Below, piece after piece: positions 1 to 46,450 of a stretch of 46,450 nt of DNA. The notes beneath the pieces were generated by a model. That model ran no database searches. It was not told the origin of the DNA and saw only the letters and a program-made list of their open reading frames with translations. This DNA is from Hymenobacteraceae bacterium. Its GTDB lineage: Bacteria; Bacteroidota; Bacteroidia; Cytophagales; Flexibacteraceae. Every line of letters begins with the position of its first letter. The first letter of the stretch is position 1. Position numbers and translations under genes: made by a program. The DNA is taken from positions 1 through 46,450 of the forward strand of contig CANHCT010000008.1 in the NCBI GenBank assembly GCA_947459175.1, in the 5' to 3' direction.

Positions 1-1011
1 GATTCCGTCTACTCCAAAAACAGAGGTCAATTCATCATAGCGGCCGCCTCCGGAAATGCTGCCCACTTTTACGCCCTGCGGCACGACTTCAAAAATGGGC
101 CCGGTGTAGTAGGAAAGGCCACGGGCCAGGCTCAGATCGAAGCGCATAAGGGCCAGTACCTCGGGGAATCCTGCCAAAAGAGAAGTCATTTTGTCCAGGT
201 CTTCAAAGCCTTTCCGGCAATCTTCATTTTCTGATAAATGGGTCTTAAGATTTTGATAATCAGTAGAATAAAAGGAAAGAAGACCTGTCCGGAAGCCATT
301 GAGCTTTTCAATAAAGGCTTCAGAAAATTCTTTTTTTCTCAGTTCATCGGCCACCACGGTCCATTCCACTTTGTCAAGTTTGTCAAGACTCACACTCATT
401 TCGGCTTCGCGGCCCGGGGCTCCGCAGAAACCAGCCAAACCTGAAAGGATTTTTCGATGGTTGATTTTGATTACAAAATCCTGAATGTCAAGTTTTTCCA
501 GAACTGCCACCATCATTTGGAAGATTTCTGCCTCACAAATAAGGGACCGGGTTCCCACCACATCGGCATCGCATTGGTAAAACTCCCGGTAGCGGCCAAA
601 AGAAGGCCTGTCGGCCCGCCAGACGGGCTGCATCTGATACCGGCGAAAAGGAAAGGTAATCTGGTGCCGGTTCATGACCACATACCGGGCCAGCGGAACG
701 GTGAGGTCGTAGCGCAGGGCCTTTTCAGAAATTTTTTTCAGCAGGGCTTTGTGGCCCTTGGAAAAATCTGCCGCATCTGCACCGGAAAGAAAGTCCCCGG
801 AGTTCAATACCTTGTAAATGAGCTGATCGCCCTCATCGCCATATTTACCGGTGAGTACGCTCAGGTTTTCCATGGCGGGGGTTTCCAGGGGTGCAAAGCC
901 AAATTGCTCAAAAACAGTGCGAATGGTGGAGAAAATGTGGTTGCGCACCATCATTTGCTGCGGCCCGAAATCTCGGGTCCCGCGGGGAATGCTGAGGTTT
1001 TCTTTTGCCAT
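1..1011 (-). CDS. hisS: Histidyl-tRNA synthetase, 3' end cut by window edge
   Basis: Class II aminoacyl-tRNA synthetase that charges tRNA-His in the cytoplasm. The reading frame is open from an ATG at 1011 to the first base of the window, giving 337 residues. The N-terminus (MAKENLSIPRGTRDFGPQ) is typical of bacterial HisRS. Class II motif 2 is visible as FRRYQMQPVWRADRP, and the histidine-binding signature as LARGLSYYTGP. The last residues (GGGRYDEL, then GVDGI) run into the start of motif 3 at the edge. The family is usually 420-460 residues, so roughly the last quarter, including the anticodon-binding domain, lies outside the window. The gene lies 103 bp downstream of a response regulator gene on the same strand. 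Identification is firm. Confidence 0.96.
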   Translation of the reverse strand, partial: MAKENLSIPRGTRDFGPQQMMVRNHIFSTIRTVFEQFGFAPLETPAMENLSVLTGKYGDEGDQLIYKVLNSGDFLSGADAADFSKGHKALLKKISEKALRYDLTVPLARYVVMNRHQITFPFRRYQMQPVWRADRPSFGRYREFYQCDADVVGTRSLICEAEIFQMMVAVLEKLDIQDFVIKINHRKILSGLAGFCGAPGREAEMSVSLDKLDKVEWTVVADELRKKEFSEAFIEKLNGFRTGLLSFYSTDYQNLKTHLSENEDCRKGFEDLDKMTSLLAGFPEVLALMRFDLSLARGLSYYTGPIFEVVPQGVKVGSISGGGRYDELTSVFGVDGI

Positions 1012-1114
1012 GGTTCAGAAAAGGAACCCTTCGGGAGATTGTTAAAAAACTTTCAAAACAAGCGAAAGAAGCAAACAGGGAAAAGATTATTTTCCCCGAA
1101 AGTCTTTCATGCCT

Positions 1115-1738
1115 TCAAACCAGGCCCACCTTTCCGGCCAGATGCACAAGGGCTGCCGTATTCAAGACCTCAAATTTGGCCAGCAGATTTTTCCGGTGGG
1201 TATCTACCGTACTGGGACTTACAAATAGCTTATCGGCTATTTCTTTATTGGTTAATCCTTTGGCAATCAGCTCTAAAACTTCCAGTTCGCGGCGGGTTAA
1301 TACCGGTTTTTCATGGGAGGTTGTTTTCCATTGCGGGGTGTTTTGGTCCGGCAGCGATATCGTTATCTGATTTTGCAATGCCCCCAGCATCGCCTTTTCA
1401 ATTTCCTCCGGACCTGCCGCTTTGTTAAAAAATCCCAAGGCCCCGTTTTGGATCATTTCCTGTGCATAAATTCGATCGCCGTGGCTGCTCATGCCCAGTA
1501 CTTTGAGGTTTGGAAAGCGGCCGTGGACCACCTTACAAAGGTCAATGCCCGACATATCGGGCAGTTGAATATCAATCAATGCCATATCAATCTGCCCATT
1601 TTCAAGCAACTTCAGGCCCGCCTCAGCTGAGTTGGCCTGGTAAATACTTTCCAGAAAATTCAGGTTGCGCAGGAGGGCTTTCAGGCCTTCGATGACCATG
1701 GGATGGTCGTCGATAATGAGCAGGTGTATGGACTTCAT
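1115..1738 (-). CDS. NarL/FixJ-type response regulator (REC + LuxR HTH)
   Basis: DNA-binding response regulator of 207 residues. The N-terminal receiver domain has the acidic pair D10-D11 and the predicted phospho-acceptor D56 (in [12 protein letters not shown]). The C-terminal 65 residues form a LuxR-type helix-turn-helix ([21 protein letters not shown], read in two parts, followed by [13 protein letters not shown]). I chose the ATG at 1738 because the receiver domain begins there. The frame extends upstream to a TTG at 1816, but that would overlap the kinase gene and add 26 residues unlike a receiver domain. The gene starts 19 bp after the stop of a HisKA_3-type histidine kinase, so the two are almost certainly a cognate pair in one operon. 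The regulated genes are unknown; the nearby hydrolase gene upstream is an obvious candidate. Confidence 0.93.
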
Positions 1739-1757
1739 GCGGATGTTTGGGGGAAGA

Positions 1758-3707
1758 TTAAACAGGGATTTCCAGGTAAAAAGAGGAGCCTTTTCCGGGT
1801 GAGGACTGTATTTCAATTTTTCCTTTCAGATAATGAATTCGGTTGCGGAGGTTGTTGAATCCGCTTCCTTTTTTATTTCCGGCTTCCTGAGGGTCAAAGC
1901 CGATGCCATTGTCTTCTGTTTCTACTAAAAGTATGTTTTCGTTTTGGGAAAGCTGGACTATAATTTGCTCAGCCTGACTGTGTTTGAGGGCATTGTTTAC
2001 CAATTCCTGAATAATCCGGTACACAGGAATACAGGCCGGATGACCAGCCGGTAAATCCAATTTTCTGCACGAAAAATGGATACTGGTTCCGCTTTTGGAT
2101 GAGACGGAATAGCAATAATCCGACAGGGCTTTTTCCAGGCCAAACCTCAGCAATGCATCGGGCATCATGTTTCGGGCGATGTTGCGCATTTCGCCGGTAG
2201 CATTTTCCAGCATCACCAGCGAATTGTTCAGAATTTGATCTTGCCCGCCGGAGAGCTGCAGGTCTTTTTTCAATGCGGTAACCGACATTTTTACCCCCGA
2301 AAGCAGTCCGCCCAATCCATCGTGAAGATCCCGGGCAATCCGGGTTCTCTCGTTTTCTTCCCCTTTGATCAGGCTGTCCAGCACTTCTATCTGACGGCGG
2401 TTTTCCGAATCCTGCCATTTCTGCTTTTGAATGTCAGCCTCCTGACGGGCAATCTTTTCCTGCTTTTTTTGGTTTTTAATAATCAGAAAAACGACAAAAA
2501 ATGTCAGCAAAATCAAAGCAGCCAAAAATGAAATCAAACGCGTCTTTAATTCATTTTCAGTCTTTTGCAGCATATTGGCTTTTCGCTCCACATCCAATTG
2601 CAGCTGCCTGATTTCGGCTTTGGACCGGGCATCTGCCAATTCAATGTTTTTATCAACCTCGAGCGACATGATTTTCCTGCTGATTTCGTTTCTCAGCACA
2701 TCGGCAGAGTCGGATTTCTCCAATTCTCCAAGGCCTATGAATATGGTGCCTATGGTGCCCATCAATTTGTCCATTTCATCCAGCAAGGAATCTTTTACAG
2801 CTTCTGCATATCCTTTTTGGGCCAGCTCCAGGGCTTTTGGGTAATTCCGGGTATAGTAATAACCGAGTGACTCCAAATAAAGGCCGGTTGATTTGGCTCC
2901 GGAAAGTTGATGGGCATTGCCGATACGGTAAATCTCCTGTCCGGTGGTTTTCAATCCCTGATAATCGTGGTTCACTTTCAGTATCTCCCCCAATCCCGAC
3001 AGGGCAGAACACTGAATCTGAATGTCCCCCGTCTTCCGGGCTTGCCGATAGGCTTTTTTAAATGCCATTTCTGCCTCTTTTCTGCGGTTCAGTTTCCAAA
3101 GGGCCAGGCCCATATTGTTCAGGGCTTGAGCATATACATAGGTGCCAAATCCTTTTTCATGCAACAGAATGGCCTTTTTATTCAGTTCATACGCTTCTGC
3201 GAATTTCATTTGGTCAGCCTTGATTTTAGCCATGCTCGAAAGGCAGGCCGCAATGCCATGGCTGTCTTTTATGGCTTCCAGTTTCAGCAAGCCCCTGCTT
3301 TGGTACAGATACCCGGAATCCGGCTTGCCCATACCGGTGTAGCTGATGCCCAAATTAAACAGGGATTTTCCGATCAGTTCTCCATTCCCCGATTTCAGGG
3401 CCAGCATGGCCGCAGTTTGATTTTGATGCAGCGCCAGTTTTTTATTTCCCCGGAGTTGATGCACAGCCGTAGCATTGAAATAGTATTTCACCTGACCATA
3501 AAGGAATCCCTTTCTCTTGCTGATATTCAGGCCTCTGTCGTAGCAGGCCATGGCCGAATCCAGATTGATGGATTCCCAATCGAAGCCTTTGGCATACCAC
3601 TGCATTACCTCCGATGAGTCCCGGGCTGTATAGGTTTGCCCTTTACCCGACAGAGAAAGTAAAGTGCAGACGGACAAAAGCAATATCTTCCTGAAATTCG
3701 GGACCAT
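1758..3707 (-). CDS. TPR-containing sensor histidine kinase (HisKA_3/HATPase)
   Basis: Two-component sensor kinase of about 649 residues. The first 24 residues look like a signal peptide ([18 protein letters not shown]). A long helical region follows with tetratricopeptide-like repeats (for example [19 protein letters not shown]), then one transmembrane helix near residues 390-410 and a coiled coil. The dimerisation/phosphotransfer helix is [15 protein letters not shown] with the phospho-histidine near residue 462, and the C-terminal ATPase domain shows the N box ([13 protein letters not shown]) and G1 box (DNGIGFDP). The layout (periplasmic TPR sensor, single membrane helix, cytoplasmic HisKA_3 kinase) is common in Bacteroidota. 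The start is the ATG at 3707, which begins the signal peptide; an ATG at 3728 would add seven residues. It pairs with the response regulator immediately downstream. The sensed signal is unknown. Confidence 0.92.
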
Positions 3708-3760
3708 AAAGGCAAATATGGGAGCCATAATCGGGATTATTATCCCCTAAAAAGTGGAAT

Positions 3761-5089
3761 TTACCTGAAGGATACCGCAGCCTTGTCTCGGATGAATCTG
3801 AAGGCCGTTTCTTTTTCGTACCGCTCCTGATCCCGGAAGCCCAGTTTTTTGCATTGCTGAAGATTGGAAATGGCCACCTCAGTTTTTTGCTCCCTGGCAT
3901 TCAGCAATGCTGTGAGATACCAGGCTTCGGCATTTTCCGGGTCGCTTTGCCTGTAGATAAACAGAATTTTCTCAAGCAAATCCCACTGATTTTCCTGCAG
4001 GGCTCTGTGGGCCAGGGAGTATCCGGCAAGAGAAAAATAACCCAAAAGCCTTTGCTGCATGTTTTTTTCCGGGTAACGGCTTCCCTTCTGCATGGCAGCA
4101 ATTTCTGATTTCCACCACAGGGTATCCTTTTCGAAAAAAGCCCGGCCATAACTTTCTTTCAAACCCAGTTCTTTGCTCAATTCTTCATTCCGGATGGATG
4201 TTTCTTTTATCCAGACAGCCGAATTCTCAAGGTCTTCCAGAATTTTACTCTTGCTGCGACTGCCGGAAAAGGCTTCTTTCAGAAAATCCGATTGCTTCAT
4301 GTACATGGCTTTTTTCAGGATGTTTTTTTCGCTTTTCCATTTTTTTTCAAGGGATTTCAGAGTAGAATCGAATCGGGAGGGTTGTTTTATTTCCCTGATA
4401 TGGAGCCAGTTGAATGCCTCTTCCATTACCGATTCCGATGGCCATTCGTGCCGGCCTTCCCATTCCCGGAGAAAATGCGAACCCTGATTTGCCAGTTGGC
4501 CGTCGAATGCGAGCAGGTCGGCATAGTTCATATCCCTGTTACCGGCGAATCCAAATACCGGCTTTTGGTACACCGCTAGATTGCCCGGCGCACCTGCATA
4601 CACTGCTCCCCGGAATCCGGTATTCAGAAGCAACAGATGAAGGGCCACCCGGGCGCCGCCTGAAAATCCAGCGGCATAATATCTGGCCGAATCCAGTCCG
4701 GATTCCTGATTTATTCTCTCAATCAGCTGATTTACAATGGCTTTGTCCTCCTCTATGTCCATCCCGTTTTTGGAAAAGTTCGACCCGACCAAGACAAATC
4801 CATGGGTTGCAGCCAGATTTTTGTACAGGGAAACGGGTTCCCATCCTTCTCCCTGCGGGTCAAAAAAAATCAGGCAAACCGGTGACGCAGGGGCGGAGGA
4901 GGGTAAAAAATAAGAAAGGCTTTGGTCCTTGAACAGGCTGTCTTTCATCCAAACTGTTGCAGGTTGCTCCTCAGCAGCAGTTTCTTCAGAAGATTTGGTT
5001 GTGGTTGGTTTTTTTTCATTGCATGCCCAAACCAAGGCAAGCAGGACAGATGGCAGACAAAAAAGTAATCTTGCGTACAATTTGCTCAT
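3761..5089 (-). CDS. Predicted lipoprotein: alpha/beta hydrolase with C-terminal TPR-like region
   Basis: A 442-residue protein beginning with a lipoprotein signal (MSKLYARLLFCLPSVL, then LVWAC; lipid-modified Cys at residue 23), followed by a low-complexity Thr/Ser/Glu linker. The next 200 residues resemble polyhydroxybutyrate-depolymerase/esterase-like alpha/beta hydrolases. The nucleophile elbow is GFSGGAR (Ser143), and a likely acid Asp186 (AGNRDMNY) and base His214 (EGRHEWP) follow at the expected places. The C-terminal half is helical and ends in a TPR-like unit (EAWYLTALLNAREQK). The start is the ATG at 5089, which opens the signal peptide; the frame continues to an ATG at 5134 without signal character. 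It lies 53 bp upstream of the TPR histidine kinase and may share its transcript. The substrate is not evident from sequence. Confidence 0.75.
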   Translation of the reverse strand: MSKLYARLLFCLPSVLLALVWACNEKKPTTTKSSEETAAEEQPATVWMKDSLFKDQSLSYFLPSSAPASPVCLIFFDPQGEGWEPVSLYKNLAATHGFVLVGSNFSKNGMDIEEDKAIVNQLIERINQESGLDSARYYAAGFSGGARVALHLLLLNTGFRGAVYAGAPGNLAVYQKPVFGFAGNRDMNYADLLAFDGQLANQGSHFLREWEGRHEWPSESVMEEAFNWLHIREIKQPSRFDSTLKSLEKKWKSEKNILKKAMYMKQSDFLKEAFSGSRSKSKILEDLENSAVWIKETSIRNEELSKELGLKESYGRAFFEKDTLWWKSEIAAMQKGSRYPEKNMQQRLLGYFSLAGYSLAHRALQENQWDLLEKILFIYRQSDPENAEAWYLTALLNAREQKTEVAISNLQQCKKLGFRDQERYEKETAFRFIRDKAAVSFR

Positions 5090-5234
5090 ATTCAAGCCAA
5101 TCGCGTTGAAAAAAGTATCCGGACAGGTAAGCATGGCACACCATTGTCCCGCTTAGGCCATTATGGTGAGAACAAAATCCGGTCCGGCAAAAATGCATGG
5201 ATTTGCGGAATTCAATCGGGTAAATTGCAGGAAT

Positions 5235-6017
5235 TCAACCTTCCCACCATGCCCTGAAGGCCTGGGCCTTTTCGCGGCTCACAAAAATCTCGTCCTGCAC
5301 AGACGGCTGAAGGTCTATCTTCAGTTTACCATTGAGGTGGTGATGGGCTTTTTCTATGGCGGGAAGGGCTGCAATAAACTGACGATTCAGGCGAAAAAAC
5401 TGCCTGGGTTCCAGCATGGTTTCCAGCTCGTCCAAACGGAAATCTATCATAAACTGTTTTCCATCAAAGGTTTGCAAACAAACCCAATCGTTTCGGGTGA
5501 AGAAATAAGCAATTTCGGATACCTGTACAGGAATAATCTGGTCGGCCCGCCGTACCAAAAAACGCTCTTTGTAAACCGGCCATTTGGGTATATGCATGTC
5601 CTGCATCAGCCCGCGAATGCGGTTCTGAATTTCCTGCCAGGGGGCTTCTGTTTTTTCTCTGATTTTTAAAAACTTATCCCAGGCCGATTTCAATTCATCC
5701 GCCTTTACGGGTTTCAGCAGATAATCCAGACTTTGTAGCCGGAACGCCCGGATGGCATATTCGTCGTATGAGGTTGTGAAAATTATCGGGCAACCCACAA
5801 GCTGGTTTTCAAAAATTTGAAAGGAAATCCCGTCCCCCAACTGAATGTCGGAGAATACCAAATCAGGCTGCGGATGCGATTTGAACCATTCAACCGCATG
5901 GGCAACAGAGTCCGGACAAGCCTCGGTTTCTATATCCGAATCCAGCTTCTGCAGCATTTTTTTGAGCCTTTCTGCAGCCAGCGGCTCATCCTCGATGATG
6001 ACAATCCGGTATTTCAT
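5235..6017 (-). CDS. LytTR-family response regulator
   Basis: Response regulator of 260 residues in the LytR/AlgR class. The receiver domain (about 1-120) carries the acidic residues E9-D10 and the phospho-acceptor D57 (LVFSDIQLGDG), with the conserved Lys in LLKPVKADEL. The C-terminal domain (about 150-255) matches the LytTR DNA-binding fold: FLVRRADQIIPVQVSEIAYF, then a segment ending FRLNRQFIAALPAIEKAH. The ATG at 6017 begins directly at the receiver domain. The gene starts 46 bp after the stop of a LytS/YehU-type kinase on the same strand, and the two form a standard pair. Targets cannot be read from the sequence. Confidence 0.94.
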   Translation of the reverse strand: MKYRIVIIEDEPLAAERLKKMLQKLDSDIETEACPDSVAHAVEWFKSHPQPDLVFSDIQLGDGISFQIFENQLVGCPIIFTTSYDEYAIRAFRLQSLDYLLKPVKADELKSAWDKFLKIREKTEAPWQEIQNRIRGLMQDMHIPKWPVYKERFLVRRADQIIPVQVSEIAYFFTRNDWVCLQTFDGKQFMIDFRLDELETMLEPRQFFRLNRQFIAALPAIEKAHHHLNGKLKIDLQPSVQDEIFVSREKAQAFRAWWEG

Positions 6018-6063
6018 TCGGGGGAAAACAGCTTTTTCATTTTACCACACCATGCAGGTTAAT

Positions 6064-7107
6064 TCAGGATGAAAGCAGCGGCAACCCTACTTCAAATTGA
6101 ATCTGGTCGTTCAATATCTCCACAGGCTTATTGCTCAGAATTTTATATCGCTCCAGAATGTTTTTTAAACCCAACCGGGAGGAATATTCCAGATGTGCCC
6201 TTGGCCTGATCTCATTTTTTACGCGGATATAATCTCCGTCGGCAAAAATCTCAATCTGCAGGGGTTGATTCTGCGTTATGGCATTGTGTTTCAATGCATT
6301 TTCTACCAAAAGTTGTATTCCCAGGGGTGCCACTTTTCGTGAAAGGAGTTCTTCCGGTATGGATTTTTTCACTTCAAGGCCTTGACGGAACCGAACCTTC
6401 GCCAGATAAAGAAAGGAATCCACAAATTCCATTTCCTCTTTCAGGCTGACGGTGTCCTTATCTTTGCTGAGCAATACATAGCGGTATACATCGGCCAGTC
6501 TGCTCAGGTACTGCTGTGCAGGTTCGTTGTCGTCAATCAGAGAGGCAAGGGCATTCAGGGAATTGAATAAAAAATGGGGGTCCAGCTGGCTTTTCAGGGC
6601 CTCCAGTTGGGAAACAAGTTGTGTGCGGGCCAGGGCTTCGGCTTCCTGCACTTTTTCTTTCCAGGAATGGAAAAAATATACCGATTCATACGCCATGATC
6701 ACCAAAATCGTAGGAACAAGTCCGATGAGGTATCCCTGGGCCATCATTTGAAATGTACAGGGCCATCCGAAAATCAGTTTCCCTGCAAACTCAATGGCTG
6801 CCGTTGCCAGCATTCCGAATATCAAGACACTGATGGTCAGGTAAATAATCCTTTGGCCGGTTTGGGAATAATGGGGCATTCTGGCCTGGAGTCGCATCCA
6901 AATCTGCCTCAATCCTTCCCAATAAGTGAAGGTGTGCAAAAAGGCAATAAAAAAGCCCGTCGAAAAACCCGCATCCGGGTTCTGGGTTTTTGAAAATACC
7001 AGATGCATGACGTACGCAACGAGGGGAATTCCAATGATGCGGGCCGTCCTGTCCTTTATCTTCATCGGCCCGGCCTTGGATGTGTTTATCAGCCTTTTGG
7101 TTTTCAT
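6064..7107 (-). CDS. LytS/YehU-type membrane histidine kinase
   Basis: Membrane sensor kinase of about 347 residues. The N-terminal 150 residues hold about four hydrophobic segments (roughly 23-38, 48-63, 86-107, 124-146). These are followed by a short coiled coil and the His_kinase (PF06580-type) motif QLDPHFLFNSLNAL with the phospho-histidine near residue 178. The ATPase part is short, with LLVENALKHN and GLKNILERY visible. The start is uncertain. The ATG at 7107 has an A-rich leader, while the ATG at 7065 begins closer to the first membrane helix. A TAnnTTTG-like box at 7123-7130 (minus strand) lies just upstream, which would leave almost no leader for 7107 and about 50 bases for 7065; I see no matching -33 element. 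It pairs with the LytTR regulator downstream. Confidence 0.9.
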   Translation of the reverse strand: MKTKRLINTSKAGPMKIKDRTARIIGIPLVAYVMHLVFSKTQNPDAGFSTGFFIAFLHTFTYWEGLRQIWMRLQARMPHYSQTGQRIIYLTISVLIFGMLATAAIEFAGKLIFGWPCTFQMMAQGYLIGLVPTILVIMAYESVYFFHSWKEKVQEAEALARTQLVSQLEALKSQLDPHFLFNSLNALASLIDDNEPAQQYLSRLADVYRYVLLSKDKDTVSLKEEMEFVDSFLYLAKVRFRQGLEVKKSIPEELLSRKVAPLGIQLLVENALKHNAITQNQPLQIEIFADGDYIRVKNEIRPRAHLEYSSRLGLKNILERYKILSNKPVEILNDQIQFEVGLPLLSS

Positions 7108-7223
7108 GGATTTCCGGAAAGTCAAAGGTAGTGATTTCTTCTTTCTCCCTGTTTGGTTTGCTTTTTTCTTCGGATGTTTTTATGGGATAAGCTTGTGAAA
7201 AACAATATTTTACAGGGGTTTTT

Positions 7224-9620
7224 TCAGAAGGTGTAGCGAACAAAAGGAACCGGGAAAAAACCCTGTTGGTACTGGGTTACAATTTTATTGGTCCGGCGGT
7301 TGTATTGACGGTTGAATACATTTTGGTGGTTGCTCACATTTTGCAGGTCGATGGCAAATTCCAAAGTGCTTTTGGTGAATTCGAGGCGGTAGGCAAGTTT
7401 CACATCTGCCCTCAGATAGGCAGTTTGCTTTTCTGAAAAAGCCCTGGATTCTTCAAAAATGGCTGTTTGCGCCAGCGAAGAAGCCTCTGCATTGAGGGGG
7501 GTCAGGTATCTTCCGCCGATGGTGGAAAATTTCACATTGAGCGCAAAAACATTTTTTCCTTCCCGGCCAACTTTCCATTCCTTCCCGGCCAGCACATTGA
7601 AAACATATCCGGTATTGAAAGCCGTGTTGCGCCAGATGTTGTCTGACCCGCGGTACTTACTTTCAAAAACCGAGGCGGTAATCAGGTAATAGAAACCTTT
7701 GGTAAATGTTCTTTCCAGGGTGATTTCGACGCCGTAATTTTTTCCTAAGCCCTTGTTTATCAGAGAATCCTGTTCGTCGGGGGCAAAATCATTTCCTGTG
7801 TTCAGTGCAGAATAAGAATCCGGTGATCCGTCGGCAGTAACGGGGGCCTTGTCAATCCATTGGTAGTAAGCTTCGGCCTTCAGCGAGGTGTTTTGAGACA
7901 GTAGCCTTTCGGTACCCAACACAAAGTGCTGGCTTCTGGTAAATCCCAGATTCCGGTTGCTCTGTTGCACGCCGCCGGTTGTTGGTGTTTCTACAACATA
8001 GGTGTACACCGACTGCATCTGGTTGTGCAGCCCATATCCGATGTTAACAGATTGATTTTCTGTTAGGTTATAACGGGCCCCTATTCGGGGTTCGATGGCA
8101 AAAGCATTTCCCTGATTGGTATATTGGGCGTGAATTCCGGGGGTTACACTGAGGCGGTTGCTGAATCTGTGTTTCCATTGCAAATAGGTTTGCCCCAGAT
8201 AGTAACTGCCTTCCCTATCTACCCTCACCACATCCCGGGTTCCCTGGTAGATGTCTTTATTGAAAAGGTTATATCTGAGCAAATCATTATAAAAACCGGC
8301 ATGGATGCTGTTTCGTGAATCGAATTTATGCACAAACTGGCCATTGAAACTGTATTTACCTGTTTTGAAAAGGGCTTTTCCGGAGGGGAATTCCTTCCGG
8401 GTTTTGGTGCTGATGGAATCTCCTGCAAAATCTTCGAGCGTGGCAGAATAGCCGGCTACCAGTTTCAGGTTGCTTTTTTTACTGGTTTGAATGTCGACGG
8501 CAAGCCCGGCAACACCGGCACCGTAGTTTACGATAATGTTTTCATTTTCACTGCCATAGAGGTTGCTACCCGTAGTATCTTCTTTGTTTCCCAAAAATTT
8601 CACATCACTCAGGCCTCCCATTCCAAATGCCGAAAGGGTTACTTTGGGGCTCAGCGGCAGATTGATTTTGAAATTAATATCCTGATAATTGGGTACCGCA
8701 TTGCCGGTTCCGAATTCAATTCCGGCTTTTTGAAATACCCCCAATGTGGAATAGCGGTAGTTGAAAATCCAGCTTCCTTTTTTTGGGTTGGTTTTTGAAA
8801 AAGGTCCTTCGGCACCCACTTCAAAACCATTGAAGCCCACCTGCGCCAGATATTCTCTTTTTTCATCGTTGCCGTTTCTCAGCCGAAGGTCAAAAACCCC
8901 GGACAGGCCGTTGCCATATTGCGCCGGGAATGCAGAAGTAAGGAAGTCGGACTTGGCCAGGTTGTTGTTGTTCAAAATGCTGACGGGTCCTCCTGTGCTG
9001 GTGAGAGAGCCAAAATGATTGGGATTGGGAATATTCAGGCCTTCCATTTGCCAAAGCATACCCGAAGGCGAATTGCCCCGCACCACAATGTCGTTCCGGC
9101 TGTCGTTTCCGGCAATCACACCGGCAAAATTGGCTGCCATCCGGGCCGGGTCGCCCAGAGCACCTGCATATCGCTTGGTGTCGTCCACATTGAAAGATCT
9201 GCCCGAAATGAGTGCCATTTCGTTATTGGTAATCAACTTATTTTCTGAGCGTTTTGCCGTGACCTCCACTTCCGATTGCTGCACTACCGATTCGGTCAGT
9301 ACCACCTCCAGCACCACCTCCTTTCCTGCCGTAATCACCACATTGGCCAGCATCCTGGATTCATAGCCGATGGCTTTTACCTGAAAAGTTTGCCGGCCAA
9401 GCGGCACACCTGTAATTTTAAAAAGGCCTTCCATATCGGCTGTGGCACCAATCAGCGGGGTTTCGGGCCGTACCAGTATGATGGAGGCCCCGATAACGGG
9501 CGCCTTGCTGGCTTCGTCCAGTATCTTTCCCCGGACGGTTTGTGTGCCCTGTCCGAATGCCGGATGAAGGATAAATGTCAGAACCAATAACCAGGCTGAA
9601 ATGAAATAAATACGATGCAT
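7224..9620 (-). CDS. TonB-dependent outer-membrane receptor with carboxypeptidase-regulatory-like N-domain
   Basis: Outer-membrane receptor of 798 residues. A signal peptide (ending LHPAFGQ) precedes an approximately 85-residue CarboxypepD_reg-like/CNA-B beta-sandwich (TVRGKILDEASKAPVIGASI). The plug domain follows (DIVVRGNSPSGMLWQMEG), then a beta-barrel ending in the expected aromatic C-terminus (PVPFVRYTF). It is a little shorter than the 900-1100 residues usual for SusC proteins, lacks the SusC length and has no susD gene beside it, so it is better called a general TonB-dependent receptor than a SusC-like glycan importer. It lies 116 bp upstream of the LytS-type kinase on the same strand. 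The ligand is unknown. Confidence 0.92.
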   Translation of the reverse strand: MHRIYFISAWLLVLTFILHPAFGQGTQTVRGKILDEASKAPVIGASIILVRPETPLIGATADMEGLFKITGVPLGRQTFQVKAIGYESRMLANVVITAGKEVVLEVVLTESVVQQSEVEVTAKRSENKLITNNEMALISGRSFNVDDTKRYAGALGDPARMAANFAGVIAGNDSRNDIVVRGNSPSGMLWQMEGLNIPNPNHFGSLTSTGGPVSILNNNNLAKSDFLTSAFPAQYGNGLSGVFDLRLRNGNDEKREYLAQVGFNGFEVGAEGPFSKTNPKKGSWIFNYRYSTLGVFQKAGIEFGTGNAVPNYQDINFKINLPLSPKVTLSAFGMGGLSDVKFLGNKEDTTGSNLYGSENENIIVNYGAGVAGLAVDIQTSKKSNLKLVAGYSATLEDFAGDSISTKTRKEFPSGKALFKTGKYSFNGQFVHKFDSRNSIHAGFYNDLLRYNLFNKDIYQGTRDVVRVDREGSYYLGQTYLQWKHRFSNRLSVTPGIHAQYTNQGNAFAIEPRIGARYNLTENQSVNIGYGLHNQMQSVYTYVVETPTTGGVQQSNRNLGFTRSQHFVLGTERLLSQNTSLKAEAYYQWIDKAPVTADGSPDSYSALNTGNDFAPDEQDSLINKGLGKNYGVEITLERTFTKGFYYLITASVFESKYRGSDNIWRNTAFNTGYVFNVLAGKEWKVGREGKNVFALNVKFSTIGGRYLTPLNAEASSLAQTAIFEESRAFSEKQTAYLRADVKLAYRLEFTKSTLEFAIDLQNVSNHQNVFNRQYNRRTNKIVTQYQQGFFPVPFVRYTF

Positions 9621-9794
9621 AAGATTTTAATTTTTGATGCAACAAAGGAAAGACCGGCTTCCACAAGGGACAACTTTCGGAAGGTGTGGCATGCAGGAAC
9701 GGCCGGCGAAGCGGCAAATCCGGAAGGCGAAATGAAACCGGAATTTTGCCGGAGCCTTTTTGAATAAGATTCCGGGGTATTAGAGACCTTGTAC

Positions 9795-10703
9795 TCAGTC
9801 TACTTCAACCACCAGATAATTGCTGGCACTCCAGAATTTTTCGGGGTTCGTTATTTTCAGAAATTTTTCCCCCGGGGTGTTTACGATAAGGTAGGAATTT
9901 TTCGGATGGGTGGTGATGATGATTACCTTACCGGTGTTGCCCAGGGCAATTTCTTTCATAATCATAAAATCGGCGGTTTGGAAGTATCTGTCCTCAAGCT
10001 TGTCGGAAAGGCGAAGGGTAGAGCCGATTCCCAGAACTCCGCCTTTTTTTTCCACTACCCTGGTTCGGGTCAGTTCATCCCTGGTTCCCACCATATAATA
10101 TATGTTTTTCTTCTGGTAGGCTTCTTCCTCCGTTTCGTTCAGCCAGCGTGTATCGGAGGCTCTTCTTTTTCCCGGTTTGGCCTGCCGTTTTTTCTGCTGC
10201 TCCACTTCTTTGCGGAGCTCGGCTACCTGCCGGCTGATGTTTTGAATGGAGCCATTCACCTCGATAAACAAGTTCTCCTGCCGGCTGATATAGTTGCGTA
10301 CATTGTCAATTATGGGTAAAAGCGAAGATTGCGGGATTTTAGACATTTTGATTTCCCGTTCGGCAGAATCCAGCAAAGACCGCGAATACCTGAAAATGAG
10401 GATGATTTCGGATGCGGTCCGCTGAAGCAGTTTTTCCTGTCCGGGCTGATGCCTGATTTTTTGAACCAACCTGATTTTCTCATCAATCAGGAGGTTGTTT
10501 CCCGTAAGTGTATACAGGACATTTTCCAGCCTGTCCGCATTTCTGTCGGTTTCGATTAGCAGATTTTCCAGCTTTTTGATGTGCCGGATGTACAAATCAC
10601 AATTTTCCTTCTTTAACGGTGCTTTTTGGGTTTCCTCTTCCTGCGTGCAGCCTCCTGCAAGCCAAACCAAAAGCGATAAATAAATGAGAAGGCGAAATTC
10701 CAT
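9795..10703 (-). CDS. Hypothetical coiled-coil lipoprotein
   Basis: A 302-residue predicted lipoprotein that I do not recognise as a named family. The first 18 residues form a signal peptide and the lipobox is LAGGC, with the modified Cys at residue 19. The ATG at 10703 is preferred because it opens this signal; the frame extends ten codons upstream to another ATG at 10733. The centre (roughly 30-185) is helical and charged, with a coiled-coil stretch including ISRQVAELRKEVEQQ. The C-terminal approximately 100 residues are predicted beta-rich (YYMVGTRDELTRTRVVEKKG, and HPKNSYLIVNTPGE). It is co-directional with the deacetylase/flippase pair, with a 90-bp gap. A structural or scaffolding envelope role is only a guess. 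Confidence 0.7.
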   Translation of the reverse strand: MEFRLLIYLSLLVWLAGGCTQEEETQKAPLKKENCDLYIRHIKKLENLLIETDRNADRLENVLYTLTGNNLLIDEKIRLVQKIRHQPGQEKLLQRTASEIILIFRYSRSLLDSAEREIKMSKIPQSSLLPIIDNVRNYISRQENLFIEVNGSIQNISRQVAELRKEVEQQKKRQAKPGKRRASDTRWLNETEEEAYQKKNIYYMVGTRDELTRTRVVEKKGGVLGIGSTLRLSDKLEDRYFQTADFMIMKEIALGNTGKVIIITTHPKNSYLIVNTPGEKFLKITNPEKFWSASNYLVVEVD

Positions 10704-10793
10704 TTCCCTGCAAAACGAAAAAAGAGAAATCAAAAAGCCTAATTTTTGAACAATTTATTTTTGAGTGCGGGCTTCAGTTTTGGAAATAAGGGA

Positions 10794-11429
10794 TTACAGC
10801 AATCCGAATCCAAACCCTTTTTGTCTGATTCCGGACAGAATCGAAGGCAGGGAGTCTTTTATATTTTTTTCAGCTTTCAGATTATCGTGCATCACGATGA
10901 TGGAGCCGCTTTCTATGTTATCCAGCACATTGGCAATACAGGCCTCTGGCGGAACGGAAGGGTCATAATCTTTGCTGAGCACATCCCACATGATGATTTG
11001 GTAACCCTGCTTTTTCAATAGATATGCCTGCCGGGGGGAAATCTGTCCGTAAGGTGGCCTGAAAATCCGCGAATATCCCGCTGGTAACGAATGCCCGAGC
11101 GCATCCTGACAACTTTCTGTATTTTTGAGGTAATCCGCCACTTTGGTTTTAAATCCGCTGATGTGGTTGTGGGTATGATTGCCGATTTTATGGCCCGAAT
11201 TCAGGATACGGGCAACCAATTCAGGATACCGGAGGACATTGTCGCCTACCAGGAAAAAACTGGCTTTGGCGCCGAAATCATCCAGGCAATCCAGAATCCA
11301 GGGGGTGAGGAGGGGAATGGGTCCATCGTCGAAAGTGACAAAAACCTCATTCGCAGCATTCGGAATCCGGAAGGTAAGTCCCTGACCAAGAAGCCGTACA
11401 ATGCCAGGTATTTTAGCCGGGGTTTTCAA
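10794..11429 (-). CDS. Polysaccharide deacetylase (NodB-like), TTG start
   Basis: Carbohydrate esterase family 4 enzyme of 211 residues, predicted to remove acetyl groups from N-acetylated sugars using a divalent metal. Motif 1 is TFDDGP (Asp34-Asp35), motif 2 NHTHNH (His85, His89), motif 3 RPPYG (124-128) and motif 5 IIVMHDN. All catalytic positions are present. No ATG or GTG lies upstream of motif 1. The TTG at 11429 gives an N-terminus (MKTPAKIPGIVRLLG) that resembles what I recall of related Bacteroidota deacetylases, and it overlaps the end of the flippase gene by 17 bp. There is no signal peptide, so its location is uncertain. The overlap with a flippase suggests a role in surface or exported polysaccharide. 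Confidence 0.9.
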   Translation of the reverse strand: MKTPAKIPGIVRLLGQGLTFRIPNAANEVFVTFDDGPIPLLTPWILDCLDDFGAKASFFLVGDNVLRYPELVARILNSGHKIGNHTHNHISGFKTKVADYLKNTESCQDALGHSLPAGYSRIFRPPYGQISPRQAYLLKKQGYQIIMWDVLSKDYDPSVPPEACIANVLDNIESGSIIVMHDNLKAEKNIKDSLPSILSGIRQKGFGFGLL

Positions 11430-12873
11430 TCTTGAATCGTTTAAAAATTTCCGCTTTCTGAATCCATATAATGTACAGCAACAAAATGGCCGGAAGCAGA
11501 ATGCCTTCCACCGTTTGAAGCCAAAAGTTTTCAGGGTTCAGGTATCGGGAAACAAAACACAGACCCAATGCCAGAGCAATTTGAGAAAACACCTTTGAAT
11601 AGGCCCAATTAACAGAGAAAAACTCCCGGCTCTTGATCCAGGAGAACCCGCACATAAACAGATAGCAGGCCAGCAGGGCCAAAGCCGAACCTGTCATGCC
11701 CAAAACAGGTACCAATAAGAAATTCAATGCCGCATTGATGGACAGGCCGCCAATCGAGATGAGGGTACCCCAATAAGTTCGCTCAGAAAATTTGTACCAG
11801 AAAGAAAGGTTGTAGTACACCCCGAATAAGAAATTGGCCAGGAGCAAAATAAAAATGGCATCCATCCCGAGCAAAAATTCCGGTTTCCGAAGAAAGACCT
11901 TGACAATCAGTTCGATATTGCATTGAATGGCCACCAATGCCATCAGCCCGGCCCCCACAAACCAGGTTAAAGATTTTGACAAATAGCCTGCCGTATCCTT
12001 TTTGTCCTGAATGGAAAAGAAAAAAGGGTCTGCCGCATACCGGTAGGCCTGAATGCCCAGATTGATGAAAATCGCCACTTTGGCACAACCGGAGTAAATT
12101 CCGATCAGGTCTTTGTTTTGGATATCTCCATAAAAACCGGCCGGTGTCAGACTTTCCAGCCATATCCTTCCGAAAATATCGTTGCTCACTCCCACAATGC
12201 TCATCATCACCATAGGAACAGAGAAAATCAATGTTTTTTTAAGAAAGTTGCGATCCCATAAAAAACGGAAACGTCTGATTACCTCCGGCATGAAAATATA
12301 GGTGAGGACAGAAGCGGCAAAGTTGATGTAAACAATCAGCCTGAAATTGACCCCAATAGGATTAATTTTATCAAAAAAGGGTGTTTCGGAAAGAAAAAGC
12401 AGGTTGAGCAAAATGGTGATGCCGATAGATGCCAGCCGAACTATCAGAAATCTTATGCTTTGATTGTGGTTTCGGATTCGGGCAAGAAAAATGCCGGCTA
12501 TTCCATCTGAGGCAAGGGTAGCCGAAATGATCCACAAATCCAGAGGCTCCAGTTCTGTAAGCCGGAGGCTCAGAAAAAGCCAGGAAACCGGTAAAAGCAA
12601 CAGGGCTACTACAATCTGAATGGAGATAATCTTTTGTTCGGTTTCCTCCTTCCGGCTCAGGTCATCGTTGCTGTACCGGAAAAGGGCCGTTTCCAGGCCC
12701 AGCGGAAAAATCACCGATAACACAGCCGCATAGGCAAGTATCTCAGACAGCACCGAGAAATCCCGCAGACTCAGCCTGGCTGTTTGAAGCGGCAGGAGCA
12801 GGTTTCCGATCAGGCGGCCCAGAATACTGGTAAGGCCATAGGTGGCGGTTTGACTGGCCAGTTTTTTTAGCAT
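11413..12873 (-). CDS. Polysaccharide/lipid-linked oligosaccharide flippase (MATE-like, Wzx family)
   Basis: Polytopic inner-membrane protein of 486 residues with about 12-14 hydrophobic segments. It begins MLKKLASQTATYGLTSILGR, the pattern typical of Wzx/RfbX-type polysaccharide transporters, in which a short amphipathic start leads into the first helix. Its likely role is to flip lipid-linked oligosaccharide across the inner membrane, but lipid II or teichoic-type flippases share the fold. The ATG at 12873 is the obvious start. Its last codons overlap the deacetylase gene, so the two are translationally coupled. It is divergent from the oxidase cluster, with 184 bp between the two starts. 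Confidence 0.85.
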   Translation of the reverse strand: MLKKLASQTATYGLTSILGRLIGNLLLPLQTARLSLRDFSVLSEILAYAAVLSVIFPLGLETALFRYSNDDLSRKEETEQKIISIQIVVALLLLPVSWLFLSLRLTELEPLDLWIISATLASDGIAGIFLARIRNHNQSIRFLIVRLASIGITILLNLLFLSETPFFDKINPIGVNFRLIVYINFAASVLTYIFMPEVIRRFRFLWDRNFLKKTLIFSVPMVMMSIVGVSNDIFGRIWLESLTPAGFYGDIQNKDLIGIYSGCAKVAIFINLGIQAYRYAADPFFFSIQDKKDTAGYLSKSLTWFVGAGLMALVAIQCNIELIVKVFLRKPEFLLGMDAIFILLLANFLFGVYYNLSFWYKFSERTYWGTLISIGGLSINAALNFLLVPVLGMTGSALALLACYLFMCGFSWIKSREFFSVNWAYSKVFSQIALALGLCFVSRYLNPENFWLQTVEGILLPAILLLYIIWIQKAEIFKRFKIENPG

Positions 12874-13057
12874 TCGGGGTCAAAAAAAGAACGAAGCAAC
12901 TTCAATTCAAAAAAATGAAGAAGATTCTGTTTGGATAAAGTCCCTGAAAACCTGAAAAGTCTGATGCATTTTTTTGCCATTACCCACGGAATACATACAC
13001 GGGCTTTGGTGCAAATTGAAAAAACCTATTTATTCGCACCCGAATTAAATTTTAAGA

Positions 13058-13801
13058 ATGGCTTCACACAGCGTTTCAACTTCTGCAAAGGTTAACTTAT
13101 GGGGTGGTGGCGTTGAACCCATGAAAGCGAGCTACGGCAAGCTGATGATGTGGTTTTTCCTCCTCTCCGATACCTTCACCTTTTCGGCCCTCCTCATCAC
13201 CTACGGGCTCATCCGATTTTCCAATCCGGCTTACACCGGAGAAATCAAGGATTTTGTTTTCTCTCAGGAATATTGGCCGATTCCGGACATGGTGTTCAAT
13301 GGTATACCCTTTTTTCACGGGGTTCACCTGCCGCTCGTTTTCGTTGGTATCATGACTTTCATCCTCATTATGAGTTCGGTAACTATGGTATTGGCGGTAG
13401 AAGCGGGCCACAGAATGGATCGCAACGATGTTCAAAAGTGGATGCTTTGGACCATTTTAGGTGGAATTGCCTTCCTTTTGTGTCAAGCATGGGAATGGAC
13501 CCACCTCATTTCCGGCACTGAGGCGGGTTCTTTGGTCAACGGGAAAATCTTCCACGGTGCCAATTTGGTGCAGAACGAATATGGTCCTCCTGCCTTTGCT
13601 GATTTGTTTTTCTTCATCACCGGATTTCACGGAACTCATGTTTTGTCCGGTGTCATCCTCAATATTATCATATTCTACAATGTAGCAGTTGGAGTATACG
13701 ACCGGACGGGCCATTATGAAATGGTTGAAAAGGTTGGTTTGTACTGGCACTTTGTGGATCTTGTCTGGGTATTTGTTTTTACATTTTTCTATTTGATCTG
13801 A
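13058..13801 (+). CDS. coxC: Cytochrome c oxidase subunit III (heme-copper oxidase)
   Basis: Inner-membrane subunit III of a heme-copper terminal oxidase, 247 residues. Five clear membrane helices lie near residues 31-53, 90-113, 128-148, 181-208 and 226-247. The conserved FITGFHGTHVLSG stretch and the closing YWHFVDLVWVFVFTFFYLI are diagnostic. In many Bacteroidota two subunit III-like genes stand in tandem; only one is present here. No coxA, coxB or ctaB lies in the window, so the catalytic subunits must be elsewhere. It is the first gene of a tight five-gene cluster (gap to cyoD 4 bp), divergent from the flippase. The upstream 184 bp are A/T-rich but I see no convincing promoter match. Confidence 0.95.
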   Translation: MASHSVSTSAKVNLWGGGVEPMKASYGKLMMWFFLLSDTFTFSALLITYGLIRFSNPAYTGEIKDFVFSQEYWPIPDMVFNGIPFFHGVHLPLVFVGIMTFILIMSSVTMVLAVEAGHRMDRNDVQKWMLWTILGGIAFLLCQAWEWTHLISGTEAGSLVNGKIFHGANLVQNEYGPPAFADLFFFITGFHGTHVLSGVILNIIIFYNVAVGVYDRTGHYEMVEKVGLYWHFVDLVWVFVFTFFYLI

Positions 13802-13805
13802 CACC

Positions 13806-14123
13806 ATGGGAAATACACATGCTGCCCAGCCGGGCGAATTGCCAAAAGCCAATACCAAAGCCATTTGGAGAACTTTCTGGATTCTTCTCGGGGTAACTGC
13901 GCTTGAGTTTCTTATTGCCTTTACCTCTCACAATAAGATGTTCAGAATTTCTACCTTTCTGATTCTTACTTTGGTAAAGGCCTTCTTTATTGTTGCTGAA
14001 TTTATGCACCTCAAGCACGAGGTTAAGGCGCTTATTCTTAGTGTTTTAATTCCTGTCTTGTTTATCGTTTGGCTGGTGATTGCTCTCATGGTGGAAGGCG
14101 ATTCCATTTTGGTGGTTCGCTAG
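13806..14123 (+). CDS. Cytochrome c oxidase subunit IV-like protein (CyoD family)
   Basis: Small inner-membrane protein of 105 residues with three helices (about 21-40, 48-66, 75-96). The stretch LVKAFFIVAEFMHLKHE is characteristic of the prokaryotic subunit IV/CyoD family, which assists assembly or stability of the oxidase. It follows the subunit III gene by 4 bp and precedes the SCO-like gene by 6 bp, so all three are surely co-transcribed. The ATG at 13806 gives a soluble N-terminus of normal length. Confidence 0.92.
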   Translation: MGNTHAAQPGELPKANTKAIWRTFWILLGVTALEFLIAFTSHNKMFRISTFLILTLVKAFFIVAEFMHLKHEVKALILSVLIPVLFIVWLVIALMVEGDSILVVR

Positions 14124-14129
14124 GATTGA

Positions 14130-14690
14130 ATGCCTCTTAACAAAAAAACCAAAACCGGATTTTTGCTCTTGTTGGTAGCAGGTCCGTTTTTGGTTTTTCT
14201 TTTTTTACACCTGTTCGGCAAGAATCAATTTGAGATTGATTTGTATCCTTATCAGGCAGGCTACCTGAAAAAACTAAACACAAAAGGCCCTGTAGTAGTC
14301 GCCGATGACGGCAGGCAGCTTACAGATGCCAAAGCGAAAGAATACTTCCGCCAATGGAAAAGACTGGAGCCTTTTTTTGCTGACAAGAAGTTGAAGCCTT
14401 TTGTGGTCTCATTCTCTTCAGGTGGGGCGGGGCCCTCAGTCGGGTCACTGGCAAATTTTTGGAAAGGAAAAAAGAGAGTGGAGGCAGATGCCGATTTCCT
14501 CGGTTTGGCCATGAAAGACACCGTGTTAGAAACCGAAACCGCAAAAGGACCTTCCTTAAAAAGGTTGCCCCCGCCGCCAAGGGTATTTTTATTTGATCAA
14601 AAATTGAACCTTCGGGGCGTTTACGGGTTATCAAACAGTCTGTATACCGACACTTTGATGCTGGAATACAAAATTCTCACCAACCAATAA
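14130..14690 (+). CDS. SCO1/SenC-like protein lacking all cysteines
   Basis: A 186-residue protein with an N-terminal membrane anchor (about 8-27) and an exported domain. Its place between cyoD and DUF420 is where many Bacteroidota carry a SCO-type copper chaperone, and the end of the protein (FLFDQKLNLRGVYGLSNS, then a Leu-rich strand) resembles the end of the SCO thioredoxin fold. However, the whole protein contains no cysteine, so the CxxxCP copper-binding motif is absent; the stretch around residues 92-105 (VVSFSSGGAGPSVG) stands where I would expect it. The only histidine is in the membrane anchor. It therefore cannot bind copper as a normal SCO does. The family assignment rests on position and weak C-terminal similarity. 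Confidence 0.7.
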   Translation: MPLNKKTKTGFLLLLVAGPFLVFLFLHLFGKNQFEIDLYPYQAGYLKKLNTKGPVVVADDGRQLTDAKAKEYFRQWKRLEPFFADKKLKPFVVSFSSGGAGPSVGSLANFWKGKKRVEADADFLGLAMKDTVLETETAKGPSLKRLPPPPRVFLFDQKLNLRGVYGLSNSLYTDTLMLEYKILTNQ

Positions 14691-14694
14691 GAAA

Positions 14695-15288
14695 ATGTCT
14701 GAATCCCTGTTCGATGCCGGCAAGGAGGCATTGTACCGAAAAATTGTACTCATCGTATCTTTTGCCATTCCGGCAGTGGTGGCATTTCTGATTCTGATGC
14801 CCCAGACGGGAAAACTGGGCGACTTTGATGTTTCGGCTTTTCCGGGAATCAATGCCACCCTGAATTCACTTACCTCCTTTTGCCTGGTCCTTGCCCTCTT
14901 TGCCATCAAAAATAAAAATATTCCCCTTCACCGGGCATGTATGAGTACTGCATTTGTGCTTTCTGCCTGTTTTCTGGTGCTGTATGTGCTCTACCATTTT
15001 CAGGGTCCTGCAACCCGATACGGAGATACCGACCACAACGGTATGCTGGATGAAGCGGAGAAAGCAGCTGCCGGATCCATCCGGATGGTGTATTATCTTC
15101 TGCTGGTCAGCCACATTATCCTGGCCGCCATCGCGCTCCCCTTTATTCTCCTTTCATTCTATTATTCTTTAAGCCTGCAGTTCGACAAGCACAAGAAAAT
15201 CGTAAAGTTTTCTTTTCCCGTTTGGTTGTATGTTGCGGTTTCAGGAGTAATGGTATATTTGATGATTCGTCCCTATTATCCTTTCTGA
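14695..15288 (+). CDS. DUF420 membrane protein with an EF-hand-like loop
   Basis: Inner-membrane protein of 197 residues from the DUF420 family, which accompanies oxidase genes in Bacteroidota. About five helices are visible (16-35, 57-72, 82-101, 129-157, 170-191). Conserved features include the SHIILAAIALPF helix and the LPHR-like IPLHRACM. Between helices 3 and 4, residues 111-122 read DTDHNGMLDEAE, which fits the 12-residue EF-hand calcium loop (D1, D3, N5, G6, D9, E12). The start at 14695 is 4 bp after the SCO-like stop. The role in oxidase biogenesis is inferred from gene context only. Confidence 0.88.
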   Translation: MSESLFDAGKEALYRKIVLIVSFAIPAVVAFLILMPQTGKLGDFDVSAFPGINATLNSLTSFCLVLALFAIKNKNIPLHRACMSTAFVLSACFLVLYVLYHFQGPATRYGDTDHNGMLDEAEKAAAGSIRMVYYLLLVSHIILAAIALPFILLSFYYSLSLQFDKHKKIVKFSFPVWLYVAVSGVMVYLMIRPYYPF

Positions 15289-15291
15289 ATT

Positions 15292-15555
15292 ATGAAGTCA
15301 AAAGCACTTTTTGTCCTGATTTTTTTCCTTTTATTAGCTGCATTTGGTGATGCTGCAGCGCAGTGTGCCATGTGCAAGGCTACCATAGAAGCCAATTCCG
15401 CCAACCAGCAGAAATACGGTATCGGCCTGAACACGGGCATTTTATATCTTATGTGCATACCCTACATCGCAGGGGGAATATTATTTTATCTTTGGTTTCG
15501 AAACGCCAAAACGAAAAAAAATATTTCAAGGCCTCAGAGGCCGGCTGCCATCTGA
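15292..15555 (+). CDS. Small exported CxxC membrane protein of the oxidase cluster
   Basis: An 87-residue protein following DUF420 by 3 bp, the last gene of the oxidase cluster. A signal peptide ends at about AFGDAAAQ, directly followed by a CAMC motif (Cys25, Cys28). A single membrane helix lies near residues 49-69, and the tail is basic. The CxxC sits right at the new N-terminus, outside the inner membrane, where it could bind metal or heme or undergo redox chemistry. I know no named function. Context suggests a part in oxidase assembly. A likely terminator begins within its final codons. Confidence 0.8.
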   Translation: MKSKALFVLIFFLLLAAFGDAAAQCAMCKATIEANSANQQKYGIGLNTGILYLMCIPYIAGGILFYLWFRNAKTKKNISRPQRPAAI

Positions 15556-15572
15556 TTTCGGGTGGCTTTTTT
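15547..15572 (+). terminator. Probable rho-independent terminator of the oxidase cluster
   Basis: A six-base-pair stem, GCCATC (15547-15552) with GGTGGC (15561-15566, one G-T pair), has an eight-base loop and is followed directly by six T (15567-15572). It overlaps the stop codon of the small CxxC gene. The stem is short, so the call is moderate, but the position at the end of a tight gene cluster supports it. Confidence 0.5.
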
Positions 15573-15686
15573 ACATATGTTTGCTGAGAAATCGGGTGCT
15601 TTCTTTTTGCTCTTCATATTGAATAAGGGTGCATGAAAATCCACCCGGAGCCCGGTTCATTCATCTTCAATTCAAAATCTGCCTGA

Positions 15687-16904
15687 TTGTCCCGAACCAT
15701 CCAATACGAATATATTCCGGGAAACCTGGAACGCTCTGAGCCTGCAGCCCGGACGGAAGCTGACCTTGCGGAAGGTGGATTTCTGATTAATCTGGGACCT
15801 CAGCATCCTTCCACCCACGGGGTTCTCCGGCTGGAAGTGGTGCTGGACGGCGAATTGGTTTTGGATGTGGTTCCCCACATCGGTTATCTGCACCGCTGTT
15901 TTGAAAAACATGCAGAGGCCCTTCCTTTTAATCAAATCATTCCCTACATCGATCGCATGGACTACATCGCCGCCATGAACAGCGAACATGTGTATGCAAT
16001 GGCGATGGAGAACTGGCTGGGAATCAAGCAGGATATTCATCCTAGGGTGGAGTTTATCCGGATTTTGGTTGCTGAGCTCAATCGGTTGGCATCACACTTT
16101 GTTGCCATAGGTACCTACGGAATGGACATTGGTGCATTTACCCCGTTTCTCTGGCTTATGCGCGACAGAGAGCACATTCTGCGGATGCTGGAATGGGTTT
16201 CGGGTGCCCGGATGCTGTACAATTATATTTGGATCGGAGGTTTATTTTACGACATCCCCATTGGATTCGAGGAGCGGGTTTCAGAATTTACGGCTTATCT
16301 GAAGCCCAAGCTCAGCGAACTGGAAGACCTGCTGCTCAACAATACCATATTTATTCAAAGGACTGCCGGAATAGGCGTGATTCCCAGGGGTTTGGCGGTA
16401 AATTATGGCCTTACCGGACCCATGCTGCGGGCTTCCGGAATTTGCTTCGACCACCGAAAAACCGAAGGCTACAGTCTCTACAGTGAAATGGATTTTGAGA
16501 TTCCCATTGGTAAAGGCGAGCAGGGAAAAACAGGCGATTGCTGGGACCGTACCTATGTCAGAGTAAGGGAATGTTTTGAATCGCTGAAAATTATCGGTCA
16601 ATGCCTGGAAAAACTCAAGGGACCATGCAAAAGAACTCCGGAATTTGATCCGCAAAAAGCGTGTCCGAAGAAAATCAGGCCTGCAGCAGGCGATTATTTT
16701 TTCAGGGGCGAAACTCCGAGGGGCGAGCTGGCCTTCTTTATGACGGCCGATGGTAAATCGGATGTGCCCCTCAGATTGAAAGCAAGGGCGCCTTCCTTTT
16801 CCAATCTTTCGGTGCTGCCCGAAATTTCCAAAGGCCATTTGCTGGCCGACCTGATTGCCATTGTTGGTTCCATCGATTTGGTCATGGGGGAGGTAGACCG
16901 TTGA
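15687..16904 (+). CDS. nuoD: NADH-quinone oxidoreductase subunit D, TTG start
   Basis: The 49-kDa (NuoD) subunit of respiratory complex I, 405 residues, at the quinone-binding end of the peripheral arm. Signatures present are LGPQHPSTHGVLRL, IPYIDRMDYI, a DIGAFTPFLW stretch, GPMLRASGICFDHRK and the C-terminal LIAIVGSIDLVMGEVDR. The usual HRG-xEK becomes HRCFEK here, with Cys for Gly. The TTG at 15687 is the only workable start: the codon just before it is an in-frame TGA, and no in-frame ATG or GTG precedes the conserved domain. Unlike the usual nuoA-N operon, no other nuo gene lies on either side; it sits between an oxidase cluster and a YceI-like gene. Confidence 0.95.
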   Translation: MSRTIQYEYIPGNLERSEPAARTEADLAEGGFLINLGPQHPSTHGVLRLEVVLDGELVLDVVPHIGYLHRCFEKHAEALPFNQIIPYIDRMDYIAAMNSEHVYAMAMENWLGIKQDIHPRVEFIRILVAELNRLASHFVAIGTYGMDIGAFTPFLWLMRDREHILRMLEWVSGARMLYNYIWIGGLFYDIPIGFEERVSEFTAYLKPKLSELEDLLLNNTIFIQRTAGIGVIPRGLAVNYGLTGPMLRASGICFDHRKTEGYSLYSEMDFEIPIGKGEQGKTGDCWDRTYVRVRECFESLKIIGQCLEKLKGPCKRTPEFDPQKACPKKIRPAAGDYFFRGETPRGELAFFMTADGKSDVPLRLKARAPSFSNLSVLPEISKGHLLADLIAIVGSIDLVMGEVDR

Positions 16905-17002
16905 ATTTCAGTATGTTGTATTTTGAAAGTCTCTCCCTCGATTAAAAATTTCCTCCTGTCTTTTCAAATCCCGATTTTTGTACATTCAAAATCTAAGCAA
17001 AA

Positions 17003-17704
17003 TTGAGTTGGCGATATAAGATTTTGATTTTCATGGGTTTGTTGCTTTTCGGCTGTATGGGTTGCAGGCAGGAAAACAGCCTTACTGAAGAGTACCGCGA
17101 ACTGGCCAAAGTCACCGAAAAAATGAAAGGCTCCAGTTTTTGGGTGCTCGATTCCACCAGGTCAAGCATTCGCTTTGAGGCAAACCAAAGCAGCTCGGCA
17201 ATGGTATCCGGAAAAATTCCCCTCCACAAGGGAACCCTGCTCATGGAAAAAGAAAGTGTTCTGGCAGGATTTTTTGAAGGCAAACTTTCGGATTGCAGGG
17301 TTGAGGAAAACAACAGTCATCTGGACATGAAAGCAGAGCTCAAGATGCTGAAGGACAGTCTGCCGGTATTGTTTTCCCGGCAGGGAAGCCGCATCCGAGC
17401 CGACCTGATGCAGGGGGGCAAGCAAGTTCAGCGCACCGGCTACCGCGAACCTGTAGTTTCCGGTTCCGGTGAATCCTGTACCCATATCTTCCAGGTTAAA
17501 TGGGAATTTGCAGACTCTGTGCTCACCATCCCTTTGCCTGCCACCCTGAAATTTGAGAAAAAGAATACCCGCTTCGCTGCGGTTGCCGATCTGGGTTATC
17601 AGGATTTTGGACTTTTTTACCGCAGGATGCCCGGGGGTGCATCGGTTTGGATGCCTTTGATCAAATGCCGCATAGAGCTGGTATTCAAGCCATTTAAACC
17701 CTGA
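17003..17704 (+). CDS. YceI-like lipoprotein
   Basis: A 233-residue predicted lipoprotein. The N-terminus MSWRYKILIFMGLLLFG is followed by Cys18 in a plausible lipobox (LFGC; Cys21 is a second candidate). The mature part resembles the YceI beta-barrel family: an opening WVLDSTRSSIRFEA, then paired strands, and a C-terminal LKFEKKNTRFAAVADLGYQD. YceI proteins bind isoprenoid or amphiphilic molecules in the periplasm. The TTG at 17003 is preferred because it supplies the positive n-region; an in-frame TAA lies just six bases before it, and the ATG at 17033 would leave a charge-free stub. It follows nuoD by 98 bp on the same strand. Confidence 0.75.
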   Translation: MSWRYKILIFMGLLLFGCMGCRQENSLTEEYRELAKVTEKMKGSSFWVLDSTRSSIRFEANQSSSAMVSGKIPLHKGTLLMEKESVLAGFFEGKLSDCRVEENNSHLDMKAELKMLKDSLPVLFSRQGSRIRADLMQGGKQVQRTGYREPVVSGSGESCTHIFQVKWEFADSVLTIPLPATLKFEKKNTRFAAVADLGYQDFGLFYRRMPGGASVWMPLIKCRIELVFKPFKP

Positions 17705-17795
17705 ATAATAATTTACTATGATGTCTTCGAATTTAGTATTCCTTCATCATATTTTTTGTAATCCCTTGATATTCAGAAAGTAGGTCCTCCAGGGC

Positions 17796-20700
17796 TTGAA
17801 GCCGGGCCCCTCTGGTATTTTCAAGCGGGAAGGCGTATCTTTACATCCGGAATCCGAAAAACAACTTTTACAATTGTCCCAACAGGAGCCTTTGGTTTCG
17901 CTTCGTCCCCTGAAGCGCCTCATCAGGCTGGCGTTCTGGCTTGCGCTGAGCTTTTTCCTGCTTTTCGGGGTTCTTTCTCTTGCCCTTCGCACGCAGGCAG
18001 TTCAAACCTATGTGGTACAGCAATTAGCCGGTTGGGTTTCCGAAAAATTGGGGTTTCGCTGCACCATTGGAGGCTTTTATCTCGATTGGGTGGATTTTGC
18101 CCGCATCACAAAAGTAAAAATTGAAGACCGGAGCGGAAAACCCCTCATTGAAGTCGGGGTTCTAAAAGTAAACCTCAAGCTGAAGGCCTTGCTCGAAAGG
18201 AACATTCACCTCGATGCCGCCGATGCCTCCAACGGCTTGGTTATGATCCGGGTGGACAGAAAAACCGGAAAAAAAAACATTGTAGAATTTATTGATGCTA
18301 TCCAGGATTTGGTAGATGACGGTGATACCACCCGGTCACCCAATCCTCCCCGGTTTTCCATTGATAAAGTCAATCTGGAGTCTATGGCATTTGCGTACAT
18401 AGACGAAACCGAGTCCTCTCTTCCGGGTCAGTTTGATTATTACCACTTCCGGCTGGCCGGCATTAATGGAAAAGTGCGCAACTTTTGGCAAAGGCGTGAT
18501 ACCATTGGCCTGGATATAGAAAGCCTGACAGCCAAAGATGTGGCAACCGGGTTAAGGGTAAAAAGCCTGAGTTCCGGATTCCGGTACACCAAACATGATA
18601 TGGTTCTGTCAAACCTGAAAGCCAAAATAGGGGAGAGCTTTGTTTCTGATAGTCTGGTATTTAAGTATAAGAGTCCGGATGATTTTTCTGATTTCAATCA
18701 GAAAGTGGAAATGTCTGCCCGCCTGAGCAATTCTGTAATTTCAACCCAGGACCTGTCCTTTTTTGCCCCAAGCCTGAAAGACTGGTTTGAAACCTATGAA
18801 CTCAGCGGAAATTTCAACGGCACGGTGGATGACTTCCGGTTCAATCGCTTTCGGCTTCGTACAGGAAAGAACACTTTTCTGGCCGGCAACCTAAGTATGA
18901 AAGGTCTTCCTGAGGTGGATGAAACCTTTACTGACCTCCGCCTGAAATCTTCATTTGTAAACCCCGAAGACCTTAAATTTTATACCGGTAAGGCTGCCGC
19001 CGATGCACTGAATAATTTTGGAGTAATGGATATAAGCGGTTCATTTACAGGATTTTTCCGGAATTTCGTAACCCGCGGGAATATCAGGACGCATCAGGGT
19101 TTTGTGCAGGCAGACATGCAAATGGAATTGCCCGAAGATTCTCTGCAGCAAGCCCGGTACCGAGGGCATATCAAAACCAGCAATTTTGATTTGGGCAAAC
19201 TCATCGGACAGTCCGCTTATGTTCAGAAAATTGACATAGACGGCAGCTTTGAGGGAGAAGGATTTGACGTAAACAAAGCCAAACTCGACCTTGATGCCAC
19301 CATTCCAAGGATCGGAATTCTGGGCTACAACTATGTAAACCTGAAAACCAAAGGGCATTTTGAAAAAAAGAAATATGCCGGTTCTCTTTCTGTAAGAGAT
19401 CCGCACCTGATTTTTAATGTTACCGGCAAGGTAGACCTAACCAAGCGGCAGGAGATTGTGGATCTGGAAGCTCTGCTGGCCAAAGCCAACTTTTTGCAAC
19501 TCAAGCTCACCCCGTATCCTTTGGATATTTCCTCAGAGGCCGCCATGCATTTCAAAGGATTTGATTTCGACAACTTTCTGGGATCCATATTCTTGAAGAA
19601 TTTGAGGGTCTTGTATAAAGACGAGCGGATGGACCTCAATGAGGTTTCCCTGGAATCCCATGTTGAAAAGGGTGTCAAGAAACTGAATTTCAAATCTCCC
19701 CTCGCCAATGCCAGTCTTGAGGGGAGTTTCCGCTACCGCAAGTTTATTGAAGACAGCCGCGACCTGGTAGATGAGTACATCCGGCTAATCAGGAACAAAA
19801 CCGATTTCAACCGGAATGATTTTATTTCCCAACGGCGCAAGAATGCAGTGGAATATAAAATCAATGCCGACATCGACATCCTGAATCCCAATCCTTTTCT
19901 CGACCTGTTGGACCAGCCCATATCTGTGTCTGAAAATACCCGGATTAATGTTCAGATGCAGTTCGGAAAAACTGAAATGGTGATGATCAACACCCACATC
20001 GACAGCATCCGGATCAAGGACTATGCGCTGTACCAAACCGATATTGATTTGTCTTCGGTGAAAACCCTGGAGCGGGCAGATGTGTTGGCGGAGTTGTATG
20101 TATACTCTCAGCGGCAGGACTGGAATTCGCAAGTGGAAACCGAAGACCTTATGCTGGATGGGGTCTGGGAGGATGGAAAAATCAATTTTAAGTTATTGGC
20201 CGATGAGCAGCAGTCCAGTAACCTGGCAAGGATTTTCGGATCGGTTCATTTTCATCCGCAAACCACTGAAATTCAACTCGAGAACAGCTATTTGTCACTG
20301 GTAGACCGCATCTGGAAAATCAACAATGAAAACAAAATTGAAATTTCGGATACCGGTACTGTGCGGTTTGAAAATGTAGAGTTGGAAAATGAAAATCAGA
20401 ATCTCTCTGTTCGTGGGTTTCTGACCGGCAATCCGGAAGATACCCTGGAAATCAGGGCCTCAAATTTTGAAATCAGCACCCTCAGGCCCCTCACAAAACA
20501 GGATATCCGGGGCTTGGTGGATGCAAGGATTTTTATTACCAACCTCACAGACAGCCCGCTCTATGAAGGATTTCTGGATGTAGACAGCCTGGAGTACAAC
20601 CAGTTTCTCATAGGTGATTTTGCAGGGAAAGCCGATTGGAATCAGAACCAGAAACATCTTGACATAGAAGGAACCCTCAGCCGTGACCAGCAAAAAGTGG

Positions 20701-22451
20701 TCAGTCTGAAGGGCCATTTCGATCCTGGCGAATCGTCGCCCCTGTACCTGAAAGCAGCTGTTTCCCGACTCAACATTCAGTTTCTGAATATTTTTATCGG
20801 AAATTATGTCTCCAATCTCCGTGGTTTTGGAACCGGTGATGTATTGATCAGAGGCAGTTTTTCCAAACCCGTTCTCACCGGAACATTGCAGGTGTCCGAG
20901 GGTCAGGTTAAAATCAATTATCTCAATACAACCTACTTTTTCAATCATCCGGTAACCTTCCTGCCCAACGAGATCCATGCCGACGGCGTGGTATTGCTGG
21001 ATGAAAACGGTCAGGAAGCCAGGCTGGGCAGGGCAGCCCTCAGCCATCAGTTTTTTGATCGGTTTTTTGTAATGCTCGAGGGCAGGTTGCGGCAGTTTAC
21101 AGTTTTCAACCGGGTGCAGAAGCCCGGAGAAATTTATTACGGCACTGCCATGTGCTCAGGCGATTTGTTTATTCAGGGCAGCTTCAACGATATCTCCATC
21201 AAAGCCAATGCCATCACCAACAAGGGTACCCGGATTTTTATTCCGCTCGAAGGTTCCGCCAGCGAGAGCATCCGGGAAGAGTTTATCTCATTTCAAACCA
21301 AAAAAATCAGGGACGAAAGGAGCCGTGTGGATACCGTGGCCAGTGTAAAGCTCTCCGGAATCAAAATGGAATTTAATCTGGAGGTCACCGATGAGGCCTA
21401 CGGTGAAATCATTTTTGATAAAAAGGCGGGAGATATCATCCGGGCAAATGGTTCGGGTAAAATCAAAATGATCATCGATACCAAGGGCGAATTTTCGGTA
21501 ATCGGCCAGTATGTAATCAAGAAGGGAGACTACCACTTTACCACCTACAATCTGGTAAACAAGGATTTTGACATCAAGCCTGGAAGTACCATCACATGGA
21601 ACGGACCTGTTTTGGAAGGCAGCATGGATATTCTGGCTGAATACAACCTCAATGCTTCTCTTGCTCCTTTGGCTGCCAATGACCCCCAGATACAGGAAAG
21701 GCCCGAATCGAAAAGGAGGTATCCTGTGGTGGTGCGCATGCGGCTGACCGAGCAACTGTTGAAGCCCGATATCGGTCTTGACCTTGAAATAAAGGATTAT
21801 CCCCGCAATTCCGATCTCAATTATTATGTGCAGGCCTTTCAGTCGCGGGTTGCCACCGATGAGCAGGAACTCAACCGGCAGGTGTTCAGTCTCATGATTT
21901 TCAGGATGTTTGCTCCGATGGGTGATTTTGTTCAAACCTCCGGCATTTCCTATTCCAGTTTTAGTGATTTGGTTTCCAATCAGTTGAGCTCCTGGCTGAG
22001 CCAGTTTGATGAAAATCTGGAAGTGTCTGTGGATTTGAACGGCCTGAGCGGCAGTGCCTTGAGTAATTTTCAACTTCGCTTTTCCTATACCCTGCTGGAA
22101 GGCCGGCTAAGGCTCACCCGTGACGGAGGTTTTACCAACGCCCAAAACCAGACATCTGCCCTCAGTATTGCCGGTGATTGGTCTCTGGAGTATATGCTCT
22201 CCCGCGATGGAATTTTCCGGGTAAAAATGTTTCACAAAATCAATCAGAACCTGATTCTCTCCGGTCTGAACAACAACAACACCACGCAGGGAGCTTCGTT
22301 GCTTTATACCCAGAGCTTTAACAGGATTAGCGAAATTCTTCCCAAAAGGAGAAAGAAGAAAAACCAGTCTCCGCCCCGTAAAGAGGCACTGCCGCTTTAC
22401 AGGCAGGAAACGGCAAAGGGCGCCGAAATCCGGGACGGGAAACAGCGCTGA
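17796..22451 (+). CDS. TamB-like translocation/assembly module protein
   Basis: A very large envelope protein (1551 residues from the first possible start) of the TamB/DUF490 family, which bridges the periplasm as a long beta-helical groove for lipid transport or outer-membrane assembly. One membrane helix lies near residues 45-64. Long beta-strand repeats follow (GSFEGEGFDV, GSFRYRKF, GSFSKPVLTGTLQVSEGQV), and the DUF490 domain occupies the end (DWSLEYMLSRDGIFRVKMFHK and SGLNNNNTTQGASLLYTQSF, apart). The tail is Lys/Arg-rich. The start is unsettled: no ATG precedes the helix, and TTG codons occur at 17796, 17874 and 17892. The last has an AGGAG three bases upstream. No TamA/BamA-like gene is adjacent. 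Confidence 0.9.
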   Translation: MKPGPSGIFKREGVSLHPESEKQLLQLSQQEPLVSLRPLKRLIRLAFWLALSFFLLFGVLSLALRTQAVQTYVVQQLAGWVSEKLGFRCTIGGFYLDWVDFARITKVKIEDRSGKPLIEVGVLKVNLKLKALLERNIHLDAADASNGLVMIRVDRKTGKKNIVEFIDAIQDLVDDGDTTRSPNPPRFSIDKVNLESMAFAYIDETESSLPGQFDYYHFRLAGINGKVRNFWQRRDTIGLDIESLTAKDVATGLRVKSLSSGFRYTKHDMVLSNLKAKIGESFVSDSLVFKYKSPDDFSDFNQKVEMSARLSNSVISTQDLSFFAPSLKDWFETYELSGNFNGTVDDFRFNRFRLRTGKNTFLAGNLSMKGLPEVDETFTDLRLKSSFVNPEDLKFYTGKAAADALNNFGVMDISGSFTGFFRNFVTRGNIRTHQGFVQADMQMELPEDSLQQARYRGHIKTSNFDLGKLIGQSAYVQKIDIDGSFEGEGFDVNKAKLDLDATIPRIGILGYNYVNLKTKGHFEKKKYAGSLSVRDPHLIFNVTGKVDLTKRQEIVDLEALLAKANFLQLKLTPYPLDISSEAAMHFKGFDFDNFLGSIFLKNLRVLYKDERMDLNEVSLESHVEKGVKKLNFKSPLANASLEGSFRYRKFIEDSRDLVDEYIRLIRNKTDFNRNDFISQRRKNAVEYKINADIDILNPNPFLDLLDQPISVSENTRINVQMQFGKTEMVMINTHIDSIRIKDYALYQTDIDLSSVKTLERADVLAELYVYSQRQDWNSQVETEDLMLDGVWEDGKINFKLLADEQQSSNLARIFGSVHFHPQTTEIQLENSYLSLVDRIWKINNENKIEISDTGTVRFENVELENENQNLSVRGFLTGNPEDTLEIRASNFEISTLRPLTKQDIRGLVDARIFITNLTDSPLYEGFLDVDSLEYNQFLIGDFAGKADWNQNQKHLDIEGTLSRDQQKVVSLKGHFDPGESSPLYLKAAVSRLNIQFLNIFIGNYVSNLRGFGTGDVLIRGSFSKPVLTGTLQVSEGQVKINYLNTTYFFNHPVTFLPNEIHADGVVLLDENGQEARLGRAALSHQFFDRFFVMLEGRLRQFTVFNRVQKPGEIYYGTAMCSGDLFIQGSFNDISIKANAITNKGTRIFIPLEGSASESIREEFISFQTKKIRDERSRVDTVASVKLSGIKMEFNLEVTDEAYGEIIFDKKAGDIIRANGSGKIKMIIDTKGEFSVIGQYVIKKGDYHFTTYNLVNKDFDIKPGSTITWNGPVLEGSMDILAEYNLNASLAPLAANDPQIQERPESKRRYPVVVRMRLTEQLLKPDIGLDLEIKDYPRNSDLNYYVQAFQSRVATDEQELNRQVFSLMIFRMFAPMGDFVQTSGISYSSFSDLVSNQLSSWLSQFDENLEVSVDLNGLSGSALSNFQLRFSYTLLEGRLRLTRDGGFTNAQNQTSALSIAGDWSLEYMLSRDGIFRVKMFHKINQNLILSGLNNNNTTQGASLLYTQSFNRISEILPKRRKKKNQSPPRKEALPLYRQETAKGAEIRDGKQR

Positions 22452-22528
22452 GGACTGAATGGCTGATTTCTTGCTGAAAGTGAGGATTCTGCCTATACCG
22501 ATTCGAAAAAATATTTGCGCAAAAGGGC

Positions 22529-22558
22529 AAAAAAAATCCCCCTGCAAGCAGGGGGATT
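22529..22558 (-). terminator. Rho-independent terminator of the rplU-rpmA operon
   Basis: On the minus strand, AATCCCCC-type arms (22535-22544 with 22549-22558) form a 9-10 bp stem with a CAAG-type loop, followed by eight T (22536-22529 read on the minus strand). It stands 39 bp past the rpmA stop. The plus strand has no T-run after the stem, so it acts mainly on the ribosomal-protein transcript. Confidence 0.85.
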
Positions 22559-22596
22559 AAATGAGTTGCTGAGAATTGCCGGTATTCTGACGAAAC

Positions 22597-22851
22597 TTAT
22601 GCAGGCAGTACGCTTACATAGCTTTTGCCTTCCGCCTTTTTCTTGAATGTAACGATGCCATCGGCGAGGGCAAAGAGGGTGTGGTCTTTCCCAACTCCGA
22701 CATTTGCACCGGCATGATGGCGGGTTCCGCGCTGGCGAACCAGAATGTTACCGGCTTTGGCTGTCTGACCTCCGAATAATTTTACTCCAAGTCTTTTGCT
22801 GTGGGATTCACGGCCGTTTTTCGAACTACCTACCCCTTTTTTGTGTGCCAT
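22597..22851 (-). CDS. rpmA: 50S ribosomal protein L27
   Basis: Large-subunit ribosomal protein of 84 residues near the peptidyl-transferase centre. The start [16 protein letters not shown] and the following GVKLFGGQ and [15 protein letters not shown] are the L27 signature. It begins with AHKKG directly after Met and lacks the cleaved N-terminal extension seen in Firmicutes. It follows rplU by 3 bp and is closed by a strong terminator, so the two genes form a simple operon. Confidence 0.98.
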
Positions 22852-22854
22852 CTT

Positions 22855-23166
22855 TTATGCTTTGATTTTTTCTATGGATACCAATGACAATTGCTGACGA
22901 TGACCGTTCATTTTGCGGTAGCCTTTTCTTCTCTTTTTCTTGAAAACCAATATTTTATCTCCTTTGCCATGGCTCAGGACTTTGGCTTCTACAGAAGAGC
23001 CGGCAACATGGGGCGTGCCCACTTTTACAGATCCGTTGTCTGATACAAAAAGAACCTGGCCAATATCGAAAGAGGAACCTTCCTCGTGAGCCAAACGGTC
23101 TACCTGGATGGTTTTTCCTTCCTCCACCACATACTGTTTTCCGGAAACGTCTACAATTGCGTACAT
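22855..23166 (-). CDS. rplU: 50S ribosomal protein L21
   Basis: Large-subunit ribosomal protein of 103 residues that binds 23S rRNA. The sequence opens MYAIVDVSGKQYVVEEG, and the C-terminal part has the L21 signature KILVFKKKRRKGYRKMNGHRQ (basic patch). It is first in the rplU-rpmA operon and is preceded at 23187-23217 by a near-perfect Bacteroidota promoter, leaving a leader of only about 15-20 bases. Confidence 0.98.
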   Translation of the reverse strand: MYAIVDVSGKQYVVEEGKTIQVDRLAHEEGSSFDIGQVLFVSDNGSVKVGTPHVAGSSVEAKVLSHGKGDKILVFKKKRRKGYRKMNGHRQQLSLVSIEKIKA

Positions 23167-23186
23167 ACTTTTTTCAAAAAGGACCG

Positions 23187-23217
23187 CAAAAGTAAAACAA
23201 ACAATTTGCTAAACAAA
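23187..23217 (-). promoter_or_regulatory. Bacteroidota-type promoter of rplU-rpmA
   Basis: Read on the minus strand, TTTG (23217-23214) is followed after 19 bases by TACTTTTG (23194-23187). This matches the Bacteroidota primary-sigma consensus TTTG-N17-23-TAnnTTTG. The -7 box ends 20 bases before the rplU ATG, so the leader is short. This is the best promoter match I found in the window. Confidence 0.75.
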
Positions 23218-23220
23218 ATA

Positions 23221-26124
23221 TTATCCGATTCCTGTCATGAGAATTTCCTGCAGCACCTCCAGACTCAAAGGCTGGTTTTCCATTTCTGCTTCGTCAAACA
23301 AATGATTTGCAATGGTTTGCTTTCTTTCCTGCAGCATCAGTATTTTTTCCTCCACGGTATTGGAGGTTATAAATTTATAGATGGTCACCGGATTTTTCTG
23401 CCCAATGCGGTACACCCTGTCCATAGCCTGATTTTCTACAGAGGGATTCCACCAGGGGTCCAGGAGAAATACATAGCTCGCTTCAGTGAGGTTCAGTCCT
23501 GTTCCGCCTGCTTTCAGGGAAATGAGAAATACATTGCGGTGCTCCTCCCGGCAAAATTGCTCTACCTCTTTTTTTCGGTCTTTGGTTTGGCCTGATAAAA
23601 AACTGTAGGCGATTTTTTGCTCGTCCAAATAATCTGAAAATAGCTGTAAATGTTTTACAAAGCTACTAAAAACCAATACCTTATGTCCTTCTTCCAGTAC
23701 TTCCACCAACTTTTCGGTTACCACGGCAAATTTTCCGGAAGGCGTTTCCGGTCGGTAGCCCACAAGGGCCGGATGGTTGGCCAGCAGCCTCAGCCGGGTC
23801 AGGGCTTTCAGAATTTGCACACTCCTGCTCCTGATATTAATCGGAGTGGTATCCTGAAGTTTACTTGCTATCATCTGATTTTCAGTCAGATATTCTTTTT
23901 CTTGCTCCTCTTCCATGCCGCAGTGCACCACCGTAATGGTTTTTTCGGGCAACTCGCTTAGTACATTTTCCTTGGTCCGGCGCAATAGAAAAGGCCGCAC
24001 CAATTTTTGCATCAGGCTCAGGTTTTGTTGAAAAACATGTTGGTTCTCAATTTTTTGCACGCTTCCCGGCTTGATTTTTTTGCTCAGCAATCCCGGATTA
24101 CACAGCTCAGACAGCGACCAAAGGTCGGCCGGTGAATTTTGCATCGGGGTACCGGTGAGGAGGTACAGGCTATCGGTATTTATTTTTTCAATGGCCTTGT
24201 AGGTTACCGCAGACGGATTTTTGAGGTAGTGGGCCTCATCGGCAATCATCGTGCAGAACGATAGCTTTTCAAAAATCGGTAAATCCCGCACCAGGGTCTG
24301 GTAGGAAACCAGAACAATATTGAAATAGTCCATCATATGCCCCATGGCCTTGCTTCTGCCCGGCCCGGCATGCACAAGGATTCTGAATTCTTTCGAAAAT
24401 CGCTTCAGTTCATATTCCCAATTGAAAATCAGGGTGCTGGGCATCACCACCAGCACAGGTTTCTTTTCTGTGTTTTTGCGAATCAGGTAAAGCAGAAATG
24501 CCAAAGTCTGAAAGGTTTTCCCCAATCCCATATCATCGGCTAGTATTCCGCCTAATCCGTTGTCATTCAGGCTGATAAGCCAGTCTACGCCAACTTGCTG
24601 ATAGTCGCGGAGGGTAAAATTGGGGCAAAAGGCTGCGGCATTTTCTGAAGGGAGTTCCGCTTTGCTGCTTTGGAGCAGGGTTGTCACTTTTTCCCAGTGA
24701 CCGGCAAAGGCGCTGGCTTTTTCCAGTTTTATGGCACTCACGGTTTTTCTGGGAATCGAAATCTCATTTTTCTGACTGGAAAGCAGAAAAATCTGTGTCA
24801 GAAAATTCTGGTCTTCTTCTCCGATGATCCAGAATTTACCGTCTTTTTTCAGCCATCCGTTTTGAATTTCAAAATCATTCCGGAGTTCCTGAAAATCCAT
24901 GTTTTGACCGTCCCAATCAATACTTCCTTCAATCTGAAAATAGTCGATTTTTTCCAAAACCCTGAAATTCAGTCTGGAGGGCTTGAGGTGGATTTGCGTA
25001 AATTCAGGAGAGAAACGAAATCGGAACCGCTCATCGTTCAGGTTGAGAAGGGGAACAATCTTGTCCCGCAAATGAAGAAAACTGACCTGTATCTCATTTC
25101 CGGAAAAAGAAACTGACCATTGGGTCTCCAAAAAGTTTTTCAGCCGGTATTCCAATTCCTTATCCCGGATGTGCCTCTGAATGAGGGGAACTTTTTCATC
25201 AGAGAAAGAGAAATGCGACTGAACTTTTTCATCCGCCGGGGTCCAGTTTCCGTATTGGAAGCTAAGCTTGATATTCAGACGGGGCGGCAGTTTCAGATTG
25301 GCTTTTTCCTTTTTTTGGAACAAGGCCAGCTGCTCCCCTTCAAAAGTAAAATGAAAGTACACGTCGGCACGGGTAAAGGGAACCTCCTCTGAAATCACGC
25401 TTCCTTCTGCTTCTCCCATACCGCTTTTGAGGTCCGGCAGCAAAACCTTCTCCGCATATTCGCTGAAATACTTGCGCTGAATTTCTACTGCCGACTTTGT
25501 GGCAAAGGGTTTAAAGCGATTGGGCCTCAGTGCTTTCGGAAGTTTTACCAGATTTTGACCTACCAGAATCACCGCTGTATTTTCATCCAAAACCGTAATC
25601 GGCAGGCCGTTCAGAGCATCGTCCGAAAACCGGGGCCGCAGTTCCAGACTGTCCTCATGGAACCGGTAGTGCATTTTTACCTTCACCTCCGGGCGGTACC
25701 GGATTTTTGTTGTGGCCGGATAGCCGTCTTTGGAGATTTCAAAGATCAGCTCGCTTCCATTCAAATCATTGAAAAACAGGCTTTTGAATTCTGATATTTT
25801 TCTTTTCAGGTGTTCAAAAAGGCTTTTATTTTTGATGTCAGTTGCCTTCGAAATTTTCAGCAGTGCAGATTCAAATTGTTTGGGCTCGGCATTGATCCAT
25901 GCGGCCTGCCTGGAATTGTTGAAATTTTCCAGATGCCCGATCAACTTCCTGTCGTGTTCATGCAGGCCGGGATAATATTCGGCTGCATTGGCCAGGGATA
26001 CCTTTTGATAGGTGAGGGATAGGCTGCCGTTTTCAAGTAGTTTCACTACATACGGCTCTGCAAGAATTCCCAGAATGGGATGCGAATAAAGAGAAAAGAC
26101 CAGTTGATATTTTGATGACGACAT
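23221..26124 (-). CDS. SNF2-family DEAD/DEAH-box helicase
   Basis: SWI2/SNF2-type ATPase of 967 residues, thought to move along or remodel DNA-protein complexes. The C-terminal half carries the motor: Walker A ILADDMGLGKT (near residue 529), motif Ia LVVMPSTLIFNWE, Walker B MIADEAHYLKNP (near 627), motif III LLTGTPMQN, motif V LKAGGTGLNLTEA and motif VI QAMDRVYRIGQ. The N-terminal 450 residues are a bacterial SNF2-associated region without a nuclease signature. The ATG at 26124 is chosen over a TTG at 26142 because a TAnnTTTG box at 26147-26154 would place the transcript start near 26140. The cellular role is not evident. Confidence 0.93.
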   Translation of the reverse strand: MSSSKYQLVFSLYSHPILGILAEPYVVKLLENGSLSLTYQKVSLANAAEYYPGLHEHDRKLIGHLENFNNSRQAAWINAEPKQFESALLKISKATDIKNKSLFEHLKRKISEFKSLFFNDLNGSELIFEISKDGYPATTKIRYRPEVKVKMHYRFHEDSLELRPRFSDDALNGLPITVLDENTAVILVGQNLVKLPKALRPNRFKPFATKSAVEIQRKYFSEYAEKVLLPDLKSGMGEAEGSVISEEVPFTRADVYFHFTFEGEQLALFQKKEKANLKLPPRLNIKLSFQYGNWTPADEKVQSHFSFSDEKVPLIQRHIRDKELEYRLKNFLETQWSVSFSGNEIQVSFLHLRDKIVPLLNLNDERFRFRFSPEFTQIHLKPSRLNFRVLEKIDYFQIEGSIDWDGQNMDFQELRNDFEIQNGWLKKDGKFWIIGEEDQNFLTQIFLLSSQKNEISIPRKTVSAIKLEKASAFAGHWEKVTTLLQSSKAELPSENAAAFCPNFTLRDYQQVGVDWLISLNDNGLGGILADDMGLGKTFQTLAFLLYLIRKNTEKKPVLVVMPSTLIFNWEYELKRFSKEFRILVHAGPGRSKAMGHMMDYFNIVLVSYQTLVRDLPIFEKLSFCTMIADEAHYLKNPSAVTYKAIEKINTDSLYLLTGTPMQNSPADLWSLSELCNPGLLSKKIKPGSVQKIENQHVFQQNLSLMQKLVRPFLLRRTKENVLSELPEKTITVVHCGMEEEQEKEYLTENQMIASKLQDTTPINIRSRSVQILKALTRLRLLANHPALVGYRPETPSGKFAVVTEKLVEVLEEGHKVLVFSSFVKHLQLFSDYLDEQKIAYSFLSGQTKDRKKEVEQFCREEHRNVFLISLKAGGTGLNLTEASYVFLLDPWWNPSVENQAMDRVYRIGQKNPVTIYKFITSNTVEEKILMLQERKQTIANHLFDEAEMENQPLSLEVLQEILMTGIG

Positions 26125-26146
26125 CCCCTTAGGTAAAGGCAAGCTT

Positions 26147-26154
26147 CAAAGGTA
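26147..26154 (-). promoter_or_regulatory. Possible -7 box of the SNF2 helicase gene
   Basis: The minus strand reads TACCTTTG, an exact TAnnTTTG match, 22 bases before the helicase ATG, the same geometry as the rplU promoter. No TTTG or TTG element stands 17-23 bases upstream, so this is only a candidate. Confidence 0.35.
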
Positions 26155-26255
26155 GGATTTTAGGTTTGTCCGGTAAAATCTTCGGGGCCGAAAAAGTGAA
26201 TTCCTTTGTTTTTTTTGGACAGGGCCGGAACCGGAAAAACAACAATTTCCGGTCT

Positions 26256-27026
26256 TTAGTCTTGCTGAGAATCCGGAAGGGCAGGGGAGGGGCCTTCAAA
26301 AGGAAGGCTTTGGCCGGATTGTTCCATCATTTTCCGGGCCATTCTTTCTTTCCAGAAATCCAGAAATTCGGGCATGGTCAGGGCATCTTGTACTGAAAAT
26401 TTTCCGATTTTGGTTCTGCGCAGCGAAGCCAGAAAAGCACCCGAATCCAATGCTTTTCCGAAGTCATAGGCAAGGCTCCGGATGTAGGTGCCCTTGCTCA
26501 CACACACATTGAAAGCGGCTTTTCTGTCCTCAAATCCTGTAATCTGAAAAGACTTGATTTCTACCGGTCTGGGTGCAAGCCGGGCCGGATCTTTTCCTTT
26601 TCTGGCGAGTTCATACAATTTTTTTCCTTCCACTTTTATGGCCGAGTACATGGGTGGAATCTGCCATTGTTCTCCGATAAACCGGGCAGCAGTTTCCTCA
26701 AGCATGGCGGCGGTAATGTGTTCGTAGGGAAACCCGGCATTGATTTCGGTTTCGGCATCATAACTGGCTGTGGTGGCCCCCAGAAAAAATTCGCCGGTGT
26801 ATTCTTTTTCCAGGCCCATAAAGTCTTCAATTCTTTTGGTATTTTTTCCCGTACACACAATCACCAAACCGGTAGCCAGGGGGTCGAGGGTGCCGGCATG
26901 TCCCACTTTTTTTTCCTTTATGGTTCTTCTGATTTTGTTTACCACATCAAAGGATGTCCAATGGGCTGGTTTGTCTATCAGAAAGACAAAGCCGGATTCG
27001 GATTCCTGAATTCCCGGATGCTGCAT
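26256..27026 (-). CDS. truB: tRNA pseudouridine(55) synthase
   Basis: TruB converts uridine 55 in the T-loop of tRNA to pseudouridine. The 256-residue protein shows FLIDKPAHWTSFDVVNKIRR and the catalytic motif GHAGTLDPLATG with Asp48, then YTGEFFLGATTASYDAE and the conserved KGTYIRSLAYDFG. The start ATG at 27026 overlaps the uppP stop in a TGATG arrangement, so translation is coupled. The short C-terminus lacks a PUA domain, as is common outside gamma-proteobacteria. Confidence 0.97.
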   Translation of the reverse strand: MQHPGIQESESGFVFLIDKPAHWTSFDVVNKIRRTIKEKKVGHAGTLDPLATGLVIVCTGKNTKRIEDFMGLEKEYTGEFFLGATTASYDAETEINAGFPYEHITAAMLEETAARFIGEQWQIPPMYSAIKVEGKKLYELARKGKDPARLAPRPVEIKSFQITGFEDRKAAFNVCVSKGTYIRSLAYDFGKALDSGAFLASLRRTKIGKFSVQDALTMPEFLDFWKERMARKMMEQSGQSLPFEGPSPALPDSQQD

Positions 27027-27820
27027 CAATCCACAATTTGAAGGGGTACACCCATTTGCAGCAAAACAATCAGGGTAAGCCCCAAAGCAATCCGGTAATA
27101 GCCGAAAATCCTGAAGCCGTTTTTATTAAGGAAATTCACAAATCCTGCCATGGCAAAATAGGCCACTACAAAGGCAATGCCATTGCCCAGAAGCAAAAGC
27201 CAGATTTTATCAGCAGATTCGACCAGCAAGGCTTTTTCGTCCCACATCGATTTGCAGGTGGCGGCAAACATGGTGGGCACAGCGAGGAAAAAGGAAAATT
27301 CTGCGGCGGTTTTTCGGGTCAGTTTTTGAGTGAGTCCGCCGATGATGGTGGCAGCCGACCGGCTTACACCTGGCACCATAGATATGGATTGAATCAGGCC
27401 AATCCAAAAGGCTGTTTTGTAATCTACCTCCGTTTTGTCGTCTTTTTCATCGCTCGAAAAAAGGCGGTCAATAAAAATCAGAACTATTCCGCCAAGTAAG
27501 AGGGAAATGGCTACAACTTCCACATTTTCAAGGAGATGGTCAATTCTTTTTTTCAATAACAGACCGAGAATTCCGGTTGGTATGAAACCCGCAATCAATA
27601 CGGCATAAAATTTCAGATTTTTAAAAAATCGCCTGAAATACAGGACAACCACTGCCAGAATGGCCCCGAATTGAATGCTTACTTCAAAAAGCTTCACAAA
27701 GGGATCTTTTTCTATCCCCATCAGGGTGGAGGCAATGATCATGTGTCCGGTGGACGATATGGGCAGAAACTCTGTAATGCCCTCCACTATAGCGAGGATG
27801 ATGACTTCTAATATGGTCAT
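27026..27820 (-). CDS. uppP: Undecaprenyl-diphosphatase (UppP/BacA)
   Basis: Inner-membrane phosphatase of 264 residues that recycles undecaprenyl pyrophosphate for cell-wall and polysaccharide synthesis; the family can confer bacitracin resistance. The first active-site segment [15 protein letters not shown] and the second, [12 protein letters not shown], are both intact, with about eight membrane helices. The ATG at 27820 ([14 protein letters not shown]) matches the usual family start; an upstream in-frame codon at 27847 adds nine residues. It is co-directional and overlapping with truB, and divergent from smpB. Confidence 0.96.
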
Positions 27821-28090
27821 AATTTTTTGCGGGGCAAAATGACTCAATTCCCCGGACTTAAAAAATACCCTTTGGGTCTTTGCCGGATGTGCAATGAAAA
27901 AGTATGCCGGAAAAAAGGTTGGATGTTCTCCCTCAAAATTTATTATTGAAGAACGGATTAAGTTTGTGTTGCTTGCTGGAAAGTATTTGCTTTCATCCTT
28001 GCAATGTAAAAAATCTGTCTGAGCTTTTTCTGCCGGCCTTGCTTTGGAATTCCGCTTCGTTTTTTGAAATAAACTTAAGTCTTTTGCCTC
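27821..28090. other. Divergent intergenic region between uppP and smpB
   Basis: This 270-bp A/T-rich stretch separates the divergent uppP and smpB starts. A TAAGTTTG box (27959-27966, plus strand) matches the Bacteroidota -7 element for smpB but has no -33 partner at normal spacing. I see no convincing gene; an 80-codon frame at 27904-28146 has no protein-like features and overlaps smpB. Confidence 0.4.
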
Positions 28091-28549
28091 ATGAAAAAAG
28101 AACTGGCCTCAAAGGTGGACATCCGGAACAAATCGGCCGGTTTTGAATTTGAATTGCTCGATACTTTTACAGCGGGTATCGTGCTGACGGGCACTGAAAT
28201 AAAGTCCGTCCGCATGCAAAAGGTGAATATGCAGGGTAGTTTCTGTCAGTTTAAGGGAGACGAACTTTTCTTGGTAAATCTTCATATATCTCCTTACGAA
28301 CAAGGCACTTACAACAATCCTCCCCCCAGAAGGGAAAGAAAATTACTCCTCAAAAAACAGGAAATCAGAAAGCTCAAATCCCGGATGGAAGAAAAGGGTC
28401 TGACCATCGTGCTCACCCGTTTGTTTATCAACGACAAGGGTTTATGCAAGGCCGAGGTGGCCCTGGCAAAGGGTAAAAAAATTCACGATAAGAGGGAAAC
28501 CATAAAAGAGCGGGACCTCGAACGCTCGATGAGGCGCAATGAAGAATAA
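28091..28549 (+). CDS. smpB: SsrA-binding protein (trans-translation)
   Basis: SmpB, 152 residues, binds tmRNA and delivers it to stalled ribosomes. The OB-fold core shows [20 protein letters not shown] and [14 protein letters not shown]. The C-terminal tail [16 protein letters not shown] is the conserved basic tail that reads the empty mRNA channel. The start [20 protein letters not shown] is typical. Its last 11 bases overlap the next gene. No tmRNA gene is evident in this window. Confidence 0.98.
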
Positions 28550-30131
28550 ATTCCTTTTGTTGTATTTATTTTTGATTTCGGCAGTTTGCCTGTCGGTTAA
28601 AGCCCAGCCGGTGGCCGATATCTGGAGGCATGCCACCCAAAAAGCTTTGAAAAAGGACTGGCAGGCTGTCCGGGAATTCATTAAACCCCATATTTTTCCC
28701 GCACCCGAGGACAGCCTTGCCCCTGCTCTCATTCAATTGTATGCTCTGGCTGCCTGCCGCACCGGCGATGAAACTACTGCAAGGGCCTCAATTTTGCGTC
28801 TGCAAAAAGAATACGGCCGCTGGTCCGGCATAGGGAATGCATATTTTCTTTCGGGTGAAATGTATTTTTCAAAGCAAAAATATGCCGGGGCCTGGATGGA
28901 ATTTGAAAAAGCAGGTTTTTCTTTTGAAAATCGATTAACTTCCTATATTTCAGAACGATACAAAAAAATACCTAAAGATACCCTGGCAGCTTTGACCTCG
29001 TCACCGGCATTCAGCCAAACGATGGCCGCCCGGATTGTACAAAAGCTAATTCAGGAGGAGCCTGCCGGCCCATCTTCCTTTCCGCGGATTGGCTTAGTCT
29101 TACCTCTGGATTTGAAAAAAATTCAGACCACAGGCCGCGAAAATCCTTCTGCAGAATTCTGCAGGGGGTTTTTGCTGGCTTCCGAAATGCTGGCTGCTCA
29201 GGATTCTGCTCTTGACATCCATATTTTCGATTATGAGAACGATGAGAAAAAGCTGGAGAAAATGATTCGTGAAAAAGCCTTCCGTGGCCTGAATGCAGTT
29301 GTCGGACCCATCAAATCCAATGCATTAAAGATTTTGGAGAAGGAGATGAAAGCCAACAAGACGGTGATGATCAATCCCTTGGCCACTCCTGTCCGGGTTT
29401 CAGATTCGGCTTTTTCCTTTTTTCAGCAGCCCTCGCCCCAAAGGATTGCCTCCGAAGCCTTTGAGTTTATGTCCGGATTTTCTTCCGGCAGGCGGGTGGG
29501 TATTATTTACGGAACCGAAAAAAATGACTCTCTTAAAGCGGAGGCCTACAGAGATGTGGTGAAAAAAATGGGCCGTGAAGTCACCCTGTTCAAAAAAGTA
29601 GGAAAAAACTCAGCGGCCAATCTGACCAAATTTTTAGTGGAGTCTGGCTTGGATTCTACTGACCATTTGTTTGTGCCCAACAGCGAAGACATGGTAAAGG
29701 CCCAACTTCCCGGTGCCTATGGCTGGACCAAAGCACGATATCCGATTTTGGTGGCCGGAAATTGGCTCGAGTCAGCCCAGGCAGATTTTGATGAGTACTC
29801 CCGGCTCCTCATTTTTTTTCTGAATCCCGATTTTCTGAACCCTGCTTCCGAAACACGCTGGAACGAATGGAAGAGCAACTATGTGGCCAAGTATGCCGGT
29901 CCTCCCTCCTGGATGGCCTGGAAAGGATTTGATCTGGCCTGTGTCATCAGCCATTGGTGGTATGGAAACGGGGCCAAGGATGGTCCGGAAGGTTTCAAAT
30001 CAAAGTCGGGATGGGAAGGCCCGTTGTTTGGCCGGTACATTTTTTCCGGTAGTGCTGCCGACAACCAATTTGTTCCTGTATTTCAGGTCAACAGGGAAGG
30101 AATTCAAAGGGTTTGGCCCGGAGACAAATAA
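28539..30131 (+). CDS. Periplasmic-binding-protein-fold protein with N-terminal helical repeats
   Basis: An exported protein of 530 residues. The signal peptide (residues 1-22, ending CLSVKAQ) precedes a helical region of about 110 residues with a TPR-like look (ALIQLYALAACRTGDETTARA, in parts; FLSGEMYFSKQKYAGAWMEF). From about residue 180 the protein has a type I periplasmic-binding fold: RIGLVLPLDL, a FLLASEMLAAQDSALD-like segment, NAVVGPIKSNALKI and a VGIIYGTEKND strand. This arrangement recalls LpoA/YraM-like and branched-chain amino acid binding proteins. No ABC permease genes are nearby, so transport is not supported; a structural or regulatory envelope role is possible. The 11-bp overlap with smpB indicates co-transcription. 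Confidence 0.8.
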   Translation: MKNKFLLLYLFLISAVCLSVKAQPVADIWRHATQKALKKDWQAVREFIKPHIFPAPEDSLAPALIQLYALAACRTGDETTARASILRLQKEYGRWSGIGNAYFLSGEMYFSKQKYAGAWMEFEKAGFSFENRLTSYISERYKKIPKDTLAALTSSPAFSQTMAARIVQKLIQEEPAGPSSFPRIGLVLPLDLKKIQTTGRENPSAEFCRGFLLASEMLAAQDSALDIHIFDYENDEKKLEKMIREKAFRGLNAVVGPIKSNALKILEKEMKANKTVMINPLATPVRVSDSAFSFFQQPSPQRIASEAFEFMSGFSSGRRVGIIYGTEKNDSLKAEAYRDVVKKMGREVTLFKKVGKNSAANLTKFLVESGLDSTDHLFVPNSEDMVKAQLPGAYGWTKARYPILVAGNWLESAQADFDEYSRLLIFFLNPDFLNPASETRWNEWKSNYVAKYAGPPSWMAWKGFDLACVISHWWYGNGAKDGPEGFKSKSGWEGPLFGRYIFSGSAADNQFVPVFQVNREGIQRVWPGDK

Positions 30132-30138
30132 TTGTGGT

Positions 30139-30393
30139 CTATGCCAGTGTGTCCTTGCACGACAAATCCGGCTTTGGCCATTGCCTGATGGTGAAAAGGG
30201 GATTCAGCAATATGGAATTTCTGAACCATTTCTTCTTTTGCAATTTCTGGTAAGGGATGGCATGTCTGACCGTTCCGCATTTTTTTGCTGCAGTAGAATT
30301 TACCGGTTTTTCTTTGTTATCGCACTTTTCCTCTCCGGCAAAAGCGGATAAGGAGAGGCAAGCCAGGAGGGACGAAATGATGAGGATTTTCAT
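30139..30393 (-). CDS. Small predicted secreted protein
   Basis: An 84-residue frame with a good signal peptide (MKILIISSLLACLSLSAFA, cleavage before GEEKC). The mature part of about 65 residues is basic and contains three Cys (in EEKCDNKEK, AKKCGTVRH and DLSCKDT). I recognise no family. It begins 44 bp downstream of the flavoprotein stop on the same strand and ends 7 bp from the convergent binding-protein gene. The signal peptide and start context make it plausible, but a gene this short could be spurious. Confidence 0.5.
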   Translation of the reverse strand: MKILIISSLLACLSLSAFAGEEKCDNKEKPVNSTAAKKCGTVRHAIPYQKLQKKKWFRNSILLNPLFTIRQWPKPDLSCKDTLA

Positions 30394-30436
30394 GACTGAA
30401 ACCATTGGTAATTCAAATGTAACAAAAGGCCGGATT

Positions 30437-31678
30437 TCAGGTCTGCATTTTTTTTAAGCGGCCGGAAATGGTATGTGCAACGGCAAATCCTGTACTCCAG
30501 GCGGCCTGAAAATTAAATCCTCCTGTGATGCCATCTGCATTCAGCACCTCTCCGGCAAAAAACAAGGATGGAATCCTTTTCGATTCGCAGGTCGATGTGT
30601 CCACCTCGGAAGTATCCACTCCACCGGCCGTTACAAATTCATCCTTGTAGGTGGTTTTGCCGGATCCTTCAAACCGGCTGTCTTTCAATTTTTCAGCCAG
30701 TGCCTCTACTTTTTTTCGGCCGGTTTCGGCCCAATTGAAGTGTTCAACGGCCTTGACTTCAGTACAAAGTTTTGCCCAAAGCCGGGTTGGTAAATTGAAT
30801 ACAGGGGTTTGAGCAGGTTTTTTCCGTCCATGGTTTTTTTGGAAATCAAGGAGACCGGAAAGCACCTCGCCGGCAGGAATGGAGGGAAGCCAGTCGATAG
30901 AAAATTGGTATGCATAATTTTTTTCATGCAGGTACCGGGCTGCAAATGCCGAAAGTTTCAAAACTGCCGGTCCGCTGAAACCCCAATGCGTCACCAAAAC
31001 AGGTCCGGAAAAGGAATAGGGACTGTTGCAGATGCCAACTCGGGCTTCCGTTACCGACAAACCCTGCAGGTCGGCCCAGGGATGTGGTCGCGTGTTAAAG
31101 GTAAACAAGGAGGGTACGGGCGTTACAATCCGATGGCCGGTATGTATTAGAAAATCAAATCCCCGGATATCAGGACTCCCGCCGGTGGCAATCAGCAAAT
31201 GACGGGCAAGCAAAGGATTTTCATTTTCTATGCAGATTTCAAAAATCCCTTCTTTATGCTCAAAAGACATTACTTTTTTCTGCAGCTGTATTTTTCCTCC
31301 CTTGCCGGTAAATGCATGTAAAAGGCCATCAGCAATGGTACTGCTGTCGTTGCTTTTGGGAAACATTCTCCCGTCGGCTTCTGCTACGATTTCTATCCCT
31401 ATATTCCGAAACCAATTCAGCGTTTGCTTTACTCCAAGCCGATCGAAAACATCTGAAAGCCAAGGATTGCCTCTTGGGTAACTTGCCAGAAGCTTTTCAT
31501 TATCAAAGCAATGATGGGTGACATTGCAGCGGCCTCCACCCGATATTTTAACCTTGGAGAGCAGCTTGCCCGATTTTTCAAGAATCAGAACCCTTGCTCC
31601 GGGGCTCTGATCCAATAAAGAAGAACCTGCGAAGAATCCGGCAGCACCGCCCCCGACAATTATCAGGTCATATACCAC
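30437..31678 (-). CDS. HI0933/BaiN-type FAD-dependent oxidoreductase
   Basis: Flavoprotein of 413 residues. The N-terminal dinucleotide-binding motif is LIIVGGGAAGFFAGSSL, followed by the family signature KISGGGRCNVTHH. Near the C-terminus, FAGEVLNADGITGGFNFQAAW is the matching FAD-contact motif of the HI0933 family. The substrate of this family is generally unknown. The start codon is GTG at 31678. It begins only 13 bp after the stop of the OmpA/PD40 gene, so it is probably on the same transcript, although no functional link to the surface system is apparent. Confidence 0.92.
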   Translation of the reverse strand: MVYDLIIVGGGAAGFFAGSSLLDQSPGARVLILEKSGKLLSKVKISGGGRCNVTHHCFDNEKLLASYPRGNPWLSDVFDRLGVKQTLNWFRNIGIEIVAEADGRMFPKSNDSSTIADGLLHAFTGKGGKIQLQKKVMSFEHKEGIFEICIENENPLLARHLLIATGGSPDIRGFDFLIHTGHRIVTPVPSLFTFNTRPHPWADLQGLSVTEARVGICNSPYSFSGPVLVTHWGFSGPAVLKLSAFAARYLHEKNYAYQFSIDWLPSIPAGEVLSGLLDFQKNHGRKKPAQTPVFNLPTRLWAKLCTEVKAVEHFNWAETGRKKVEALAEKLKDSRFEGSGKTTYKDEFVTAGGVDTSEVDTSTCESKRIPSLFFAGEVLNADGITGGFNFQAAWSTGFAVAHTISGRLKKMQT

Positions 31679-31691
31679 CGAAGGGAGTGAA

Positions 31692-33218
31692 TTATTTCTT
31701 TTTTGGAGCTGGCTTTTTGACAGATTTTTTCACTTTTCCGCTCTTTCCGTCACCAGGGCCTGTTTCGTTACCCATATTTTCCGGTTTGTATTCCAGTTTT
31801 AAGGGTCCCTTGTTATCAGGCAGCACATTGATTTCGCATCTGCGGTTCAGCTGACGGCCTTCGTTTGTGATATTGGTGGAGACAGGCAACTGCTTTCCAA
31901 AACCATGTGTCAGAATTCTTCTTTTTGATATGCCTTTGTTGATAAGGTACTGCTTGCACTCTTCTGAACGCTTTACAGACAAAATCAAGTTAACCAACTC
32001 TGTATCAATGCTATCTGCATGGCCTATTAACTCCACTCCGAAGGTAGGATTGGTCATCATGTAATCGAAAAGTTTATCCAGTCTTTCCCTTCCTTCCGGT
32101 CTCAGGTCGTACTTCGCAAAATCGAACAGCACATTGGAAAATTCTTTCACCACAATTCTTTGTCTTTTATTCAGCTCACGCTCCGCATCGGCCTGTGCTT
32201 TTGCTTCCTGTGCAGCGAGAGAAGCAGGTGAAATTCCAGGGGTGGCTCCGGGAGTCTGCACCAGATTGTCTCCTTTTTTCTTCTTGTCCTCCTGCCGCTT
32301 GAGGGCCTCTTTTAGATTCTTGAAGTGGGTGTAGTACAGATCGGTGTAGTTGTTTTCGGGATTTTCTTTAGCAAAATAGATGGTAGAGTCTACCTTATCA
32401 ATAAAGAAATAAGCATCAAATCCCTCACCGTTAAACAGGGGGCCCAGGTTCTCTGGTTTGGACCACTTGGTCCAGGAATTGTCCAGTCTTTTGGAGCGGA
32501 AAATATCTGCATCTCCCGAACCTTCATGGCTGTTGCTGGCAAAGTACAGCATCGAGTCTTCTTCCATGTAAAATGGAGAAATCTCGAAGCCTACGGTATT
32601 GATGGTATTGCCCAGATTGATGGGTTTGGAATAAGATCCGTCATCTTCCTTCAGGGTAATATACAAGTCCTCCCGGCCGAAAGAACCCTCTGATTTCATG
32701 GTCAGAATGATTCCTTTTTCATTGGCCAGCCAATATCCACCGAGATAACCTTTCTGGATTGTAAAATCTTTGATTTGCAAGGGCACAGGAAGAGACCATT
32801 TTCCGTCTGCACCCATGGTGGATACCGATATACCGGGATCCATCTTCTTTTTCAGGTATACATTGGAAATCAGGAGGCTTTTTCCATCCGAACTTACCCC
32901 GATGATGCCGTTGTTTTCCCGGTTGTTAACAGGCAGTCCCAGATTTTGGGGTGCAGACCAGGTGGTATCTCCGGTTTTTTTTGTCACCCAGATATCCTGC
33001 CCGGAATCTTTTCCTCCTTCATTTTTGGGGTTAAGTGAGCGAACAAAATACATGGTTTGCCCGTCTCGGGTGAGAATAGGCTGAATTTCCTCGAAGGTAT
33101 TGTTGATGGAGGTATCGAGTTTGTAAATTTGAAATTGTTTGGGCGGTTGAGCCAGGACCCCCATCGAAATGAGGCAAAAAGCCAAAACCCAATTTCTTTT
33201 CCTTGTACCTGAATTCAT
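31692..33218 (-). CDS. OmpA-family protein with PD40 beta-propeller region
   Basis: An exported protein of about 508 residues. A signal peptide (RKRNWVLAFCLISMGVLAQ) is followed by PD40/WD40-like propeller strands (for example QPILTRDGQTMYFVRSLN, ISPFYMEEDSMLYFASNS, GDADIFRSKRL). An Ala/Lys-rich linker then leads to a C-terminal OmpA peptidoglycan-binding domain (VLFDFAKYDLRPEGRERLD, ELIGHADSIDTE and a closing LNRRCEINVL), and the end is a Lys/Pro tail. The layout resembles PorE-like and other T9SS/gliding-associated OmpA proteins. Several ATGs (33248, 33242, 33218) are possible; 33218 gives the most normal signal peptide, while the first two would overlap the upstream stop. It is third in the adhesin operon. 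Confidence 0.88.
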   Translation of the reverse strand: MNSGTRKRNWVLAFCLISMGVLAQPPKQFQIYKLDTSINNTFEEIQPILTRDGQTMYFVRSLNPKNEGGKDSGQDIWVTKKTGDTTWSAPQNLGLPVNNRENNGIIGVSSDGKSLLISNVYLKKKMDPGISVSTMGADGKWSLPVPLQIKDFTIQKGYLGGYWLANEKGIILTMKSEGSFGREDLYITLKEDDGSYSKPINLGNTINTVGFEISPFYMEEDSMLYFASNSHEGSGDADIFRSKRLDNSWTKWSKPENLGPLFNGEGFDAYFFIDKVDSTIYFAKENPENNYTDLYYTHFKNLKEALKRQEDKKKKGDNLVQTPGATPGISPASLAAQEAKAQADAERELNKRQRIVVKEFSNVLFDFAKYDLRPEGRERLDKLFDYMMTNPTFGVELIGHADSIDTELVNLILSVKRSEECKQYLINKGISKRRILTHGFGKQLPVSTNITNEGRQLNRRCEINVLPDNKGPLKLEYKPENMGNETGPGDGKSGKVKKSVKKPAPKKK

Positions 33219-33241
33219 TTTTTCCAAACTTAAAATATTCA

Positions 33242-34240
33242 TTACCATACTTTTAAAGAGGAATTAGGCTTTTTATTATACAACCTGAGGCCGAGAACCA
33301 CTTCGTGGCTGCCATTACTTGAAAACTGTATATCGTTGGTGGCGAAATCAAATGCATAGGCCAGGTCTATCCAGTTCGACAAACTGAATCCCACCATACC
33401 AATAATCGCTGACTTATGCCTGTAGCTACCGCCTGCCCAGAATGTATTCTGATAGCGGATTTTTGCGCCGCCTTCCCAGGATAGGGGAGAGTTTTCAGTA
33501 AACCGGATAATTCCCACCGGCAGGATATCAAAATCCTGATCCAGAGGAATCGCATACGAAATGGTACCAAAATAATGGCGGAACAGATTGTTGTAGGCCA
33601 GATTCCGGTTCAGTTTTGCGAATGAAAAGTTATTGGCCACCATTTGTGTACTGCTGAAGCCAATCTGAAGCCGGTCTGAATAAAAGTAGATGCCGGATTG
33701 CAAGTCGGGCAGGGCCGAAAGATTCTGGCTGCCATTGAAGGCATCATCGCCCTTATCGCGGAGATTGACATTGTCAAGTCTGAAAAGATTTCCTCCCAAT
33801 CCCATACCGAATGCCAGATAATATTTTTGATTCAGGGGAAGGTGAATGGCATAGCCCACATTAAACTGGTTCCGGGTTATAGATCCGAACTTATCAGCAA
33901 GGAAAAATCCGCCGAGGCCGTGCCTGATTTTTTTAGGTGCCACATTTTTGAACTTGATGGTTGAGGCACCTCGCATCGGCAAAGACCCCAGTTCTTCTTT
34001 GTTCAAATCTTTTTGATTTATGGCACCATTCAGAGAAGCATACATAGTGGTAGGCCCGGGCATATTTACCCACTGCTTTCTGAAGCTGGTCCGCACATCA
34101 AGATGGTCCTCGATTCCTGCCAAGGCCGGATTGAATATGTATCCGTTGAGCAGATAGTTGCTAAAAAGGGTTTGTTGCTGAGCATGTGCCGACAGGCATC
34201 CAAAACCTATGAAAAACAGGATGATTAAGTTCTTTTTCAT
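33242..34240 (-). CDS. PorP/SprF-family type IX secretion partner protein
   Basis: Outer-membrane beta-barrel protein of 332 residues. It has the family's signal peptide and opening: KKNLIILFFIGFGCLSAHAQ, then LFSNYLLNGYIFNPALAG (the conserved Y-x-x-N...NPA-x-AG), RTSFRKQWVNMPGPTT and later LGGFFLADKFG. PorP/SprF proteins are dedicated partners that help T9SS cargo with type B C-terminal domains reach the cell surface. It directly follows the giant adhesin gene, whose stop overlaps an in-frame ATG at 34261 (TAATG). I prefer the ATG at 34240 because it opens the signal peptide, but the overlapping ATG would couple translation. Confidence 0.93.
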   Translation of the reverse strand: MKKNLIILFFIGFGCLSAHAQQQTLFSNYLLNGYIFNPALAGIEDHLDVRTSFRKQWVNMPGPTTMYASLNGAINQKDLNKEELGSLPMRGASTIKFKNVAPKKIRHGLGGFFLADKFGSITRNQFNVGYAIHLPLNQKYYLAFGMGLGGNLFRLDNVNLRDKGDDAFNGSQNLSALPDLQSGIYFYSDRLQIGFSSTQMVANNFSFAKLNRNLAYNNLFRHYFGTISYAIPLDQDFDILPVGIIRFTENSPLSWEGGAKIRYQNTFWAGGSYRHKSAIIGMVGFSLSNWIDLAYAFDFATNDIQFSSNGSHEVVLGLRLYNKKPNSSLKVW

Positions 34241-34260
34241 GTCTTTAGAATTAAAGCGCA

Positions 34261-37200
34261 TTATCTTACAAGGGTTAAGGATCCGGATTTAGGCTTCAGT
34301 CCTCCGCCCAGATCAATGATGTAGAAATACGCTCCCGGCGGTACTTCATCGCCTTTGTATTTTCCATCCCAGGGTACAGGATATCCTTTTCCGGATTCAT
34401 ACACCAGGTTGCCCCAGCGGTTGTATACCCTGACCATGGCTTCCGGATACTGCTGGATATTTTTAATGTTCCAGAAATCATTATTACCATCGTTATTAGG
34501 CGAGAATCCGTCAAAAATTTCAAAATCGCGGTCCACCCTGATTAAAGTATCTCCATTGTTTTTACAACCTTTTGCGGAGGTAATCTCTACAAAATAGCGG
34601 GTAGTCTCCTCTGGTTTGGCAGAAACAGTGGTACCCGAATTTGAACTCAGGGTTGACGCCGGAGACCAAAGGATAGACGAGCCGGGCAGGGTTTGTACGC
34701 TCAATACAGCCGGACCAAAAATTTCAATCACAGGCTTATCAACGGTAAGATTAACCGGAGGAACCGGATCAACCAGAATTTTTACAGAGTCCTTCTTTGT
34801 GCAGTTGCCCAATGAACCGGTGTAGGTGATGGTGACCTGTCCGGAAGCCGGAACCGAATTATCGTTGGAATTCCAGTTTCCAAGATTTGCATCGGTGATA
34901 CCGGGTCCAGACCAAACTCCTACGCTGTTATTGTTGGTCAACTTCAGCTGAATCAACCCTGTATTTTTACAGGTATCGAATGGTGCAGGCATGGTAAATA
35001 CAGGATTGGGATTTATTACAAGCGTTCTGCTGGCGCTTGCCGAACATAGGTTATTCTGAACAATCAGGTTATATGTAGCAGCAATTCCTGTGGTAAGCAC
35101 ATTTGGATTATTAGGTCTGAGCGTATCGGTATTGTTACGAAGCCAGATGGTCCGGTATGAGTTCGGGTTCACATAGGTGTAGGTTACCGAATCGCCTTCA
35201 CAAACATCGTTGGCCGTTGCCTGGAAAACCGGATCGGGGATGGCGTATCCTTTCAACCAGAGCGTGTCGGTAGCCACACAGGTTCCCAATACCTTGGTCA
35301 GGATTAGCGGATAAGTTCCTTCGCTGGTCAGGTTTGCCGGAGAAAGCACACCATTGGATGTTACGAGGCTGCCCGGACCCGACCACAGAGCATCGGCAGG
35401 TGTATAGGGCCGCACCTGATTCAGATTAATGCTTTCTCCGGGATAGCAAACCTTGAGGGTATCCCCGCCGGAAATATTCACAACCGGCGCCTGACCCTGA
35501 ATTACCGTGACAATCCGCGTAGACGGCAAGGCACAGAAGCCATTTCCGTTGATGATGATTTTGACCCGGTAAGTTCCGGCCTCACTTACACTCAGGGTAT
35601 CGTTATCTGAGTTTGGAATGGGCACACCATTGCGGCTCCACTCGTAACCTATTCCCGGTCCGGTTGTTCCGGATATCAATTTGATGATGTCACCCGGGCA
35701 AAGGACGGTATCGCCCTGAATGGAAATGAGGGAATTGATATTTTGGGATACAATCAGAACACGGCTGGCAGTATCGGCGCAGGTAAAATTGGTAGCAATA
35801 AAGCGCACCACATTGTTACCCAATGTGCCGGCAGCGGCATTTACCACCCCTCCGGCGGACACAAATGCAGCAGGCGTACTGCCGGCCGATTGCCAGCCTG
35901 TGCTCGTAAAGGGACCACTAATGGATGGGGTGGGCAATTGGAAAACCGGAGCTCCCTGACAAATTGTAGAATCTGCCGGCAAGTTGGCAATTTGAGGAGT
36001 CTGAGCCTGGATTACGGTTACCGCTTTGGTTGAAGGCAGGGCGCAAACTCCGTTTCCGTTGATGATGATTCTGACTCTGTAGATACCGGCCTGAATTACA
36101 GTTATGGTATCGTTGTCGGAACCCGGAATAGCAATGCCATTTCTGCTCCATTCATATCCCAAACCAGGGCCACTGGATCCGGCGACGAGCTTAACCATAT
36201 CGTTGGCGCAGAGCACGGTATCGCCCAAAATAGAGATATTGGAATTGATGTTTTCAGATACAAAGAAATTGCGGGTTGCTGTATCTGAGCAGGTTCCGTT
36301 GGTAACGATAAACCTGACCTGATTGTTGCCCGGAAGTCCGGAAGCAGGATTGATGACACCACCCGCAGATACAAATGCAGCAGGTGTACTTCCTACCGCC
36401 TGCCAGGAGGCACTGGTAAAGGTTCCCACCACGGAAGGGGCTGGTATCTGAAATACACCGGCACCCTGACAAATGGTAGAGTCGGGTCCGATATTGGCAA
36501 TCACCGGAGCCGGATTGGTAATGAGTGAAATTTGGTTGGATGGTCCGGAGTTACATCCATTGTTGCTCACCTGGAGGGTGTATATTCCCTGCAGTGTGGC
36601 AGACAAGGAGTCGTCAAATCCGATGGGTTGATTGTTCCTGAACCATGTGTAGGTAAGTCCGGGCGTATTTGCCTGTGAGGTAAATAAAGCAGATGCCCCC
36701 TGACAAATGGTCACCGGTGTAGTATTGGGCAGAATAACAGCATCAGGATTTTTGTAAACCCTGAAGGTAAAATCTTTGGATTCCGTGCAGCCATTCGGAC
36801 CGGGCACCTTGCTTGTGTAGGTAAGTGTGATAACCTGATCTGAGGTTATCAGAGAAGGATTGATCAGACCGGATTTGGTAATAAAGCCCGCAGGTGCTCC
36901 GGTAGCTGTCCATCCGTTCTCGGGAACTGAACCATCGAAGGCAGGAGAAAAGCCTGTGAGTTGAACACTGGTCTGGCTGGTGCAGGCAAAATCCGGACCT
37001 GTTCCGGCCACATTTACATTGGGTACAGCCCTGATGTCCACAATTTTTTGCTCCACGCCGATACAACCATTTGCATCGGTGTCGGTCAAAATCACACCAA
37101 TGTTGCCGGGGATGTAAATGGAAGGTTTTAAGGTATCGGTTTGAACGCCATCAATAAAAATGGAAGCACTTGGGCTGCATCTGCCGATGGTAACAGGTGG

Positions 37201-40200
37201 TTGGTTCTGGCAGATGGCCGAAGGTACATTTTGCAAGCAAACGAACGGATTGATATTGGTTGGACCTGTAATTCCGAATGATTGGAGGTCAGAACAACCG
37301 GTGGTGTTGTTGGTAAGCTCAATGGAGTAGATTCCAACAGCAAGATTGTTGACCTGAGCGCCTGTTCCCAGAATGGATCCAGACTGAACATTTCTCCAGG
37401 TAGTTTGAAAAGATGCCGGATTCAGGATATTTCTGGTTGCTGAACCATTGGAAGCACCACATTGGGTTACATCGGTGATATCGAGAGTAAATTGGGGCAA
37501 CTGATTCACCGTTACAGTTTTGGTATCGGTATTGGAGCAACCATTCAGCGTATAGCCCACAGAAACCAGAGAAGAGGTTATTCCGGGATCAGAGGCAATA
37601 TACAAGCTGTCATTTTCAACCTGATTGCCAACCCAGATGAGGCTAACTCCTAAAGGTTGAACAGCATTAAGAACCATGGTGTCGCCAAAACAAACCGACT
37701 GATTCGGACCAGCATCAACCACAGGTAATGCATTTATTTTCACCACCTTTTTACCGGTTCCCACGCAACCATTGACTGTAGCAGTGTAATAAACAGTATC
37801 GATGGCACCGCCCGGAAGTGAAGGATCAAAAGATTGAGGACTTCCCACAATCCGGTTAAAAAAAGATGTAAATACACCACTGGCAGCCGGTATTCCCGTC
37901 AGCAGTACAGGCGAGGCATTGGCACAGAGAGAATCAGGAAGCCCTGCTACCTGTACATCCAGGTTGTTAGGGCTGTTAATCAGTGCAGGGAATACGGATG
38001 AGCAACCGGTAACAGGGTTGTTTACCTTCACGGAATAAGCTCCCGGCAAAACATTGGCAAGGGTATCGGTTGTGCTGAGGGTATCCACTTGTCCCACTTT
38101 AAACCAGCGGTAAGTGAGATTGAGCCCTGCAGATCCTATCACCCATGCTTTTCCGTCGTTGGTAAGACAAGCTGATGCAGGATTTACTGCAGTACTGAAA
38201 TTCGGATTGGCCTTGATTTCAATGACTTTACGGTCGGTATTGGAGCATCCGTTTGAGGAATCTACCGTCAGGGTTACTGTGTCGGTACCTATGAAAGATC
38301 CTGAGGCATAGTTTCCTGAGGTGACTACTCTGGGAGAGCCGGACCAGTTACCGGGTGTAGGCAGGCCGGTATTCAGATTAACAGTAAGCGGTGAACAGGA
38401 AGACAAATCCGGACCGGCATCTGCCAATGGGATTTTCTTGATATTCACTATCCTTTGGTTGCTTATTTTGGAACAGCCGGACTTGGTAACCCTAACCGTG
38501 TAGGTACCTGTGGCAGTAACTTTAATCAGCGGATTAGTGAAAACACCTCCAACTGGTGACCCATTCCTGAACAATTCATAAAATTCTCCTGTTCCCAAAC
38601 CGTCATTAACCAAAAGGCGCACTGTATCTCCCTGACAGACATCAGAAGCTCCCTGCGCTATCAGGAATGCTGATGGTGAGGGACCTACAACGACTTTGAT
38701 ATTTTTTCTGGAAACACAGCCATTGGAATTGGTGCAGACATAAGTCAGAATGTATTCGCCGGGTGTGGCAGATCCAAAAATATTGCTGGGCACCGGGCTG
38801 CCGTTGTACAGCAATACACAATTGGTGGTAGGTGAAAGCCCGGTAATTTGCGTGTTTACACCCTGACAAATATTGAACACTGTATCTGTTGCAGTAATAA
38901 GAATGGTGGAATTAACATTCACTGTATCGGACAAGGCTTTACATCCGTTGGCTGCCACCACTTCTGCAAAGTACGAACCGGGGCTGGATACCACCAGAGT
39001 GGGGCCGGTAGCGGGCTGAGGTTGATTGGGAGTTCCGATTTTAAACCAATTGAAATTCAGGCCCAAACCGGTTGCTCCGATGGTAATCGAAATAGGTTGG
39101 CCCGCCTGGAGGCATGTGTCTGAAAGTGGTGGTGTAACCACGGGTGCCAAAGGAGCAGGCAATATATTTACATCAATGACGGATGAAAATACCGAACAGT
39201 TGGATGCATTTCTGATTCTGACCCTGTACTGACCGCTGGCAGTGGGAACATATGTTCTTTGTGTAGCACCCGAAATGGAATCGGTGCCAAACCACTGGAA
39301 GGTATAGCCGGCGAGGCTGTCAGCCGTCAGAGTGACGGGATTGTTGGAGCAGGGTTGCAGAATCCCGGATGGATTTACCCCGTTTGACGGCAAACCATTA
39401 AAGGAAACCACAACAGGCGTTGAATTTCCTTCACATGAAGAGGTAGTGGAGGCCTTTACGGTATAAGAACCGGCTTCTGTAACCAAAATGCTGTCCTGAT
39501 TTTGATTCGGAATGATGACCCCGTCTTTAAACCATTCGAAGAAATTTGCAGTCACCCCGTTGCTGATGTTGGCAGTGAGTTTTACCGGTACACCCTGACA
39601 TACTGTTGTGATCGGTTGCCTGCTGATGGCAACAACAGGGTTTTCGTTTACCACCAGCCGGAATGTATCTGTTGCCGTACAAGCTGCGAGGGTACGGCTA
39701 ATCACAAGCTCATTGGTTCCTGCAGCTGCGAGGGCCAGATTTACTACACCTGAGTTAGAAATTAAAGAAGATGGCGACCAAACTGCGGGTGGGGCCGGAG
39801 GTGAAAAGCCTGAGATGGTATAAGTGCCGGCACTACGGCAAATGGTATCAGACGACAGCGGCCCTACATTGACCACAGGCGATTCATTTACTCTTACCAC
39901 CAGAGATGTGGTTCCGGTACATCCGCCGGTGGTATCATAGCTGTACACTACAATATTAGGACCCAAATTGGCCAGTAGGGGGCAAAATTGATTTCCGCTT
40001 ACTCCTGAACCGGTAAATGTGCCGGAAGGAGAAACCGGACTTGCCACCATGGTTACGCAAGGATCAGATGAGCAATAATTGGCGGCCAATCCGGAAATAA
40101 CAGGCGTTGGAGCATTTGGGTCTGAAAGGCCAAACGCTCCTAACCTACGGCAGCCAGTGGAAGAATCTGTTACCACCACGGTGTAGGCTCCTGCACCCAG

Positions 40201-42282
40201 GTTGGTAATAGTTGGATCTGAAAGAGAATCAGCCCTGTTTATTGACCACTTTACCTTAAAGCCGGGTCCTGTAGTAATGCCCTGAAGGGTAGCAGAACCA
40301 TCGTCAATATTACAGGCAGAAGGATCAATGGTGGCGATTGTAAAAATCGGAGGAGCCGAATTAACAGTAATAACCGCAGTATCACTTCCTGCACAACCAT
40401 CCTGAGTAAAGGTATAAATGGCGTTGAATACACCGGGTCCGGACGAGGCTGGAACAAATGTTCCGTCAGATTGAATGCCGCTTGGTCCTGACCATGAACC
40501 GCCTGCAGGCGTACCGGAAAGCAAAATGGATTGATTGTTGGAGCAAAGCGTCGAATCAGGGCCTGCATTTACCACAGGAATCTGATTGATGGTGAGAGTA
40601 AATGAATCAACTCCGATACATCCGAAGGCATTGCTTACAGAGTATTTAAAAGTGTATACTCCGGGAGCCTGACCAGTGAAATCCAAAACATTTCCTGTTA
40701 TCAAAAACGGGCCGGACCATGTTCCTGTTGAAGGGAATGGGGTCAGATTGATTGGGGCATCGCCTACGCAGACTTTTCGGTTCGGTCCGGCTTCTGCATT
40801 CGGTTCGGGCAAAACTACTCCCCTTACCGCCACTCTGTCTCCCGGACAACCCAATGGCGACAACTGGGCGACATAAAACACTGTATCTCTGGTAATATTG
40901 AGACTCAGTACATTGCCGGTAAAGACCGGCGTTGTCGAGAACGGTGTGGCATACCAAACAAAAGTAGGACTTGCCAATGTTGAACTGGCCGACAAGTCAA
41001 CAATTCCGGATTGGCAAACCGTGTCGTTGATGGCGACAGGAGGTTGCGGCCTCGCAAAAATTTTAATACATTCACTTATATTGCTGGTATCGGCTGGTTG
41101 CGAAGAAATGATGCGGAATTTGTAACAGTTTCCACCTGTAATTCCGGCCGGTATTAGGGTATTGATGGTGTCGGCTTTATTTGATACAAGCGTACCCATG
41201 GGTGTTGGGTTGGTAAAATCTCCCAATGAATCAGACATCTGGAGTGAAAAAACATTCCCCGAAAGGAAGCTGCCAATGATGGTGTAAGGAACCCTGAAAA
41301 TGGAACCTGCACAGGCTGCGGTATCCAACGGAGGATCAATTTCTACTTCACCGCAAGCCCTGATGTCAAAACAGTCCTTGTCAGTAAATTTACAACGGCC
41401 GTCAATCAATTCCACACAAATTCTTGAACCTACTTTGGCGCTGTCAGCAGGTGTTAGGGTGAAAAGGGTGTCATTAATTCCCTGAGACAGGGTATCAATT
41501 ATTCCTCCGTATTCTCGGGTCCAAATGTAAGTGGGATTGGGTCCCGCTGTATCAGGTTTGGCAATAAACGAAATGGGTGTGTTTTCACATCCGCTGCTTC
41601 CCGGAGCTAATGTCAATCTTACAGTTGGTTTCTTTACTACTTTAATGGGAATAGAATTGGACCGTCCGGCTGCAAACTGGGCGCACTTGCTCTGCTTGGT
41701 AACCACCACCGATACAAAATCTCCGGCAACCAGCCCTGTAAGTGAAAATACCGAATCGATAGCCTCCAGTTTAGCTGTATCATTTTTACTCCATAATATA
41801 GTGTAACCAGTGCCTGCATTAATCAGAGAATCAATTCTGTAGGTAATGGTGTCATCCGGACAGTAAACCGGACGGATTGGGGGAACCTGAGAAATTACAA
41901 TCCTGGGAGCAGGGGAGTTGTCCACCGTGTCTATTTCGATGGTCTTTGCATTGGAAACCACATTGCCGCAACGGAGCCTAACGCAGTATTTTCCTCCTCT
42001 CAGAGTAAGCGGGATGCCCAAACAATTTCCGGCACTGCTCAAAGTTGTTGTAAAATCACAAGGTGCATTTGGATTAGGCAATCGTCTTGAGAGCTCAATT
42101 CTCATACACGAGGGGGTCACACAACTGGAGGGTGTGGCTGTGTAAGAAACACACAATGTTGTACCAACACAAACCACAGGAGGAGTAATCCCCAATTCAA
42201 TTTGACAACCTGCTGACTGAGCTTTGGCAATCTGAAAATAGCCGGCAAAAAGTATGAAGGCTAACAGAAAAATTTTTCTCAT
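34261..42282 (-). CDS. Giant SprB-like surface adhesin with gliding-motility C-terminal domain
   Basis: An 8-kb gene for a secreted protein of 2673 residues. A signal peptide (1-21, ending QIAKA) is followed by many 70-90 residue Ig/PKD-like beta modules, each with a paired Cys and motifs such as VNAGPDSTLCSNN, DAGPNQSVCFGD and EAGPNRKVCVGD. Three modules fit the SprB repeat (Cys657, Cys1372, Cys1608, each in x-C-x4-(D/N)G-(S/K)-A). Residues about 1924-2263 are a 170-residue tandem duplication. The last 87 residues are the gliding-motility-associated type B T9SS sorting domain (FSPNNDGNNDFWNIKNI, VYNRWGNLVYES, PPGAYFYII). The sorting domain and the PorP/SprF partner downstream indicate surface display; a role in adhesion or gliding is inferred from these families. 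A promoter candidate lies 115 bp upstream. Confidence 0.93.
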   Translation of the reverse strand: MRKIFLLAFILFAGYFQIAKAQSAGCQIELGITPPVVCVGTTLCVSYTATPSSCVTPSCMRIELSRRLPNPNAPCDFTTTLSSAGNCLGIPLTLRGGKYCVRLRCGNVVSNAKTIEIDTVDNSPAPRIVISQVPPIRPVYCPDDTITYRIDSLINAGTGYTILWSKNDTAKLEAIDSVFSLTGLVAGDFVSVVVTKQSKCAQFAAGRSNSIPIKVVKKPTVRLTLAPGSSGCENTPISFIAKPDTAGPNPTYIWTREYGGIIDTLSQGINDTLFTLTPADSAKVGSRICVELIDGRCKFTDKDCFDIRACGEVEIDPPLDTAACAGSIFRVPYTIIGSFLSGNVFSLQMSDSLGDFTNPTPMGTLVSNKADTINTLIPAGITGGNCYKFRIISSQPADTSNISECIKIFARPQPPVAINDTVCQSGIVDLSASSTLASPTFVWYATPFSTTPVFTGNVLSLNITRDTVFYVAQLSPLGCPGDRVAVRGVVLPEPNAEAGPNRKVCVGDAPINLTPFPSTGTWSGPFLITGNVLDFTGQAPGVYTFKYSVSNAFGCIGVDSFTLTINQIPVVNAGPDSTLCSNNQSILLSGTPAGGSWSGPSGIQSDGTFVPASSGPGVFNAIYTFTQDGCAGSDTAVITVNSAPPIFTIATIDPSACNIDDGSATLQGITTGPGFKVKWSINRADSLSDPTITNLGAGAYTVVVTDSSTGCRRLGAFGLSDPNAPTPVISGLAANYCSSDPCVTMVASPVSPSGTFTGSGVSGNQFCPLLANLGPNIVVYSYDTTGGCTGTTSLVVRVNESPVVNVGPLSSDTICRSAGTYTISGFSPPAPPAVWSPSSLISNSGVVNLALAAAGTNELVISRTLAACTATDTFRLVVNENPVVAISRQPITTVCQGVPVKLTANISNGVTANFFEWFKDGVIIPNQNQDSILVTEAGSYTVKASTTSSCEGNSTPVVVSFNGLPSNGVNPSGILQPCSNNPVTLTADSLAGYTFQWFGTDSISGATQRTYVPTASGQYRVRIRNASNCSVFSSVIDVNILPAPLAPVVTPPLSDTCLQAGQPISITIGATGLGLNFNWFKIGTPNQPQPATGPTLVVSSPGSYFAEVVAANGCKALSDTVNVNSTILITATDTVFNICQGVNTQITGLSPTTNCVLLYNGSPVPSNIFGSATPGEYILTYVCTNSNGCVSRKNIKVVVGPSPSAFLIAQGASDVCQGDTVRLLVNDGLGTGEFYELFRNGSPVGGVFTNPLIKVTATGTYTVRVTKSGCSKISNQRIVNIKKIPLADAGPDLSSCSPLTVNLNTGLPTPGNWSGSPRVVTSGNYASGSFIGTDTVTLTVDSSNGCSNTDRKVIEIKANPNFSTAVNPASACLTNDGKAWVIGSAGLNLTYRWFKVGQVDTLSTTDTLANVLPGAYSVKVNNPVTGCSSVFPALINSPNNLDVQVAGLPDSLCANASPVLLTGIPAASGVFTSFFNRIVGSPQSFDPSLPGGAIDTVYYTATVNGCVGTGKKVVKINALPVVDAGPNQSVCFGDTMVLNAVQPLGVSLIWVGNQVENDSLYIASDPGITSSLVSVGYTLNGCSNTDTKTVTVNQLPQFTLDITDVTQCGASNGSATRNILNPASFQTTWRNVQSGSILGTGAQVNNLAVGIYSIELTNNTTGCSDLQSFGITGPTNINPFVCLQNVPSAICQNQPPVTIGRCSPSASIFIDGVQTDTLKPSIYIPGNIGVILTDTDANGCIGVEQKIVDIRAVPNVNVAGTGPDFACTSQTSVQLTGFSPAFDGSVPENGWTATGAPAGFITKSGLINPSLITSDQVITLTYTSKVPGPNGCTESKDFTFRVYKNPDAVILPNTTPVTICQGASALFTSQANTPGLTYTWFRNNQPIGFDDSLSATLQGIYTLQVSNNGCNSGPSNQISLITNPAPVIANIGPDSTICQGAGVFQIPAPSVVGTFTSASWQAVGSTPAAFVSAGGVINPASGLPGNNQVRFIVTNGTCSDTATRNFFVSENINSNISILGDTVLCANDMVKLVAGSSGPGLGYEWSRNGIAIPGSDNDTITVIQAGIYRVRIIINGNGVCALPSTKAVTVIQAQTPQIANLPADSTICQGAPVFQLPTPSISGPFTSTGWQSAGSTPAAFVSAGGVVNAAAGTLGNNVVRFIATNFTCADTASRVLIVSQNINSLISIQGDTVLCPGDIIKLISGTTGPGIGYEWSRNGVPIPNSDNDTLSVSEAGTYRVKIIINGNGFCALPSTRIVTVIQGQAPVVNISGGDTLKVCYPGESINLNQVRPYTPADALWSGPGSLVTSNGVLSPANLTSEGTYPLILTKVLGTCVATDTLWLKGYAIPDPVFQATANDVCEGDSVTYTYVNPNSYRTIWLRNNTDTLRPNNPNVLTTGIAATYNLIVQNNLCSASASRTLVINPNPVFTMPAPFDTCKNTGLIQLKLTNNNSVGVWSGPGITDANLGNWNSNDNSVPASGQVTITYTGSLGNCTKKDSVKILVDPVPPVNLTVDKPVIEIFGPAVLSVQTLPGSSILWSPASTLSSNSGTTVSAKPEETTRYFVEITSAKGCKNNGDTLIRVDRDFEIFDGFSPNNDGNNDFWNIKNIQQYPEAMVRVYNRWGNLVYESGKGYPVPWDGKYKGDEVPPGAYFYIIDLGGGLKPKSGSLTLVR
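35486..36505 (-). repeat. In-gene tandem duplication, 2 x 510 bp (170 residues)
   Basis: Two adjacent 510-bp units inside the adhesin gene line up without indels. For example TTTCCGTTGATGATGATT recurs at 35543 and 36053, and ACAAATGCAGCAGG at 35861 and 36371. In protein, both copies hold DSTICQG, GSTPAAFVSAGGV, GDTVLC, GYEWSRNG, IIINGNG and CALPST. Roughly two thirds of residues match by eye, so the duplication is not recent. Edges are approximate. Confidence 0.85.
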
Positions 42283-42752
42283 AATTTATATAAAAGGTTT
42301 AGCGGACAATTTAAGATTAATCCGCTGGAAATAAAAGCTTTAGCTGAAAAATTCAGGATTCCGGCCAGAGCGGGAAAAACCATTTTTTTCAATAAACAAA
42401 CTTAGGGCAGTGTTTATTAGTCAAAAAATTCGCTTCGGGAATTAACCTTACGCTGAAAATCTCTGTTCGCAATCTCCGGCAGTCACATGAATTCTCCGGC
42501 AAAGTTAACCACAAGAACAAAATAAAAATAAAAAAAATCTTAAAATTTATTTGTTTCGTTATAAAATTTGCAAGCTGAATGATTGCATTGCTCAAGCCGT
42601 TTGTTTTAGATTCTTTAAAATCCTGCTTTTACTTGTGTTTTATTACAGTCAGTCCCGGGCGAGCTGCTGTTCTGCATTCAGTGTTTCAATTAGGAGGAGG
42701 CCTGAAATTTGGCTTTTTTTGCGGACTTATACAGTACACCAAAATTTAAATC
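42283..42752. other. 470-bp intergenic region upstream of the adhesin operon
   Basis: An A/T-rich divergent region between the adhesin ATG and the dehydrogenase GTG, the only gap over 300 bp in the window. It holds a promoter candidate for the adhesin operon (42397-42425, minus strand). Nothing else is convincing: frames at 42389-42595 (minus) and 42551-42781 (plus) have no protein-like features. I found no clear promoter for the dehydrogenase; the best partial element is an AAATTTG near 42703-42711. Confidence 0.55.
42397..42425 (-). promoter_or_regulatory. Candidate promoter of the adhesin operon
   Basis: On the minus strand, TTTG (42425-42422) is followed after 17 bases by TAAGTTTG (42404-42397), matching the Bacteroidota -33/-7 pattern at the short end of the accepted spacing. 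Transcription would start near 42391, leaving a leader of about 110 bases before the adhesin ATG. Confidence 0.5.
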
Positions 42753-43979
42753 GTGAAAATCGGCCTGATCAGAGAGCGTAAAAGTCCTCCTGACAAAAGG
42801 GTGGCATTTACGCCGTCCCAATGTCATGAAATCATTCTTAAACACCCTGAAATTCAATTTATTATTGAGCCAAGCGATGTGAGATGTATTCCCGATGCCT
42901 TATATCAAAGCATTGGTTTTCATGTAGGGCCGGAAATGGACATATGCGATATTTTATTTGGGATTAAGGAAGTTCCGCCGGCTCAGCTGATTTTTGGAAA
43001 AACCTATTTTTTCTTTTCCCACACCATAAAAAAACAAGCCCATAACCAAAAACTGCTCCGAGAGGTTCTGAACCAAAAAATCACCCTGATAGACTACGAA
43101 TGTCTGATAAATGAACGGGGTGAACGGACGGTGGCCTTTGGTCGCTTTGCAGGGATTGTCGGTGCTTACAATGCCCTGAGAATGTGGATGTACCGATTTC
43201 ATCAGATTCCCCTGAAACCGGCAAATGAATGCGGCGATATGGAGGAAATGATGGACTACGCCCGGCATCATCTGGCTGTTTTGGGACATGTTAAAATTGC
43301 GGTTACAGGAACTGGAAGGGTCGGCAAGGGCGCAGAAGAGCTTCTGTTGGGTTTGGGATTGAAAAAACTGGAGCCCAAAGAATATTTGAATTCGGATTTT
43401 TCCTGTCCGGTTTTCACTGTGCTCAGCTCCAGTCATTATTATGAACATCCGGACGCAATGGCCTGGAGTGAAAATCATTTCCGAAACAATCCCGGAGAAT
43501 ACAGAAGCAAGTTTATGGACTTTGCCGTTTCCACAGATGTATTTATTCCCTGCCATTATTGGAATCCTGCCGCACCTGCACTGTTTTCATCAAAGGATAT
43601 GCAGAAACCCCGTTTCAGAATCAGGGTAATTTCGGATGTCACCTGTGATCTTGAAGGTTCGGTTCCTTCCACCATCCGGACCAGCACCATCGCCGAGCCA
43701 TTCTATGATTTGGATCCTGTTGCCTTCAGTGAGTCCCCTGCTTTTTCTTCAGAAAAAAACATTACCGTTTGCGCCATTGACAATCTGCCCTGCGAATTGC
43801 CATTTGATGCTTCGGAGGCATTTGGCCGGATGCTCATTGAAAATGTAATTCCTGAACTGGTTTCCGGGAAATGGAAAAGTTTGGAAAAAGCCACCATTGC
43901 GAGAGACGGGCGACTGATGCCGGACTTTCAATATTTGGAGGACTATGCCTTTGACGGGGAAAAAGCCGAAAAAATCTGA
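42753..43979 (+). CDS. Saccharopine dehydrogenase-like / alanine dehydrogenase-fold NAD(P) oxidoreductase
   Basis: A 408-residue enzyme of the AlaDH/PNT and lysine-forming saccharopine dehydrogenase superfamily. The N-terminal half opens MKIGLIRERKSPPDKRVAFTP (cf. the family's KIG-x-x-x-E-x-x-x-x-E-x-R-V-x-x-TP). Likely catalytic residues are Lys72 (FGIKEVP) and His90 (FFFSHTIKKQ), at a spacing like the Lys/His pair of yeast Lys1. The nucleotide-binding motif is VTGTGRVGKGAEE (near 184-196), and the end shows ISDVTCDLEGSVPSTIRTST. It starts with GTG at 42753. Which amino-acid reaction it catalyses cannot be settled; no lysine genes are adjacent. It converges on tatC with 19 bp between stops. 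Confidence 0.88.
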   Translation: MKIGLIRERKSPPDKRVAFTPSQCHEIILKHPEIQFIIEPSDVRCIPDALYQSIGFHVGPEMDICDILFGIKEVPPAQLIFGKTYFFFSHTIKKQAHNQKLLREVLNQKITLIDYECLINERGERTVAFGRFAGIVGAYNALRMWMYRFHQIPLKPANECGDMEEMMDYARHHLAVLGHVKIAVTGTGRVGKGAEELLLGLGLKKLEPKEYLNSDFSCPVFTVLSSSHYYEHPDAMAWSENHFRNNPGEYRSKFMDFAVSTDVFIPCHYWNPAAPALFSSKDMQKPRFRIRVISDVTCDLEGSVPSTIRTSTIAEPFYDLDPVAFSESPAFSSEKNITVCAIDNLPCELPFDASEAFGRMLIENVIPELVSGKWKSLEKATIARDGRLMPDFQYLEDYAFDGEKAEKI

Positions 43980-43998
43980 TTGTCTGTCCTTGCCCTGC

Positions 43999-44838
43999 TT
44001 AAGGGTTGGCGACCTCTGATTTCTCCGCCCTGATGGCCAGAAGAATACTCAGTTCATACAGCATGTAGATGGGTACGGCCACAATCATCTGACTGAACAT
44101 ATCCGGACTTGGCGTAAGGATGGCCGCAACAATAACTATGGCCACAATGGCATGACGGCGGTAGGTTTTTAAGAATCCGGCAGATACGAGTCCTGCTTTG
44201 GCCAAAACCAGAATCACCATGGGCAGTTGAAACATCAAACCGCAGGTGAGTACCATAAACACGAGCGTTTCGATAAAACTCATCAGATCTATTTCATTCT
44301 GAATGCTTTCGTCAATCCGGTAATTCGCGAGAAAGTTGATGGAAAGGGGAGAGAGAATCCAGTAGCCAAAAGAAATTCCCATGAAAAACAGCAGGCTTAC
44401 AAAAAATACGGCTCCGCGGGTTGCCTTCCGTTCTTTGGGATACAGACCGGGTTTTACAAATCTCCAGAGTTCCCAAAAGACATACGGAAAACCCAGAACC
44501 AGCCCTGCGATGAATGAAACCCCTATGTGGGTGCTGAATTGCCCCGTCAGAGTTCGGCTTTGAATGATAAAGGGAAGTTTATCTACACACAAAAATGGCT
44601 GTTCCAACATTACGGACAGACGGCAGAGGAATTGATAGGTCCAGAAATCGGTGCGGGCCGGAGCCAGAATGATGTCGTGAAAGAGCAGCTTTTTGGAAAA
44701 AAATGCCACCAGCATCAGGATGGCCACCACCAAAAGCGAACGCAGGATGTGCCAGCGAAGGGCCTCCAGGTGGTCGAGGAAGGACATTTCGTCTTCTTCT
44801 TCTGATTTTTTTTTGCCTTTGGGTAAAAATCCTGCCAT
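43999..44838 (-). CDS. tatC: Sec-independent protein translocase subunit TatC
   Basis: TatC, 279 residues, is the twin-arginine signal receptor of the Tat pathway, which exports folded proteins across the inner membrane. The cytoplasmic N-terminus EDEMSFLDHLEALRWHI is the family hallmark and carries the conserved acidic residue before the first helix. FELWRFVKPGLYP-like (here VFWELWRFVKPGLYPKERKA) and the late LTPSPDMFSQMIVAVPIYMLYE are also characteristic. Six membrane helices are visible. The start at 44838 is clear. No tatA or tatB gene lies beside it. Confidence 0.97.
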   Translation of the reverse strand: MAGFLPKGKKKSEEEDEMSFLDHLEALRWHILRSLLVVAILMLVAFFSKKLLFHDIILAPARTDFWTYQFLCRLSVMLEQPFLCVDKLPFIIQSRTLTGQFSTHIGVSFIAGLVLGFPYVFWELWRFVKPGLYPKERKATRGAVFFVSLLFFMGISFGYWILSPLSINFLANYRIDESIQNEIDLMSFIETLVFMVLTCGLMFQLPMVILVLAKAGLVSAGFLKTYRRHAIVAIVIVAAILTPSPDMFSQMIVAVPIYMLYELSILLAIRAEKSEVANP

Positions 44839-45006
44839 AAAAGGGCCGCAAAATTGAGTTCAATTATCGGGAAATGAAACAGGGAGTCAGGCAGATTGCC
44901 GCCGGGCCGGGAAGAATCCCTTTTTTTTGAATTGCAAATTTTGAAAACCATAAAGTAATTGCGCCTTCTCTGAGCAAAGTTTGAACAAAAGAAAAACCAA
45001 TCATCT

Positions 45007-45540
45007 ATGAATTTGCATCCAGGCAGCCGGATCGAACATCCCCGCCACGGCGAGGGCATTGTGGCATCTTCCTCTTCGGGAAAATACCGCATTGCATTTT
45101 TTGGAAAAGGAATCATCGAATTGCCCCAATCGGAACAAGACCAGTGGGAGGTGCTCGAATCCTTTGAGCCCGAAGAAGACAAAGTAGATGTGTACGACCT
45201 GCGATACACCCTGAAAAAGTTGCTCGAAGAATATTCGGACATCAGCGAACCTGTTTTGCTGGGCGAAAGGTGGAAAAAAGGCACCCTGATTCTTCAGCCG
45301 GCCGACCGTTCGCTGAAGCCCAAGGAAATTCCTGTGGAAACATTTTTTCACAAGCTCGTGATGGTTCGGGACAGGCTGCGGGTTCTGGAGCAAAAAATCA
45401 ATGCACACAAACTGCTGGAAGACAGCGAGAAGGTAGAAATGCAACAATACATTACAAGAATCTACGGCTCGCTGACCAGTTTTAATGTTCTTTTTCGGTA
45501 CAGCAGCGACCAGTTTACAGGAGAAAAGTCTGACGGCTGA
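45007..45540 (+). CDS. Conserved-looking hypothetical protein with N-terminal small beta-barrel
   Basis: A 177-residue soluble protein with no signal peptide. The first about 50 residues (LHPGSRIEHPRHGEGIVASS, then KYRIAFFGKGIIELP) look like a small Tudor/CarD-like beta-barrel of the type found where proteins bind nucleic acid or RNA polymerase (G-x-x-I-x-H-x-x-x-G-x-G-x-V). The rest is helical and charged, with a coiled-coil-like stretch around DRLRVLEQKINAHKLLED. Function is unknown. It stands alone between the divergent tatC and the downstream glycosyltransferase. Confidence 0.75.
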   Translation: MNLHPGSRIEHPRHGEGIVASSSSGKYRIAFFGKGIIELPQSEQDQWEVLESFEPEEDKVDVYDLRYTLKKLLEEYSDISEPVLLGERWKKGTLILQPADRSLKPKEIPVETFFHKLVMVRDRLRVLEQKINAHKLLEDSEKVEMQQYITRIYGSLTSFNVLFRYSSDQFTGEKSDG

Positions 45541-45833
45541 TAGGAAAAGACCCATTAACCGAAGTGGGAAACCCTTTTTATCTGCTGATAATCAATACCT
45601 AAACGCTGATTGAGCTGTGTTGGGATTTTTAAGTCTTTGATGGTTTTTATTATGAAACCTGAAGTTCTTGTTTCACTGATCCTCCTTTTTCAATCCGAAA
45701 CTGTCGGGGCGGGTTTGGTTTAGGGTTTGAAAAGGCCTTCGGAGGGAAATAACTTTTGGCAATCCTCAATTCTGCCTAATTTTACCGCCCTCAAAGCCTG
45801 TTTGCGCATACGAAGGCTGAGACTTTCAGGGCC

Positions 45834-46450
45834 ATGCAATACTCTGTTATCATTCCCGTCTTCAACGAAGAAGCCAATGTTGAAACCCTTCACCAACGCC
45901 TTTCGGCGGTGATGCTTGCGTTAAGCCCCGATACCGAATTTATTTTCATCAACGACGGAAGTCGCGACCAAACCCTCGCTCTGGTGAAAAATCTTGCGGC
46001 CACCGATCACCGGGTTAGATTCATCAACCTCAGCCGCAATTTTGGGCATCAGATAGCCGTTTCGGCTGGTCTGGATGTTTGCAGCGGACAGCGCATCGTC
46101 ATCATCGATGCCGACCTGCAGGATCCGCCGGAGTTGATTCCCGAAATGGTTAAGAAAATGGAGGAAGGTTATGAGGTGGTGTATGCAAGAAGGCGCAAAC
46201 GAAAAGGAGAAAGCAAAGCAAAAATTCTCACTGCCAGAATATTCTATCGGCTTTTGTCCCGAATAGCATCCATAGAGATTCCTCTTGATACCGGTGATTT
46301 CCGCATCATGGACCGAAAAGTGGTAGAGGTGCTTCGGTCAATGTCGGAGCAAAATAAATTTCTCCGGGGCCAGATTTCCTGGATTGGATACCGGCAGACC
46401 TTTGTGGAGTACGACCGCGATGAACGGCAGGGCGGAAAAACCGGCTATAC
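45834..46450 (+). CDS. Family 2 glycosyltransferase (DPM1/GtrB-like), 3' end cut by window edge
   Basis: The reading frame is open from an ATG at 45834 to the window edge (205 codons). The product begins MQYSVIIPVFNEEANVETLH, with the GT-A signatures FINDGSRDQT, NLSRNFGHQIAVSAGLD and the metal-binding IIDADLQDPPELIP (Asp92-x-Asp94). This pattern is typical of polyprenyl-phosphate glucosyl/mannosyl transferases (GtrB/DPM1 type), which load a sugar onto a lipid carrier. Full-length members are about 310-330 residues with two C-terminal membrane helices, outside this window. The 293 bp upstream hold no gene I can support. Confidence 0.93.
   Translation, partial: MQYSVIIPVFNEEANVETLHQRLSAVMLALSPDTEFIFINDGSRDQTLALVKNLAATDHRVRFINLSRNFGHQIAVSAGLDVCSGQRIVIIDADLQDPPELIPEMVKKMEEGYEVVYARRRKRKGESKAKILTARIFYRLLSRIASIEIPLDTGDFRIMDRKVVEVLRSMSEQNKFLRGQISWIGYRQTFVEYDRDERQGGKTGY

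What the first reader, a model, noticed from the sequence alone, without database searches (positions are those of the whole stretch)
31692..42282. Three-gene T9SS surface system: giant SprB-like adhesin, PorP/SprF partner and OmpA/PD40 anchor
The adhesin ends in an 87-residue gliding-motility type B sorting domain and contains three SprB-type repeats. The next gene is a PorP/SprF partner with an overlapping TAATG junction, then an OmpA/PD40 protein. Seen directly: the domains and gene order. Known: type B T9SS cargo needs a cognate PorP-like partner. Inferred: this is a dedicated adhesin/export/anchor module, possibly a gliding adhesin. The adhesin's module arrangement, which mixes Ig/PKD modules with only three SprB repeats, may be distinct from known SprB proteins.
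Basis: partly seen in the sequence, partly recalled or inferred. Interest (0 to 1): 0.62.

Follow-up and report, generated by a model that had tools for sequence, protein, structure and literature searches.

The report
Surface adhesin with dedicated wall anchor
Three neighbouring genes of a freshwater Cytophagales bacterium appear to make a giant surface protein, its outer-membrane carrier and a cell-wall anchor; such gene sets are already known, but comparing about 260 carriers suggests that bacteria choose between riding the gliding track and being pinned to the cell wall.

Summary
Window 31692-42282 (minus strand) encodes a 2,673-aa Ig-like protein ending in a type B T9SS sorting domain, a PorP/SprF carrier and a PD40/OmpA protein. 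The genome has the T9SS core (SprA, GldK-N, PorV) and the gliding lipoproteins GldJ and GldD. Two details fail: no Pfam SprB repeat is detectable in this protein or its orthologs, and the TAATG overlap is probably not the carrier's true start. The three genes lie in the same order in all four congeners and in a further genus. This is a new member of a known kind: Flavobacterium johnsoniae has five or six such operons, read as statically anchored adhesins. The "possible gliding adhesin" reading is disfavoured: the carrier lacks the C-tail cysteine that bonds SprF to the GldK track, and a PorE-like gene follows. Across 175 carriers with a type B gene upstream, C-tail cysteine and a PorE-like/OmpA partner almost never coexist (2, against 32 cysteine-only and 111 partner-only). 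That pattern, and single-chain PorP-OmpA fusions, I did not find reported. It is strong in raw counts but not significant after correction for shared ancestry. All function is inferred.

The parts
34261..42282 (-). Giant secreted surface protein (2,673 aa): N-terminal signal-peptide-like stretch, array of Ig_7/Ig_2/PKD-like modules, C-terminal type B T9SS sorting domain
   Evidence: ORF; PF19081, PF13895, PF00801, PF13585; TIGR04131 61.5 bits; orthologs 49-57% identical in three congeners
34264..34512 (-). Type B (gliding-motility type) C-terminal sorting domain of the adhesin
   Evidence: Best TIGR04131 match of the genome, 68.4 bits; 62-66% identical in congeners against 45-54% for the rest of the protein
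33242..34240 (-). PorP/SprF-family outer-membrane carrier (ORF opens at 34261; conserved start probably the ATG at 34240); C-tail LYNKKPNSSLKVW without cysteine
   Evidence: TIGR03519 215.8 bits, PF11751; 60-68% identical in congeners; start inferred from congener starts
31692..33248 (-). PorE-like periplasmic anchor: PD40 beta-propeller plus OmpA-type peptidoglycan-binding domain
   Evidence: PD40 and OmpA; PorE profile 126.8 bits, below its cut-off of 600; solved PorE OmpA domain 6TOP E 7e-13; D412/N420/R427 invariant in A1 and in the same 8/7 spacing as PorE D576/N584/R591

Best explanation
A statically anchored T9SS type B adhesin system. The giant Ig-like protein is exported through the SprA translocon, its C-terminal type B domain is taken over by the dedicated PorP/SprF carrier and stays bound to it, and the carrier is held from the periplasm by the PD40/OmpA protein, whose OmpA domain grips peptidoglycan. 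The result is a long adhesin pinned to the cell wall rather than one pulled along the gliding track. Shown here: the domains, the conserved gene order, the peptidoglycan-binding triad, the missing C-tail cysteine and the T9SS core in the genome. Inferred from relatives: export, carrier binding, anchoring, adhesion.
For: Type B domain, carrier and PD40/OmpA domains. Same three-gene order in 4 of 4 congeners and one other genus of the family, and in named Cytophagales and Flavobacteriales MAGs. SprA, GldK-N, PorV, GldJ and GldD present. PorE's three PG-contacting residues kept with identical spacing. Published: PorE-PorP-PG1035 complex (PMC9143113); type B substrate, SprF-like carrier and PorE homolog operons with static foci for Fjoh_3952 (PMC12618676). 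Carrier has no C-tail Cys, which SprF needs for the GldK track link (PMC12635249). In 175 carriers with a type B gene upstream, Cys and anchor coexist in 2. Ten carriers are fused to OmpA domains in one chain, one of them in this genome.
Against: No experiment on these proteins. Gene 3 lacks PorE's TPR part and shows no lipobox, so attachment at the outer membrane would rest on the carrier alone. The anticorrelation of Cys and anchor is not significant once pairs are taken on independent branches (median p 0.375). One carrier (L134) has both a C-tail Cys and a PorE-like gene.
Confidence: 0.8

Rival explanations
1. A gliding adhesin of SprB type: the carrier links to the moving GldJ/K/N track and the PorE-like protein has another role.
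For: Genome has GldJ, GldD and GldK-N, so gliding is plausible; the window carrier sits in an 80-support clade that also holds 13 Cys-tailed carriers; SprF can touch the track weakly without the Cys (PMC12635249).
Against: No C-tail Cys; PorE-like gene adjacent; no SprB repeats; in F. johnsoniae mobile substrates are not encoded with PorE-like genes (PMC12618676). This genome has other carriers with Cys tails (PCPKF, PCPGL) that fit the gliding role better.
Confidence: 0.1
2. The three genes are a structural or envelope-integrity unit (surface layer or OM-wall tether) with no adhesive function; the giant protein is a spacer or coat.
For: Gene 3 also resembles CHU_0125, an OmpA-like envelope-integrity protein (164.7 bits, far below its cut-off of 620); Ig-like arrays carry no identifiable binding domain.
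Against: Type B substrates studied so far are known or predicted adhesins (PMC12618676); the protein changes faster than its carrier and anchor, as expected of an exposed surface protein.
Confidence: 0.1

Closest known systems
F. johnsoniae Fjoh_3952 / Fjoh_3951 / Fjoh_3950 operon (PMC12618676)
   Same: Type B substrate, then SprF-like carrier, then PorE-like gene; the substrate gives static foci
   Different: Not compared by sequence here; another order of Bacteroidota (Flavobacteriales); CTD/carrier pairs are specific
P. gingivalis PG1035-PorP-PorE complex (PMC9143113)
   Same: Same three protein kinds, shown to bind each other
   Different: PorE has TPR, CRD and a lipid anchor; here gene 3 has PD40 and OmpA only, and the three genes form one unit
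F. johnsoniae SprB/SprF (PMC12635249, PMC9143113)
   Same: Type B substrate with its own downstream PorP-family carrier
   Different: SprF carries a Cys-X-Cys C-tail bonded to GldK and no PorE-like neighbour; here no C-tail Cys, a PorE-like neighbour, and no SprB repeats

Membership tests
T9SS type B substrate with dedicated PorP/SprF carrier | Type B C-terminal sorting domain (TIGR04131) at the very end | tested here: met
   61.5 bits over 35, residues 2592-2673 of 2673
T9SS type B substrate with dedicated PorP/SprF carrier | PorP/SprF-family gene directly downstream | tested here: met
   TIGR03519 215.8 bits; order kept in five other genomes
T9SS type B substrate with dedicated PorP/SprF carrier | T9SS core genes in the genome | tested here: met
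   SprA (split over two contigs), GldM (9), GldK, L, N (20), PorV family (30); SprE and SprT not searched
T9SS type B substrate with dedicated PorP/SprF carrier | Secretion depends on this carrier | not testable with these tools
   needs deletion or co-expression
SprB gliding adhesin | SprB repeats (PF13573) | tested here: not met
   no match in protein, segments or orthologs; none above cut-off in the genome (10)
SprB gliding adhesin | Carrier C-tail cysteine(s) that link to GldK | tested here: not met
   tail LYNKKPNSSLKVW; absent in all congeners (47)
SprB gliding adhesin | Helical movement on the cell | not testable with these tools
   needs live imaging
PorE | PD40 propeller and OmpA domain with the DAP-binding D/N/R triad | tested here: met
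PorE | TPR and CRD domains, lipoprotein signal, NCBIfam PorE cut-off | tested here: not met
   126.8 bits against 600, best stretch is profile 154-377; only PD40 and OmpA by Pfam; no lipobox seen in the sequence. Hence PorE-like, not PorE

The most novel reading that the evidence does not exclude
PorP/SprF carriers obey an either/or rule: a C-tail cysteine commits the adhesin to the moving GldK track, and its absence together with a PorE-like or fused OmpA domain commits it to the cell wall; lineages have switched between the two, and the carrier's tail alone predicts whether a type B adhesin moves or stays.
Probability: 0.5. Interest if true: 0.6.

Novelty: new member of a known kind. Interest (0 to 1): 0.4.

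Why it matters
The module itself is one more of a published kind. What it led to is a simple sequence rule that joins two 2025 papers: the disulfide link of SprF to the track (PMC12635249) and the static PorE-linked type B substrates (PMC12618676). If true, gliding adhesins could be told from static ones in any Bacteroidota genome, and the rule can be tested with single cysteine changes. Single-chain PorP-OmpA fusions are genetic support for the proposed carrier-anchor contact.

Tried and rejected
SprB repeats: PF13573 searched on the protein, on the three candidate segments, on the orthologs and on the genome; nothing. Long direct DNA repeats in the adhesin gene: none of 60 bases or more. Operon signals: promoter-like and terminator-like counts equal the shuffles. 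Relatives of the carrier among solved structures: none. The phylogenetic pair test of the either/or rule is underpowered (6 pairs on supported branches). Clustering at 40% identity by single linkage gives p 0.03 in the order set and p 1 in the small second set.

Full report
What is there. Three genes on the minus strand, in the order adhesin (34261-42282, 2,673 aa), PorP/SprF carrier (33242-34261, 339 aa) and PD40/OmpA protein (31692-33248, 518 aa). The adhesin ends in a type B T9SS sorting domain (TIGR04131, 61.5 bits, cut-off 35; PF13585, 82.2 bits) and is otherwise an array of Ig_7, Ig_2 and PKD-like modules. It is the best TIGR04131 match among 12 over-cut-off matches in the genome. The carrier is a clear PorP/SprF member (215.8 bits, cut-off 90.55). 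The third protein has a PD40 region and an OmpA domain.

The 'three SprB-type repeats' are not detectable by the family's own model, in the protein, in the segments cut out alone, in four orthologs, or above cut-off anywhere in the genome; the resemblance is at best remote. The TAATG at the first junction is real as letters, but in all four congeners the carrier starts 19-20 bp after the adhesin stop, which corresponds to the ATG at 34240 here, so the overlap is probably incidental.

Genome context. SprA (split over two contigs), GldM, GldK, GldL and GldN in one cluster with a PorP, PorV, GldJ in its short form (575.6 bits, cut-off 382.9) and GldD are present. SprE, SprT, GldB and GldH were not searched. 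The nearest named relatives of the PD40/OmpA protein are environmental MAGs labelled Cytophagaceae or Spirosoma, then Cesiribacteraceae and Cyclobacteriaceae, so the window is most likely from a Cytophagales bacterium; 'freshwater' is inferred from the source names of those MAGs (pond and lake-type samples).

Conservation. The three genes are kept in the same order in all four congeners found (adhesin truncated by the contig end in one) and in one other genus of the family. PorE-like identity is 70-74%, carrier 62-68%, type B domain 62-66%, the rest of the adhesin 45-54% (congeners). A second full trio lies on contig 1 of the same genome (L004), and six of eight carriers over the cut-off follow a type B gene directly.

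The third protein. It resembles PorE (126.8 bits, far below the PorE cut-off of 600) over the propeller, with the OmpA domain matching the solved PorE domain 6TOP. PorE's three side chains that hold the DAP of peptidoglycan (D576, N584, R591) correspond to D412, N420 and R427 with the same 8- and 7-residue spacing, and all are invariant in the five-species alignment. It lacks PorE's TPR part and I see no lipobox, so it is PorE-like, not PorE.

What is known. A PorE-PorP-PG1035 complex was shown in P. [quoted passage not shown] johnsoniae sit next to porE-like genes, unlike sprF; the authors postulated that mobile type B proteins use the carrier alone while non-mobile ones are tied to the wall through PorE-like proteins (PMC9143113). 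In 2025 Fjoh_3952, encoded with a carrier and a PorE-like protein, gave only static foci (PMC12618676). The same month SprF was shown to be disulfide-bonded to GldK through a C-tail Cys-X-Cys motif needed for sustained movement but not for export (PMC12635249). The window module is a new member of the first, static, kind.

An either/or pattern. The window carrier's C-tail (LYNKKPNSSLKVW) has no Cys. I classified carriers by C-tail Cys and by a PD40/OmpA gene within 150 bp downstream or OmpA fused in the same chain. In the first set (mostly the order), among 109 carriers with a type B gene upstream: Cys and anchor 2, Cys only 25, anchor only 65, neither 17 (Fisher p 2e-11). In one of the two exceptions (L077) the Cys lies 18 residues from the end, in front of an ITPRQF tail of the anchor class. 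With the same profiles and cut-offs applied unchanged, carriers from outside the order gave 0, 7, 46, 13 (p 1e-4). These p-values ignore ancestry. Taking one vote per 50%-identity cluster gives p 1e-4 in the first set and 0.08 in the second. On a tree of 175 carriers there are 10 changes of the Cys and 21 of the anchor state, but only 6 independent pairs on supported branches; the anchor goes the opposite way in 3.2 and the same way in 0.6 on average, not significant. The window carrier sits in a clade of 25 (support 80) with 13 Cys-only and 8 anchor-only carriers, so the two states lie close together on the tree. Within this genome, the Cys-tailed carriers (contigs 4, 10, 88, 113) have no anchor gene, and the anchor-linked ones (window, contig 1, contig 97) have no C-tail Cys. 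The sample favours high-scoring carriers, because only the best matches are listed by the search.

Fusions. On contig 97 of this genome one 799-aa chain holds a PorP/SprF barrel and two OmpA domains, following a type B gene. Nine more such chains were flagged in relatives, and many longer frames look alike. A natural fusion of carrier and peptidoglycan-binding domain supports the carrier-anchor contact. I did not find either the fusions or the either/or rule in the papers searched; the library lacks most subscription journals, so absence there is weak evidence.

Verdict. Known kind, well supported; mechanism most likely static wall anchoring of a type B adhesin (confidence 0.8). The broader rule is a lead that needs a proper comparative test and one or two cysteine swaps.

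Noticed in passing
L007:1451-3850 (contig 97 of the same genome); also L085-L093: Single-chain fusions of a PorP/SprF barrel with one or two OmpA domains; the ones at L007, L087, L088 and L090-L093 directly follow a type B CTD gene.
   Followed up: partly
L004:1-3479 (contig 1 of the same genome): Second complete trio: type B CTD protein, PorP/SprF carrier (tail RLVESGTKILRPSMW, no Cys) and PD40/OmpA protein.
   Followed up: partly
L003:6153-7196, L005:3301-4347, L006:8307-9365: Carriers of the same genome ending in PCP-(K/G/S)-(F/L): a single Cys near the end rather than SprF's Cys-X-Cys; candidates for track-linked carriers in Cytophagales.
   Followed up: partly
L134:2499-3575: The one clear exception: carrier with a C-tail Cys (TTGCKPSYVW) and a PD40/OmpA gene 40 bp downstream.
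   Followed up: no
L116, L110, L075: Type B-linked carriers with long His/Gly/Asn-rich C-tails (HFNNHxNTRGHGHRP...) and neither Cys nor anchor gene; a possible third way of attachment.
   Followed up: no
17796-22451: 1,551-aa TamB-like protein (PF04357, 145.8 bits).
   Followed up: no
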